From the NCBI GenBank assembly GCA_015062545.1, contig SUUL01000003.1:1-64000 (forward strand): DNA of 64,000 bases, in the 5' to 3' direction. Under the pieces are notes generated by a model, which worked only from the letters and a program-made list of their open reading frames with translations, ran no database searches and was not told where the DNA came from. Source of the stretch: Alphaproteobacteria bacterium (lineage in GTDB: Bacteria > Pseudomonadota > Alphaproteobacteria > Rs-D84). Numbering within the stretch: the first letter of the stretch is position 1; the number at the start of each line of letters is the position of its first letter. Both the position numbers and the translations under genes were made by a program. This document shows positions 1-64,000 of this stretch, in pieces.

Positions 1-19
1 TTGCTTGTAATAAAATACA

Positions 20-150
20 ATCTATTAGTTATGCAGCCTGTGGCAGTTTCCAATCCCAATTTGCGGCTTGAATTTCACGCAATTCTGCGACATAATTAGT
101 TCGGAAATCGTCCGCTAGGGCGCGCCACGAATTCAAGCACCGCCATTTGG
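20..150 (-). other. Possible 3' end of a degraded or truncated CDS (peptide ...NSWRALADDFRTNYVAELREIQAANWDWKLPQAA*)
   Basis: Reverse-strand reading gives about 43 protein-like codons ending in TAA, with an in-frame stop just upstream; no start or family recognised. Confidence 0.25.
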
Positions 151-163
151 CGGTGTTTTAATT
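141..163 (+). terminator. Rho-independent terminator-like hairpin
   Basis: caccgccatttggcggtgtttt: perfect short stem followed by T-run. Confidence 0.5.
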
Positions 164-210
164 TGTGTTGCACATCCAAGGATTTGAACCCGACCAGAGG
201 GTTCGACAAT

Positions 211-366
211 GAGTAGATTTAGAATGATTTAGATACAAGTAGTGCCGGCAATGTAGTGTACAGACACCCCTAGAAATGCACAAAATAAATTAGAATGATT
301 TAGATACGACACGAACCCGATGGCGTAGTGTACAAAAGTTACATGAGCCATCGGGTTCGTTCGTAG
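211..366. repeat. Intergenic hairpin repeat cluster, related to 15711-15975
   Basis: Shares agaatgatttagatac, cctagaaatgcacaaaataaatt and gtagtgtaca motifs with 15.7-15.97 kb; contains a 14-bp inverted repeat ACGAACCCGATGGC/GCCATCGGGTTCGT at 311-360. Confidence 0.85.
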
Positions 367-391
367 ATGAATTATTATAATTTATTTACCG

Positions 392-2188
392 TTATTTTTG
401 GACAAAGTGAACGCTATACTGTGGCTTCTTATCCGCACCCAAGGCTGCACGAACAACCTTGTTGGACGCGACTTGGACCGCACGAACCAAGTTATTTCTG
501 TCCTTGCGTTCTGCCTTGGTCAAACCATCAATCGCACGCGTGATTTCAATTTGAATCTGACGTTTCATAAAGCCAGTTTCGTCTGTCTCAAAGATTCCGG
601 CACTGGAAACTTCTGGCACCCCTTTCAAGAAACCACGTTTATCAACTGGCAAGGTCACAAAAACCGCACCATTGGACGCAATCTTCTTACGATTTTTATA
701 AACCTGATCGTTGGCGCTGCGTTCTGTTTCACCTTCCATAACGACATAACTGGTTTCAATGGTTTCTGCAATGTATGGTTCTGCCCCATCAGCCAAGGCC
801 AACATTTCACCATTATGCAAAACCATCATGTGTTTTGCGCCACCACGTTCCATCGCCATCTTACCATTCAACATTTCGTTGATATAGTCACCATGCATTG
901 GCACAGAAACCTGTGGATGCACCATATCATAGAATTTTTCTAATTCTGGGCGACCCGCGTGACCACTGGCATGCAGATTATCTGTATCAAATATCGTATG
1001 TGTTTTAACACCCATACGCGCCAATTTATTATACAGATAAGACACGTCTTGTTCGCGTCCTGGAATAATAATCGCACTGAATACGACTGTATCTGTTGGC
1101 TGTAATTTCAATTCTTTTACCTGGCCATGGCACAGACGTGTCAACATTGCGAATTTTTCACCCTGGGAACCAGTCAAGAAGATTGCTTGTTTTTCTGCAG
1201 GCAAATCTTTGATTTCACTATGCAAATAAACATCATCTTTCTTTAAGTATCCGAATTTCACACCCATTTCACGGAATTCTGGCAACCCAACATACGGCAC
1301 AGGATTTGGATTACTGCGTTCTTTAATCGCCGCAACACGACCGGCGGCACGTGCCGCTTCGGAAAACATTTTCATACGTGCCAAACTGCGCGAATAACCC
1401 GTGACCAAAACACGCCCTGGGGCATTTTTCATAATTTCTGTCAGCGTTTCACGCACCTGTGTTTCTGTTGTTTGTTTTGTCTGACGTGAAGAGTTTGTTG
1501 AATCACACATACACGCCAACAATTTTGGATCAGACCCGATTTCCGCCAAACGGGCAAAATCTGTTGGTGCTTCGATTGGAATATCATCGTTAAATGTCCA
1601 GTCACCAGTATGCAATATCTTGCCTGCAGGCGTTTGGATAATTAACATCTGCGCTTCTGGCACACTGTGGGTGACGTGGAAAGTTTCAACCATAAACGGT
1701 TCTAAATCCAATGTTGCACCATTATGGTCAAATTCAACAATATCCGTATTTGGGTTAAAGTCCATTTCAATACCCGCAAACGTACGGCGCAGAATTTCTG
1801 CAGGGAAACGCGTGCAATAGATTGGTTTTCTGAACTTTGGCCAAATATACTTCAACGCACCAATATGATCTTCGTGACCGTGGGTGATAACAAACCCAAC
1901 AACATCTTTTTTACGTTTTTCCAACCATGTTGTATCACAGTATTGAACGTCACCTGCGCCAATTTCTTCATCCAAGAACCCCATACCGCAATCAACCACC
2001 AAGAATTTGCCCTTATATTTGTAAAGGTACATATTCTGGCCGATATGTTCCAAGCCACCCAATGCCATAAAATAGATTTTATCATCATTGGCATCTGTTT
2101 CATGTTTATTCATACCCTTGATAGCCTTGGGCGTTTTTGGTTTTTCACTTTTTTTAGGCGCAGTCTTTTTTTCTTTTACTTTTACCAT
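392..2188 (-). CDS. rnj: Ribonuclease J (metallo-beta-lactamase / beta-CASP)
   Basis: 598 aa; HGHEDHIGALKY motif, GGLEHIGQNMY N-terminus, beta-CASP features. Confidence 0.95.
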   Translation of the reverse strand: MVKVKEKKTAPKKSEKPKTPKAIKGMNKHETDANDDKIYFMALGGLEHIGQNMYLYKYKGKFLVVDCGMGFLDEEIGAGDVQYCDTTWLEKRKKDVVGFVITHGHEDHIGALKYIWPKFRKPIYCTRFPAEILRRTFAGIEMDFNPNTDIVEFDHNGATLDLEPFMVETFHVTHSVPEAQMLIIQTPAGKILHTGDWTFNDDIPIEAPTDFARLAEIGSDPKLLACMCDSTNSSRQTKQTTETQVRETLTEIMKNAPGRVLVTGYSRSLARMKMFSEAARAAGRVAAIKERSNPNPVPYVGLPEFREMGVKFGYLKKDDVYLHSEIKDLPAEKQAIFLTGSQGEKFAMLTRLCHGQVKELKLQPTDTVVFSAIIIPGREQDVSYLYNKLARMGVKTHTIFDTDNLHASGHAGRPELEKFYDMVHPQVSVPMHGDYINEMLNGKMAMERGGAKHMMVLHNGEMLALADGAEPYIAETIETSYVVMEGETERSANDQVYKNRKKIASNGAVFVTLPVDKRGFLKGVPEVSSAGIFETDETGFMKRQIQIEITRAIDGLTKAERKDRNNLVRAVQVASNKVVRAALGADKKPQYSVHFVQK

Positions 2189-2437
2189 TTATAATCCTTT
2201 GTTTTTATTAACATTTTGCACGACCACCCAATTCATTGCCAATAAAGACAAATGTCCTTATCCGTAGTGAATCTGTGGTCGCACGACCATCTTTTCCACT
2301 GTACTTTATTATTATATATCAAGACACAGGGATAAATCCATTTTGGACACATAAATATATATCCAAACATTCTCTCATACGTATATGATAGTACATATTA
2401 GTGTAAAATCAAGACAAATCCCCCATGCGGGGGATTA

Positions 2438-3307
2438 TTATTCTGCCGTTTCGTGTGTTATCAGCCCAAATGATGTTATATAATTGAACGATATACCCAT
2501 AATAAAGTTACTGCCGTAAACATCTTCGCCACGGGCGCGGGCGCGGCGATATTGAACGTATGGCCCCATTGTCAAATCGCCCCACAAATTTGTATCCAGA
2601 CGTACAACCGCACTTAAATCGCGTTCTAAATCTGTTGGCACATAATCAGAATAACTTAAATATTCACGATAATAACCGTTGGATGACAGTTTCACACCTT
2701 CGCGCACTTGATATTCCAAACGCCAACCAACTTCCGCAGCCATTTTACTGGTCTGGGCCCCGGCATACGTAAAGTCATATTCATACACACCGGTCAGATA
2801 CAAGCTTTTAATAATCTCGTTATCAAACAAAGATATACCGGCATTTGTACGAACGATATTTTGACGTGGCGTACTGTCCGCGGTCTTGAATTCTGTATCG
2901 TATGCCGCACGCACAGTCGGCCCAAACTTAAAGCCCGAAAAATCCCAACACGCATAAGATAAATTACTGGACAACAAGATATCATCAGCATTTTCACTGG
3001 TTGTGACGGGCTCATCGTATGGTTTCAATTTCGTTTCGCCGTATTCCATGAACAGACTGTTATCCCATTGAAAGCGGTTATTATTATATTCCAATGCCGT
3101 ATCAAATACGCCCTTGATAAAATCTTGACTATCTGCTTTCAGTGCCGACACAGGCGAATCCTGATATGCATACGCATTTCTTACATCTGTTTTTGACCAT
3201 TCCAACCCAATACGCCGCACCGCCAACACCAAAGACCCATCGGAAAAATCCGCAAACGCCCCGAACGGCAACAGCATTAACAACAAACCCAACGATATTT
3301 TTTTCAA
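2438..3307 (-). CDS. Predicted outer-membrane beta-barrel protein with signal peptide
   Basis: Likely TTG start giving (M)KKISLGLLLMLLPFGAFA|DFSDGS; alternating strand-like sequence rich in aromatics. Confidence 0.7.
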   Translation of the reverse strand: MKKISLGLLLMLLPFGAFADFSDGSLVLAVRRIGLEWSKTDVRNAYAYQDSPVSALKADSQDFIKGVFDTALEYNNNRFQWDNSLFMEYGETKLKPYDEPVTTSENADDILLSSNLSYACWDFSGFKFGPTVRAAYDTEFKTADSTPRQNIVRTNAGISLFDNEIIKSLYLTGVYEYDFTYAGAQTSKMAAEVGWRLEYQVREGVKLSSNGYYREYLSYSDYVPTDLERDLSAVVRLDTNLWGDLTMGPYVQYRRARARGEDVYGSNFIMGISFNYITSFGLITHETAE

Positions 3308-3330
3308 TTTTACACCCCTTGAATCAGCAT

Positions 3331-3942
3331 CTATTTCCAGACACGTAAATTTCCATCTTGATTGGCATATCGCCAACCTGCTTCGCGCAATGCAATCGTA
3401 AACGCCCCACGTTTCGACACAGGCAATTCCACGCGCACGTTATTCCCAGAAATATGTTTAGTATCCAATTCCACCTGTTCTGCCCGCGCCACAGACTTTA
3501 ATTCCGCCCAACTTTCCAACCCATTTGGCAGCGTAACAAAGGCCACAAACACATCTTGTTTAGTATCATCCGGTAACCAATTCTGAACACCTTTTTCCGT
3601 CAGCCACGTACGCACCGCATCTGCATCCAACGTCATTGAAATATCTGCGGAATAAGTTGTATCAGAAACCTGTTCGCTATCAATTCCAGACATCGCAATT
3701 AATCCGATCAATTCACTTGCAGACGCATCTGACAACGCACTTTTCAGCATACTTACATCTGCATATTGCCGCAGTGTATCGGCAATAATTTGACGTCTGG
3801 CCTCGTCAAAAGCGATATTTTTTGCATTTGCCGCGGTATCACTGGTGATATTAACGGGCATCGCCCCCCGTAATTCTACGGCAGACGCGCCCGTCAACAC
3901 CAACAGACCAAACGAAACTGCAACACATAAACGTTTTAACAT
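3331..3942 (-). CDS. Secreted/periplasmic protein, DUF2066-like
   Basis: Signal peptide MLKRLCVAVSFGLLVLTGASA; general resemblance only. Confidence 0.55.
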   Translation of the reverse strand: MLKRLCVAVSFGLLVLTGASAVELRGAMPVNITSDTAANAKNIAFDEARRQIIADTLRQYADVSMLKSALSDASASELIGLIAMSGIDSEQVSDTTYSADISMTLDADAVRTWLTEKGVQNWLPDDTKQDVFVAFVTLPNGLESWAELKSVARAEQVELDTKHISGNNVRVELPVSKRGAFTIALREAGWRYANQDGNLRVWK

Positions 3943-3960
3943 ACGCCTTCACTCTTTTCC

Positions 3961-5526
3961 CTAGAATCTAACATTCAATCCCACACGCACCCCCAGGGAT
4001 TTATAGAATGATTCTATTTCACTGTCAACCGTATCTTTCCAACCATTGGCGGCGACATCATATATATACACCCCTGTTGGATTCGGATTCAGTTCCAATT
4101 CTGCATCACCATTTAACATGATATTTTCTGCAATCAACGGATCGTCTATAGCGTATTTATCCATATACGCTTCCACCAAACCGTTATAAATATTTGTCCA
4201 ATATTCTGCATTCAAATATGTTGTCGCATCCGCCCCAGACACGTTATAGTAATCATAAGTCACCCCAATGGACAAAGAAACCTTGTCTGACAACGCGGTT
4301 AGCCAATTTGCCCCTGCGCCAAAATGGAATGCAGAACCGATACCACCTTTGTCTTCAACCGACTTTGGATGCGCCCAGTCAAAACGATATGGCTGATCCC
4401 CTTCGGCCGTATAAGACGGCAGTCCCACTTCCACACGTGCGGTAACAAAATTTTTCGGATTAATATCATATTGCATATCCAACGCCAAATAAGGTCCAGA
4501 CCATGTCACATCATAAGAATGACTGACCCCCATTTGTTCAAAATAGAACGTACCTTCGGCCTCGGCATAGCTCCAATTATCAAGTGGCACCAATGCTATT
4601 TCTGCCCATTCATCCCCGGTCAAATCTATATTTTCATACCCTGGATACTCAGGATGATCATAATCAACATTTGAACCAAACAACGCAATCAACGGCCAAC
4701 ACTGTATTGATCCATCGCCACCATCCCAACAAGAATTATCCCAATCACCATTTACAAACACCATACCGTAACTTTTAGATGTTTCCAGTTTATATTTCAA
4801 ATGCCGCCAACCGACCGATGGGGTAATTTTCAAATTACCAATTTTGAACATGTCAGTCACACCGATTCCGGCATTAAACCCGAACATATTGCCGCCATCA
4901 CTGGTACCAACAGACAACGCGTGTCCAATTTTTTGTCCTGCCACGTTCCCTTCAGAATCAATAAATTGTCCCGCATCATACCCCCCATGCGAAATATCAT
5001 CGTCCACCATACTGGATTCGCCGGTCTGCATACCATACTGCAAGCCTGCATCAATCTGCAATTTTGTATTACCGACATCAAAAACATACTTACCTGCGGC
5101 ATCAAAGACCAACCAATCCACATTATCATAGTGCAATTTCGACCCCGCGGAATTCATTTCAAACTGCCACATTGCGGTCTGCTTGGACAATCCTGCCCCC
5201 AACCAGAACCCATTTTTGTTTACCACATTCCCTGCTTGTGCATTTGCCACAGATACCTGTTGCGACCGGGTCATTACCCCAGTGTTTTGTCCCCCCCTTT
5301 GGGTTGAATATCCTGCATTTGCATATTGACTTCTGTTATATGCGGACACACCTTGGGACGAATAAGTACCGCCACGTGTTGCCGCGTTATTTGCGTATGA
5401 TTTTTGTGTATATCTGGCCTGTTGTGGCGACTGATAATTTCCCGTATAGTAAGTACCCGCCGCATTTGCCGCCGCCATCATCAAGAAGGCAGAACAACCA
5501 CCAAACAAAAACTTCAGAAAATTCAT
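3961..5526 (-). CDS. Predicted outer-membrane beta-barrel protein
   Basis: 521 aa; signal peptide MNFLKFLFGGCSAFLMMAAANA; C-terminal GVRVGLNVRF ends in F like beta-barrel proteins. Confidence 0.7.
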   Translation of the reverse strand: MNFLKFLFGGCSAFLMMAAANAAGTYYTGNYQSPQQARYTQKSYANNAATRGGTYSSQGVSAYNRSQYANAGYSTQRGGQNTGVMTRSQQVSVANAQAGNVVNKNGFWLGAGLSKQTAMWQFEMNSAGSKLHYDNVDWLVFDAAGKYVFDVGNTKLQIDAGLQYGMQTGESSMVDDDISHGGYDAGQFIDSEGNVAGQKIGHALSVGTSDGGNMFGFNAGIGVTDMFKIGNLKITPSVGWRHLKYKLETSKSYGMVFVNGDWDNSCWDGGDGSIQCWPLIALFGSNVDYDHPEYPGYENIDLTGDEWAEIALVPLDNWSYAEAEGTFYFEQMGVSHSYDVTWSGPYLALDMQYDINPKNFVTARVEVGLPSYTAEGDQPYRFDWAHPKSVEDKGGIGSAFHFGAGANWLTALSDKVSLSIGVTYDYYNVSGADATTYLNAEYWTNIYNGLVEAYMDKYAIDDPLIAENIMLNGDAELELNPNPTGVYIYDVAANGWKDTVDSEIESFYKSLGVRVGLNVRF

Positions 5527-5629
5527 ATTAAATCCTTTCCATATTTCACTTTATGACAATTTTATCATAAAAAAGGTTGAAAAACAAATTTGATATTGCC
5601 AAAATATCAAAAAATTTTAATTCGGTCAT

Positions 5630-5714
5630 GCGACCATGGCGGAACTGGTATACGCGCAGCACTAAGGATGCTGTGGGGCAACCCTTGGGGGTTCGATTCC
5701 CCCTGGTCGCACCA
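5630..5714 (+). tRNA. tRNA-Leu, anticodon AAG as read by eye
   Basis: Acceptor GCGACCA/TGGTCGC, anticodon arm CAGCA-CTAAGGA-TGCTG, long variable arm, T-arm GGGGG-TTCGATT-CCCCC, encoded ACCA. Confidence 0.9.
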
Positions 5715-5856
5715 AATTTTCAAGCAAGCGCAACGCGCGTTGAAAATTTTAGTCTCTCGGCTGTGCGGATGCACAGACGGACAAAAAAATACATATTTCC
5801 CAGATTTTATACTTGCCCCGGTTTTGTTAAATTTGCTAACATCCATGTATCAAAGG

Positions 5857-8800
5857 ATGAAGGGAATTAGACTGCTTTTTGCTGTAATGCTTGCACCGCT
5901 TGTATTTCACGCGGCGACTGCTGATGATGCTGCGGAAATTGCGCGCGCGGCCACGCGGCGCGGTGCGACCAACACGGTATCGTCCACACGCAAAAAAACA
6001 TCTGCAACCGACACAACCAATACGGGGGGTGGTGCATCGCGCACAATATCAACAACGACCACCCGCACGGTTTCCACGCCATCATCATCGCGTTCTGCGA
6101 ACGTTGTTTCACGAACTGCCACCACAACGGAAACCCGTGGGGTTGGTGTTCGCGGTACTGGTGCTGTTCTGCCCCGCACTGTCCAACCTGTATCATCTGG
6201 CACCATTACGCGCAGTGCCGTATCGGCACCCCGCGCATCTGACATTATTTCCCGCACGAAATCGCGTACCACGGAACGTTCAACCACGACCGGCATAACA
6301 CGTTCACGTTCTGCGACCGTATCCCGCGCTGCCACAACGGACACACCCGTATCCCCGGAAACGGTTTTGACCCGCGATTTTGGTAAATGTCGCGACACGT
6401 TTTATGAATGTATGGACGAATTCTGCGCGAACAAAGACACAGAATTGGGTCGTTGTGCCTGTTCGACACGCATATCTGAATTTGACCGTTCCAAACATCA
6501 TCTGTCCGACATCGAAGATAAATTATTAACATTTGGCGAACGCCTGCTGACTGTGAACATGGATGCCGAAGATGTCACCGCCATGAACCAAGCGACTGCG
6601 GGCGAAAATGCCTTTAACGAAGAGGATAAATCTGCATCAAAAAAGATGTTGGATGAAATTGCCAAGAAATTGAACACCAGTTTTGATGATTCCGCCTTTG
6701 ACAATGGTTTGAACGCGATAAATTTATCACTGAACATGGATGCGGCATTTGACAACGTTGATTCATTGATGGGTGCGTCCACCACCACGAAAAGTGGCAC
6801 CGCCCTGTATCAGGCGGCCTTGCCTGTATGTCGCGAAATGGCGGCCGAAGTATGTTCTCCTGACGAACAATCCATCGCCGAAAGTGGGTATCAAATGATG
6901 ATTGAACAGGCGTGCAACACCGTTGCCAAGACATACCAGACCCAAACAAACCAAGCCCATGCCAAGTTAATGGAAAGTTCTGCTTTACTAGAAATATCGC
7001 GTTTGGACATTCATCAGCAGCGTAATTCTGATGACATTTTAACCTGTCGCAAGAAGATGTTGGACATGTTAACTGATTCCACGGTATGTGGCGACAATCT
7101 GGGCAAGTGTTTAGACATTTCTGGTCGTTACATTGATCCGACCACTGGCGCGGCATTTTTAACGACCGATTTGGCGCAATTATCGACATTGATAACACGC
7201 CCGACCGGTGGGTACACCTGGGCCAAGTTACCCCAGAATTCCCAATTCGTATCATTTTTGAATTCCAAAAAGATATTTTTAGAGCCTGCGATGGAAAATT
7301 GCCAAGATTTATCATCATACGTATGGGATTCGTTTTTGGACGATGCCTTGGCCCAGATAAAATTGGCCCAAGATGCCAAACTGGAAGAAATGCGTCAATC
7401 TTGCACAACCCTGACGACCCAGTGTCTGGACACTGCGACCGATTCGATTCAAGACTTTGATTCACGTGCCTTGTCAATATTTGGTGTATCTGCGGATCGC
7501 ACGGTTAACGCGATGTGTTCCGAAATCAAGACGGCATGTTCTGCATTAATCCAGGCCACCGACACCACCATTACCGATGGCACCACAAACGATTGGGAAT
7601 CTGGTATGACTGCGATTGCCCAAGACAAGACCTATGAAACGATATTATCCACCTGCCGCGAGGTTGGATGCAACTGTATCATAAACACGTGCAAATCTGC
7701 GACTGGGAACTTTGACCTGTGCACCAGTATTACGCGTTCTGTAAATCGCAAGTCTATATTGAATCGTTCCGCCTGTTGGAACGAGGTTGTTGAATGTGTT
7801 GCGGCTGCGGGCGCAGATACGGTCAATGCCATCTTAAATGCGCGCAACCGCACACCATCTACAACCAGCGGTTCTATTTATGGTGAATTATATGGTTCAC
7901 AATATAACCAATATGATATTGCAACTGCGGGCACAGCAGAAGGTCAAACAACCCCAACATCCCTATATGACCTGTGCAAGGCAGATGAATGTGGGGTTGG
8001 CACAAACATAGATTGTGGTGTATGCCGTCTGGCGGAACAGATTTGGGGCAACTGTGAAGCAAACAGCAACAGCCTTATCAAAGACGAGCACGACGATCAC
8101 AATAAAATCTTGACCAAATCTGGTTCAACCGATGCAACATTACTGTCGTGGTTTGCACACAACACCAGCACAACAGGCAACCCACTCAGTTGTTATGATG
8201 CGGCGACATGCCCCCCAGGCCAGCAATTAATGAATGGCGTATGCACCAGCAAAGATAATATAACAACCGATGGCATAGACTGCAAACAAGACCGCCAAGT
8301 AGAAATTACAACCGGAATCACAAATTGTTGCGACACCGGTAAAACGGATGACGGTGGAAATTGCTGTACAAATGGTGCCTCGGAGCAAATAGCAAAACCA
8401 ACGACATATTATTTCGCCAAAGCGGAAATATCCAATGAAGCGCTGCCCACAATCTGCGTTCCAGCTGCGAATACCAAGGCAACATTAATCGAATATAACC
8501 AAGACACAAATACCTACACTGTATGTGTCGGGAATGATGCCGTTACGTATCCTGCCGAAACTGATGAAAGCAATCTTACAATCACATGCAATGGCACATT
8601 AATACAGGTACAAACTAAGGTACAAGATGACAACATCTCATTAAAATATATAAAGCCAACAAATAGCAGTGATAGTGATGACTTCAGCACAATTCCAGAA
8701 TTGTATTACACCAATGTGGACCAACAAAAATGTACATACTACGACACTTCAGATACCGAAGCAGTTTGTGAAACAATCGAAAATATCAACAAGATCATGG

Positions 8801-8859
8801 TAGATTACCAACCCGTCACATCTGCCGAAAACACACCATCCGAATCTGGGGGGGAATGA
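5857..8859 (+). CDS. Large Cys-containing secreted protein with Ser/Thr-rich N-terminal low-complexity region
   Basis: Likely start MKGIRLLFAVMLAPLVFHAATA|DDA; the track ORF starts inside the tRNA and is over-extended. Many Cys pairs, e.g. CNCIINTCKS, NCCDTGKTDDGGNCC. Confidence 0.8.
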   Translation: MKGIRLLFAVMLAPLVFHAATADDAAEIARAATRRGATNTVSSTRKKTSATDTTNTGGGASRTISTTTTRTVSTPSSSRSANVVSRTATTTETRGVGVRGTGAVLPRTVQPVSSGTITRSAVSAPRASDIISRTKSRTTERSTTTGITRSRSATVSRAATTDTPVSPETVLTRDFGKCRDTFYECMDEFCANKDTELGRCACSTRISEFDRSKHHLSDIEDKLLTFGERLLTVNMDAEDVTAMNQATAGENAFNEEDKSASKKMLDEIAKKLNTSFDDSAFDNGLNAINLSLNMDAAFDNVDSLMGASTTTKSGTALYQAALPVCREMAAEVCSPDEQSIAESGYQMMIEQACNTVAKTYQTQTNQAHAKLMESSALLEISRLDIHQQRNSDDILTCRKKMLDMLTDSTVCGDNLGKCLDISGRYIDPTTGAAFLTTDLAQLSTLITRPTGGYTWAKLPQNSQFVSFLNSKKIFLEPAMENCQDLSSYVWDSFLDDALAQIKLAQDAKLEEMRQSCTTLTTQCLDTATDSIQDFDSRALSIFGVSADRTVNAMCSEIKTACSALIQATDTTITDGTTNDWESGMTAIAQDKTYETILSTCREVGCNCIINTCKSATGNFDLCTSITRSVNRKSILNRSACWNEVVECVAAAGADTVNAILNARNRTPSTTSGSIYGELYGSQYNQYDIATAGTAEGQTTPTSLYDLCKADECGVGTNIDCGVCRLAEQIWGNCEANSNSLIKDEHDDHNKILTKSGSTDATLLSWFAHNTSTTGNPLSCYDAATCPPGQQLMNGVCTSKDNITTDGIDCKQDRQVEITTGITNCCDTGKTDDGGNCCTNGASEQIAKPTTYYFAKAEISNEALPTICVPAANTKATLIEYNQDTNTYTVCVGNDAVTYPAETDESNLTITCNGTLIQVQTKVQDDNISLKYIKPTNSSDSDDFSTIPELYYTNVDQQKCTYYDTSDTEAVCETIENINKIMVDYQPVTSAENTPSESGGE

Positions 8860-8862
8860 ATA

Positions 8863-10803
8863 ATGTCAAAACTTATACCCATTGCACTTTTATCATTTTT
8901 CATAATTTGCCCCGCCATGGGGATGAACAACACCGGCGGCACCGATTGGGATGGCACAATCCCCGACACCGGCGACACCGGATCGGGTCTTGGCGGCGGA
9001 ACCACAGTTACCCCCGGTACGGACCCAATAGGTGGCAAATGTAGCCAAACATACGCAGAATATGCTTCTAATCCAGACGGGCTAGAATCAACATGTATGG
9101 GGTGTGGTGTGAGTGGCGAATACGACTACGCAATTACATATAATTGGAACCCCCAACAAACCAGATATTTACCAGATTACCCCACAGATGCAGAAAGTCT
9201 TTGTTTTACCAGTGATGGTGTTAACAGTTCAAGTTGCACATGGTGGTCAACATGTGATGATGGCCGATACCTGGATGCCACAGTAGGCTACACGAAATCA
9301 ACATGCGGCATCAATCGCAACTCGCCATGTTGGTCCGTATCCAAAACTTGCAAGCCATGCTATGAAGGGATTGGTGCGCCATACTATAATGCCACAGCTA
9401 ACAAAGTAGTGTACACAGTTACAAATGAAAATTCAGGTAATAAAGGGTACAAGGCAACAATGACCATTAATGATTTTAACTTTCCATCTATTGTTTATGG
9501 TTTTTACAACAATAATGATGGCGGTGTCGTAATACAAAGGGATTCAACCACAGACTATCCGACCAATCGCGCATGCCTTAGTTGGCCACACGAAATCAAT
9601 ACATTATTTGGCGGAACAACATTGAATTACGAATACAAAGTAGATTTTACCACCTATGCCGAATGGAAGGACGGTGACAAACACGGATGTGCATACTGCC
9701 CCCCAGAAACCAGTATAATCACAGGCACCAACCATGAAACATGCACAGAATGTAATCAGGGTTCATCCCCCGACACCGAACAAACAACATGCATTTGCAA
9801 TACAAATGGCTATTATTCGCCCAGTGCCGGCACCCATATAAATGACTGCGCATACTGTGGTGACAACGCATCATCATACAAAACAAGCACCGAAAATGCT
9901 TTCTATGACGGATGTTATTGCAAGAGAGGATATTATAATAAAAATGGTTTTAATGGCAACATATACAACAATCGCCAAACGAATACAGCAGATTGCGCAG
10001 AGCCACCAATACTCCAGTATAAATATTATTCATACAATGGAACCGAGACAACACTTAATTCTGGGCGAACTATTATGCCCAGTACATACAATAATACAAA
10101 CAATATAACATTACCTGCAACAGATGCTGACATCACAAAAGAAATACAAAACAAATCTGGGTACATTGTTAACAGTTGGTATGCCACCTCAGATACGACT
10201 AAAACATGGGCTCCCAACGACACAATAGAGTCCGAAAATGTAAATGAAATAATACGAACAACTCAAGAATTTATAATTTCCCCAAAATTCCTTGACAAAA
10301 CCATCTATTATTACCACCGTGATAAGAATAATAACAGACAACAGCTAAAACTTGGCAACTCAACTAACAACACACAAACCTGTACCAGCGGACCGAACAA
10401 ATGCCTCATATCATTTGATAATTATTTGAACTCTGAATTCAAAGATGGTTACTATTACAAAGACGAAAGCGAAACAGATAATAACAATGTAACATGGATT
10501 CTGACCGATTCCAACGGCGCGAAAATAAAAGATCAAAACGAAAACTCAGAATACAAACACAACGGTTCTGACATTATTATATTGCCCAGCACGCGTGTTG
10601 ATTTGGAACTAAAACTAACAGAATGTCCCGCGAATTATTATTGCACCAACGGCATAAAATACGCATGCCCCCGCGGAACCACCACAAATAACGAAACGGG
10701 AAAATCATCCCCGGAAGATTGTGTAATTGATGATGGCTGGAAAATATGCGCCGGGGATTATTGCTTTCACATAACAGGGGGGCTGAAAAAATTTACAAAA
10801 TAG
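8863..10803 (+). CDS. Cys-rich secreted protein with InlB-like repeat segment
   Basis: Signal peptide MSKLIPIALLSFFIICPAMG; segment KSGYIVNSWYATSDTTKTWAPNDTI resembles Listeria-Bacteroides (InlB B) repeats; Cys-rich C-terminus. Starts 4 bp after the upstream gene. Confidence 0.75.
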   Translation: MSKLIPIALLSFFIICPAMGMNNTGGTDWDGTIPDTGDTGSGLGGGTTVTPGTDPIGGKCSQTYAEYASNPDGLESTCMGCGVSGEYDYAITYNWNPQQTRYLPDYPTDAESLCFTSDGVNSSSCTWWSTCDDGRYLDATVGYTKSTCGINRNSPCWSVSKTCKPCYEGIGAPYYNATANKVVYTVTNENSGNKGYKATMTINDFNFPSIVYGFYNNNDGGVVIQRDSTTDYPTNRACLSWPHEINTLFGGTTLNYEYKVDFTTYAEWKDGDKHGCAYCPPETSIITGTNHETCTECNQGSSPDTEQTTCICNTNGYYSPSAGTHINDCAYCGDNASSYKTSTENAFYDGCYCKRGYYNKNGFNGNIYNNRQTNTADCAEPPILQYKYYSYNGTETTLNSGRTIMPSTYNNTNNITLPATDADITKEIQNKSGYIVNSWYATSDTTKTWAPNDTIESENVNEIIRTTQEFIISPKFLDKTIYYYHRDKNNNRQQLKLGNSTNNTQTCTSGPNKCLISFDNYLNSEFKDGYYYKDESETDNNNVTWILTDSNGAKIKDQNENSEYKHNGSDIIILPSTRVDLELKLTECPANYYCTNGIKYACPRGTTTNNETGKSSPEDCVIDDGWKICAGDYCFHITGGLKKFTK

Positions 10804-10804
10804 T

Positions 10805-11738
10805 GGGGGATTCTGTTACCTGCCCCCCTTGTGGGGCGGGATAGTTTTACTTGCGGGAACGTATGTGAGTGCATAGTAAAACTTGGGTGGGGGGGTATGA
10901 ACTGTGCGCCATTACCCCCACCCCACAAGGGGTCAGGAAATATCAGCATATTTGTTTACTATAATTCCTTACTACAATGTTTTTACAAAAAAATTCTGTT
11001 TATTTCCTTTATTTTTACAAGAATTTTTAATTCTTGTCACTCCTGCGGAGGCGGGGCGCAGGAATGACAAAATAGTGGGTGCTTCTGTTACCTGCCCCCA
11101 TTGTGGGGCGGGATAGTTTTACTTGCGGGAACGTATGTGAGTGCATAGTAAAACTTGGGTGGGGGGTATGAACTGTGCGCCATTACCCCCACCCCAGAAT
11201 TCCAACGCCAATAAATTGTCGGGAATTCTGACCCGCCCCACAAGGGGGCAGGAAATATCAGCATATTTGTTTACTATAATTCCTTACTACAATGTTTTTA
11301 CAAAAAAAATTGTCATTCTGGGGCTTGACCCCAGAACCCAGGTACAATTAATCCTTTGTTATTTGTGCGTACGCCATTACCCCCACCCCAGAATTCCAAC
11401 GTCAATAAATTGCCGGGAATTCTGACCCGCCCCACAAGGGGGCAGGAAATATCAGCATATTTATTTACTATAATTACTTACTACAATTTTTTTTACAAAA
11501 AAAAATTGTCATTCTGGGGCTTGACCCCAGAACCCAGGTACAATTAAATCCTTTGTTATTTGTGCGTGCGCCATTACCCCCACCCCAGAATTCCATCGTC
11601 AATAAATTGCCGGGAATTCTGACCCGCCCCACAAGGGGTCAGGGAATATCAGCATATTTGTTTACCATAATTACTTACCACAATGTTTTTACAAAAAAAA
11701 TTGTCATTCTGGGGCTTGACCCCAGAACCCAGGTAATG
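10805..11738. repeat. Mosaic palindromic repeat cluster (several tandem units)
   Basis: Repeated cccaccccagaattccaacg..aataaattg.cgggaattctgacccgccccacaaggggg and ttgtcattctggggcttgaccccagaacccaggt modules. Confidence 0.95.
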
Positions 11739-11750
11739 CACGCCCGCGCC

Positions 11751-14537
11751 CTATTTTCCCCATATCGGCGATATGGTATATTCAGCAACCAACGGCACAG
11801 TCAATTTTGCAATGTTTTCCATCGCACTTTTTATCTGTTCGGCAAAGTGCGTGGCATATTCCGTCTGACATTCAAACACAATTTCATCATGCACCTGCAT
11901 TATCATGCGTATTTGTTTGGCATTTGGTACAACAATATTCTGATAAATTTCAACCATTGCACGCCGCATCAAATCGGCCTCGAACCCTTGAATCGGGGCA
12001 TTAATCGCCGCACGCATGGCATACGCACGCATGCGCGGATTTCCCGCTTCGGGTAATGCAATACGCCGCCCCCACGGGGTATAAACACATGCATTATCCA
12101 TTGCAAATTGTTTCGTTTTATCAATATATTCTTTGATTTCCGGCAATCCCGCCATGTATGAATTAATTATTTCTTGGGCGGCGGCACGCGATACCCCCAG
12201 TTGCCCCGCCAATCCAAACGAAGATATACCATATATTATTGAAAAATTCACAGTCTTGGCCGCGCGGCGCATTTCCTTTGGCACATCTGCATCATCTGGC
12301 AAATTAAATATTCGGCGCGCGGTCTGATTATGAATATCGGCCCCACCATTAAATGTATCCTTGAACGTTTTTACATCGGCAATATCCGCCAACAATCGCA
12401 ACTGAATCTGGGAATAATCCACAGATATTAACGTACACCCATCAGACGCAACAAAACATTTGCGAATTTCTTCGCCCAACGATGTTTTAATCGGAATATT
12501 CTGCAAATTCGGATCACGACTGGACAAGCGACCTGTATTTGTACTGGTCTGCAGATAAGTTGTATGAATACGCCCATCAGATGCAATTTGATGCGGCAAT
12601 GCGTCCGCGTACGTTCCCGCCAACTTTGCCACAGAACGCCAATTCATAATATCTTCGATAATCGGGTGCGTATCAATTAATTCGTTCAATGCCCCTGCAT
12701 CTGTAGAACGCTTGCGATTGGCAGGTAATTGCAATTCATCAAACAACACCACCCCCAGTTGCTTTGGACTGGCAATATTAAATTCATGCCCGGCATGCGC
12801 CCAGATTTTCTGTTCCAAAGACTGTAATTGCTGATGAAAAACAGATGATAATTGCTGTAATTTTATTCTGTCCGCCAAGACACCCACGCGTTCCATCTGT
12901 AACAATACAATCATCAATGGCAAATCACACGTTTCATACAAATGCCGCAACACATCATTTGCATCCAGTTGTGGCCGCATCAAATCATACAATGCACGAC
13001 ATATACATGCATCTTCGGCGGCATATTCACACGCCGCTTCGATGGGCAAAGTGTCAAACCGCATATCTGAATTTTTGGTTTTGGGCGGAAATAACGATGC
13101 GAACTTGATATTTTCATGCCCCAGATATTTTAACGCCAATTCGTCCAAGCCATGCCCATGTGTTGCCCCATGCAAAATATACGACAGCAACATTGTATCA
13201 TCAATCGGATAAATCTTTGTCACATCCCACCCATGATTTGCCAATATATGCAAATCATACTTCAAATTATGACCTATTTTAATAATATCTGGGTTGGTTA
13301 ACAGCGGCCACAGATGTTTACGCACAACGTCCAAAGACAACTGATTCGGGGCAACACCGTCCCCACCAAACAAATCAACATTACTGATACGATGATTAAT
13401 CGGCACATAAGCCCCATGCGTACCATCCACGGCCAAAGAAATCCCCACAATCGTATCCGCAATGGTATCCAGTCCTGTGGTTTCTGTATCAATCGCCAAA
13501 ACACCATCAACACGCGCCAAAAACCGCACCAGCGCATCCACCGTTGTAATCAGTTCACTTGTTGGAACAATTTTATTGTGCGATGGCACAGATTCACCCC
13601 CCGAAATATCACACGCATTATTGGGAAAATCAAAAGTCATATTATGCGCCGTGTCTGGGGTGGACTGGGCGGGAAACATCTTCTCTATCTTGGCGGCCAA
13701 AGAATTACTTTCCAGTTGTGTGCGCACAAAATCCAATGCCCCACGCGTGTTAAAACGAAAAGCCCCCATTTGCAATTCAGATAAATCCACATCGTCTTTC
13801 AGTGTCACCAGTTGCCGGGAAATATACGCCATTTCACGATTATCACGCAGCAAATTACGAATACGTTCATTTTTCACGGCATCTAAATTCGCATACAAAT
13901 TATCTAAATCACCAAATTGATTTATTAATTCGGCTGCCTTTTTCGGGCCGATTCCTGGCACCCCTGGCACATTATCAGACGAATCGCCCATCAGTGATTG
14001 CACATCAATAACCTGATTCGGTCTAACACCGAATTTTTCCAAAACCGCCGGTTCACGGATTTCGCGCGCCTTCATCCCGTCATACAAAAAGGTACATCCC
14101 GATACCAACTGCATCAGGTCTTTGTCACTGGTGATAATTCGTGTTGTATCTGTGCCACCACAATTTTGTCGCGCCAATGTGGCAATAACATCGTCTGCTT
14201 CGACCCCAGGCACACACAACACAGGCACCCCCATATCCACCAAACCACGGCGCAACAACATACTTTGCGAAATCAAATCTGCCGGTGTTTCAGAACGATT
14301 CGCCTTGTATGCAGGATAAATATCTTGGCGGAAAGTTGTACGCGATGCATCAAAGACACATACAATACAGTCATCCGACTGGGCCGCTGCAAATATTGGC
14401 AACACCATATTCAAAAAGCCATACACCGCACCAGTTGGCGTTCCATCTGCGCGCGTCAAACGACTGTGCACACCATAATAGGCACGAAACAACAACGAAT
14501 TTCCATCAATCAGTGTCAGCATAGGTTTATTTTCCAT
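11751..14537 (-). CDS. polA: DNA polymerase I
   Basis: 928 aa; 5'-3' exonuclease, 3'-5' exonuclease (AIDTETTGLD) and polymerase motifs (DYSQIQLRLLA, QVHDEIVFE). Confidence 0.98.
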   Translation of the reverse strand: MENKPMLTLIDGNSLLFRAYYGVHSRLTRADGTPTGAVYGFLNMVLPIFAAAQSDDCIVCVFDASRTTFRQDIYPAYKANRSETPADLISQSMLLRRGLVDMGVPVLCVPGVEADDVIATLARQNCGGTDTTRIITSDKDLMQLVSGCTFLYDGMKAREIREPAVLEKFGVRPNQVIDVQSLMGDSSDNVPGVPGIGPKKAAELINQFGDLDNLYANLDAVKNERIRNLLRDNREMAYISRQLVTLKDDVDLSELQMGAFRFNTRGALDFVRTQLESNSLAAKIEKMFPAQSTPDTAHNMTFDFPNNACDISGGESVPSHNKIVPTSELITTVDALVRFLARVDGVLAIDTETTGLDTIADTIVGISLAVDGTHGAYVPINHRISNVDLFGGDGVAPNQLSLDVVRKHLWPLLTNPDIIKIGHNLKYDLHILANHGWDVTKIYPIDDTMLLSYILHGATHGHGLDELALKYLGHENIKFASLFPPKTKNSDMRFDTLPIEAACEYAAEDACICRALYDLMRPQLDANDVLRHLYETCDLPLMIVLLQMERVGVLADRIKLQQLSSVFHQQLQSLEQKIWAHAGHEFNIASPKQLGVVLFDELQLPANRKRSTDAGALNELIDTHPIIEDIMNWRSVAKLAGTYADALPHQIASDGRIHTTYLQTSTNTGRLSSRDPNLQNIPIKTSLGEEIRKCFVASDGCTLISVDYSQIQLRLLADIADVKTFKDTFNGGADIHNQTARRIFNLPDDADVPKEMRRAAKTVNFSIIYGISSFGLAGQLGVSRAAAQEIINSYMAGLPEIKEYIDKTKQFAMDNACVYTPWGRRIALPEAGNPRMRAYAMRAAINAPIQGFEADLMRRAMVEIYQNIVVPNAKQIRMIMQVHDEIVFECQTEYATHFAEQIKSAMENIAKLTVPLVAEYTISPIWGK

Positions 14538-14583
14538 TTGGTTAAATCAGGGGGCCACCGCCCCCCCCAATATTAATTATATG

Positions 14584-15141
14584 TTAAAATACATAGCGTA
14601 ACTTTACACGCCCTTCGTACTGTAACAAATCAGGTGTTACATCCGCGGTTACATCTTTGAATATATCTGGGGCATATAAAACACGCCCTTCCAGGTCAAC
14701 ATCAAACGGTATTACCGGTATATCCAGTGTTATACCCAACATTCCCTGATACGCCATAACATCATCTATATCCAGTTCTGTTCCATGTTCCGATGTATAT
14801 TTACTGGAAAACGAAGACCCGACACCGGCACCAATATATGGCTTGAATATTGGGGTTGGCATTTTCAAATACGCATTAATCAGACCAATATTCATGGCCA
14901 CATTATCACCATCAATATAACTATATTCCAACTCAAAGCGAAATACAGGAATATCCATTCCCAATACCCCACCATAAGACTTTGAAGAAAACGATGGATG
15001 TTCACCGTCTGCAAATAAAACATATTCGCCAACGCCATACGTTCCACCCGCATAAATATCGAACAAAATATTTGCGTTGGCCGCCCCAACAGATAACATA
15101 ATCGCAGATGCAGTTAAAATACCGAATGATTTTGTTTTCAT
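14584..15141 (-). CDS. Outer-membrane beta-barrel protein (OmpW/opacity-like fold)
   Basis: Start at MKTKSFGILTASAIMLSVGAANA; terminal ...GRVKLRYVF. Confidence 0.7.
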   Translation of the reverse strand: MKTKSFGILTASAIMLSVGAANANILFDIYAGGTYGVGEYVLFADGEHPSFSSKSYGGVLGMDIPVFRFELEYSYIDGDNVAMNIGLINAYLKMPTPIFKPYIGAGVGSSFSSKYTSEHGTELDIDDVMAYQGMLGITLDIPVIPFDVDLEGRVLYAPDIFKDVTADVTPDLLQYEGRVKLRYVF

Positions 15142-15186
15142 GTTTTCTCCTTTGTGTGATATTATAATAGAAAAAGGGTATTGAAT

Positions 15187-15705
15187 ATGCAAGAAAATAA
15201 ACCATTCTTAGTGGTCGGCTTGGGCAATCCCGGCGGTGAATACGCCATGACACGTCATAACGTTGGTTTTATGGCGATTGATGCACTGGCGGCGAATGCA
15301 GATTGGAAAAAAGAAAAATATGCATTAACCGCCCGCACAGAAATTAATGGTCGGCGGGCTATTTTGGTAAAACCGCAAACATTTATGAATAACAGTGGCG
15401 TTGCGGTTCAGGCATTAATGACCTTTTACAAGATACCACTAGAAAATTTAATTGTGATTCATGATGACATGGACATTCCGGTTGGTGATTGCCGCGAAAA
15501 AATTGGTGGTGGGTCTGCGGGTCATAATGGGATTCGTTCCATTGATGCGCATGTTGGTCGTGAATATCGGCGAATTCGGATTGGTATTGGTCATCCGCGT
15601 GATTTTAATTTGCCGATGGATCCAGCAGATTGGGTATTGGGGAAATTTGGCCCTGTTCAGATGGATATGATACGCGATACAATTTCCCGGTTGCATATTT
15701 TCTGA
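15187..15705 (+). CDS. pth: Peptidyl-tRNA hydrolase (short C-terminus)
   Basis: VVGLGNPGGEYAMTRHNVGF and KPQTFMNNSG motifs; ends ...DTISRLHIF*. Confidence 0.93.
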   Translation: MQENKPFLVVGLGNPGGEYAMTRHNVGFMAIDALAANADWKKEKYALTARTEINGRRAILVKPQTFMNNSGVAVQALMTFYKIPLENLIVIHDDMDIPVGDCREKIGGGSAGHNGIRSIDAHVGREYRRIRIGIGHPRDFNLPMDPADWVLGKFGPVQMDMIRDTISRLHIF

Positions 15706-15710
15706 CCCAA

Positions 15711-15975
15711 TGCACAAAATAAAAGATAATGGTATAAGATAAGCGGGTTGGAAATGGCGTAGTGTACAGCCTCCTAGAAATGCACAAAATAAATTAGAAT
15801 GATTTAGATACGACACGAACCCGATGGTGTAGTGTACAGACGTTACATGAGCCATCGGGTTCGTTCGTAGATGAATTATTATTTATCGAAAATAAAAGAT
15901 AATGGTATAGATGCACGCAGTGCCGGCAATGTAGTGTACAAACGCTACATGAATTGCCGGCACCGCGTTGCAGAT
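15711..15975. repeat. Intergenic hairpin repeat cluster, related to 211-366
   Basis: Hairpins 15815-15864 and 15920-15963 plus half copy gcgtagtgtacagcctcctagaaatgcacaaaataaattagaatgatttagatac. Confidence 0.85.
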
Positions 15976-15988
15976 ATGCCATTAGATT

Positions 15989-16558
15989 TTATTTTGCGCG
16001 TTCTACGTATTCCAGGGTTTCCGTATTCACCACAATCTTTTCATCTTGTTCAATGAATAACGGCACTTGAACGCGTACACCATTATCCAGAATCGCAGGT
16101 TTACCACCACTGGATGAAACGGTCTGTCCCTTTAATGCAGGTTCTGTTTCAACAACAGTGGCAACAACTGTTTTTGGCAGGGAAATTGATACAGGCTGCC
16201 CTTCGACAAAATTCGCCTTGACGACCATTTCTGGTGCCAAGAATTTCATTGCTTCGCCCAAAGAATCAACCGCCATTGTAAACTGTTCATAATCGGTCAG
16301 ATTCATAAAGAACGCATCTGTACCATCTGCATACAGATATTGACAATCAAAATCTTCGACCATCAATTTTTCAACCTTGTCTTCTGCACGCCAACGATCG
16401 CCGCCCTTGTTTCCAGAATCAATATCACGCAAGTCCGCCTGAACAAATGCGCCGCCCTTGCCTGGTTTAACCTTGGTAATAGATGTAACGGAATAACGTT
16501 TTCCATTGTGTGCGATTACCCAACCCACACGCATATCATTTGCAATATAAGATGCCAT
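15989..16558 (-). CDS. efp: Elongation factor P
   Basis: 189 aa; KVKPGKGGAFVQ loop, C-terminal PLFIEQDEKIVVNTETLEYVERAK. Confidence 0.96.
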   Translation of the reverse strand: MASYIANDMRVGWVIAHNGKRYSVTSITKVKPGKGGAFVQADLRDIDSGNKGGDRWRAEDKVEKLMVEDFDCQYLYADGTDAFFMNLTDYEQFTMAVDSLGEAMKFLAPEMVVKANFVEGQPVSISLPKTVVATVVETEPALKGQTVSSSGGKPAILDNGVRVQVPLFIEQDEKIVVNTETLEYVERAK

Positions 16559-16622
16559 AATAAAACCCCTTGGTATTAAAATTCGCTTTGATTATAAGAA
16601 TAACTGCCACAAACGCAAGCAA

Positions 16623-17165
16623 TTATTGCATTTCACGCTTGTGCGCCCAGTATCTGTCGATACTGTCCATAATCAGTTTATCTGCGGTTTCGCGATCTGC
16701 CCAACCCAAAATTTTTGACCATGCGCCCCCTTGCAAGTCCTTGTAGTGCTTGAAAAAATATTCAATCTTTGACCGCAAGATTTCAGGCAACTGTTCAATA
16801 AATTCTATTTTTTCATAATATGGGTCAATTTTATCACGTGGCACACAAATAATTTTTTCATCACCACCGGCCTGATCTTCCATCAACAGCGCGCCGATTG
16901 GTCGCACTTCAATCAGAACACCAGGGCGCAGTGGCGCATTACAAACGACAACACAGTCCAACGGGTCGCCATCGTCACCCAATGTTCCCGGAAAATATCC
17001 ATAGTTTGCAGGATACGCCATTGGCGCATGCAAAATTCTGTCCACCTTCAGCAGGCCTGTTTCTTTGTCAATTTCATATTTTACATGCCCATTTTCGGGT
17101 ATTTCAATAATTGCATTCATTTTTTTTGGTGGCATCTTGCCCGCCACCATATTATCCAGATTCAT
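16623..17165 (-). CDS. ppa: Inorganic pyrophosphatase
   Basis: DGDPLDCVVVCNAP signature, 180 aa. Confidence 0.96.
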   Translation of the reverse strand: MNLDNMVAGKMPPKKMNAIIEIPENGHVKYEIDKETGLLKVDRILHAPMAYPANYGYFPGTLGDDGDPLDCVVVCNAPLRPGVLIEVRPIGALLMEDQAGGDEKIICVPRDKIDPYYEKIEFIEQLPEILRSKIEYFFKHYKDLQGGAWSKILGWADRETADKLIMDSIDRYWAHKREMQ

Positions 17166-17226
17166 AAGACTTGTCCTTTGTTAATATTGGCCAGATTGTA
17201 CCCGATTAAAAGCATATTTCAATAAA

Positions 17227-17973
17227 TTATTCCACATACGGACACGTGTCAGTCGAATTTGCATTGATGACAAATTCCCCCGTTTCATCATCACCTTTTA
17301 CTTCTGTATTCAAATAACAATCTGTTATCGATTTTGCATCGGTTAACTCAAGCCCATTCACATTAAACAATTTCGTAACCCCTTTACCTGGACACTGCTC
17401 ACAAAACGATTTATCCACCGATGTTCCCTTGTTCAAATAATACCCCATTTTACATTTGCATAAATTAACATCATCAAACCTATAACCATTTGCATCACAT
17501 TCCCCGGTCTCCTCATCAATACCATCTTTGCACCTTGTGGGTTTACAATACAAATTGTTATTTGACAGTAAACTTGCCGATAAATATGTATCTTTTTTCG
17601 CAAGTTCAACGCAACTGTCAGTTTCATTATAATCATTTGACCAACTGCCAGAAACACACGTGCGACAATAGAAATTATTGTAGGCTACATAACTATAACA
17701 CCCTGCTTCACACGAATATGTATATACTGCATTAGTACAATAATTAGCAGCACCATTGTTGACACAGCTACAACTCGATATTTTTCTATACGTAAAACAT
17801 CCCCCTACTGGTTTGGTCGTAGTTGTTGCTTTCCATTGTTCGTTTAAAAAATTGCTACTATCGTTACAATACCTGTAACATGCATTCATATTCATAAAAC
17901 ATTGCGGATTATACCCATACCCGTTACACACAGTCAAAATCATCAACAAAAGCGCGAAAATTATCCTTGTCAT
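17227..17973 (-). CDS. Cys-rich secreted protein
   Basis: Signal peptide MTRIIFALLLMILTVCNGYG; repeated C..C pattern; CPGKGVTKLFNVNGLELTDAKSITDCYLN module recalls the 23 kb paralogue. Confidence 0.7.
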   Translation of the reverse strand: MTRIIFALLLMILTVCNGYGYNPQCFMNMNACYRYCNDSSNFLNEQWKATTTTKPVGGCFTYRKISSCSCVNNGAANYCTNAVYTYSCEAGCYSYVAYNNFYCRTCVSGSWSNDYNETDSCVELAKKDTYLSASLLSNNNLYCKPTRCKDGIDEETGECDANGYRFDDVNLCKCKMGYYLNKGTSVDKSFCEQCPGKGVTKLFNVNGLELTDAKSITDCYLNTEVKGDDETGEFVINANSTDTCPYVE

Positions 17974-18017
17974 ATCAGGTTAATAATACCATATTTCGCA
18001 CAAAATCACAACACCAT

Positions 18018-18902
18018 TTACACAACGCGGCGGCGAATCGCACCAAACATTGCAAACCCCAACAGCAGCACCATTATAAATATAAATATCGCCACAGATG
18101 TCTGCCCATATTCCGCAAATGGTAATTCCAGATTCATGCCATAATATCCAACAATCACTGTTGGCACAACCAAGATAATGTTCCACATCGTCAAACGATT
18201 AATGTTCGTATTGGAATCCATATTAATGATGCTTTCAAACGTTTCCTTGATTGATTTCAGCATTTTGCTGTACGACATCACGACTTCGGTTGCCTGTGAC
18301 AATTCAATACGTGCATCCTCGGCCAGTTCCTTGGCATCATCCGTCTTGACAAATCCACGCACCTTTTCCAATTTATCCAACACGGCAACATTGCCCTTGA
18401 TACCCGCCATGTACAGTGTATAACTGTTTTCAACCGACAACAGGTCCAGTAATTCTTTCTTGCGGATGCGTTCCGACAGCACACGTTTGGATGCCAACAC
18501 ACGTTTATTCAATTCTTTTAACATGCGCAAATAAGATTCCGCAATATAATAAATTATGTTCAAGATAAATTCTTCACGCGATGTCTTTTCAGATCGCTTT
18601 ATCTTATCCAACAGGTCGCAACGCTTGCGACAGACGGTTATTACCCGATTCGCAGAATAAATTATCGACAATGGTTCTGTATGCCACAAAATATCCGTTT
18701 CACGGTTAATAATCGGGAAACGCACAATAATAACTTTATAGTCATCTTCTACTTCGAATCTGGGCTGTTCATCTGGGTCCAAAATGTCAGAAATTGTATC
18801 TTCATCAATTTTGTATTCCGTCTGTAATTTTTCAAAGTCTTCGTGATCAGGGTTACCAACATTTACCCAAGAGAATGTCTTTAATTTTTCCGTCACAAAC
18901 AT
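18018..18902 (-). CDS. corA: CorA-family magnesium/divalent cation transporter
   Basis: Signature YGMN in VGYYGMNLELPFAEYG and C-terminal TM helices. Confidence 0.93.
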   Translation of the reverse strand: MFVTEKLKTFSWVNVGNPDHEDFEKLQTEYKIDEDTISDILDPDEQPRFEVEDDYKVIIVRFPIINRETDILWHTEPLSIIYSANRVITVCRKRCDLLDKIKRSEKTSREEFILNIIYYIAESYLRMLKELNKRVLASKRVLSERIRKKELLDLLSVENSYTLYMAGIKGNVAVLDKLEKVRGFVKTDDAKELAEDARIELSQATEVVMSYSKMLKSIKETFESIINMDSNTNINRLTMWNIILVVPTVIVGYYGMNLELPFAEYGQTSVAIFIFIMVLLLGFAMFGAIRRRVV

Positions 18903-19041
18903 ATCGCATTCCCCTTTGTTTTACCGACACAATAATAACGGAAAAAAATCCGATTTGCAATATTTTCTGGGAAAAGAAAACCATATTTTATTTATCCACC
19001 ACATGATAATATCAATGCATAAACACACGGGGGAACATATC

Positions 19042-19485
19042 ATGGCAAAATTTCGGGTAAATACAAATTCACTGACCATTGCACATTACATATTATTGTT
19101 CTTGGTAACAGGGGTATGTATTGCCATTGTCGCATGGATTATGATAAGTCGCCATAACGCAACCCCAACGAACAATATATCAAAAAACATAACCCACATA
19201 TCGGGCAATACCCCATGCGTCAAGCGCACTATTGAAACGGTAAACAAATTATGGGAATACAATCCACGTGCGGTACCAACAAAATATTGGGATATTGCCA
19301 TGAACTATATGAACCAACCCATTACAACCACAACATACGGCATCTGCGAAGATGTGGCATACGTATGCCACCCAGGTCAAACAATGCGCGAATGTAACCC
19401 ATGCGCGGTGCCCAACGCACGCACATACGCACAATCTATGCATATTACAGATTCAATCCAATCTAATTGTAATTCTGGAAACTAA
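19042..19485 (+). CDS. Single-TM hypothetical protein
   Basis: ATG at 19042 (MAKFRVNTNSLTIAHYILLFLVTGVCIAIVAW...); TM helix and Cys-containing exported domain. Confidence 0.55.
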   Translation: MAKFRVNTNSLTIAHYILLFLVTGVCIAIVAWIMISRHNATPTNNISKNITHISGNTPCVKRTIETVNKLWEYNPRAVPTKYWDIAMNYMNQPITTTTYGICEDVAYVCHPGQTMRECNPCAVPNARTYAQSMHITDSIQSNCNSGN

Positions 19486-19490
19486 GATTA

Positions 19491-19567
19491 TGGTCGGGGT
19501 GACAGGATTCGAACCTGCGACCCCTTGCACCCCATGCAAGTACTCTACCAGGCTGAGCTACACCCCG
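19491..19567 (-). tRNA. tRNA-Pro(GGG)
   Basis: CGGGGTG/CACCCCG acceptor, CTTGC-ATGGGGT-GCAAG anticodon arm, GGTTCGAATCC T-arm, ACCA. Confidence 0.95.
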
Positions 19568-19727
19568 ACAACGAAACGATAGTATAATTAAATATCATAA
19601 ATTACAAATACTTTTTTTGGGTTTTATGTTTTGGGAAAAGGCTCGTATTGTCTGACAAGGGGTACACATGTATCATAAATCTGTCCGGACAAACAAAACT
19701 AAACAAAAAAACATAAAAGGATAGAAC

Positions 19728-19835
19728 ATGTCAAAAACAGAAAATAAAAATGGAAACTGCAAGCATTGTGGCAATGCACATGACAAAAAATGCGACAAAA
19801 AACCAGACAGCAAAACATCTTCTTGCGACAAATAA
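19728..19835 (+). CDS. 35-aa Cys/His small protein (MSKTENKNGNCKHCGNAHDKKCDKKPDSKTSSCDK)
   Basis: ATG preceded by aaaagg, TAA followed at once by a terminator hairpin; not in the track because it is short. Confidence 0.6.
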   Translation: MSKTENKNGNCKHCGNAHDKKCDKKPDSKTSSCDK

Positions 19836-19866
19836 ACGCCCGCCCAAATGGGCGGTTTTGTTAATA
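19836..19866 (+). terminator. Rho-independent terminator
   Basis: cgcccgcccaaatgggcggttttgtt. Confidence 0.75.
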
Positions 19867-19943
19867 TAAATTTTGTACTTGCACGAATCGGTTAAATATT
19901 ATTAGTATGCCATATCAACACATCACACCAAGGGAGAATATCC

Positions 19944-20321
19944 GTGATAATTGGCATAGGAATTGATTTGGTAGAATGTGGCCGTTTCTTGGACTGGTCT
20001 GCATTCAAAAAACAACGTATTTTCACAAAAAAAGAATTGGAATACGCCGATAACGACAACGCAAATTCAGAACGTCATCTGGCAAATTTTTGGGCCGCAC
20101 GCGAGGCTTTCTTAAAAGCAATCGGCACAGGCTTTGGTGATGACATCGCTTTTTCTGATGTATCTGTCGCACACAATGATGCCGGCCGCCCAGAATTATT
20201 AATCACCGGTGGTGCCAAGGCCGCATTAAAAGAACTATCGGGTGGAAATGTAAATATACATTTATCCATAACCGACCAATCTGATTATTGTGCCGCGATG
20301 GTTGTAATTGAAACGAAATAA
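19944..20321 (+). CDS. acpS: Holo-[acyl-carrier-protein] synthase
   Basis: MIIGIGIDLVECGRF and FWAAREAFLKAIGTG motifs. Confidence 0.95.
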   Translation: MIIGIGIDLVECGRFLDWSAFKKQRIFTKKELEYADNDNANSERHLANFWAAREAFLKAIGTGFGDDIAFSDVSVAHNDAGRPELLITGGAKAALKELSGGNVNIHLSITDQSDYCAAMVVIETK

Positions 20322-20346
20322 AAAACCGCCAAATGGCGGTTTTTTA
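20322..20346. terminator. Bidirectional terminator between acpS and pgk
   Basis: aaaaaaccgccaaatggcggttttttatt between convergent genes. Confidence 0.85.
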
Positions 20347-21516
20347 TTCTGCGTTTTCCAAAATTGCAATTCCCGGTAACGTACGTCCTTCTACAAATTC
20401 CAGAAATGCACCACCACCAGTGGACACGTATGTTATGTCGCCTTTGACACCGCATGCCTGCAATGCCGCAACTGTATCGCCACCACCGACAATACTTTCC
20501 AGTTTACCTGCGCGCGTTTGTTCTGCAATCGCATTTGCCAACGCAAAAGACCCATACGACCATGTCGGCATCCATTCTGCCATACCAACCGTTCCATTCC
20601 ATATCACAGTCGCCGCACTTTTTATTGCCGCGACATCACGTTCTGTGGTTAATTTTCCCGCATCAATAATAATATCGTCATCATCAAAATCTTTATATTC
20701 TTTATCTGTACGCGCGGCATCTGGCGCAAAAGTTTTTGCAACACCTTTGTCAATCGGCAATAAAACCTGACAATTATTTTGTTTTGCAAATTCCAATATT
20801 TCCAATGCAACATCTTTCTGGTTTGCTTCATACAACGAATCGCCCACCTTGGCCCCCAATGCATAATTAAAGGTCGTCCCCAATGCGCCACCAACAATCA
20901 ATGTGTCAGACAACTTTGCCAACGCCTTTAACACACCTATTTTGGTTGAAACTTTGCTGCCGGCGACAATGGACAACAATGGCCTTTTTGGATTTTCCAT
21001 AACCTGTGCCAAATGTTCAATTTCCGATGCCAACAACGTTCCCACATACGATGGCAATATTTCTGCCACCCCAACGGTACTGGCGTGCGCACGATGCGAC
21101 ACTGCAAACGCATCATTTACAAACAAGTCAAACCCGCGCGCCAAATCTGCGGCAAATGTTGGGTCGTTTTTTTCTTCGCCCTCATAAAAGCGTACATTTT
21201 CCAACAATACCACATCACCATCTTGCATTTGTTCCAAGAAGTCCTTGTCCAAACAATCTGGAATCAATTTTATTCCCATAAATTCTGCGATTGGGGACAA
21301 AGTAAATTCCATATTACGTTCGCCTTTTGGACGACCACGGTGCGCAACAATGGCAACACGCGCCCCTGCATTACGCAACATATTGATTGTTGGCATACTT
21401 TGTTCAATACGAAACGCATCTGTAATTTTACCATCAACAATCTGGACATTAAAGTCATCACGCAACAAAACATATTTTCCACGAACATCCAGATTTTCAA
21501 TCGTGCGAAGTTTCAT
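20344..21516 (-). CDS. pgk: Phosphoglycerate kinase
   Basis: LLRDDFNVQIVDGKI, GGGDTVAALQ and STGGGAFLEFVEG motifs. Confidence 0.97.
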   Translation of the reverse strand: MKLRTIENLDVRGKYVLLRDDFNVQIVDGKITDAFRIEQSMPTINMLRNAGARVAIVAHRGRPKGERNMEFTLSPIAEFMGIKLIPDCLDKDFLEQMQDGDVVLLENVRFYEGEEKNDPTFAADLARGFDLFVNDAFAVSHRAHASTVGVAEILPSYVGTLLASEIEHLAQVMENPKRPLLSIVAGSKVSTKIGVLKALAKLSDTLIVGGALGTTFNYALGAKVGDSLYEANQKDVALEILEFAKQNNCQVLLPIDKGVAKTFAPDAARTDKEYKDFDDDDIIIDAGKLTTERDVAAIKSAATVIWNGTVGMAEWMPTWSYGSFALANAIAEQTRAGKLESIVGGGDTVAALQACGVKGDITYVSTGGGAFLEFVEGRTLPGIAILENAE

Positions 21517-22120
21517 TTTTTATCCTTTCTTTTATTGGCCCAAAACTTTTCCTGTAGTGTTGATTTATACCATATTTTTCAATCGCCTGCAAATGAGATT
21601 GTGTCGGATATCCGGCATTTTTATCCCACCCATACTGTGGAAATTGCATTGCCAAATCATGCATAATCGCATCCCTGGTTTCCTTGGCCACAATGGATGC
21701 CGCCGCGATTGACAGGGACTTGGCATCCCCTTTGACAACCGGCATACCATTCAATTTCTGCGGCAACCTGTTCCCGTCCACCAAACAAAACTGGGGCGAA
21801 CAAGACAATTTGTTTACCGCACGCAACATGGCGGTCATGGATGCCCATAATATGTTCATTTCGTCTATCTCGGCCGGACTGCATTCCGCCACCGCCCATA
21901 TTGTATTTTGTTTTATCCATTCAAACGCAGCGGCACGCTGACGTGGTGTCATCTGCTTGGAATCACGTATTACCACAGGTATATCAATATCACGATTTGG
22001 AAATATTACCGCCGCAGCCACCACGGGCCCACACAATGGCCCACGCCCTGCTTCGTCCACACCGGCCACCAACCGATACCCAGATGCATTTTCCAAACCA
22101 AAATCAGGATTAATTTTCAT
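21497..22120 (-). CDS. rnhB: Ribonuclease HII
   Basis: VAGVDEAGRGPLCGPVVAAAV motif. Confidence 0.96.
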   Translation of the reverse strand: MKINPDFGLENASGYRLVAGVDEAGRGPLCGPVVAAAVIFPNRDIDIPVVIRDSKQMTPRQRAAAFEWIKQNTIWAVAECSPAEIDEMNILWASMTAMLRAVNKLSCSPQFCLVDGNRLPQKLNGMPVVKGDAKSLSIAAASIVAKETRDAIMHDLAMQFPQYGWDKNAGYPTQSHLQAIEKYGINQHYRKSFGPIKERIKNETSHD

Positions 22121-22202
22121 ACCACCAACATAGCACCAAAAAGCAAATTTTCAAAAGCAAATTTTGTTGACAAATTTGATTTTATGTGCAATATTTTTAT
22201 AC

Positions 22203-22448
22203 ATGGATAACAAAAACACTAATTTTAACAATAACAACAAACCAAACGCATACGACATAATTATCATGTTGCATATTGGCTTGAACGGTATCGCCACAGG
22301 TCACAGCATTCGCATAATACGCCAGCTGATAAACAATCAGGGCGATGACAAAAATGCAATTCTTGCTCTTTTATTAAGCCTTGGTGTAATGGCATATACC
22401 GCCCAACGCGCGTATGACATCTATAAAAAGAATCAAAATCAGCGATAA
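22203..22448 (+). CDS. Small membrane-associated hypothetical protein
   Basis: 81 aa, Asn-rich N-terminus, hydrophobic helix ILALLLSLGVMAYTAQRAY. Confidence 0.45.
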   Translation: MDNKNTNFNNNNKPNAYDIIIMLHIGLNGIATGHSIRIIRQLINNQGDDKNAILALLLSLGVMAYTAQRAYDIYKKNQNQR

Positions 22449-22473
22449 ATCTGAAAACAAACAAGGTAAGAAC

Positions 22474-23055
22474 ATGTCCACAAAGCCCAAAACATATACA
22501 TTAACCCAACGCGACTATGATATTTTATTATCATCCGTATTGCACAACCCGATTGCCTTGGGTGTACTGCAACGTATTGCCGGCAACACATCCGATAAAT
22601 TGGATGAAAACAAGATGTCAGAATTATTTAGCGCTAACTATCATGGCATTACATACTTTAATTTTGAGACAAACAAATGGAATCGCAATAATTACAAAAT
22701 CGATGCCAAAAAACACCAAGGCATTGATACAGTCCACGCCCAGGAATTAAAACGCAACATTGAACAAGATCCAAACATGCGCGACATCGAAGTAATCGCT
22801 GCGGTTGCCATGACAATCAACGAACCCGATTATCCTGGATGGGGCGAAATTATTCACAATCCAAAATTCAGTGCCACCGGCAAAAGTGTTATTGGCACAA
22901 TCGTTCGCCGCGACAAACGCACAGGGAAAATCTTGCCGGTTACATCAGAATGGATGGGCATACATCAAATGCAACCACGCAGTTTTGTTTTCAATGGTTT
23001 CAGATACTTTGATTTTGCCCGCATATTTCGTAAAACATACGGATTGGAAAAATAA
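22474..23055 (+). CDS. Hypothetical protein
   Basis: 193 aa ORF starting MSTKPKTYTLTQRDYD with upstream aaggtaag; terminator follows at 23057-23080. Confidence 0.55.
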   Translation: MSTKPKTYTLTQRDYDILLSSVLHNPIALGVLQRIAGNTSDKLDENKMSELFSANYHGITYFNFETNKWNRNNYKIDAKKHQGIDTVHAQELKRNIEQDPNMRDIEVIAAVAMTINEPDYPGWGEIIHNPKFSATGKSVIGTIVRRDKRTGKILPVTSEWMGIHQMQPRSFVFNGFRYFDFARIFRKTYGLEK

Positions 23056-23082
23056 AAACCGCCAATGGCGGTTTTTATTTTA

Positions 23083-23762
23083 TCAATATTTACACTCACC
23101 AGAAACATCAAAATATCCCGTTTCGTCTTCATATGATGTCCCCTGATTTATATAACACCCCTCAATACCTTTATTATGAACATCTACAGTCGTGGACGCA
23201 TTCAATTTAACAGATATATTTGCATCCGATGTTCCCCGCAACGGGCAAGGTTTACATTCCGTTCCAGAAACATAATACCCCGCCTGACAATACGTACCAC
23301 TTTGTATATTAGTTGTAACAATATTTATAGACCTGCCGTTTAACACCTCTGTTTTTTGGGTTACAGTACAAATATCTTTAATTTTGCCCCCAGCATAATT
23401 ATTGCTATTTATTTCATAACAAACACTTTGTGCGGGACAATACTGCAGGGCTAAATATGTACACAACAAGCCATTCCCATCTGGACACCGATTATCTTTA
23501 AAACAACATCTAAATAGACTATCATTCTCTGGTAACTCTGTCCAATCATTACACACCGCCCGGACACACCTACCATTATATTTCATATATCCCTTATAAC
23601 ACCCATAATCGCATCCATGTAATTCAAAGCATTTATCTTCAGCCCCCTCAATCACTGTAGATTCTTCATCATCGACACAACATGTTACAGTCTCAAAAGA
23701 GAAAGCCTGCGCATCACAAACAAACAAACAAACAAACAAACAAACAAACTATGTTTTATCAT
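23083..23762 (-). CDS. Cys-rich secreted protein with a (TTTG)8 repeat in the signal-peptide region; putative phase-variable gene, frame-shifted (OFF) in this assembly
   Basis: ATG at 23762 reads MIKHSLFVCLFVCLFV then out of frame to TAA after 25 codons; the main frame (23083-23739) reads ...LFVCDAQAFSFETVTC. 8 repeat copies counted at 23717-23748. Confidence 0.75.
23717..23748 (-). repeat. Tetranucleotide microsatellite (TTTG)8, CAAA on + strand
   Basis: Eight perfect copies read directly from the sequence. Confidence 0.97.
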
Positions 23763-23870
23763 GCTTAACAACCTGAATATCATTACTGAATACAGTGTAC
23801 CAAAAACATGCACCGGTATGCAAACAAAAAACCCACCGTTGGTGGGCTTTTTTATTGGCATCTACCAAGA

Positions 23871-24431
23871 TTATGATTCGTCATCAATATCTTCTTCGTC
23901 ATCAACATCAACGGCATTCAAATCTATTTCTTTTGGCACACCCAAAATATCTTCTATTTTATCAGATGCCGCATCCAAATCCATTTTATGCAACACGGCA
24001 AATTCCTGGGCCATACGTTCCAAGGCACGCAAATAAAGCTGACGGGCAGAAAAAGTCATCGTATCTGCCGCACTGCGCCGCTGCAAGTCACGTACAACTT
24101 CGGCCAATTTCATGGGATCACCAGAATTAATATTTTCTTCGTATTGTGCGGCCCTGCGCGCCCAAATCATACGTTTTGCCCCTGCCTTGCCTTTGGCAGA
24201 AGAAATCGCTTCGTCCATTTTTTTCACACTGGTCAACGGACGCAAGCCGGAAATTTCTGCACGTTCCAACGGAACACGCAATGTCATATGATTACGTTCA
24301 AAATCAATGACCAACATTTTAATTTTTTGTCCCGCGATAGTTTGTTCTTCTACACGCAACAACTTACCAACACCTTGTGTTGGATATACAACATATTGTC
24401 CTGTTTTAAAATCTAACTTCTTACTTGGCAT
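23871..24431 (-). CDS. CarD-family transcriptional regulator
   Basis: FKTGQYVVYPTQGVGKLLRVEEQTI and LRVPLERAEISGLRPL. Confidence 0.93.
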   Translation of the reverse strand: MPSKKLDFKTGQYVVYPTQGVGKLLRVEEQTIAGQKIKMLVIDFERNHMTLRVPLERAEISGLRPLTSVKKMDEAISSAKGKAGAKRMIWARRAAQYEENINSGDPMKLAEVVRDLQRRSAADTMTFSARQLYLRALERMAQEFAVLHKMDLDAASDKIEDILGVPKEIDLNAVDVDDEEDIDDES

Positions 24432-24528
24432 AAATACACCCTTTTACGGTTGCCATTCCCTCTGCCCTACGTATTATACCACAAAAAACCAGAAAAACAA
24501 ATAATTGACGAAAAATATTTTCCCGCGA

Positions 24529-25071
24529 TTATCGCATACGGCGAATCGCCCCAGTTCTGCGAATCGTAGACGTACGTTTTTGTTCCACAGTATCCCCCTG
24601 TGTTACACAAACCCATTCATCATTTTTCAAGATAGCACTTTCACCCGCGGCACATTTTGGTTTTGCCAAACGCCACGCAAAGCAAGACCCTTTTTTATAA
24701 GAATGATACGTTACACTGTCCATTCCACCACGTGTATACATACCATATTGCGGATTCCATTCACCCCGCGTTTCACCCGCACACCAAACGCGTTCACCCC
24801 AACATTCAATCGTATTGCCATCAATATCTGTTAATTCAACGGGGGCACTTGTTTGACGGTATCCAGAATTTTCCTTGTCACCATTTCCCATCACCTTGCC
24901 AGTTTCCAAGTCATAACACCACAATTTCTGACATTCGTACGTTTCAATCCCATCAATATCTTTGCGTGATTTTTCATAAACATACCCGGCCCCGCATGAA
25001 AACGCAGCCGCCTGTGCAATATACGCACAGCCAAACAATGACAAAACAAGTGTTGCAAATCCCTTCTTCAT
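24529..25071 (-). CDS. Cys-containing secreted hypothetical protein
   Basis: Signal peptide MKKGFATLVLSLFGCAYIAQAAA, several Cys. Confidence 0.6.
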   Translation of the reverse strand: MKKGFATLVLSLFGCAYIAQAAAFSCGAGYVYEKSRKDIDGIETYECQKLWCYDLETGKVMGNGDKENSGYRQTSAPVELTDIDGNTIECWGERVWCAGETRGEWNPQYGMYTRGGMDSVTYHSYKKGSCFAWRLAKPKCAAGESAILKNDEWVCVTQGDTVEQKRTSTIRRTGAIRRMR

Positions 25072-25135
25072 ACCAAGTATTTTACATTATTTCTGTTTCA
25101 TTAACAAGATAAAAAAACGGGGTTACCCCCGTCTG

Positions 25136-25588
25136 TTATTGCCCCAATCCCGCAGGACTGAAACGTCCGATATTATTAAACAATTCTTCAATCGCACTAA
25201 GTTCAATCGCCGCAGGAATTTCCGTTTCCCCTTCTGCAATTACAACATTTGGCAAATCGGCATCATGTAATACCCGTGTTTTCAAGACACGATTTCCACG
25301 CACCCATGCCAACAGAACGGTTTCATTTGTAAATGTCGGTGCCAATGGCCCACGATAGTTTTCATCTGCACCAAAATAAATCCACACTTCATCCCCATAC
25401 ATCGTCTTGGATTGTGGTGCACCAACTTTGTCCACCAATTCTGCGGTTGTTTTTATATCCGCAACCTGTTCCTGCAAATCAGCCGGGAACACATACCCAC
25501 GATGCTTGGTCTGGAACGTACACGCCGCCAACGCCAACATGCCCAACAACATTATTTGTACTTTGCACTTTGCAATTTTAGCTTTCAT
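25136..25588 (-). CDS. bamE: BamE (SmpA/OmlA)-like outer membrane lipoprotein
   Basis: Lipobox LALAAC; GAPQSKTMYGDEVWIYF segment. Confidence 0.8.
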   Translation of the reverse strand: MKAKIAKCKVQIMLLGMLALAACTFQTKHRGYVFPADLQEQVADIKTTAELVDKVGAPQSKTMYGDEVWIYFGADENYRGPLAPTFTNETVLLAWVRGNRVLKTRVLHDADLPNVVIAEGETEIPAAIELSAIEELFNNIGRFSPAGLGQ

Positions 25589-25589
25589 A

Positions 25590-28500
25590 TTATCCTTCTC
25601 CATTTTCCTTTACTTCGGGTTTGTGCAGCATTGCGAATTGTGCAATATGTTTTTTCAGTTCACTTTTATATGCATTATTTGCCTTGGCCAAATCCACCAA
25701 TTTATTAAACTGTGGATTTGCCGCACGCGCCGCCCCAAATCTTGATTCCGTCTTCAAGAAGTCTTCCAATGGCATTGGGTTATCAACGCTGGAATCCATG
25801 GTCAGCGGATTTTGTCCATTTGCAATCAAATCAGGGTTAAAGCGGAACAAAGGCCATGCCCCGGTTTGCACCATTTGCATTTGATGCGAAACACCATTTT
25901 GCAACGCAAACCCATGCGCGATACATGGCGCGTACGCCAATATAATGGACGGTCCATTAAATGCCTCGGCTTCACGGAATGCGCGAATCGCCTGTGCCTG
26001 ATTTGCCCCCATTGCAATTTGTGCAACGTATGCACCACTCATCATCGCAATCATACCCAAATCTTTCTTGGCATGATCTTTACCGCCAATGGCAAATTTC
26101 ATACTGGCACCAAACGGTGTTGATTTTGATTGCTGGCCACCTGTATTTGAATAACCTTCGGTATCCAACACCAAAACATTTACATTTTCACCACTGTGCA
26201 AGATATGGTCAACACCACCATATCCAATATCGTATGCCCATCCGTCACCACCGATAATCCATACAGATTTATTAACGATTTCACCAACCAAACTTTCCGC
26301 CAGACGCGCACGTGGCCCGTCAATTTTTGCCAACTGGGCGCGCAAATTCGATTCGATTTCGCGCTGTTTTGCGGCATCTGTTTCGTCAAATATCTGTTCA
26401 ACATCCGCGATTCCCAATTCAAACAGCAACGCTTTCAGATTATCGCGTTTTTGATTCAATGCCAATCGCATTCCCAATCCATATTCCGCATTATCTTCAA
26501 ACAGTGAATTAGACCATGCCGGCCCCCGCCCCTTGGAATCAGATGTCCATGGTGTTGTTGGCAGATTCGCCCCATATATTGACGAACACCCCGTTGCATT
26601 TGCAACAACCATTCTGTCACCAAACAGATGCGACAGCAATTTTACATACGGTGTTTCGCCACATCCTGCGCACGCCCCCGGAAATTCAAAGTAATGCGGC
26701 AACAATTCTACATGCTTTGGAATATTCAGATTTAATTTTTCGCGTTCAATATTTGGGATTTCTTCTGCCGCATTAAAGGCCGCCTGATTTTCCGCCATCA
26801 CATCCCGCGCCGGCACCATCGACAACGCCCCAACCGGACAATTTTTTACACAAACGCTGCATCCTGTACAATCCGCTGGCGAAATATTAATTGTAAAATA
26901 CATATTTGCACCCAATTCCGGCGTTTTCATAGGCACAACCTTGATTCCTTTGGCGCGCGCATCTTCTGCCTGTTGTTCGGTCATTGCCTTGATTCTGATA
27001 ACCGCATGTGGACACAGCATTGAACATTTTCCACATTGGATGCACTTGTCAATATCCACAGTTGCCACCTTGTCAGACACGGCACGTTTTTCATACTTGG
27101 ATGTGCCGACCGGATATTGTCCGCCCCCAAATTGTCCATCAACACGAAAACGCGACACAGGAATTGCATCCCCACGTTGTGCGGCAATTTCACCCAACGT
27201 ACCTGCAATTTCCGCAGGTGCATCCAACGTCATGGCAGGCACGAAATCTGGTGCAAAGTTTGATACAGATGATGGCATATTATATTTCACCAAATATTTT
27301 GATGCCTGGTCCACCGCGGCCCAGTTTGCCTGAACAACATCCATACCTTTTTTCTTATAAGTTTTTTCAATCGCAACCTTGGCAGACTCTGCAGCATCCT
27401 TTGGGTTAATAACTTTTGTCAAATTAAAGAAATTCAACATAATAAAGGTATTTATACGATTTCCCAACCCCAGTTCTGCCGCAGCCCTATTCGCATCCAA
27501 GAAATAAACATTTGCACGAATCCGCATCAAATGTTCTTGGGTATCTTTTGGTAAATTGGCAAATGCGACATCTGGTGCCAACGATGTGTTAATCATCACA
27601 GTTCCACCACTGCGCAGACCATGGAACACATCAAAACGTTGTGCAATCATAAAGTTTGAAACACTGATAAAGTCTGCAACCTCTACCAAATATTGACTTT
27701 TAATTGGCGCATCGGAAAAGCGAATATGTGACGCGGTCAATCCACCTGATTTCTTGGAATCATACACGGCATAAGATTGCGGATACAAATCAGAATTTTC
27801 CCCGACAATTTTCACAATATTTTTTACCGCCCCAACGGTACCGTCACTGCCGATACCATACAGCACGGCTGTTTTGAAGCCAGGATCTTCGACCCTGAAC
27901 GCTGCATCTGTTTTCAGCGACAGTCCACTTAAATCATCATCAATACCAACCGTAAAGTTATGATGCAAAGTATTTTGCATCAGATTTTCATAAACCGCCT
28001 TGACATCTCTGGGCTTGAATTCCTTGGACCCCAAACCATATCGCCCACCATAAACGACAACACCATCACCGACCACAGATTTTACATCTTGATACAACGG
28101 TTCACCAATACTGCCCGGTTCTTTGGTTCTGTCCAGAACAGCGATTCGTTTTACAGACTTGGGCAACGCCGCCAAAAATGCCGCAGTTGGGAACGGACGA
28201 TACAAATGCACCTTCAGCAAGCCCAATCCCTTTGGCAAATGTGGTAATGTTTCTTCAATGGTTTCACACGCACTACCCATTGCGACAATAACGTTTTCCG
28301 CCTTTTCATCACCAACATAATCCACCAATTTATACTTACGTCCGGTCAATTTTGCGAATTTATCCATACATTCTTGAACGATTTCTGGTGTTTTTTCATA
28401 CAACGGATTTGCCGCTTCGCGTCCTTGGAAATAGACATCAGGATTTTGTGCAGTTCCACGAATAGTTGGTTTATCAGGTGTCATACCACGCGCACGATTT

Positions 28501-29099
28501 TCCAAGACCAATGAATCTGGAATCATTTCGTGCAGCACATCATCATCGATACGCGTTAAACGTGATTCTTCGTGACTGGTACGGAAACCGTCAAAGAAGT
28601 GCAAGAAAGGCACCCGCGACCGAATCGTTGCCGCATGCGCGATTGCCGCCATATCATGCGCCTGCTGCACATTATGTGAAGACAGCATCGCAAACCCCGT
28701 TGAACGCACAGACATAACATCACTGTGATCGCCAAAGATTGACAATGCATGTGTTGCCAACGCACGCGCAGCCACATGCATAACAAATGGTGTTTGTTCC
28801 CCGGCAATTTTATACATATTAGGAATCATCAACAACAATCCCTGCGATGCAGTAAACGTTGTTGCCAGCGCACCCATTTGCAATGCACCATGCATTGCAC
28901 CTGCGGCACCACCTTCGGATTGCATTTCAATTATTTGTGGTATTGCGCCCCATATATTTTTTTTATGCTGAAACGACCATTCGTCTGCCAATTCACCCAT
29001 GGTACTGCTGGGGGTAATTGGATAAATTGCCGCAAAATCTACACATCTATAAGCCACATCAGCAGCGGCCCAATTTCCATCAACAATTAATTTAGACAT
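25590..29099 (-). CDS. nifJ: Pyruvate:ferredoxin (flavodoxin) oxidoreductase
   Basis: 1169 aa; YPITPSSTMGE N-terminus, two 4Fe-4S motifs (CIQCGKCSMLCPHAVI, CTGCSVCVKNCPVGAL), TPP domain CAGCGETPYVKLL. Confidence 0.97.
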   Translation of the reverse strand: MSKLIVDGNWAAADVAYRCVDFAAIYPITPSSTMGELADEWSFQHKKNIWGAIPQIIEMQSEGGAAGAMHGALQMGALATTFTASQGLLLMIPNMYKIAGEQTPFVMHVAARALATHALSIFGDHSDVMSVRSTGFAMLSSHNVQQAHDMAAIAHAATIRSRVPFLHFFDGFRTSHEESRLTRIDDDVLHEMIPDSLVLENRARGMTPDKPTIRGTAQNPDVYFQGREAANPLYEKTPEIVQECMDKFAKLTGRKYKLVDYVGDEKAENVIVAMGSACETIEETLPHLPKGLGLLKVHLYRPFPTAAFLAALPKSVKRIAVLDRTKEPGSIGEPLYQDVKSVVGDGVVVYGGRYGLGSKEFKPRDVKAVYENLMQNTLHHNFTVGIDDDLSGLSLKTDAAFRVEDPGFKTAVLYGIGSDGTVGAVKNIVKIVGENSDLYPQSYAVYDSKKSGGLTASHIRFSDAPIKSQYLVEVADFISVSNFMIAQRFDVFHGLRSGGTVMINTSLAPDVAFANLPKDTQEHLMRIRANVYFLDANRAAAELGLGNRINTFIMLNFFNLTKVINPKDAAESAKVAIEKTYKKKGMDVVQANWAAVDQASKYLVKYNMPSSVSNFAPDFVPAMTLDAPAEIAGTLGEIAAQRGDAIPVSRFRVDGQFGGGQYPVGTSKYEKRAVSDKVATVDIDKCIQCGKCSMLCPHAVIRIKAMTEQQAEDARAKGIKVVPMKTPELGANMYFTINISPADCTGCSVCVKNCPVGALSMVPARDVMAENQAAFNAAEEIPNIEREKLNLNIPKHVELLPHYFEFPGACAGCGETPYVKLLSHLFGDRMVVANATGCSSIYGANLPTTPWTSDSKGRGPAWSNSLFEDNAEYGLGMRLALNQKRDNLKALLFELGIADVEQIFDETDAAKQREIESNLRAQLAKIDGPRARLAESLVGEIVNKSVWIIGGDGWAYDIGYGGVDHILHSGENVNVLVLDTEGYSNTGGQQSKSTPFGASMKFAIGGKDHAKKDLGMIAMMSGAYVAQIAMGANQAQAIRAFREAEAFNGPSIILAYAPCIAHGFALQNGVSHQMQMVQTGAWPLFRFNPDLIANGQNPLTMDSSVDNPMPLEDFLKTESRFGAARAANPQFNKLVDLAKANNAYKSELKKHIAQFAMLHKPEVKENGEG

Positions 29100-29165
29100 A
29101 ATACACTTCCTTACACTTATTTATATCGGACAAATAATACTCACAAAATCTATCCAAGGCAATAA

Positions 29166-29194
29166 AAAACGGGGCAAACGCCCCATTTTTTATT
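29166..29194 (-). terminator. Terminator
   Basis: aaaaaacggggcaaacgccccattttttatt. Confidence 0.7.
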
Positions 29195-30593
29195 CCTCCA
29201 AGACTGTATCGTCCATCAAAATATCAGACGGGGTTACCAAATTACGTTCTTGTAATTTCGACATCCCAATAACCATTTCCATTGCGCGCTGTAATTGATA
29301 ATCACGCGCATCCTTTTCTTCGTCCGTCAATTCTTCAAACGGTGTTTCTTCTTCGTCATCATCTTTTTCAGATTTTTTCTTATCCTTTTTCTTAGACTTA
29401 TCGTTTTTCAAAGAATTCTTAAACGATGCTTCGGAATACATACTTTCTTTCTTTTCCAAAACTTCTATTTTACTTTGCAGAACTTCTATGTCTGGTGTAA
29501 TACCTTCGTTCTGAATAGAATGACCAGATGGCGTATAATAACGCGCAATCGTTATATGTATCGCTGTTCCATCCCCCAACGGTTTTTGCTGTTGCACACT
29601 GCCCTTACCAAAAGATTGCGATCCCATAACCAAGCCACGTCCATTATCCTGTAATGCCCCTGCAACAATTTCGGATGCCGATGCCGATCCATGATTAATT
29701 AAAACGACCACAGGCTTTCCATTTGTTAAATCCCCAGGTTTTGCGTACACACGTTCAATATCCGTATCCGATTTGCCGCGCGTTGAAACAATTTCACCAT
29801 CTTCCAAGAACGCATCAGACACTTCAATCGCCGCTGTTAAATATCCACCCGGATTATTACGCACATCAACAACATATCCGACAACGTCTTTCTTTTCCAA
29901 CTTTTCCAACGCTTCCTTCAGATCACGCGCGGTTGTCACACCAAAATCAGAAATTCTGACATATCCAATTTTTGGTGTATCCTTATCTTCTTTATCCGCA
30001 TCAGCCAATACTTTGTCATCAAATTTGATTGATTTAACCTTGATAATATCACGTTTCAAGGTCATCTCACGCGATTCCCCATCATCAGACACAACTGTTA
30101 ATTTTACTTTTGTTCCTGGTCTTCCCTTCATTTTTTTGACCGCCTGATTCAAGGTCAAATCAAAGACCTGTTCACCATCAATATGCGTAATGTAATCACC
30201 GGCCTTGATTCCTGCCTTGTCCGCGGGCGTATCATCTATTGGCGAAATAACACGTACTGCGCCACGGTCACTGGTAATTTGAATACCCAACCCACCAAAT
30301 TCACCATGTGATTTATCATTAAATTCTTTGAAATCATCTGCGGACAAATATGAAGAATGAGGGTCCAGTTCTGCCAACATGCCATTCATTGCCGCTTCCA
30401 GCATCTTTTTTTCATCAGCTTCTTCGACAAAGTTTTCACGTGCAACCTCGAACACCAATGCCAGCTTTTTCAGTTCATTATAAATCTGTTCATCTGTCAG
30501 ATGTTCAATCGGTTCTTCTTTTTTCTTATTTTTTGGTGCGGCATCTACAACCATCGGCATAATCAAAGCCATTAAAATCAAGAACTTTTTCAT
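29190..30593 (-). CDS. ctpA: S41-family C-terminal processing peptidase (CtpA/Prc) with PDZ domain
   Basis: Start MKKFLILMALIMPMVVDAAP; YVVDVRNNPGG and NHGSASASEIVAGALQDN GRGLVMGSQSFGKGSVQ motifs. Confidence 0.94.
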   Translation of the reverse strand: MKKFLILMALIMPMVVDAAPKNKKKEEPIEHLTDEQIYNELKKLALVFEVARENFVEEADEKKMLEAAMNGMLAELDPHSSYLSADDFKEFNDKSHGEFGGLGIQITSDRGAVRVISPIDDTPADKAGIKAGDYITHIDGEQVFDLTLNQAVKKMKGRPGTKVKLTVVSDDGESREMTLKRDIIKVKSIKFDDKVLADADKEDKDTPKIGYVRISDFGVTTARDLKEALEKLEKKDVVGYVVDVRNNPGGYLTAAIEVSDAFLEDGEIVSTRGKSDTDIERVYAKPGDLTNGKPVVVLINHGSASASEIVAGALQDNGRGLVMGSQSFGKGSVQQQKPLGDGTAIHITIARYYTPSGHSIQNEGITPDIEVLQSKIEVLEKKESMYSEASFKNSLKNDKSKKKDKKKSEKDDDEEETPFEELTDEEKDARDYQLQRAMEMVIGMSKLQERNLVTPSDILMDDTVLEE

Positions 30594-30675
30594 TACAAAC
30601 CACCCTTTTGAATTTACGACATTCAGCATAAAACAAATCACCCGCGCATTCAACAACAAACTTTTACATAAAATA

Positions 30676-30703
30676 TTGACAAATTGCATTTATCGTCTAT
30701 AAT
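30676..30703 (+). promoter_or_regulatory. Sigma70-like promoter of the Fic-like gene
   Basis: TTGACA-N16-TATAAT directly upstream of ATG 30712. Confidence 0.7.
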
Positions 30704-30711
30704 TTAATATC

Positions 30712-31434
30712 ATGAATAAAACGAACCGCCTTCTTGAAAACATTGAAATGCGCAAGCCATTTGCGCAAACGATTTTATATTCTATTGGGGCTGAAAGACA
30801 AACATTTATCAACTTTCTGAAACATGAATCAGGAATAGAGGCAGAAAACCTAATCCCAGAAAAATTATCCCGCACAGAAAAGAAAGCCTTTATTGATTAT
30901 ACCAGCATTGAAAACACCACACGTGCATGGGAATATATTTTGAACGCCCCAGCGGCAACGATTATTGACACATACCAAATTCGCGACATGCATAAAATGT
31001 TATGCAACAACACAGATAACACCCAAGGCGGGATATATCGTCTGTCTGGTTCGTATGCATTACGTCGTCCGTCACCAAACTATGCGAAGATTTTGTATCG
31101 TATGAACGACATAGAATACAAATTATCCGCATCATATCCTGCAACAATTCCTGTATTAATTCGCGCGATTGAAATACACAGCGACCTGATAGAAACCCAG
31201 CCGTTTAATGATTTTAACAAGCGCACTGCCAGATTAATTATGAATTGGTTTCTGATACAAAATGGATATACACCAATCATATTTGATGTTCCTGCAGACA
31301 AACAGAATTATATGAACGCCCTGCGCGCCAAAGCGAACGGTGACACAGACGCATATTATGAATATATGTTATCATGCATGCAACGCACCCAAGACGGCAT
31401 CATCAGTTTCCTAAGCAAACCAAAAACATTGTAA
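30712..31434 (+). CDS. Fic/DOC-fold protein with degenerate active-site motif
   Basis: IYRLSGSYALRRPSPNYAKI, TSIENT, and ETQPFNDFNKRTARLIMNW at the Fic motif position. Confidence 0.8.
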   Translation: MNKTNRLLENIEMRKPFAQTILYSIGAERQTFINFLKHESGIEAENLIPEKLSRTEKKAFIDYTSIENTTRAWEYILNAPAATIIDTYQIRDMHKMLCNNTDNTQGGIYRLSGSYALRRPSPNYAKILYRMNDIEYKLSASYPATIPVLIRAIEIHSDLIETQPFNDFNKRTARLIMNWFLIQNGYTPIIFDVPADKQNYMNALRAKANGDTDAYYEYMLSCMQRTQDGIISFLSKPKTL

Positions 31435-31456
31435 AAAGATGCCTAATGGCGTTTTT

Positions 31457-32530
31457 TTATTCTTCTTTGAACAAGCGCGCGGGGTCAACTGCACTATTTC
31501 CGCGCCGCACTTCCAGATACATTTCTGGTTTATCCGGATTCATTCGTCCGATTGGCTCGCCTGCCAAAACTTCTTGCTCTAACATAACATCAATATTTCC
31601 CAGATTTGTCATAACTGTATTATAACCATTTTTATGCGACATAATTACAACCTTGCCAAAGCCACGGAAACTATCGGCAAATTTTACAATTCCATCCGCC
31701 GGTGCCATAACCAAGGCATCACCGCGCGTACGCACACGCCACCCATCAGATTTTAATCCTAACGCGGTCTTTTCACCGAATCGCACAACCACACGCCCAC
31801 GCACCGGCAAGTTTAATTTTCTGCGTGAAAATCTGGAATCTTCTGACATCTGTGAACTGCCAACCCCCGCAGACAATTCCGATATAGACTTTGCCCGCGC
31901 AGACAAATCGCGCAATTTTTTCTGTAATGCCGAATGTTCATCTTTTAACTTGGCATTTTGGGCACTGCGTGTTTTCAGCAGTTTATCTAATTCTTTTTTT
32001 TCATTGGTGTATTTTTTTGCAGTTCTGTCCAATTTTTCTTTTTCAACAGCACGTGCATTGCGAATTTTTTCTAATTCTTTTACCTGTTGGGCGGCACGAT
32101 TAATTTCTTCATCTAACAACTGTGCCGTTCCCGACATCACCGCAGACGTTAAAACATATTCGCGCATATTTTCTGAATCAAAGTTGGGGTGCGATGCAAC
32201 AAACAGAATACTGGATGCGGCATCAGAAATCCGACCACGATTTTTTTCCATCTCGGCTGATATTTTATCACGTTGTGCATCTAATTCGGCAATTTTTTTT
32301 GCCATTGCAGACCGTTGTTCTTCCAAAGAACTAACCTTGTCTGCGGCCTTGACCAAATCTTTTTTTGTTTTTGATATTTCGCGTTCAGATGTTTGAACTT
32401 TTTCTGCTAACTGCTTGTTTTGTTGTTCTGTCTGTTTAATTTCCGCCCTGATTTTTGACAACTCGCTGGCCCCAAAAGTGGGGCCAACAGATATAAATAA
32501 CAAAGAAAGAATGGCAACAAATTTCTTCAT
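31457..32530 (-). CDS. Murein hydrolase activator EnvC-like (coiled coil plus LytM/M23)
   Basis: Signal peptide, long coiled coil, C-terminal M23-like APADGIVKFADSFRGFGKVVIMSHKNGYNTVMTNL. Confidence 0.88.
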   Translation of the reverse strand: MKKFVAILSLLFISVGPTFGASELSKIRAEIKQTEQQNKQLAEKVQTSEREISKTKKDLVKAADKVSSLEEQRSAMAKKIAELDAQRDKISAEMEKNRGRISDAASSILFVASHPNFDSENMREYVLTSAVMSGTAQLLDEEINRAAQQVKELEKIRNARAVEKEKLDRTAKKYTNEKKELDKLLKTRSAQNAKLKDEHSALQKKLRDLSARAKSISELSAGVGSSQMSEDSRFSRRKLNLPVRGRVVVRFGEKTALGLKSDGWRVRTRGDALVMAPADGIVKFADSFRGFGKVVIMSHKNGYNTVMTNLGNIDVMLEQEVLAGEPIGRMNPDKPEMYLEVRRGNSAVDPARLFKEE

Positions 32531-33738
32531 TATTTTTTTATCACTTTCAAGAAAGTCTTTTTACCTTTTTGTACCATGTATTCATCAGACATAACGACCA
32601 CATGTTTTGGGTCAACAATCTTTTCACCATTTATTTGAATACCACCCTGTTCCACCATACGTCTGGCTTCGGACTTGGACGGGAACAACCCTGTTGCACA
32701 CAAGAAATCCAGAATCGGCATATCCGCAGACATTTCAATTTCTGTGCTTGGTACATTTGCCATATTTGCACCACCACCAAACAGTGCTACAGATGCCTGT
32801 TCGGCCGCAACGGCTGCATCATGTCCATGCGCAATTTCCGTGGCAGCAAATGCCAAGACCTTTTTTGCTTGATTTAATTCTGCCCCCTGCATTTGTGACA
32901 GGCGCGCAATTTCATCCAATGGAATTTCTGTAAATATCTTCAAAAACTTTTCCACCAAGTCATCTGGTGTATTGCGGAAATACTGATAGTATTCGTACGG
33001 CGATGTTTTATCTTCGTTAACCCATACCGCATTACCGGCAGATTTTCCAATTTTTTCGCCTTTGGAATCTGTAATCAAAGATGTAGATAACACAAAAACT
33101 TCTTTTCCTAATTTTTTACGCACCAGTTCAATTCCCATCACAGAATTTCCCCATTGGTCTGCGCCACAAAATTGCAAGATACAATTATGCTTCTGGTACA
33201 GTTCCAAGAAATCCACGGCCTGGAATGTCATATAATTGAATTCCAAGAACGTCATCCCATTATCCAAACGGCGTTTAACTGATTCCATTGACAGCATACG
33301 CGACACTGTAAAATCTGCACCAAATTTTGCCAAGAAATCCAAATGCCCATACCCTTTCATCCAATCATAGTTATCCACCATAATTGCCTGATCATCATTA
33401 AAATCAATAAATTTTGCAATCGACTTGCGTAATCCTGCGCAGTTTTCTGCAATTTTTTCATCCGTCAGCATTGGGCGACCTTTGTCACGTCCAGACGGGT
33501 CACCAATACGCACCGTTGCGCCACCAACCAGAGTAATTGGGCGATGTCCGTATTTCTGGAACCAACGCATTAACATCAACGAAGCAACATGCCCCACATG
33601 CAAAGAATCACCTGTTGGATCCGTACCCCAATATGCAGTAATTGTCCCCGAATTCAACGCATCATTCAGCGCATCCATATCAGACACTTGATTAATAAAA
33701 CCACGTGCTTCTAATTCCTTTAACAATTCATTTTGCAT
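32530..33738 (-). CDS. tyrS: Tyrosyl-tRNA synthetase
   Basis: YWGTDPTGDSLHVGHV, KIGKSAGN (KMSKS-like), C-terminal S4 domain. Confidence 0.97.
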   Translation of the reverse strand: MQNELLKELEARGFINQVSDMDALNDALNSGTITAYWGTDPTGDSLHVGHVASLMLMRWFQKYGHRPITLVGGATVRIGDPSGRDKGRPMLTDEKIAENCAGLRKSIAKFIDFNDDQAIMVDNYDWMKGYGHLDFLAKFGADFTVSRMLSMESVKRRLDNGMTFLEFNYMTFQAVDFLELYQKHNCILQFCGADQWGNSVMGIELVRKKLGKEVFVLSTSLITDSKGEKIGKSAGNAVWVNEDKTSPYEYYQYFRNTPDDLVEKFLKIFTEIPLDEIARLSQMQGAELNQAKKVLAFAATEIAHGHDAAVAAEQASVALFGGGANMANVPSTEIEMSADMPILDFLCATGLFPSKSEARRMVEQGGIQINGEKIVDPKHVVVMSDEYMVQKGKKTFLKVIKK

Positions 33739-33758
33739 ATTTAATACCTTTGGTTACT

Positions 33759-34166
33759 TTACCGTACTTTTTCTTGTTGTTTATGGATTAACCTACGCAG
33801 ATTTTCTGTGGCAGACAACGCCGGCTTAATCCCACGCGACCACAAAGACCGCGCAACATCCATTTTCAGATTTATTCTATCATAAAACTTTACATCATCA
33901 TAGAAAGTTTCTAAATTTTTTGAAACATACATTTCATCCAATTCTACAAAGAAATACCTGCCCATTGCATAGCTGATTGCAATTCGTTTACCACTGTTAT
34001 TACAATAACGCTTGATAAGATCCCCTGGGCGAAAGAATCCACTTTTGTTACAGATAGTCATATAGGTATTTTTTCCCGCCGACTGATTAATCCCCCCCAG
34101 GCTAATCCACTGCGTAAATTCATCATTTTCTGTTAATTCAATATTCAAGACTTTATACTTTTCCAT
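33759..34166 (-). CDS. Hypothetical protein, paralogous to the 63708-64000 gene
   Basis: 135 aa; C-terminal FYDDVKFYDRINLKMDVARSLWSRGIKPALSATENLRRLIHKQQ matches the FYNDLSFADSVRLNHDIARVLLQRKIKPSIFKTNNLRMFLQHKN paralogue. Confidence 0.65.
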   Translation of the reverse strand: MEKYKVLNIELTENDEFTQWISLGGINQSAGKNTYMTICNKSGFFRPGDLIKRYCNNSGKRIAISYAMGRYFFVELDEMYVSKNLETFYDDVKFYDRINLKMDVARSLWSRGIKPALSATENLRRLIHKQQEKVR

Positions 34167-34290
34167 TTACCATCACCATATATTGGAATCAATCTTAACA
34201 TGCATTTTTTCAAATCGCAACACAGCCGACCAACAAAAAATTCCGCAAGGTCACACCCGCGGAATTAAATCTTGTAATAAGTTGACAAAT

Positions 34291-34449
34291 TTATTTGCCT
34301 ACTTGCACACCAAATTTTGCCAACCATTCTGCAACTTTCACCGTTGGTCTGTTGGCCATTTCTGCCGCAGCTTTATTAAAAGCCGCCGCCTGACCCGCTT
34401 GATTCAAGCCCGCGGCCGCTGCATCAAATTTTCTTACCACATCAGTCAT
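34291..34449 (-). CDS. 52-aa small protein (MTDVVRKFDAAAAGLNQAGQAAAFNKAAAEMANRPTVKVAEWLAKFGVQVGK)
   Basis: Complete ORF with amphipathic Ala-rich composition between two genes; missing from the track because it is short. Confidence 0.55.
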   Translation of the reverse strand: MTDVVRKFDAAAAGLNQAGQAAAFNKAAAEMANRPTVKVAEWLAKFGVQVGK

Positions 34450-34538
34450 TTCAAATGCCTCTTTCAAAAAACATCTCTCTGACGACAGTCAATATATACC
34501 ACAAAAAACTTTTTGTCAAGTGTTCTTGTTAATAAAAT

Positions 34539-36113
34539 TTACTGTTCGCATCCATATTCACCACATGAACCGGCAGAAACCTCTTCTATTGCGATTGCCA
34601 TTGGGGCTGGCTTTGGTTCTTCGGTATAGTGAATTTCTTTGACGACACGCACCCTGCGATTTTCTGCATTTGGTGTATTATCTGGTGTTGGCACGGCCAA
34701 ATCCTGTTCCCCCGCAGATACCGCAACAATTTGGCTGGCAGGGATTCCATATTGAATCAGCATTTTCTGAACAGCATCCGCACGTCTGCCACCCAAGGCA
34801 TAATTATAATTCACACTGCCCGTTGTATCTGTATGTCCAACAACAGAAACCTTGATATTTTTATTTTCCTGTGTTGCAGCTGCCAGCTGTTCAATTAATT
34901 CTTTGTATTCTGGCTTAATTGTCGCCTTGTTGAAATCAAATCTGATTTCAAAAACTTCTTCCATAACATGCTGGGTTGGTTCCAGTGGAATTTGCTGAAC
35001 CTTAATCATTGTCTTTTCACCCGCAGCAGCCTGAATCTGATCCAAACGTGCATTAATTGCGGCCAATTCTTCACGCATGGCCATCATCATATTGATAAAT
35101 TCTTCACGTGTGACCAACTCTTCAGAAATCATTGGTATTTCCACAGGTTCACATTCTGGGCATTCCTGACACTGCTGACATTCCTGACATGCCGGACATT
35201 CTGGATCCTGGGATTGTTCACATTTTTCACATGCAGGACATGGCTGCGCAGAAACTTCTGCCAGTAAATTATTATTGCTGTTTTTCGTTGCATTTTTGGT
35301 GATTGTCTTATCGCCACCGTAGATATTTTGGTTAAATACAACAGGTTGTACAGGCTGAACCGGAACAGGATTAATCAAATGTTCTGGCATTGTTACATTT
35401 GTAACCACAATAACCCCTTCGCGTGGACTGCCCCCTGTTTTCATTGCGGACATATCACGTGTTTCTGGATAAAATTCTGCAACCGTCTGTTTGGTTGTTG
35501 TTTCAACTTGCATTGTTCCAACATCTTGCGTATCGACAGATACTGTTTTCACAATTCTGCCCCCCTTGCAATCACGTAATGCCGTCAGCGTTTTATTAAA
35601 TCTGTCACGACATTGTTGCGCGGTTGCATATTGTTCACTGGCCAATGCGGACAACCAACAATCAAATTTCGCCTGTGCTTCGGCCGCCAATTCAGGATTT
35701 GTATACGATGCATCATTTTTCAACAAATCCATCAAGTCATTATATGCAGCATTCAATTCAAACGTATCGGCTTCATTTTCCAGCACCCAATTATCCAAAC
35801 TCTCTGGGAATGGCACTTCGCCACTGAATGCCGCAACCGCCTTATTTGCGAACAATTCCCCCATATCGGCATAACCACTGGTACGTGCATTATATATTGC
35901 ATAAGAACGATAATTCATTGCCAACTGATTCAAGAAAGAATCCTGATGCGGTGCCGCATAAACATCCAACCCTTCGACATAGTCAACCGTTGGTGTTGCG
36001 ACCGGCCCAACTGCTTGATTAACAGGTGCGCCCCCATTATTCGCGCACGCAGCCACCGCTGTCAACATCAACATACGACCAACAATCCATGCAATCCCAG
36101 AATTATTCTTCAT
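34539..36113 (-). CDS. OmpA-family protein with CxxC-rich linker
   Basis: Start MKNNSGIAW; C-terminal OmpA domain (EIRFDFNKATIKPEYKELIEQLA...VVGHTDTTGSVNYNYALGGRRADAV). Confidence 0.88.
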   Translation of the reverse strand: MKNNSGIAWIVGRMLMLTAVAACANNGGAPVNQAVGPVATPTVDYVEGLDVYAAPHQDSFLNQLAMNYRSYAIYNARTSGYADMGELFANKAVAAFSGEVPFPESLDNWVLENEADTFELNAAYNDLMDLLKNDASYTNPELAAEAQAKFDCWLSALASEQYATAQQCRDRFNKTLTALRDCKGGRIVKTVSVDTQDVGTMQVETTTKQTVAEFYPETRDMSAMKTGGSPREGVIVVTNVTMPEHLINPVPVQPVQPVVFNQNIYGGDKTITKNATKNSNNNLLAEVSAQPCPACEKCEQSQDPECPACQECQQCQECPECEPVEIPMISEELVTREEFINMMMAMREELAAINARLDQIQAAAGEKTMIKVQQIPLEPTQHVMEEVFEIRFDFNKATIKPEYKELIEQLAAATQENKNIKVSVVGHTDTTGSVNYNYALGGRRADAVQKMLIQYGIPASQIVAVSAGEQDLAVPTPDNTPNAENRRVRVVKEIHYTEEPKPAPMAIAIEEVSAGSCGEYGCEQ

Positions 36114-36222
36114 ATTAAATCCTTCCTTGTATATCAAGTGTATTATACGATTTTTCAGAGAACTAGTAAAGCAGAAAAAAACTACAAAAAACAGATATTC
36201 GCCATATACCAACAATTACAAA

Positions 36223-37047
36223 TTACATTCCGCCCAAAAACTGGGTTGCAATTCCACCCAAAGATTGCAACATGCCACCTGCACCACTGCCGCTTGAGTT
36301 GGCAACACTGCCCACAACATCCATAATCGACCCAGTATTTGTCTTTTGCCCCATATTTCCAATCGCACTGATAACAAAATTCCCCATCAAAGCCCTTTTC
36401 TTGGCACTTAAACGCACAGGCGAACAATTTTCAATTTTACTCATCAATTTACTGGCCAACTTTGCTTCGCTTTCTGTATAGTCCTGTTCTGAAAAATCAA
36501 TCAAGTTAAAGATTTCGTACATATTAGTAATGTAAACCTTGTTTTTTTCACTACACTGATCAATTCCACCATCAGAACAATAATATGTTTTTGCAGCTTT
36601 TGGATACCCCTTCCATATCATATTATCATTTTCCGTCCCGGTGAATGAATCAAAACACATCAAACTACTGTCTAAATCATCACCAAAAGAACGAATTAAC
36701 GATTCATAACTGGACCCCGTACTGCCGCAATTTGACACCCCCAAAGAGTTAAATGCCTCTTGGGCACTCATCGAACCAGTTTTTGCCCATTCTTTAACCA
36801 AAGCATTAACATCTGCAATTTCTTGATTTGTTGGCACACATTCCGCGGTCAAGGCCTGTGTTTGTTGATTTATCTGCTGAACCCCCGACACCAAATTCAT
36901 CACCGTAGGCAACAAACTGGTTGCGGATTCAACGCCAGATTTCTGTTGTGTTGCAACAGGCGCAGCTTTTTTAATTGCAATCGCCCCCATGGCGACACTG
37001 TGCGCCATTACAAAAACACCTGCCAAGAACAGTATTTTTTTATTCAT
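36223..37047 (-). CDS. Secreted hypothetical protein
   Basis: Signal peptide MNKKILFLAGVFVMAHSVAMGA. Confidence 0.6.
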   Translation of the reverse strand: MNKKILFLAGVFVMAHSVAMGAIAIKKAAPVATQQKSGVESATSLLPTVMNLVSGVQQINQQTQALTAECVPTNQEIADVNALVKEWAKTGSMSAQEAFNSLGVSNCGSTGSSYESLIRSFGDDLDSSLMCFDSFTGTENDNMIWKGYPKAAKTYYCSDGGIDQCSEKNKVYITNMYEIFNLIDFSEQDYTESEAKLASKLMSKIENCSPVRLSAKKRALMGNFVISAIGNMGQKTNTGSIMDVVGSVANSSGSGAGGMLQSLGGIATQFLGGM

Positions 37048-37127
37048 CTCTCTTGCTGGACATTATAACACAAAAAAATTACCAGATAAATATAAAAATT
37101 GCATTTTTATTCTGGGCGCGCTAACAT

Positions 37128-37613
37128 GTGGGTGTGAAACCCGACAAACGTAATTTTATTATATTCACTAAACACAAGCGTCTTCAACGTTTGTGGCAGT
37201 TCTTTTTCACGGGTTGGGGATTGGTAATGATTGCCGCGTTGGTCGCAGGCGCACTGTTTACCAAGCAGTTGTTATGGACCCCAATATCCACAATTAATAT
37301 GACCGATATTGTCAGCAAGCAATTCAGAATGACTGGCGCATCTTTTGTTGGTACAGATAAAAACGGTGAACCATTCAAGATCCATGCAAAAACCGGATAC
37401 CAAGAATATGATAACCCTGACATTGTGTTTATGGATGGGGTATCTGGCCGAATCAGTCGTGTAAACAATGGCCAACGTGTTACCGATGACATCAAGGCAC
37501 GGCACGGTAAATATAATCGCATACGCCGAACAGTAACCTTGCTTGGTGATGTACACGTTGATTCCAGCAATGGCGACAAAATTAGAACAGACGAATTGGT
37601 GATAACATTATGA
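37128..37613 (+). CDS. lptC: LptC-like LPS export protein
   Basis: N-terminal TM, LptC-like beta domain, overlaps lptB start by 4 bp. Confidence 0.75.
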   Translation: MGVKPDKRNFIIFTKHKRLQRLWQFFFTGWGLVMIAALVAGALFTKQLLWTPISTINMTDIVSKQFRMTGASFVGTDKNGEPFKIHAKTGYQEYDNPDIVFMDGVSGRISRVNNGQRVTDDIKARHGKYNRIRRTVTLLGDVHVDSSNGDKIRTDELVITL

Positions 37614-38338
37614 AACAGTCAGTATTACGTGTTGAACACTTATCCAAAACATACGGCAAACGTATGGTTATCAAAGACATATCTTTAATCGCCCGCCAGG
37701 GTGAATCTGTTGGTCTGTTGGGACCAAATGGTGCAGGAAAAACCACTGCATTTTATTGCATAACAGGTCAGTTGGCGGCCACCGGCGGTCAAATTTTCCT
37801 GAATTCCCAGGATATTACACATTTGCCTTTCTACCAACGCGCACGTCTGCACATTGGGTATTTACCCCAAGAAAACAGCGTTTTTCGCGGACTGACCGTT
37901 GAACAGAACATTATGGCAATTCTCGAAGTTGTGGAACCCAGCAGAAAAAAGCGTCAAATGAAACTGGATTCTTTACTTGAAGAATTTTCCATATCATCCC
38001 TGCGGCGCAGCCCTGCAACTGCGCTGTCTGGGGGCGAACGCCGCCGCGTTGAAATTGCCCGCGCATTGGCCAATGACCCAAAGTTTATCTTGTTGGACGA
38101 ACCGTTTGCGGGTATTGACCCGATTGCGGTTAATGAAATTCGCAGTCTGGTATCGCAATTAAAGAATCGTGGCTTGGGCGTAATTATCACCGACCACAAC
38201 GTTCGTGAAACATTGGGCATTACCGATCGCAGCTATGTCTTACACGATGGCAAAATTTTGAAACATGGCACAACAGACGAAATCGTCCAAGACGAAATGG
38301 TAAAAAAAGTCTATCTGGGCGAAGATTTTGTTATGTAA
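37610..38338 (+). CDS. lptB: LPS export ABC transporter ATPase
   Basis: GLLGPNGAGKTTAFY Walker A, LSGGERRRVEIARAL signature, LLDEPFAGIDP Walker B. Confidence 0.96.
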   Translation: MKQSVLRVEHLSKTYGKRMVIKDISLIARQGESVGLLGPNGAGKTTAFYCITGQLAATGGQIFLNSQDITHLPFYQRARLHIGYLPQENSVFRGLTVEQNIMAILEVVEPSRKKRQMKLDSLLEEFSISSLRRSPATALSGGERRRVEIARALANDPKFILLDEPFAGIDPIAVNEIRSLVSQLKNRGLGVIITDHNVRETLGITDRSYVLHDGKILKHGTTDEIVQDEMVKKVYLGEDFVM

Positions 38339-38353
38339 TCCAAACATTAATAA

Positions 38354-38385
38354 AAATACGCGACCAATGTCGCGTATTTTTTATG
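38354..38385. terminator. Terminator
   Basis: aatacgcgaccaatgtcgcgtattttttat. Confidence 0.75.
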
Positions 38386-38398
38386 CATCCCAGAATAC

Positions 38399-40456
38399 CT
38401 AGCCAACAGTCAAATCTTTGCCTTTGACATCGATATACACAGTACTGCCTTCGCCAATCGTTCCTGTCAATATCAAATCGGCAATCTTATCTTCGACCGC
38501 AGACGTAATCAGGCGTTTCAGCGGACGCGCGCCAAACACTGCATCATATCCATTATCCCCCAACCATTTAATGGCTTTGTCTGTTATATTCAGTTCAATA
38601 TGACGTTCTGCCAGACGTTTTTCCAGGCCACGCAACTGAATCCGCACAATTCCAGACATAACATCTTTGCCCAACGGATTAAAGAACACAATCTCGTCAA
38701 TACGATTAACAAATTCCGGACGGAAATTGCGTTTCACCGCATCCATATCTGGCAAATTACTGGTCATAATAATAATGGTATTGGTGAAATTTACCACATG
38801 CCCTTGACCATCTGTCAAACGCCCATCATCCAAAATTTGCAAGAACACATTAAACACATCAGGATTTGCCTTTTCAATTTCATCAAACAACAGCACCTGA
38901 TACGGGCGGCGGCGCACACTTTCGGTCAATACCCCACCCTGTTCATATCCGACATACCCTGGGGGACTGCCAATCAAGCGCGACACAGAATGTGGTTCCA
39001 TATATTCACTCATATCAATTCGTGTCATTGCAGTATCATCATTAAACAAATATTCTGCCAACGATTTTGCAACTTCGGTTTTACCAACACCTGTTGGTCC
39101 CAAGAACATAAAGCTGCCCATTGGTCTGCGTGGGTCAGACAGCCCTGCACGACTGCGGCGAATGGCGCGTGCCACCACCCCCAGCGCATGATCTTGACCG
39201 ACAACACGTTTGCGTAATTCGTCTTCAATATTTAACAGTTTGGACTGTTCTTCGGCATTTAATCTGTCGGCTGGAACACCCGTCCATTTACTTACAACCG
39301 CGGCAATATGTTCCGGTAACACCGTTTTATATTCGCGCGCATCTGAATTCATCTTTGCTATCTTTTCTTCCAGTTCTGGAATCTTACCATATTGCAACGC
39401 AGATGCCTTTTCATAATCGCCATTTCGCATTGCGGTTGCGACCTCGGCCTTGGCTGCATCCAGTGCCGCCATTGCATCAGACAACCCACGCATTTTCTGC
39501 TGTTCTGCCTGCCACGCGGCGGTCAGTTCACGCGATTCATCTTCGGTTGACTTGATAACATTTTCCAATTCCACCAGACGTTTTTTAGATTCTTCATCTT
39601 TTTCTTTTTTCAGGGCCTGTTGCTCAATTTTCAACTGCATCAAGTGCCTATCGACTTCGTCTAATTTATCTGGCTTGGATGCAATTTCAATACGGACACG
39701 TGCGGCGGCTTCGTCAATCAAATCAATCGCCTTGTCTGGCAAGAATCTGTCTGTGATATACCGATTAGACAACTTAACCGCACTGACCAATGCCGCGTCC
39801 GCGATTCGCACCCCGTGATGTCCTTCGTATTTTTCCTTTAATCCACGCAATATTGAAATCGTATCATCAACAGTTGGCTCATCAACATACACGGGCTGAA
39901 AACGGCGCGCCAATGCCGGATCTTTTTCAATATATTGACGATATTCATCCAACGTTGTTGCACCCAAACAGTGCAATTCACCACGCGCCAACATTGGTTT
40001 TAACAGATTTGCGGCATCCATACTGCCTTCGCCCTTGCCTGCGCCAACCAATGTATGCAATTCATCAATAAACAATATAATTTTACCATCTGCTTCTTTC
40101 ACAGCCTTTAATATGGCTTTCAATCGCCCTTCAAACTGACCACGAAAAGATGCGCCCGCCATCAGCGCGCCCATATCCAAACTTAACAACTGCTTGTTCA
40201 GCAGATTTTCTGGCACATCCCCTGAAATAATACGATTCGCCAATCCTTCGACAATCGCGGTTTTCCCCACCCCCGGATTACCAATTAAAACCGGATTATT
40301 TTTAGTACGGCGACTTAACACCTGAATGGATCGGCGAATTTCTTCGTCACGCCCAATCACAGGGTCTAATTTTCCGTCTGCCGCCAGTTTTGTAAAATCA
40401 GTCGTATATTTTTCAATCGCCTGTTTTGGTGATTCCTGTAAATCATCTGGGTTCAT
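38399..40456 (-). CDS. clpB: ClpB-type disaggregase lacking the N-terminal Clp_N domain
   Basis: Two AAA+ modules ([34 protein letters not shown]); starts at the NBD1 linker, 685 aa. Confidence 0.92.
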
Positions 40457-40592
40457 ATATAGTACCTCTTGTTATCATTTTCCCTATATATAGTGCCACA
40501 AACACATCTTTCAAGATACAGGAACGAATCCCGCCACATAACTTGCAGATACCGAATAAATGTATTACGATTAATACAAAAGGACGGAACAC

Positions 40593-42023
40593 ATGACAGA
40601 TTTTACCCCACAAGATATCAAACAAATCGAATCGCACGGCTTGACATTAAATGCCGTTCACCAACAGATGTCTGATTTTATAAAGGGATTTGCCCCATCA
40701 GATATTACATCCGCCGCAACCATAAACAATGGCGTTATGCCAATGCTGGGCAACGAATATGTTGAATATTATCAATCTGTCAAAGATAAATATAACATTA
40801 TAAAATTTGTTCCCGCATCTGGGGCCGCAACCCGCATGTTCAAGGACCTATTTGAATTCTTGTCCAACGGGACAATGAACAAAACCACACAAACAGTTCT
40901 GGACAATTTAGAAAAATTCGCGTTTTTCAATGACTTGCAGCCTCACTTGCCTGAAAACGCAACTGCACACGACATAATTGAATGTCTGATAACAGAACGC
41001 GGGCTAAACTATGGCGCATTACCCAAGGCATTGTTACAGTTTCATAAATACCCAGACAGCAATCGTACCGCCTTGGCAGAACACCTGACCGAAGGCGCGC
41101 TGTACGCAGAATCAAACAAAAACGTTAACATACATTTTACCCTGTCGCCGGAACACATATCTGGATTTCAGAATTTATTAAAAGAAATTCTTCCACAATA
41201 TTCTGAAAAATTTGGCGTTACATATAATATAAGCATATCTACGCAAAAGCCTGAAACAGATACAATCGCTGTTAACTTGGACAACACCCCATTCAGAAAC
41301 GATGACGGCACATTACTGTTTCGTCCTGCGGGGCATGGCGCATTAATTGAAAACCTGAATGATATTGATGGCGACCTGATATATATCAAAAACATTGATA
41401 ACATCTGCCCAGATAACATGCGCACAGATACAATATATCACAAGATGGCATTGGCGGGCTTGGCGATACAGACCCAAGAAAAAATATTTGAATACATTCG
41501 CGCGCTAGATGCAGGAACTGCAAACGCAGACGAAGTCAAAACATTTATACGCGATAAATTGGGAATTCGCATCACAGACACCGCAAATCTGCGTGATATA
41601 TTAAATCGCCCACTGCGTGTATGCGGCATAATCAAAAATACTGGCGAACCTGGCGGTGGTCCATTCTGGGTACATGGCGAAAATGGCGACAGTTTACAAA
41701 TCGTAGAACCTGGTCAAATTGCCCCTGAAAATATAAGCATACTAAAGAACGGCGAATTTTTCAGTCCCACGGATTTGGTATGCATGCCTTATGCCTATGA
41801 CGGTCAGAAATTCAACCTGTTGAATTACGTTGACCCGCGCGCAGGCTTTATATCTGAAAAATCCAAGAACGGTCGTCCGTTGCGCGCAATGGAACGCCCC
41901 GGTTTATGGAACGGTGCAATGGCAAACTGGAACACAATATTTGTAGAAACCCCATTGACCACATTTACGCCTGTAAAAGTGATAACAGACTTGCTAAACG
42001 CGGGGCATACAATAAATAAATAA
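40593..42023 (+). CDS. DUF4301-like protein
   Basis: KFVPASGAATRMFKDLFEFL and RPAGHGALIENLNDIDGDLIYIKNIDNI motifs. Confidence 0.75.
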   Translation: MTDFTPQDIKQIESHGLTLNAVHQQMSDFIKGFAPSDITSAATINNGVMPMLGNEYVEYYQSVKDKYNIIKFVPASGAATRMFKDLFEFLSNGTMNKTTQTVLDNLEKFAFFNDLQPHLPENATAHDIIECLITERGLNYGALPKALLQFHKYPDSNRTALAEHLTEGALYAESNKNVNIHFTLSPEHISGFQNLLKEILPQYSEKFGVTYNISISTQKPETDTIAVNLDNTPFRNDDGTLLFRPAGHGALIENLNDIDGDLIYIKNIDNICPDNMRTDTIYHKMALAGLAIQTQEKIFEYIRALDAGTANADEVKTFIRDKLGIRITDTANLRDILNRPLRVCGIIKNTGEPGGGPFWVHGENGDSLQIVEPGQIAPENISILKNGEFFSPTDLVCMPYAYDGQKFNLLNYVDPRAGFISEKSKNGRPLRAMERPGLWNGAMANWNTIFVETPLTTFTPVKVITDLLNAGHTINK

Positions 42024-42103
42024 TAAAAATATAAAAACAACACTTGACTTTTCTATATTTTTGTTATAAATTTAGCACCGCTATAAATTAAAGGTAGAGT
42101 ATT

Positions 42104-42472
42104 ATGCCACGTGTATGTAAAGTTACAGGTAAGAAAACAGAAGTTGGGATGAACGTTTCCCACTCTCATCGTCGTACAAAACGTACATTCTTGCCAAATC
42201 TGCAAACATTAAAGTTCCACAGTGATATTTTGGGACGCGATTTTTCATTACGTATTTCAACTGCTGGCTTGCGCACATTGACCAAGCATGGCGGTCTGGA
42301 TGGCTATGTAATGGCGAAACCTGTATCACGTTTGACAGAAGATATGGCTGCAATTAAGAAAGCCATTGAAAAGAAGATTGGTAAACCAGCTGCACCTGCG
42401 AAGAAACCTGCACACAAGGCAAACCGCAGCGCCCGCTTGGTTAAAAAAGTTGATGCGAAACAGGCTGCTTAA
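42104..42472 (+). CDS. rpmB: 50S ribosomal protein L28 with Lys/Ala-rich C-terminal tail
   Basis: MPRVCKVTGKKTEVGMNVSHSHRRTKRTFLPNLQ. Confidence 0.95.
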   Translation: MPRVCKVTGKKTEVGMNVSHSHRRTKRTFLPNLQTLKFHSDILGRDFSLRISTAGLRTLTKHGGLDGYVMAKPVSRLTEDMAAIKKAIEKKIGKPAAPAKKPAHKANRSARLVKKVDAKQAA

Positions 42473-42496
42473 TTAGGTATTCAGCAGTGCATCCAT

Positions 42497-42581
42497 GGCC
42501 CCGTGGCGGAATTGGTAGACGCGCTTGACTCAAAATCAAGTTCTGCAAGGAGTGTCGGTTCGAGTCCGACCAGGGCCACCA
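42497..42581 (+). tRNA. tRNA-Leu(CAA)
   Basis: Anticodon arm CTTGA-CTCAAAA-TCAAG, long variable arm, GTCGG-TTCGAGT-CCGAC T-arm, CCA. Confidence 0.94.
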
Positions 42582-42618
42582 GAAATTAAAATCCCCAAAT
42601 GGGGATTTTTATTTTTGC

Positions 42619-43010
42619 CATTCCTGCCCCCGCAGGAGTGACAAGAATTAGAAATTCTTGTGAAAAAATATGCTGATACTCCCTGCCCCCTTGTGGGGCG
42701 GGTCAGAATTCCCGACAATTTATTGACGTTGGAATTCTGGGGTGGGGGTAAAAAACAAAGGAAATAAACAGAATTTTTGTAAAAAAATTCTGTCATTCTG
42801 AACTTGATTCAGAACCCAGGTAATGCGCGCACGCGCGCACAAATAACAAAGATGTATCACCTAGGTTCTGGGGTCAAGCCCCAGAATGACAATTTTTTTG
42901 TAAAAAAAATTGTAGTAAGTAATTCTTGTAAACAAATATGCTGATACTCCCTGCCCCCTTGTGGGGCAGGTAACAGAAGCCCCACCACCACCACAAGCAG
43001 GGGGCAACAA
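42619..43010. repeat. Mosaic palindromic repeat cluster
   Basis: Same modules as 10.8-11.7 kb, 57.7-58.3 kb and 60.0-60.4 kb. Confidence 0.93.
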
Positions 43011-43032
43011 AAAACCGCCAAATGGCGGTTTC

Positions 43033-44172
43033 TTATTCAATCCAAATCTTGGCAGATGTCGTTGACGTTGCAGAACCCGCAGGTACCGTACCCCACTCTG
43101 CAACCCCGGCTGTTGTTGCACTGGCGGACACAACGGTAACAACAGTATTATCACTCTCCTCAGTAGAATCAACAACTAAACCATTTCCAAACTTTATCTG
43201 ACTTTCATGAACGGCCACTTTATCTGCCGTACCATCATCAGCACCAACCCCAATCCCAGAAACATAACACACGGTACCATCTTCGCCATCACACGAACTA
43301 TCTAACTGAACAGGCACCCCTTTTACAACGCCATCTGGTTCAATCACAACAAACCCCGAAACATCGGCACCATCTTCTTCATCTGATACCACTGCAGGAA
43401 TCTTATTTTGTTTGCTATTCAACGCACTTGTTACAACCTTGTTCTGAACCGGGTTGGTACTGGTTGTGCTTAGCGCGCTGTCAACCGTGGTTTCTGGTGC
43501 ATTAGCACGTGTCAAGGTTACCGCACCATCATCAGTAACAGCTATATCTGTTACAAATTGACCTGTACCAGAATCAGAAATCCGAACCGCCTTTAGCTTG
43601 CCATCTTGATTCGCGGTTACAATGGCATTTGTTACAATACTTCCACCAACTGTATCACAGGTATCATAACCACCTTCGTCTATGTAACATCTTTCGTATC
43701 CATTTATTAAGGGTTGCTTTTTATCAAGTTCGTCATTTATATATACGGTTCTTTCATACAACGACATACCGTCCATTGGTGTTTCATCATTTATTGAATT
43801 TCCGGGAAGGCCTGTAAAACTTACCAAATCTTCTATATTAAAATAAATGTTTCCACCATACATACCTGCCGTGCTTTCCCAATTACCCATATTCGCGGGA
43901 TCTTGAAAATACTCATATGGCAAGACATACTGCAAAGCATCATAAAAAGCACTCATGCTAACTGGTGTGGAATCATATAGTTGGCAAGTTGCATTGTCTA
44001 AGCTATCATAACCCATATCACACGTCTGTACACTGATTATGCCATCAGCAATTTGAACATTATCACCGGCGGTCAAGGCATTTTCATCCACATATTTTGT
44101 TGATGCAATATCGGCGCGGGCCATACCTGTGGCGGCCATAATAATCAATAACGATAACAAAAATTTATTCAT
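43033..44172 (-). CDS. Secreted/surface hypothetical protein
   Basis: Signal peptide MNKFLLSLLIIMAATGMARA; Thr/Asp-rich with repeated beta-like segments; preceded by a structured leader. Confidence 0.65.
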   Translation of the reverse strand: MNKFLLSLLIIMAATGMARADIASTKYVDENALTAGDNVQIADGIISVQTCDMGYDSLDNATCQLYDSTPVSMSAFYDALQYVLPYEYFQDPANMGNWESTAGMYGGNIYFNIEDLVSFTGLPGNSINDETPMDGMSLYERTVYINDELDKKQPLINGYERCYIDEGGYDTCDTVGGSIVTNAIVTANQDGKLKAVRISDSGTGQFVTDIAVTDDGAVTLTRANAPETTVDSALSTTSTNPVQNKVVTSALNSKQNKIPAVVSDEEDGADVSGFVVIEPDGVVKGVPVQLDSSCDGEDGTVCYVSGIGVGADDGTADKVAVHESQIKFGNGLVVDSTEESDNTVVTVVSASATTAGVAEWGTVPAGSATSTTSAKIWIE

Positions 44173-44500
44173 ACCCTTTCCCCCCGATTACAGATCCTTG
44201 GCGGCGACACGGTCAAACAGAGATTTGGGGTTGGTGGTCCCCACAAACCGTGTCACCACATAACAAAAAAACCACTGAAAAATTTCAAGTGGTCAGGAGG
44301 TTGGAAACAATCTCTAAGAATTGTGCCGCTTATTTTGCATATTACCCGCATTATTCGCGAGCCCTCCTGACCAAATATGATCAGGAGTATTTATCATCCG
44401 AAACACGATATAAAAAATACGCCATACGGCGCGTCCGCTATCGTGCGTGGACGCTTAGAGCCCGGGTTTCCACACCCCATCAACAGAATCCCTGTTAACA
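44173..44500 (-). ncRNA. Structured 5' leader A (candidate cis-regulatory RNA)
   Basis: Two intrinsic terminators (44412-44431; 44263-44293), closing stem 44291-44300/44363-44372, competing hairpin arm 44381-44387; same layout as 51792-52113. Confidence 0.65.
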
Positions 44501-44506
44501 TTAAAT

Positions 44507-44536
44507 ATTATAACATATATTTATATTTTATGGCAA
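44507..44536 (-). promoter_or_regulatory. Sigma70-like promoter of leader A
   Basis: TTGCCA-N18-TATAAT on the minus strand. Confidence 0.65.
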
Positions 44537-44583
44537 GAAAAATAATACTTACACAAAAAATCCAGCACCCTGGCTGGATTCCT

Positions 44584-47500
44584 TTACCACTGCAGATAAC
44601 CATCTTTGCAATAATGTTCACACTTATTCGTATTCTTATTCCACACATGCCATCCTGTTTCATCTTCGCCCTGACAAATTAATTCACACTCGCCACCAAT
44701 CGGGGCAAAGATTTCCCCATGATACATACAGGTTGCAATTTCACATTCATGAACATAAGTACTGACCACACGTTCACCATTTGCGCCATACATATTTCTA
44801 CATTCCACACACTGATTGTTGGTGTTCAAAACATTTCCCTGCATCGGATCAGATGTATATCCCGGATCGCATTTTGTTGGAACACATTCACCCCATTTAG
44901 ACAAATTATGATTCCATTCACGTTCCCCAACACCGTGCGCCAATTCGCATGGTGCAATATCCAGCAGACACATATTTGCTTCCACGTGATATCCGCTTTC
45001 ACATTCTTTAACGATACATTCTGCAAACAAACCCGACATTTTGTCCCAATGACGTTCTGCCAACACTGCATGTGGCGCGAAACACCGTTCCCCAGTATCA
45101 GGATAAGGAAATTCACACGCCGTATGATTATCAACAGCAATCTTGCCTTCACCACATTCCTTACATATCGTCATACCATCTGTGGAATAAGTATTACCTG
45201 TACATTCGGTCACAGTACCATCACCCGGACACGCATACCCCGCAGGACACGATTCACATGCCGTATGGTTATCAACAGCAATCTTGCCTTCGCCACATTC
45301 CTCGCATGTCGTCATACCATCTGTGGAATAAGTATTACCTGTACATTCGGTCACAGTGCCATCATCAGAACACGCATACCCCGCAGGACACGATTCACAC
45401 GCCGTATGATTATCCACCGATACCGTACCAACCGGACATTCCGAACATGTCATCATACCATCTGTGGAATAAGTATTACCTGTACATTCGGTCACACTGC
45501 CATCATCAGAACATTCATAACCTGCGGGACATGGTTTACACTCATTACCCGACAGATATTCACCAGATTCACAAACTATCTGTTCACATGCCGTATGATT
45601 ACCGTTCGGCTTGGTGCCAACCGGACATTCCGAACATTCTGTTGAACCCGCAACGGCATAAGTATTACCTGTACATTCGGTCACAGTGCCATCACCCGGG
45701 CACGCATACCCCGCAGGACACGATTCGCACGCCGTATGATTATCCACCGATACCGTACCAACCGGACATTCCGAACATGTCATCATACCATCTGTGGAAT
45801 AAGTATTACCTGTACATTCGGTCACAGTACCGTCACCCGGGCAGGCATACCCCGCAGGACATTCAACACACTCATTACCCAACAGATATTTACCAGATTC
45901 ACAAACTATATTTTCACATGCCGTATGGTCACTGTTGGGCTTGGTACCTGTGGCACATTCCGAACATTCTGTTGACCCCGCAACGGCATAAGTATTACCT
46001 GTACATTCGGTCACAGTGCCATCACCAGAACACGCAGAACCCGCAGGACATGGTTTACACTCATTACCAAACAGATATTCACCAGATTTACAAACTATCT
46101 GTTCACATGCCGTATGACCAACATTCGGCTTGGTACCTGTTGGACATTCCGAACACTCTGTTGAACCCGCAACGGCATAAGTATTACCTGTACATTCGGT
46201 CACAGTACCATCACCCGGACACGCATACCCCGCAGAACATGGTTTACATGATGCCTCCGATGCTGTAGTATATATATATTCCCCCTCAAGACATTCTAAT
46301 TTTACACAACCACCATCTTCGCCTTCGACATACCCATTGCCAGCATCACACACACATCCATACTTATTGTTAATAACCATATTTTCGCCCGGACATTCCG
46401 TTTTACACGCATATGGTTTATTGCTGTTAACCCCGTTATTATAAGATCCATCTGGACATGGCGTACAAACCACATCATTAATCCATGTCTGCAATTCATC
46501 TGGTGAAACACCTTGATTGGTCGTTGCAAATGATTTTTCAAATTCTGCCACCTTATCTGGCGCAACACCCGTGGCACCCAAACACACCAGTGAATTAGGA
46601 TCATCAGAATGCCAGGACAGATACCCCCCATCTTGCGAAGAATATTTCAACATCAAATCACCCATATAATTAGTAAAAAACGTTTCGCCATCCTTTGGAA
46701 TTCCTACATGGCCATAAGCGGCATAATACATACACGTATCTTTACTAGTTTGGTTGAAATCACACGCTTTTTGACATTCCGCAACAGCTGCCGAATCCAC
46801 CAAGGATAAACAATTATATTCACACTCTGTGGTAGGCATTAGTCCAGAAAGCTTTTCCCCCCCCATCGTAACGGCGGGACATTCCTTGCACAAATACGAT
46901 GTGTCATCTGAATATGTACCCATCACACAAGAACCACACGCACTATGAACTACATCAAATGTAAAACTATTCAACCCCTGCGAATCTTTAAAATATCCAT
47001 TAAACGCTTCATAAATATCGTCATAACCAAGATAGCTCAATCCGTACCCCACCGCGCAACTTAAATCATCAATAGATTCCGCATTACACAGATAATCACC
47101 CGCATCATTCGAATATTCACAGGATACATTTTTTAATACGCCCCAACCTTCGGTATTATCCTTTATTGTGGTTGTAAATGCACATTTGTTCCCAACCCAT
47201 TTGGTATCTTGTAATTCTGATAAATAATCAAAGTAAATCAATTCTGGACATGCTTCACATGTATATCCACTACCATCCGAAAATGTCTTATCTGAACACG
47301 TCTGACACACATTTGCCATTTTTGTTGCCAAATCAATCGCATGCTGATTGTTATCGGTCAAACCCGTAACATCTGTCGCGGTCGCACCCGTCCCAGCTGC
47401 ACATGTCAAACCATCAACCGATTCGGCTTTACAGAAATACAAAGCATCTGCATCATCATATTCACAGGATACATTTTTTAACGTGGCATTTCCCAATGTA

Positions 47501-47670
47501 ATCGTTGCCGTAAAGTCACATGAATTTTCATCAGGCGCGATCTTATCAGTCACCGTAACATCGTGATTTCCCCAATTAACAGCCGGGCAATCTGCGGCAA
47601 ATGCATTTGCCCCAGTTAACACAACAAACAGTGCCACAAAAAGCCTCAGAAATCTGTGCCTTTTTCCCAT
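44584..47670 (-). CDS. Large Cys-rich secreted protein with seven TNFR/ephrin-receptor-like (GCC2_GCC3-type) modules
   Basis: Start MGKRHRFLRLFVALFVVLTGANAFA; repeated CPAGYACPGDGTVTECTGNTY(AVAGSTECSEC/STDGMMTCSEC) units. Confidence 0.85.
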   Translation of the reverse strand: MGKRHRFLRLFVALFVVLTGANAFAADCPAVNWGNHDVTVTDKIAPDENSCDFTATITLGNATLKNVSCEYDDADALYFCKAESVDGLTCAAGTGATATDVTGLTDNNQHAIDLATKMANVCQTCSDKTFSDGSGYTCEACPELIYFDYLSELQDTKWVGNKCAFTTTIKDNTEGWGVLKNVSCEYSNDAGDYLCNAESIDDLSCAVGYGLSYLGYDDIYEAFNGYFKDSQGLNSFTFDVVHSACGSCVMGTYSDDTSYLCKECPAVTMGGEKLSGLMPTTECEYNCLSLVDSAAVAECQKACDFNQTSKDTCMYYAAYGHVGIPKDGETFFTNYMGDLMLKYSSQDGGYLSWHSDDPNSLVCLGATGVAPDKVAEFEKSFATTNQGVSPDELQTWINDVVCTPCPDGSYNNGVNSNKPYACKTECPGENMVINNKYGCVCDAGNGYVEGEDGGCVKLECLEGEYIYTTASEASCKPCSAGYACPGDGTVTECTGNTYAVAGSTECSECPTGTKPNVGHTACEQIVCKSGEYLFGNECKPCPAGSACSGDGTVTECTGNTYAVAGSTECSECATGTKPNSDHTACENIVCESGKYLLGNECVECPAGYACPGDGTVTECTGNTYSTDGMMTCSECPVGTVSVDNHTACESCPAGYACPGDGTVTECTGNTYAVAGSTECSECPVGTKPNGNHTACEQIVCESGEYLSGNECKPCPAGYECSDDGSVTECTGNTYSTDGMMTCSECPVGTVSVDNHTACESCPAGYACSDDGTVTECTGNTYSTDGMTTCEECGEGKIAVDNHTACESCPAGYACPGDGTVTECTGNTYSTDGMTICKECGEGKIAVDNHTACEFPYPDTGERCFAPHAVLAERHWDKMSGLFAECIVKECESGYHVEANMCLLDIAPCELAHGVGEREWNHNLSKWGECVPTKCDPGYTSDPMQGNVLNTNNQCVECRNMYGANGERVVSTYVHECEIATCMYHGEIFAPIGGECELICQGEDETGWHVWNKNTNKCEHYCKDGYLQW
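45110..46250 (-). repeat. Near-identical intragenic DNA repeats within the Cys-rich gene
   Basis: Seven copies of the stretch complementary to gtattacctgtacattcggtcaca(g/c)t(a/g)cc. Confidence 0.93.
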
Positions 47671-47783
47671 ACTTCCCATCTCTTAGAAATAATGATATAA
47701 AAATTCCGCACACCTGTACAAGCAAAAAAAGAAAATCATGTAAAAACCCGCCATACGGCGGGTTTGTCTTGTCTGCACCATGT

Positions 47784-50700
47784 TTAGAATTTGGCACGCA
47801 ATTTGAACATACCTGTTTGAGATGTATAATCTTCGTGTAAATCCAAATCATACATTACAGATAATTCAACGCCCTTGTAATTGGCTGTTAACCCAATTCC
47901 AAATTCACCACCCAGACGACTCAAGCGTTCACCACCAACCTGATATGATGCGCCACCTGGCATCATAACTGTTGATACGCTTTCATCACTCAACAGGTCA
48001 TACGTAACCGCCGCATGCAGTGTTGGTTGTAACTGTAATGCCCAATCATTCTGAATCGCAAAGGCATAGTTAACACCCGCCACACCCGTCAAGAAATCTG
48101 TATCCATCGCCTTGACATCATGCAAACCATTGTTATAACCGTCCTGTGCGATATGCAGGTAACGTACCCCCATATCTGTTGTGATACCTGTTCCAAACGC
48201 ATAACCTGTCATAACCTGTGCGCCATACGAATCAACATCGTATGAATTTGACACTGGCACACCAAATACAGTTGTCGCTTCGGTATATTCAGACATGCCG
48301 TATGTCAATGTACCGTTCACGAACCATTTGTTTGGCATATACTGGCCATACAGGAACAATGTTTTGCTGTCAATATCTGTATGACGTGCATTTGCATGTA
48401 CATCAGAACTGTTGATTGCCAACCCACCACCAAGTGTATATTTATTGTCAATCAATGTATCTGCCCCCAATGCCATACCGCGTGTATATCCATGGAATTG
48501 GTCTGCATACTTTGACTTATTAAACAATCCCTGAATCCAGAAACCATTTTCTTGACTGCGCACATCGCCACCAGAACGCCCCACTGCCGGCATTGGTGCG
48601 GACATACGTCCAGATGCCAATGACAAGACCTGATTCTGAACAGAAGTCGCCGCGGCCTGTGCCACAGGTTTATCTGTTGGGTTCAACTTGGACGTTTCAC
48701 GTTCCACCAACGCAACATCACCAGAATTCAACGCCTGTTGTGCCGCCAAAGAAACTTGGTGCAACTGAACATTACCGGAATTTGCCAATCCCGACACAAC
48801 ACCCGATGCCTGTTCTGAAAGTCCCGTTTCCTGTGCAATGGATGCAACATCTTTGGTTGTAATCACAATGCCATTTTCTGTAACATCGGCAACTTCGTAT
48901 ATCTTGCCCACAGATATCTGTTCTGCTTTTACGATTGCACCGTTCAAGATATTATAAGTACCTACTGCGCCAACATTGATTGTAAACAACGCGTCATCAC
49001 CAACGTTTACATCACCAATAAAGTGACCATATCCATTACCACGCTGATTATTCAACACAGACAGTGTTACATTCCCCTGAATATCAATGAAATTCTGACG
49101 AATTGTCGTTGTTCCGATATTCAGCTTTGCCCCCTGCGCCAATGTCAAGGTTCCTGTACCGGTCACGCCACCACCCAATGTTGTTTCGCCGCCTGCGATA
49201 TTCAATGTTCCCAAATTATGAATATCATTCAAGCCACGATATTTTCCAGCATAGTTATCAGTAAATTCATTTATACCTGATAACACCACTGTACCACCAG
49301 CGCCATTATAAATCGCACCGCCTTGGCTGCTTGCACCGTTACCACCAAAGGTCACATTATTCAAACGAATTGTCGCATAATTTTCGCCACGATCCCCCAG
49401 TCCTTCGTTATAAATCGCGCCACCTTCATTTGCTTCATTTGCAAAGAATTTTGTATCTGTTACATAGGCATGATCAACAACTTCTTGGCTGTTATAGAAT
49501 GCGGTATAAATCGCACCACCCTTGGTTGCTGCAACATTCTCGCGGAAAGTACTGTTTTTAATATCTAACTTTGCCGCAGAATTGTCACCTTTGTCCGGAC
49601 TACGCGTTGCAATCGCACCACCAACACCAGCGGATTTATTAGATATAAACATGCCATTATCCAGTACTGCCTGCGCTTCGGAACCAAAGAACAACGCACC
49701 TGCACCATCATTAAAGTTTTCAAACTCACCTGTGGTATAATTATTCTCAAACAACAAATTGGTCAATGTTGTATTTTTACCAAAGATACCCAGCGCACCA
49801 ATATCCGATGCCCAGTTCCCTTCAAATTCAACATTTTCAATATTTGTGGTCAATGCATGTTTGGACACATAAACCGCACCACCTGTCAATGCATGATTTT
49901 CAGAAAATTCTGCATATTCATCCGATGCCCCACTGATATCAACCAGATCACCGCGCGCAAAGATTGCACCACCATAGCCATAGTCGCCATCAGCATTTGC
50001 AGTTGCATAGTTTTTACTAAAATCGGTACCGCTGATTTTCAACGTCCCATCAGACCAAATGGCACCACCATCACCATTTCCACCAACAATATAGTTGTTT
50101 TCAAATTCACCACCGTTAATTGTCAGTGTACCAGTATTATAGATTGCACCACCCTCACTGGCGAAATTGTTTTCAAATTCCGCACCATTAATGGTCATAA
50201 CACCGCCATGTCCATGTGTATCATGACGACCATCGTTATAAATCGCGCCACCCTGATTTCCGGCCCTGTTACCATCAAAGATACCCGCAACGGTTACACC
50301 GCGACCATTACCCGATTCGTTATCGCTATAGAACGTGTTATAAATCGCACCACCGTTATTTTCTGCAAAATTGTTTTCAAAAGTTGCAGCAATATCTAAC
50401 TTCGCCAAATTAGAGTTAAAGGCCCCATTAGACGTGTTTTGTGCCAAACGTGTACCAATCGCACCACCATTATGTCCAGATTTGTTATTTCTGAATGTTG
50501 CTTCAGATATTGATGTAATGGCCGTATCAGATCTGGCCCCCAATGCCAATGCACCGCCCCCTATTGGGTCATTATTTGTTGGGATTTTAACAGTATATTC
50601 ACCCTTGTCATCTTTGGAATACATTGCTGTATTATCTTCGAATAAACCACCAACAATTTCCAAAGATTTAAATGCAGAAACCGCACCACCATCTTCGGCA

Positions 50701-51791
50701 TGATTATTTTTGAATGTACCGTTGTTAATCTGTAACAAACCGGTTGAATCTTTGGAACCGCCAATCGCACCACCAGATGTCGCGGCATTATCAACAAAGG
50801 TAGAATCTGTAATTGTTGTTGTACCAACTGTCCATATTGCGCCACCAAATCCACCATCATGGGTTTCGTTACCTTGGAATATTGCGCCCTTGACTTTCAA
50901 TTCGCCATTTGCGGCAACATTTATTGCACCACCATCTTTATTACCCTTGATAATATTATCCATAAAGATAACAGAATCCGATTCGGTCAAGTCTAACTCT
51001 GCATCTGACCCAACCAGAATACGAGAATTATCTTTTACCAAGAAAGCATCTGCATCAATTTTAGATTTTCCATCAGACGCATTATGAATACCATTCAAGA
51101 TATTTGCAGGAACCTTATTATTTACTACATTAAGTGTGGTATCAGACAACAACACATTCTTGGCTGTCAGTTTTGTTCCATCCAACGTCAAATCAACATG
51201 GTTTGTTGCCAACATACCTGCTGTCTTGGTTGCATCACGTTGCGCAAATAAATACAGCCCATACACCATATTTGGCGCTTCTTGTAAAATCTCTGGTCCC
51301 CAACCGTTTTTAGCAAGAATATCCACTACTTCATCATTCCATACAATACCTTTTTCTTTTGCGATATCAATATCGGCATAAGAAACTTCGCCATCTGCCA
51401 AATCTGTATTTGCCCAGTTTGATTCACCAGCCTTTCCCGGGGTTTGCCAGTTATAGGCGAATGCTTCATCGTCCTGCAATTCACGCAAAGTCATATTCAC
51501 AGGTCCAACATAAACATTTGGACGTTCATCTGCCGTGCCAGACAGGTTTACAGAACGACCCACAACATTATAATTTGGGAAATCGTTTCCACGTTTATCC
51601 CCCACCACAGAAACACGACCACCAATTGCAGAATTGTTCGCTGTTTCATACCCCAGATTCAGGTCACCAAAAACCCACGCATTTCCGGATGTATTTGGCA
51701 AATCTGCCATTGCCGGCATAATCGCCAAAGCTGGCAAAATACTGCAGACTTTCATCAGGTCTGCCAAATGTTTAATATTGGACATGGACAT
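47784..51791 (-). CDS. Autotransporter: Pmp-like GGAIYN/FENN passenger plus autotransporter beta-domain
   Basis: Many F..N.A..GGAIYN repeats; C-terminal FWIQGLFNKSKYADQFHGYTRG...MYDLDLHEDYTSQTGMFKLRAKF. Confidence 0.92.
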   Translation of the reverse strand: MSMSNIKHLADLMKVCSILPALAIMPAMADLPNTSGNAWVFGDLNLGYETANNSAIGGRVSVVGDKRGNDFPNYNVVGRSVNLSGTADERPNVYVGPVNMTLRELQDDEAFAYNWQTPGKAGESNWANTDLADGEVSYADIDIAKEKGIVWNDEVVDILAKNGWGPEILQEAPNMVYGLYLFAQRDATKTAGMLATNHVDLTLDGTKLTAKNVLLSDTTLNVVNNKVPANILNGIHNASDGKSKIDADAFLVKDNSRILVGSDAELDLTESDSVIFMDNIIKGNKDGGAINVAANGELKVKGAIFQGNETHDGGFGGAIWTVGTTTITDSTFVDNAATSGGAIGGSKDSTGLLQINNGTFKNNHAEDGGAVSAFKSLEIVGGLFEDNTAMYSKDDKGEYTVKIPTNNDPIGGGALALGARSDTAITSISEATFRNNKSGHNGGAIGTRLAQNTSNGAFNSNLAKLDIAATFENNFAENNGGAIYNTFYSDNESGNGRGVTVAGIFDGNRAGNQGGAIYNDGRHDTHGHGGVMTINGAEFENNFASEGGAIYNTGTLTINGGEFENNYIVGGNGDGGAIWSDGTLKISGTDFSKNYATANADGDYGYGGAIFARGDLVDISGASDEYAEFSENHALTGGAVYVSKHALTTNIENVEFEGNWASDIGALGIFGKNTTLTNLLFENNYTTGEFENFNDGAGALFFGSEAQAVLDNGMFISNKSAGVGGAIATRSPDKGDNSAAKLDIKNSTFRENVAATKGGAIYTAFYNSQEVVDHAYVTDTKFFANEANEGGAIYNEGLGDRGENYATIRLNNVTFGGNGASSQGGAIYNGAGGTVVLSGINEFTDNYAGKYRGLNDIHNLGTLNIAGGETTLGGGVTGTGTLTLAQGAKLNIGTTTIRQNFIDIQGNVTLSVLNNQRGNGYGHFIGDVNVGDDALFTINVGAVGTYNILNGAIVKAEQISVGKIYEVADVTENGIVITTKDVASIAQETGLSEQASGVVSGLANSGNVQLHQVSLAAQQALNSGDVALVERETSKLNPTDKPVAQAAATSVQNQVLSLASGRMSAPMPAVGRSGGDVRSQENGFWIQGLFNKSKYADQFHGYTRGMALGADTLIDNKYTLGGGLAINSSDVHANARHTDIDSKTLFLYGQYMPNKWFVNGTLTYGMSEYTEATTVFGVPVSNSYDVDSYGAQVMTGYAFGTGITTDMGVRYLHIAQDGYNNGLHDVKAMDTDFLTGVAGVNYAFAIQNDWALQLQPTLHAAVTYDLLSDESVSTVMMPGGASYQVGGERLSRLGGEFGIGLTANYKGVELSVMYDLDLHEDYTSQTGMFKLRAKF

Positions 51792-52113
51792 CTCCTTTCT
51801 AAGATTAATTCCTAAACTTATTCGTAGCACATAAATTTTAATAATCAATAAATTTTATTAAGTATTAAAAAAGTGCCGCCAAAGAATTTGGCGGTCGGGT
51901 GGGTTAAGAAAATCATAAACTAGAATGACCCCGCCAGCCTTTGGACAACGCCTGTTTTATAACTGACAGCCCCCCGACCATGCGGGGTTCACGATATAAT
52001 AAAAGGCACCGAACGTGCCGCATATCATATCTGCGGATATTGCATGTGCACCGCACACACTAACTAGTTTATGGACTTTCTTAAGGTCCCGAATCCAAAT
52101 CCCTTTGGGTTCA
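51792..52113 (-). ncRNA. Structured 5' leader B (candidate cis-regulatory RNA)
   Basis: Terminators at 51997-52019 and 51867-51894, closing stem 51893-51899/51973-51979, competing arm 51983-51987, shared cacgatata at 51990-51998. Confidence 0.65.
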
Positions 52114-52119
52114 AAAACA

Positions 52120-52147
52120 ATGATAAATTTATGCAATAAAAAGTCAA
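52120..52147 (-). promoter_or_regulatory. Sigma70-like promoter of leader B
   Basis: TTGACT-N16-TATCAT on the minus strand. Confidence 0.5.
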
Positions 52148-52186
52148 TAAGTTTTTACAAAAAAAATCCCCATCACGGGGATTTTT

Positions 52187-52570
52187 TTAGATTTTTTCTA
52201 CATAATCTATATCTATCTTGGTTTTGAAGATTCCACGATCAACTTCGCCATATAACTTTACGGTATCTGTTGGGGTAATGGTTTGCCCACGCCAATCTTC
52301 ATCATCAATTTCGACCGTAATGGAACCTGTTGCATCTTCAAACAGATAATTATCATCACCCATACGCTGAACAATATTGCCCTTGACAATTACAGGCACA
52401 TCGTCACGCATTTCATTAACCTGCTTTACTGTAACGATTGTTTCATTACCACTAACAAAACCTCCCTTGGCATTGGTTGCAACGGATGCAACGGGTGCCC
52501 CTTCAAAATCCGCAAATGCCGCACCAAATGTCAAAATACCCGCCAATAATGCAAATGAAATTTTTTTCAT
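52187..52570 (-). CDS. YgiW/YdeI (BOF)-family OB-fold periplasmic protein
   Basis: DDVPVIVKGNIVQRMGDDNYLFEDATGSITVEIDDEDWRGQTITPTDTVKLYGEVD. Confidence 0.88.
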   Translation of the reverse strand: MKKISFALLAGILTFGAAFADFEGAPVASVATNAKGGFVSGNETIVTVKQVNEMRDDVPVIVKGNIVQRMGDDNYLFEDATGSITVEIDDEDWRGQTITPTDTVKLYGEVDRGIFKTKIDIDYVEKI

Positions 52571-52689
52571 CGTACAACTCCTTTTGTTCTTGTTTACAAA
52601 CAGATTATAACATATCAAGAACACAATGTGTCCAGGAAAAAATGTACGAAAACAAAAGCAAAAAAATCCCCCAAACGGGGGATATTTAC

Positions 52690-53022
52690 TTATTTATCAA
52701 CAACATCCAAGACTTTTACCTTGAACACAACAGATTTTCCTGCCAGTTCTGGAACGTATTGTTCTGGGAAAGTAATGTTAATATCACGTTCTTCCCCTTC
52801 TGCCATACCAACAACCTGTTCTTCAAAACCTGGCACAAACTGACCACTGCCCAACTTCAATGGGAAATTTTCCGCTGTTCCACCTGGGAATTGAACACCA
52901 TCCAAGTACCCGGCAAAATTAATAACAACTGTATCACCATTTTCTGCGACAACCGTCTTTTCACCACAGCCTGCCAACCCCAATGCCGCACAAATTCCCA
53001 TAACAGATACTACTTTTTTCAT
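52690..53022 (-). CDS. FKBP-type peptidyl-prolyl isomerase, lipoprotein
   Basis: Lipobox [35 protein letters not shown]. Confidence 0.92.
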
Positions 53023-53049
53023 TTTTTCACCCTTTGTTTAAGTTTGTTG

Positions 53050-53613
53050 TTATTTGTTGTAAACACACCTAAAACCATATTCGCGCATTGTTGCACCTTC
53101 GGCTTCGATTCTGTAATCAAAATATGGTGTTGGGCGCATTGCATCAAAAGACGGCCTGTCATATACCATTACGATACTGTCTGCATTACGTCCACAAACA
53201 CGTTTCATTTCATAATCTGCCACCGCGGATAACACACTGCGCGAATCGCCATCAATATCCATACCATCTGCATTTTGCATCAAGCGCAAGCGCATTTCAC
53301 GCAAATCAGTATTTCCCAACAGAATCTGCACACGCACCATTGTTCCGCGATATTCCTGCCAACGCGTTTCCATACGTGACGTATTCCAACGATTAGAATT
53401 CTGTTCTTTTTCTGCAGCAGTTTTTGGCTTGTACGAATCGATATTTGCATATTGATTGTCCGCCTGCATAAATTCACTGGTACGTTCATTATACAGTGGT
53501 GCATCTGCCCCACCCTGTGCAAAATCTTTTTCATTATATGGTGTATCTGCATTATTCAAGCATCCCGCCAACAGCACACTTGACAACAAAACAAACAAAA
53601 ATGATTTTTTCAT
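53050..53613 (-). CDS. Lipoprotein of unknown function
   Basis: Lipobox SVLLAGC. Confidence 0.65.
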   Translation of the reverse strand: MKKSFLFVLLSSVLLAGCLNNADTPYNEKDFAQGGADAPLYNERTSEFMQADNQYANIDSYKPKTAAEKEQNSNRWNTSRMETRWQEYRGTMVRVQILLGNTDLREMRLRLMQNADGMDIDGDSRSVLSAVADYEMKRVCGRNADSIVMVYDRPSFDAMRPTPYFDYRIEAEGATMREYGFRCVYNK

Positions 53614-53690
53614 TCTTAATCTCTCTTTTTTTTCATTTTAACAAATAAAGACTTTTGATTCAAGTCACGATTTATGGTAAAATTACTTTG

Positions 53691-54650
53691 ATGTCAAATA
53701 TTGTTCTGGAATCTTTATTAAAACCACTAGAAGAATTCTACAAGCCATCATTTGTAGAAGAAATCGCCATAAATCACGCGGGCCAGGTTTGGATGCGTCT
53801 GCATGGTGCGCGCGTTCCGTGGGTTGCATATAACTCGGAAACATTAAGCAAGCAATACTTGGTTGATTTAATTCATACGGTTGCGAACATATACGAACGT
53901 CCATTCGACCCGGTGCATGGGATACCTGTGGTTTATGCCACATTACCTGGCAATCACCGTTTTACTGCCATTGCGGGCCCCAACGTTCAGTACGATGAAA
54001 ACGATTTAACTGGTGGTGTTGCGATGAACATCCGCGGTGGTGGCGCGCACGAAACCAGTTTTGAGAACTATCATCTAAAGCGCGGGCAACAATTATTAAA
54101 GGTAAAGCCACGTGAAAATATACGTCCCGATGATCCATACGAACGATTAATGACCGCCATCAATGACGGCAGTCCGATATTAATATCTGGTGCGACCGCC
54201 ACAGGTAAGACGACATTTTTGAATCACATGTTAACATTAATTGACCCAAACAGTCGTGTCATTACCGTTGAAGATGCACGTGAAATTCGCGTTCCCCAAC
54301 AAAATCGTGTACATTTTATTTTGTCACGTACAGAACAATCCAATAATTTCAACTATGCGCGCTTGCTGGATTTAGTGGTTCGTATGACCCCAGACGTAAT
54401 TATTGGTGGTGAAATTTCTACGGATAACGCGGCTGTACTGTGGGAAATGTTAGGTACTGGTCACGACCATTTCTATACAACAATTCACGCAGAAAGTGCC
54501 GAAGCAGCCTATGCTGCATTTGCGGACAGAATTTTGCACACCCAACCTGCGTATGACCGTACAGATTTAATGGCAGAAATGCGCAAGAAAATTCGTGTTG
54601 TACAATTATCACGCGATGGTTCTTTACGCGCTGTAACCGAAGTAGTTTAA
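53691..54650 (+). CDS. VirB11-family secretion ATPase
   Basis: Walker A GATATGKTTFLNHML, Asp box VITVEDAREI, GGEISTDNAAVLWEMLGTGHDHFYTTIHAES. Confidence 0.92.
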   Translation: MSNIVLESLLKPLEEFYKPSFVEEIAINHAGQVWMRLHGARVPWVAYNSETLSKQYLVDLIHTVANIYERPFDPVHGIPVVYATLPGNHRFTAIAGPNVQYDENDLTGGVAMNIRGGGAHETSFENYHLKRGQQLLKVKPRENIRPDDPYERLMTAINDGSPILISGATATGKTTFLNHMLTLIDPNSRVITVEDAREIRVPQQNRVHFILSRTEQSNNFNYARLLDLVVRMTPDVIIGGEISTDNAAVLWEMLGTGHDHFYTTIHAESAEAAYAAFADRILHTQPAYDRTDLMAEMRKKIRVVQLSRDGSLRAVTEVV

Positions 54651-54677
54651 TTTAACAAAAAAAGACAGGAGAAAAAA

Positions 54678-54914
54678 ATGGATCCAGAAACAGGCATTGT
54701 CACAGATTCCACATACAGACAACCACAAAGCCCAGCTGTAAAAGAAAGTCTAAAAAAATACAGTGAAGAAAAATTGCTAGATGCAGCCGAACGTGAAGAA
54801 CGCATGCTGAATTCCCCCAGCATATTTGACAAATTTCTAGAAGGAATCGCTGCGATTTCACACAAGATAAAAAACAAAAAAACAACAATTAAAGCACCAG
54901 AAAAAGAACGTTAA
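54678..54914 (+). CDS. Small charged hypothetical protein
   Basis: 78 aa, aggag upstream of ATG, terminator downstream. Confidence 0.6.
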   Translation: MDPETGIVTDSTYRQPQSPAVKESLKKYSEEKLLDAAEREERMLNSPSIFDKFLEGIAAISHKIKNKKTTIKAPEKER

Positions 54915-54943
54915 AAAAACCGCCAAACGGCGGTTTTTTTATT
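54915..54943. terminator. Bidirectional terminator
   Basis: aaaaaaccgccaaacggcggtttttttatt between convergent genes. Confidence 0.8.
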
Positions 54944-56351
54944 TTGCAAAGAATCTGTTATAAACTTTTTCATTTATTTCCAGTGGGTATTCACGCATCA
55001 AGAAGGAATTATAATCATCTTGAACCGCGTTCAAAGAAACGCCCTGTAATTCTTTATTCAGTTCATCCATTTTCTTTGTATCAACCTGTGGCGAAATTGC
55101 TTTTTTAACACTTAACACATAGAAAGCATCTTCACCTGGGACAATAGAATTTGTTCCTGCATCACCACGGAACGCCGCCACCAAGACATCTGTTGGTGCA
55201 CCTTTTGCACGGGAAACTGTTGCCGCCTTGACACCCGCCAATTTCCCATTTTCATTCAAATCCACCAACAATTCATTTGCGCGCAGATATGCCTGTTTTT
55301 TCTGTTCTGATTTCTGCCAATCTGAAATCAAAGATTTTTTTACATCTGCAAAATCTGCCACATGCGCTGGGTTAACTTTATCAACACGAACGAACACAAA
55401 ACCATCTTTGGTTTCAATCATTTCGCTTTCCAGTCCTTCTTCCATATCAAAGATTTTTGCAATCATTGTATCCGTCATCAGTTTATCCACAGGACGACCA
55501 TCGCGATTAAACGCAGGATAAGTCACATATTTTGCCCCATGTTTTTTTGCGGCATCCTGCATAGATTCCCCTGCGATAATGTCATCTTCGACCTTGACTG
55601 CAACCGCATACCCTGCATCATAGCTGTCTGGTTGCATGGTATCTGCGGCAACAAAAACATACGACACAGCACGTGTTTCCGGCACAGTCTTTGGATTTTT
55701 CTTGTAAAATTCCGTCAACTGTTCATCAGACGGCGCGGCCACCTTGAAATCAGAATATTTTACAGTTGCATATTCTATTTCACGTTCACCATATCTGGCA
55801 TCATACGCGGCACGTTTTGCAAATTCTGGCACCGGCACCGGCACAGACATTGCCCCCAACACCATCGAGCGTAAAATTTGATTCCGCAAAACATTCGCAA
55901 AGTCCGCTTCTGAATACCCAGAATTGCTTAACAATCTGTCAAATAACAGTGTTGAAAATTCGCCATTTGATTGGAATTCTGGATAGCTGCGAATTTCACG
56001 TGCGATTCGTTTATCACTGACCACAAACCCCAAATCATCTGCACGATTTTGCACCATCTGTTCTGTTGCCACACTTTGCAAGATTTGTTGATTAAACGCA
56101 TCTTGTGCCGCTGCATCAGTATAAATATTACGTTGTTCTTCGCGTGACATTTGGGCCAACTGGCGCGATTTAGCATTATTAAACTGCTGTGCCGATATTT
56201 CTGCGCCCCCCACAGTCATCAAATTATTATTACCTGCGACCCCGCCAAAAATCCATTCAGCGACACCCCAACCAACAAAAGAAAACGCCAAAATGCCAAT
56301 CATAATTTTGGCAACAGGTTTTTCCGAAGCATTTCTTAAATATTCTAGCAT
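54939..56351 (-). CDS. SurA/PpiD-like (SurA_N) periplasmic folding factor
   Basis: MLEYLRNASEKPVAKIMIGILAFSFVGWGVAEWIFGG anchor, PpiD-like layout. Confidence 0.85.
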   Translation of the reverse strand: MLEYLRNASEKPVAKIMIGILAFSFVGWGVAEWIFGGVAGNNNLMTVGGAEISAQQFNNAKSRQLAQMSREEQRNIYTDAAAQDAFNQQILQSVATEQMVQNRADDLGFVVSDKRIAREIRSYPEFQSNGEFSTLLFDRLLSNSGYSEADFANVLRNQILRSMVLGAMSVPVPVPEFAKRAAYDARYGEREIEYATVKYSDFKVAAPSDEQLTEFYKKNPKTVPETRAVSYVFVAADTMQPDSYDAGYAVAVKVEDDIIAGESMQDAAKKHGAKYVTYPAFNRDGRPVDKLMTDTMIAKIFDMEEGLESEMIETKDGFVFVRVDKVNPAHVADFADVKKSLISDWQKSEQKKQAYLRANELLVDLNENGKLAGVKAATVSRAKGAPTDVLVAAFRGDAGTNSIVPGEDAFYVLSVKKAISPQVDTKKMDELNKELQGVSLNAVQDDYNSFLMREYPLEINEKVYNRFFAK

Positions 56352-56418
56352 TTATTCCCCTTTTGCGTTACCATAGCAAAACGATATAATAAAAATCAAC
56401 GAAAAAAGGAGATTTTCA

Positions 56419-57123
56419 ATGAAAATTATTGCAGGCAACTGGAAGATGAACGGTACATGTGCAAGTCTGGAATCTGTGGTGCACGATTTATCTTCTGTTG
56501 AAACAAATAATAGAATTATTTTGTGCGTACCATATACAATGTTGGGTGTAAAATCTGACAAAATCGCCATTGGTGCCCAAGATGTCAGTGCCCACACCCA
56601 CGGCGCATATACTGGCGAAGTATCTGCATCAATGGTTGCAGACATGGGCGCAAAGTACACAATTATCGGCCACAGTGAATGTCGTCAATACCATGGCGAC
56701 ACCAACGACACCGTTCGTGCCAAGGCTGAACAAGCATTGGCAAATGGCTTGATTCCAATTATATGTGTTGGCGAAACCATGGATGAAAAGCAAGCTGGCA
56801 AAACAATGGAAATTATTGAATCTGGCGTACGTGAATCCATTCCATCAGATGTTAATTCTGACATTATTGTTGCATACGAACCACGTTGGGCGATTGGTGC
56901 GGGTCTGACACCAACATCTGACGAGATTGCCGCGGCGCACACGCTGATTGCGAACACATTAACAGATATGGGATTATCGGGTACCCCGGTATTATATGGC
57001 GCATCCGTCAAGGGATCAAATGCGGCAGAAATCATGTCCATACCAAACGTAGATGGCGTATTGGTTGGTGGTGCATCCTTGAAAAGTGACGATTTCATAC
57101 CTATAATAACCAGTGTTAAATAA
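56419..57123 (+). CDS. tpiA: Triosephosphate isomerase
   Basis: AGNWKMNG, IIGHSECRQYH, VAYEPRWAIGAG, VLYGASVKGSNAAE motifs. Confidence 0.97.
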   Translation: MKIIAGNWKMNGTCASLESVVHDLSSVETNNRIILCVPYTMLGVKSDKIAIGAQDVSAHTHGAYTGEVSASMVADMGAKYTIIGHSECRQYHGDTNDTVRAKAEQALANGLIPIICVGETMDEKQAGKTMEIIESGVRESIPSDVNSDIIVAYEPRWAIGAGLTPTSDEIAAAHTLIANTLTDMGLSGTPVLYGASVKGSNAAEIMSIPNVDGVLVGGASLKSDDFIPIITSVK

Positions 57124-57141
57124 TTATATAGTATTGAAAAA

Positions 57142-57678
57142 ATGGAAAACACAATGAACGAAGACAAAGAAGTAGCCGTGGAATCAGTATCTGTTGAAGA
57201 TGCCACAACATCGGAAACAGTTTCTGGGGACATAAACCCAGAATTAGAAAGTTTGAATACAAAACTGGCTGAAATGAACGATAAATACCTGCGTATGGCG
57301 GCAGAATTGGAAAACACACGCCGCCGTGCGGCATTGGATGCCGAATCGCGCGCCCGCAATCGTGCAATATCTGTTGCAGAAAAGATTTTGCCTGTTATGG
57401 ATGCAGTTGATGCGGCCTTGAAATTATCCCCAGATGATGCGGGCATAAAATCTATGTCCATGGCATTGGAATCTGCATTTGAACAAATCGGTATCACCCG
57501 CATTAAATCTGTGGGCGAACCATTGAACCCGGCGTTGCATAACGCGATTCAGGCGATTGATGCGCCATGCGATGGCGAATCGCGTCCTGCGCCAAACACA
57601 ATTATTCAAGAAATGCAATGTGGATACATGATGGGTGACACAGTATTACGCACCGCCATGGTTGTGGTCTGTAAATAA
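57142..57678 (+). CDS. grpE: GrpE nucleotide exchange factor
   Basis: YLRMAAELENTRRRAA coiled coil and C-terminal NTIIQEMQCGYMMGDTVLRTAMVVV. Confidence 0.95.
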   Translation: MENTMNEDKEVAVESVSVEDATTSETVSGDINPELESLNTKLAEMNDKYLRMAAELENTRRRAALDAESRARNRAISVAEKILPVMDAVDAALKLSPDDAGIKSMSMALESAFEQIGITRIKSVGEPLNPALHNAIQAIDAPCDGESRPAPNTIIQEMQCGYMMGDTVLRTAMVVVCK

Positions 57679-57696
57679 CCAAAAAATTGTAAAATA

Positions 57697-58316
57697 ACTG
57701 CTTCTGTTCCCTGCCCCCTTGTGGGGCGGGTCAGAATTCCCGACAATTTATTGGCGTTGGAATTCTGGGGTGGGGGTAAAAAACAAAGGAAATAAACAGA
57801 ATTTTTGTGAAAAAATTCTGTCATTCTGAACTTGATTCAGAACCCAGGTATTGCGCGCATGCGCGCACAAATAACAAAGATGTATCACCTAGGTTCTGGG
57901 GTCAAGCCCCAGAATGACAATTTTTTTTGTAAAAAAAAATTGTAGTAAGTAATTATGGTAAAAAATATGCTGATATTCCCTGCCCCCTTGTGGGGCGGGT
58001 CAGAATTCCCGGCAATTTATTGACGTTGGAATTCTGGGGTGGGGGTAAAAAACAAAGGAAATAAACAGAATTTTTGTGAAAAAATTCTGTCATTCTGAAC
58101 TTGATTCAGAACCCAGGTATTGCGCGCATGCGCGCACAAATAACAAAGATGTATCACCTAGGTTCTGGGGTCAAGCCCCAGAATGACAATTTTTTTTGTA
58201 AAAAAAAATTGTAGTAAGTAATTATGGTAAAAAATATGCTGATATTCCCTGCCCCCTTGTGGGGCGGGTCAGAATTCCCGGCAATTTATTGACGTTGGAA
58301 TTCTGGGGTGGGGGTA
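57697..58316. repeat. Mosaic palindromic repeat cluster (two near-identical ~250-bp tandem units plus a partial)
   Basis: ctgcccccttgtggggcgggtcagaattcccg.caatttattg.cgttggaattctggggtgggggta occurs three times here. Confidence 0.97.
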
Positions 58317-58370
58317 TTTCCACAATATTTTGTAAAAACGCGAACAAAAATCGCCCAATCGGGCGACTTT

Positions 58371-58754
58371 TTATTCATAATTACAATCACTGACCAACGA
58401 CCAAGAACCACTGGCATCTGTTCCTGTTGTACCCGATGCAACATAGCACGAAGAAATCCCCAGTAAATTCGCAGATGGCGATGTGCTGTCAACTGTGGTG
58501 TCACCAACTGTCCACGATGGACAATCAACACATGTGTTCGTTGTATCCATATATTGCCCCGCAGAACACGACATTGCAGCAATCGGTGTCAACGCCAAAG
58601 ATGCGTACGCAGGTATTGTACCAATTTCATGAAAATCGCCACATGATTCTGCCAAATGCGCACCAGATACATTAAGGCTGACCGTGCCAGTGGGACATGT
58701 CGCGTATGCCGCCCCAGATATCATACATGTAAATAAAATTAAATTTTTCTTCAT
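58371..58754 (-). CDS. Small Cys-rich secreted protein
   Basis: Signal peptide MKKNLILFTCMISGAAYA; CSAGQYMDTTNTCVDCPSW. Confidence 0.7.
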   Translation of the reverse strand: MKKNLILFTCMISGAAYATCPTGTVSLNVSGAHLAESCGDFHEIGTIPAYASLALTPIAAMSCSAGQYMDTTNTCVDCPSWTVGDTTVDSTSPSANLLGISSCYVASGTTGTDASGSWSLVSDCNYE

Positions 58755-58782
58755 TTGATTATATACCTTGTTATATATTGTT

Positions 58783-59256
58783 TTATTCCGACAACGGATA
58801 AATCATTGCGTTATATTCATCCGACCCGGTATTTTGTATAATATTACCACACCTCATTGCACAATAGCGCATACAGTCACTTTCATTACCCCATTGTGTG
58901 GGCGATACAATCCAAGGGGATACATACGGCCCCAACAAGCGACATACGCATACCTTGTTATAATCCATCATAGCTCGTTCTACATTTATTGCCGTAACAC
59001 CATCATCTGCATACTCACTAACTCCGGCGACACATTCACCAACACCAATAAATCGGACGGTATTGGTTCCGTTGGCGGGGGAACTTACATCGCACTCTGC
59101 CGCCCAGTAATCATAGTAGTCCCAGTTGGAAGCCGCCATAGTTTCATTCATCTCTTGTGCTGTACAATTTTGAATTGCATCTGCGCAAACACTAACGGCG
59201 GACGCATCACCAAATATCAATATGACAAACAAGAAAAAAGATATAAATTTTCGCAT
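58783..59256 (-). CDS. Small Cys-rich secreted protein
   Basis: Signal peptide MRKFISFFLFVILIFGDASA; CMRYCAMRCG. Confidence 0.65.
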   Translation of the reverse strand: MRKFISFFLFVILIFGDASAVSVCADAIQNCTAQEMNETMAASNWDYYDYWAAECDVSSPANGTNTVRFIGVGECVAGVSEYADDGVTAINVERAMMDYNKVCVCRLLGPYVSPWIVSPTQWGNESDCMRYCAMRCGNIIQNTGSDEYNAMIYPLSE

Positions 59257-59275
59257 ATATTACCCCCCATATCTG

Positions 59276-59767
59276 TTATTGTGCATAGTAAAAAGCCTTA
59301 TTTGTTTGGAAAAAACTTGCACGAAAATTACTATTAGTTCTATACGTGTTCGCGCACTGATACGCGCATTTTTGCATACAAGCGGTTTCGGTTGTAAAAT
59401 ACGTACTGGCATCCAGTTGCCGCCATGTTGAATGTATTGGTGATATAATTCTACAATAACATATTTTGTTTCCACCGCCCGATGCATGGGTCAATTTGAT
59501 TATACTCGCCTGCAAGCCATTTGTAGATGTGGCCGTACTGGGAACGCTATAATTGGTGGTTGCACAAGAAGAAATCCCCTTGATGTCAGTTATGTTACCA
59601 TTACCATGTCGCCAATTAACGGTCCAATCCACGGCATAATCTGGCGCAGTATATCCAGTTGCGCTACCCAGACCGACAAATTGCCCTATCGCGATGCATT
59701 TTTCATACGCGTATGCGCCACCAAACACCCCCACCAATAATAATGATAAAATCAAGCGTTTTAACAT
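59276..59767 (-). CDS. Small Cys-rich secreted protein, paralogous to the 58783-59256 product
   Basis: Start MLKRLILSLLLVGVFGGAYA; KICYCRIISPIHSTWRQLDASTYFTTETACMQKCAYQCA parallels KVCVCRLLGPYVSPWIVSPTQWGNESDCMRYCAMRCG. Confidence 0.7.
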   Translation of the reverse strand: MLKRLILSLLLVGVFGGAYAYEKCIAIGQFVGLGSATGYTAPDYAVDWTVNWRHGNGNITDIKGISSCATTNYSVPSTATSTNGLQASIIKLTHASGGGNKICYCRIISPIHSTWRQLDASTYFTTETACMQKCAYQCANTYRTNSNFRASFFQTNKAFYYAQ

Positions 59768-60027
59768 AAGACCCTTCCCCCTTTGCAATACAATAACACC
59801 AACCACCCGACCGTTTCGACCGAATCGAATTGTGATGCGCATCATATCGCGATGCATGCGTTGTATGCACGGGTTTCAAGTCCCATACCCAATAAAACAT
59901 GGGCAACATAAATAACACTGTTACTATAGACCACATTCACAATTTATATCAAGTAAAAAATCCCCCCGATTCACACTTTCTGTATTTGTTTTACCCCGCG
60001 ACACACTTTTATCATCACGCGCCCGGC

Positions 60028-60372
60028 CCCCGCGGGAATGACAAGAATCACAGATTCTTGTAAAAATATTGGCAGAGAACCCCTGCCCCCTTGTGGGGCG
60101 GGTCAGAATTCCCGGCAATTTATTGGCGTTGGAATTCTGGGGTGGGGGTAAAAAACAAAGGAAATAAACAGAATTTTTGTGAAAAAATTCTGTCATTCTG
60201 AACTTGATTCAGAACCCAGGTAATGCGCGCACAAATAACAAAGGATTAATTGTACCTAGGTTCTGGGGTCAAGCCCCAGAATGACAATTTTTTTGTAAAA
60301 AAATTGTAGTAAGTAATTCTTGTGAAAAAATATTCTGATATTCCCTGCCCCCTTGTGGGGCAGGAAACATCA
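60028..60372. repeat. Mosaic palindromic repeat cluster
   Basis: Same module order as 42.6-43.0 kb and 57.7-58.3 kb. Confidence 0.95.
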
Positions 60373-60415
60373 GAATAAAAAACATAAAAAATCGCCCGAT
60401 TGGGCGATTTTAATC

Positions 60416-60622
60416 TTAGAATCCGAAAACCATACGTTGTTTAGATTGACGTTTCTTTTCGTTACGAACGGCTTCTTCTTTCAAACGTTTGCGTCTTGTG
60501 GTTGGTTTTTCATAACGCTGACGTTCTTTCATTTCGCGGTACAGACCTTCTTTCTGTGACTTACGTTTTGCAACGCGCAGTGCCTGTTCAACGTTGTTAT
60601 CACGAACCAGAACTTTAACCAT
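60416..60622 (-). CDS. rpsU: 30S ribosomal protein S21
   Basis: [46 protein letters not shown]. Confidence 0.96.
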
Positions 60623-60697
60623 TTGTATTCACCCCCTTTAACGCATTTTAATTGTTTTACTTAAAAAGGGGACATTCATCCCCCTTTCATTTGTTTT

Positions 60698-60772
60698 GGT
60701 GGAGCTGATCAGGCTCGAACTGACGACCCCCTGCTTGCAAAGCAGGTGCTCTACCAACTGAGCTACAACCCC
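60698..60772 (-). tRNA. tRNA-Ala(TGC)
   Basis: CCTGC-TTTGCAA-GCAGG anticodon arm, GGGGTTG/CAGCTCC acceptor, ACCA. Confidence 0.96.
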
Positions 60773-60872
60773 AAAACTTTGCACTTTCTATTTGAAAGCG
60801 AACTAATTTTATACATTATGAAACCAAATGTCAACAGAAAATTACTCACACATCCAACTTTAGTTAAAAATA

Positions 60873-60900
60873 TTGACAAATTACAAATAATGTCTATACT
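60873..60900 (+). promoter_or_regulatory. Sigma70-like promoter of the zeta-like gene
   Basis: TTGACA-N16-TATACT. Confidence 0.7.
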
Positions 60901-60918
60901 TAACAAAAGAGACGTAAC

Positions 60919-61809
60919 ATGAAGTACGCTAAACGCCCTTTTATTATAATTGTATCTGGACCAAACGGTGCAGGTAAAACTACATTTTATAACCAACTGA
61001 TATCTGAAAACATATATCTATCAGATGCTGTTTTCTTAAACTATGATAATGAAATCGCGGCAACCAAGCAATTACCAGAAATATCCCAACAATATCAGGA
61101 TATTAAACAAGCACAACAAGATTACCTTCTTAAATCAAAACCTATCGCGACAACAACAACTATATTACCATTTGTATACAAACCAACCACTGTTTTATCT
61201 GCAAAATTAAACAAATTCACAGAACAAATACATTGTTTGAATTTTTCAGCCGCTAAACTGGCATCGAAAAATATGCGCAAAAAAATCAAAGATGCATTTG
61301 CAGATACAAAAAATATTGTTTTTGAAACAACCAGTACTGCAAACCGCATAAAAAAAACCGCTACAAAACATGGCTATGACATATACGGATGTCACATTTG
61401 CGTTACGGAACCAGAATTAAGCGTATCACGCGTACAACAACGCGTCAAAAAAGGTGGACACGATATACCAAAAGAAACAATATATCAACGCTATGCAGAA
61501 AACATCCGAACATTATCCAAAGTTATGGCAACAGAAACATCTGCCATTGTCATAGACAATTCTAATAAAAAACCATTTACACCAATATTTGGCTTATCCC
61601 AAGGATATATCATAGATATTTCAGATTGCCCAGAATACTTACAAAATACATATAAAAATTTATTGAAAAAATATAAACAAAAGTCAGTAAGAGAAATCAT
61701 TAGTCTGGAAGACGATATTGATATCAAATCATTAACCACCGCACAACGTAAGACATTAACACAAATCATACTGCTGAACATGCTGGACAAAATTAAGTTT
61801 CAAAAATAA
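60919..61809 (+). CDS. Zeta-toxin-like P-loop kinase
   Basis: SGPNGAGKTTFYNQLI, FETTSTANR, RVKKGGHDIPKETIYQRYAENIRTL motifs. Confidence 0.85.
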   Translation: MKYAKRPFIIIVSGPNGAGKTTFYNQLISENIYLSDAVFLNYDNEIAATKQLPEISQQYQDIKQAQQDYLLKSKPIATTTTILPFVYKPTTVLSAKLNKFTEQIHCLNFSAAKLASKNMRKKIKDAFADTKNIVFETTSTANRIKKTATKHGYDIYGCHICVTEPELSVSRVQQRVKKGGHDIPKETIYQRYAENIRTLSKVMATETSAIVIDNSNKKPFTPIFGLSQGYIIDISDCPEYLQNTYKNLLKKYKQKSVREIISLEDDIDIKSLTTAQRKTLTQIILLNMLDKIKFQK

Positions 61810-61854
61810 ATTAGTCTGGACATAATTCTACCTGTTTCATATAATACAACCACT

Positions 61855-63681
61855 ATGACAAAGAAAATATCTAATAAAATAAAATCCCTGATTCAGGGCG
61901 ACAAATCAAACGGCCGCATCAAATGGTCATTATACGGACGTGTATGGCGCGAAGTTGGCGCACCATTCTGGAAATGGCTGGTGGCGGGTATCATATTCAC
62001 CATTCTGGCCGCCGGGGCCGAAGCATACACCATAACACTGGTACAACAGGTTGTGGACAAAGCCTTTATACAAAAGAGCATGCAGGCAATTTATTTCCTG
62101 GGGGGTCAGGTTATTGTCGCATTTGGGTTAAAAGGTGCATTTACGTATGCCAAATCATTAATCATGTCCAAGGGCGGCTTAAAGGCCAGCGCACGCCTGC
62201 AAAACAAAATCTATCATCACATGACTCACATGAACATTGCGCGTTTCTATGATGATGGCATTGGTAAAAATTTGAATTATTTTACGGTTCAATCCACCGC
62301 GGTATTAAATCTGGTAACAAACAATGTTATCAAGGTTGTTCAGAATGTCGCCACATTGGCAATGACATTGGGGTTGATGGTATATTACGCACCACAAATG
62401 TGCGCTGTCTTATTATTCTTGGCCCCCGCGATTATGATACCGATGGTATTGATTATGCGTAAACGCCGCAAATTATCGCGCCAGTCGTTCGGCATCGCGA
62501 ACAGCGTTTCCCAACAAATCAACCAAACATTACACGGCATAAAAACAATCCAGGCCTTTGCATCCCAAGAACGCGAACAAAAGAAATTTGCCCACGTGTT
62601 AAACGCATCTATTAACAACGCATACAAAAGCACCCAGGCAAATGCCCTGCGTTCCCCATTGATGGAATTTATGATTTCCATTGGGCTGTGTATTGCAATG
62701 ATTATGGGCGGTCACTTTATTGCAAATGACATTATTACAACTGGTGACTTTACCGCATTCTTGTTGGCGCTGACCGCCGCGTATAAACCTGCCAAAAGTA
62801 TTACCAGCACAGGTGACACAATTCAGCATGGCTTGTTGGCGGCAGAAATCTTGTTTGAATTTCTGGACAGCAAACCTGACATCACCGATGCCCCAGATGC
62901 ACGCGAATTAAACGCCAAGAAAATGTCCATTGGATTTCACAAAGTATCATTTGGATATAACAAAGAAGAATTGGTATTAAAAGATATAAACTTGCACGTC
63001 CCCGCCGGCAAGGTATGTGCCTTGGTTGGCCCATCTGGCGGTGGAAAAACAACCTTGTTTAATTTGTTGGAACGTTTTTATGATCCACAATCTGGGAAAG
63101 TCACAATTAACAAAACCGACATCAAAAAATACACACTAAAATCACTGCGCGAAAACATTGCCGAAGTGTCACAATCTGTATTCTTGTTTAATGGCACAAT
63201 CGAAGACAACATTAAATACGGCAATCCAAATGCCACACATGAAATGGTGGTTGCGGCGGCCCAGGCGGCAAACGCAGACACGTTTATCAACGAATTCCCA
63301 GATGGATACAATTCCCCTGTGGGCGAAGGTGGCAATCTGTTATCTGGCGGTCAACGTCAACGTATTGCGATTGCACGCGCAATATTAAAAGATGCCCCTA
63401 TCCTGCTGTTGGACGAAGCAACATCTGCACTGGACACACAAAGCGAGAAGTTAATCCAAGCAGCCCTGAATGACCTGATGCGTGGTCGGACAACATTTGT
63501 AATTGCACACCGCCTGTCCACAATCTTGGATGCAGATATTATTTGCGTAATCAAAGACGGCGAAATTGTTGAAATGGGAACAGATGCCGAACTGTGTAAA
63601 TTGGATGGCGAATACAAAAAATTGCGCGACATCCAATTCAAAAGCACACCTAAAAAGAAAACAACCCGCAAGACAAAATAA
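61855..63681 (+). CDS. ABC exporter, MsbA-like (TM domain plus ATPase)
   Basis: ALVGPSGGGKTTLFNLLERFYDP, LLSGGQRQRIAIARAIL, LLLDEATSALD. Confidence 0.95.
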   Translation: MTKKISNKIKSLIQGDKSNGRIKWSLYGRVWREVGAPFWKWLVAGIIFTILAAGAEAYTITLVQQVVDKAFIQKSMQAIYFLGGQVIVAFGLKGAFTYAKSLIMSKGGLKASARLQNKIYHHMTHMNIARFYDDGIGKNLNYFTVQSTAVLNLVTNNVIKVVQNVATLAMTLGLMVYYAPQMCAVLLFLAPAIMIPMVLIMRKRRKLSRQSFGIANSVSQQINQTLHGIKTIQAFASQEREQKKFAHVLNASINNAYKSTQANALRSPLMEFMISIGLCIAMIMGGHFIANDIITTGDFTAFLLALTAAYKPAKSITSTGDTIQHGLLAAEILFEFLDSKPDITDAPDARELNAKKMSIGFHKVSFGYNKEELVLKDINLHVPAGKVCALVGPSGGGKTTLFNLLERFYDPQSGKVTINKTDIKKYTLKSLRENIAEVSQSVFLFNGTIEDNIKYGNPNATHEMVVAAAQAANADTFINEFPDGYNSPVGEGGNLLSGGQRQRIAIARAILKDAPILLLDEATSALDTQSEKLIQAALNDLMRGRTTFVIAHRLSTILDADIICVIKDGEIVEMGTDAELCKLDGEYKKLRDIQFKSTPKKKTTRKTK

Positions 63682-63712
63682 AAAAATCCCGCGAACGCGG
63701 GATTTTTTTACA
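63682..63712. terminator. Terminator
   Basis: aaaaaatcccgcgaacgcgggatttttttac. Confidence 0.8.
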
Positions 63713-64000
63713 TTGAATTTTTGTGCTGCAGAAACATACGCAAATTATTGGTTTTGAATATTGATGGCTTAATTTTCCGTTGCAACAACACACGTGCAAT
63801 ATCATGATTCAAGCGCACAGAATCCGCAAAACTTAAATCATTGTAAAAATCGCGCAACGCACTATCACGTACCATCACCCCACTATGAATAACAACCAAT
63901 GGTTCTCGCGATAAATCAACATAGCGCTTACCACCCAATTTATACGAACAAGCCGCCTCTATATTAAAAATAGGTTCCGCGTCATTAGTTTTATATACTT
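63708..64000 (-). CDS. Hypothetical protein, 5' end outside window; paralogue of 33759-34166
   Basis: Reading extends to the window edge (VYKTNDAEPIFNIEAACSYKLGGKRYVDLSREPLVVIHSG...). Confidence 0.6.
   Translation of the reverse strand, partial: VYKTNDAEPIFNIEAACSYKLGGKRYVDLSREPLVVIHSGVMVRDSALRDFYNDLSFADSVRLNHDIARVLLQRKIKPSIFKTNNLRMFLQHKNSM

Follow-up and report, generated by a model that had tools for sequence, protein, structure and literature searches.

Leader A, an RNA encoded on the minus strand at 44536-44173 of the window (the whole 64,000-nucleotide stretch of alphaproteobacterial DNA analysed here), is probably a two-domain RNA attenuator related to a phage leader that precedes antirepressor genes, a reading to which we give a probability of about 0.62. 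On the sequence comparisons assembled below, it is best read as a domesticated phage antirepressor leader that would work by RNA-RNA pairing. The evidence comprises two long-range pairings, competition among three strands, an overlap between the closing stem and terminator 2, homology to the RF02221 family (sRNA-Xcc1), and a genomic context of surface and HTH genes. What appears to be new is that the leader has two domains, that two long-range helices covary, that one version carries terminator 2, and that the RNA has expanded to dozens of copies preceding surface genes.

All of the elements quoted in an earlier note on this DNA were found in place by inspection of the sequence. The promoter (TTGCCA-N18-TATAAT, 44507-44536; this and all features below lie on the minus strand) matches at 11 of 12 positions and has a TG before the -10 element. 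A scan of 18 kb gave 54 promoter-like sites, the three best of which reached 11/12; this promoter was one of the three and the only one with an extended -10. Transcription is predicted to start near 44500. The hairpins P1 (GUUAACAG-GGAUU-CUGUUGAU, 44479-44499), P2 (GGG-U..A-CCC, that is GGGGUGUGGAAACCC, 44464-44477) and P3 (GCGUCC..GGACGC, 44431-44454) follow, and terminator 1 (CGCCGUAUGGCG-UAUUUUUU / GCGCCGUAUGGCGU-AUUUUUU, 44412-44432), located by a terminator scan, ends the 5' domain. P1 was assigned by folding and alignment; its stem sequence varies between loci and the hairpin is usually present, as read off the alignment without a count. P2 was paired in 100% of cells, and the CGUC..GACG of P3 recurs in relatives with variable length. 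In the 3' domain, alignment and duplex energies placed the 5' strand of P4 (CUCCUGAUC, 44379-44387, from the energies), the middle strand (GGUCAGGAGG, 44363-44372, from both) and the 3' strand of the closing stem (CCUCCUGACC, 44291-44300, from both). Between the latter two are P5 (44327-44359, from the alignment), a CGC/GCG stem with a conserved GAAUA..AAUAA internal loop, and the hairpin P6 (ACAAU-UCUUAGAG-AUUGU, 44307-44324), paired in 99.1% of cells. Terminator 2 (ACCACUUGAAA..UUUCAGUGGU-U7, 44265-44293) was identified from the sequence and by the terminator scan. The 328-nt leader folded 5.4 standard deviations better than dinucleotide shuffles (z -5.4), and the 134-nt 3' part 3.8 standard deviations better than shuffles (z -3.8). 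This folding excess, together with conservation and strong covariation in more than 100 loci, indicated that the structure of leader A is beyond chance.

The open reading frame was said in the earlier note to come right after terminator 2; in leader A the two are separated by an untranslated region of about 92 nt. This untranslated region (window 44200-44260) contains an extra long hairpin, GACACGGUUUGUGGGG..CCCC..GACCGUGUC, which is also present at two paralogous loci (L002, L003) and is absent from most relatives. The gene itself (43033-44172) encodes a 379-aa protein with a signal peptide (MNKFLLSLLIIMAATGMARADIASTKYVDE...) and no Pfam family.

The 5' half of the leader pairs with the 3' half through two long-range helices, designated pk1 and pk2. 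The 5' strand of pk1 (CUCUAAG, 44454-44460) lies directly 3' of the P2 hairpin and its 3' strand (CUUAGAG, 44312-44318) lies in the loop of P6, the CAAU..AUUG hairpin. CUCUAAG had been taken for the arm of a local hairpin, and its assignment is here replaced by this long-range pairing. The pk2 helix, which the earlier note overlooked, joins UGGAAAC in the P2 loop (44466-44472) to GUUUCCA in the strand after the P6 hairpin (44302-44308). The energies of the isolated duplexes in leader A were -6.8 kcal/mol for pk1 and -7.2 kcal/mol for pk2. The pair statistics come from an alignment-free test and from a 67-locus alignment, and not from an automatic parse, which misplaces P6 in some loci. In the alignment-free test, the target of each of 123 loci was scored against its own and against foreign upstream regions with 5000 permutations. 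The own and foreign scores were 17.18 and 12.68 for pk2, and 17.04 and 14.76 for pk1, and in neither case did any of the 5000 permutations reach the observed mean. In the 67-locus alignment, 96.7% of 1964 cells were paired, compared to 81.9% in shuffles and 32-50% with slid partners; 294 cells were changed on both sides, compared to 80 in shuffles, and the covariation score was 0.400, compared to 0.132. The shuffles leave the relatedness of the loci in, and the alignment-free test and the distant families agree with the shuffle comparison. For pk2, 100% of cells in five columns were paired and four columns were changed on both sides, with at most four pair types per column pair. For pk1, all five columns were changed on both sides and 86.9% of cells were paired, a shortfall that includes rows with a 7-bp helix out of register. 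Covariation in related genomes, for which the earlier note had asked, was thus strong for the leader helices, in more than 100 loci by permutation test and alignment.

The middle strand GGUCAGGAGG has two alternative partners, CUCCUGAUC to its 5' side and CCUCCUGACC to its 3' side. The mutual exclusion of helices that had been proposed was borne out: positions 44372-44363 serve both the CUCCUGA/UCAGGAG hairpin and the GGUCAGGAGG/CCUCCUGACC closing stem, and in leader A the ACC that ends the closing stem indeed doubles as the base of terminator 2. At many loci the three strands have all changed in concert (CUCCAACC/GGUUGGAG/CCUCCAACC). Across 125 loci, the mean energies of the middle-strand duplexes were -13.7 kcal/mol on the 5' side (P4) and -18.0 kcal/mol on the 3' side (closing stem). 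Terminator 2 was found in 123 of the 125 loci, and the closing strand overlapped its 5' arm by 3-4 nt in 93/123 and by 2-6 nt in 119/123. Since the overlapped pairs of terminator 2 adjoin its U-tract, formation of the closing stem is expected to weaken termination. Imposing this stem cost 0.4 kcal/mol in leader A, and the median cost in the 125 loci was 2.1 kcal/mol; these energies are from nested models and are indicative only. On these models leader A looks poised, such that docking of the 5' domain could tip the balance.

These results suggest how the leader may act. The 5' domain (P1, P2, the pk1 strand and terminator 1) would carry two short antisense arms, and the 3' domain (P4/closing stem, P5, P6 and terminator 2) would be a distant sRNA-Xcc1-like fold in which the P6 loop and the adjoining strand are complementary to those arms. 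The 5' domain would dock on the 3' domain, either in cis or, once set free at terminator 1 as a short RNA, in trans. Docking would stabilise the closing stem, this stem would take the ACC from terminator 2, and RNA polymerase would then read into the surface gene. When undocked, P4 and terminator 2 would form and transcription would stop. The sign could also be the opposite, with docking opening P6 and favouring terminator 2. Candidate modulators of docking are transcription speed, RNA dosage, a protein or a phage signal.

The earlier note recognised no known riboswitch class in the leader. This stands for the window copy as far as Rfam matches go, yet it does not extend to the 3' domain, which is distantly related to sRNA-Xcc1 via intermediates. 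A search of the window with Rfam 15 returned four tRNAs only, none of them at the leader; leader A had no credible Rfam match even at E<=10, and the search on 15 relatives of the leader gave tRNAs only. By score, leader A is not a member of RF02221 (no match at E<=10; gathering cut-off 53 bits). The best RF02221 score in its own genome, 35.2 bits with E 7.5e-5, belongs to a sister copy and is below the cut-off of 53. A broader covariance model, R2, which was built solely from alphaproteobacterial and phage-contig copies, matched at the same place as RF02221 in two genomes, where RF02221 itself scored 71.8 bits (L330) and 50.0 bits (L331) against its cut-off of 53, and R2 also recognised two further loci (L334, L335) at the RF02221 position. 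Because the R2 and RF02221 matches coincide and RF02221 detects a copy in the genome to which the window belongs, the comparison of models shows the 3' domain of the leader to be homologous, if distantly, to sRNA-Xcc1. The leader has the 9-10 bp closing stem, P5, P6 and the strand between P6 and the closing stem that characterise the RF02221 structure, and the P5 of both RNAs has an AAUA..GGGGAAUA loop.

RF02221 loci were found in 59 of 399 genomes of the phylum, and they carry the same 5' arms: in 32 loci, 0/5000 permutations reached the observed value for each of pk1 and pk2, with a smaller margin for pk1. In L330 and L346 the arms are about 220 nt upstream, so the geometry of the pairing is loose. 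Many RF02221 loci precede antirepressor-like genes (Bro-N, KilA-N and Rha-like, from annotation and from reading of the N-termini). The order in E. coli phage Rac-SA53 is arms, terminator, RF02221 and ant, and RF02221-like DNA occurs at the matching place in E. coli prophages and Vibrio anguillarum phages. The known range of sRNA-Xcc1 covers Xanthomonas, integron cassettes and phages. It was first found as an 88-nt RNA in Xanthomonas (PMC2996969), and it is known from Xanthomonas cassettes, where it precedes symE and has been described as a trans-acting sRNA (PMC12444791). It differs from the leader in that the RF02221 model is the 3' domain alone, that terminator 2 is mostly missing, and that its genomes hold one or few copies (at most 9 seen), whereas the leader reaches 52. 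In the literature we found no paper linking sRNA-Xcc1 to an upstream pairing partner or to antirepressor control; the motif may figure in a survey of human-microbiome RNAs (PMC8040213). An RNA that has so far been an orphan, described solely as a small trans-acting RNA, thus has loci that are the 3' half of a two-part leader, the halves of which are joined by two covarying helices and which often stands before phage antirepressors. This makes its function directly testable.

The two terminators were distributed differently among the locus groups, as counted by one heuristic. Terminators 1 and 2 were present, respectively, in 47/61 and 61/61 of the window-type loci, in 8/64 and 59/64 of the other alphaproteobacterial loci, and in 21/30 and 1/30 of the RF02221 loci; window-type leaders carry both. 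The simplest reading, taken from the counts and not from a tree, is that terminator 1 would be of phage type, whereas terminator 2 would have been added in Alphaproteobacteria and made an attenuator of the target fold. Since terminator 2 is rare at RF02221 loci and terminator 1 is rare at other alphaproteobacterial loci, cis attenuation and trans action may belong to different branches.

Similar logic is known from two other systems. In Salmonella Gifsy-1, one transcript yields the short RNA IsrK and a read-through target, AnrP; the two pair and switch, and the short RNA activates (PMC4825925). The IsrK/anrP leader (RF01394) resembles leader A in its layout, which runs from a promoter through a terminated short RNA and a read-through target to an antirepressor gene, and in that the 5' RNA pairs with a downstream part and switches between two exclusive structures; it differs in acting on translation via a small ORF, through about 30 nt of pairing (PMC4825925). 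RF01394 matched leader A at 44412-44484 with 10.5 bits and E 9.7 against a cut-off of 50, which is the right place and strand and yet at chance level. A short probe for a Salmonella small RNA gave no match, a result that carries no weight. IsrK/AnrP is a precedent for the switching logic, not for the RNA family. In phage P1, c4 RNA represses translation of icd-ant (NC_005856 annotation). As in the leader, antisense RNA and target are on one transcript and an antirepressor is controlled (NC_005856 annotation). The two complementary sites in P1 c4/icd-ant are short (7 and 8 nt), and their spacing is unlike that of the leader's sites. The leader likewise has two short antisense-target pairings on one transcript, a likeness that is one of logic and not of descent. 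Identity with P1 c4 was rejected, as R2 had no match at c4 in P1 and the window had no match to the c4 family in Rfam.

These precedents bear on an explanation that overlaps with our preferred one and places the emphasis on trans action, which we consider possible but on the doubtful side: a small RNA ending at terminator 1 would pair with the 3' domain of its own or related transcripts, and would repress or activate read-through or translation, on the model of phage c4/ant or IsrK/anrP. The terminator 1 counts at window-type and RF02221 loci, the Rac-SA53 order, with a terminator between the arms and the RF02221 fold before ant, and the IsrK precedent (PMC4825925) agree with it, but most other alphaproteobacterial copies keep both pairings without terminator 1, so that cis pairing is enough there, and the missing R2 match at c4 of P1 c4/ant also counts against it. 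The 88-nt RNA of Xanthomonas (PMC2996969) and the leader's own promoter and terminator would also fit an independent small RNA gene that merely adjoins the surface gene. This is highly improbable given that about 100 loci in several genomes have a gene with a ribosome site on the same strand, a short distance past terminator 2. The gene usually starts about 120-150 nt past the P4 strand, which leaves no room in most copies for a second promoter beyond terminator 2.

The riboswitch-or-attenuator logic of the earlier note held for a cis-regulatory leader with exclusive helices and attenuator logic, and not for ligand sensing, as there was neither evidence of an aptamer nor a common pathway. Transcription-attenuating riboswitches resemble the leader in their pseudoknots and in opposing an antiterminator to a terminator, and the leader does have a covarying multi-helix fold coupled to a terminator; its inputs, however, appear to be RNA arms. 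A metabolite or second-messenger riboswitch, in which a ligand pocket made by the GAAUA..AAUAA loop of P5 and the pseudoknots would set the closing stem against terminator 2, would account for the pseudoknotted multi-helix RNA with its typical expression platform, the conserved unpaired bases of P5, the many copies per genome, and the tandem copies in one genome (G145). We regard it as unlikely, because the downstream genes (surface, HTH and phage antirepressor) share no metabolic pathway, the homologous antirepressor leaders have no known ligand, and the P5 loop differs in subtype 2 (leader B). In four Ca. Enterousia-type genomes (G000, G003, G145, G016), no GGDEF or RelA/SpoT domains were found at E<=0.001 with positive controls, which makes c-di-GMP and (p)ppGpp unlikely ligands; bacteria of this type that have neither domain would lack both messengers. 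Ribosome-mediated attenuation through a leader peptide from the AUG after P1 was largely excluded. That AUG is present in 46/67 loci and its frame is open in leader A, but it is replaced by ACG, GCG, GUG, UUG or UCG in 21/67, and the short ORF is not conserved across the 67 loci, being 7 to 54 codons long or stopless with a random frame relative to P4 (19/25/23).

Leader A has two full-length paralogues in its own 0.94 Mb genome, with 87 and 82% identity, and by BLAST the leader was detected in 94/184 family genomes. With the covariance model R1 of the 3' domain, the RNA was found in 169/184 genomes of the family and in 13/14 genera. The number of copies per genome was 10 to 52 (E<=0.05, four well-assembled family genomes of about 1 Mb), counts in which some of the weakest rows are antisense echoes of a palindromic stem. 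Within the class Alphaproteobacteria, R2 detected the RNA in 26/387 genomes, and outside the class it matched two (L330, L331) among 399 genomes of the phylum. Exact-pattern matches elsewhere were in gut and termite Alphaproteobacteria and in four IMG/VR contigs, one of which carries a minimal copy upstream of a phage regulatory protein. The window leader itself had no match to phages by BLAST. Two related tailed-phage contigs from IMG/VR (L316, L317) carry the leader after tail and lysis genes and before differing cargo genes, one with a signal peptide and one a transporter-like ORF. In G145, pairs of leaders about 200-260 nt apart precede one gene, as in tandem riboswitches (C1:482217+482471, L185/L186; C1:544801+545062, L172/L182; C2:610+807, L183/L187).

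The genes behind leader A and both paralogues have a near-identical N-terminus, the start of the signal peptide, and then diverge. At L001, L002 and L003 (G000 C3, C11 and C4), leader, untranslated region and signal-peptide start are 82-87% identical and the mature proteins diverge quickly, as if a leader-plus-signal cassette had been swapped between surface genes. A hydrophobic start resembling a signal peptide was present in 54 of 59 downstream genes longer than 120 codons, compared to 17 of 43 window ORFs; the call was made by a hydropathy rule, not by SignalP, and the reference set is one window rich in surface genes. The shorter downstream genes encode mostly small HTH proteins. By Pfam and PHROGs, the downstream products include outer-membrane barrels, an opacity porin, a surface antigen and an O-antigen type glycosyltransferase, as well as superinfection immunity proteins, HTH repressors and antirepressors. 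In distant families, prepilins and lipoproteins are downstream of the RNA.

In very small gut bacteria this device has multiplied to a density of up to one copy per 20 kb. Most copies precede surface proteins, so the device may be a main route for setting what host and phages see; current Rfam models miss most copies of the class in these genomes. More speculatively, a phage antirepressor leader might have been turned into a genome-wide RNA network in Ca. Enterousia and relatives. Its poised leaders, as many as about 50, would each have individual antisense arms and would switch surface proteins as well as small HTH regulators. Signals could then pass between copies that share arms by way of RNAs ended at terminator 1, giving RNA-coded surface variation without DNA rearrangement, a proposal that we hold only tentatively.

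The window also holds leader B (51871-52113), a divergent copy of the leader A RNA, for which we took the copy at about 52113-51871 as the one meant in the earlier note. Model R1 matched it weakly, with 15 bits on the correct strand, and it was identified manually by its resemblance to L102, L103, L125 and L149. Its pk1 joins CAUAAACUAG (52073-52064) to CUAGUUUAUG (51923-51914), and its pk2 joins UUAAGAAA (52084-52077) to UUUCUUAA (51911-51904). The closing stem is GGUCGGG/CCCGACC and the terminator is CCGCCAAAUUCUUUGGCGG, both within 51871-52113. Leader B belongs to subtype 2, with a P5 loop unlike that of leader A, and lies upstream of an autotransporter gene (47784-51785) with Chlamydia-PMP-type repeats. 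Just upstream of leader A, the 1031-aa protein encoded at window 44584-47679 has many cysteine-rich repeats (CPAGYxCxGDGTVTECTGNTY), which Pfam assigns as ELAPOR1/TNFR-like and ephrin-receptor-like, and the end of a similar gene lies upstream of the paralogous leader L002.
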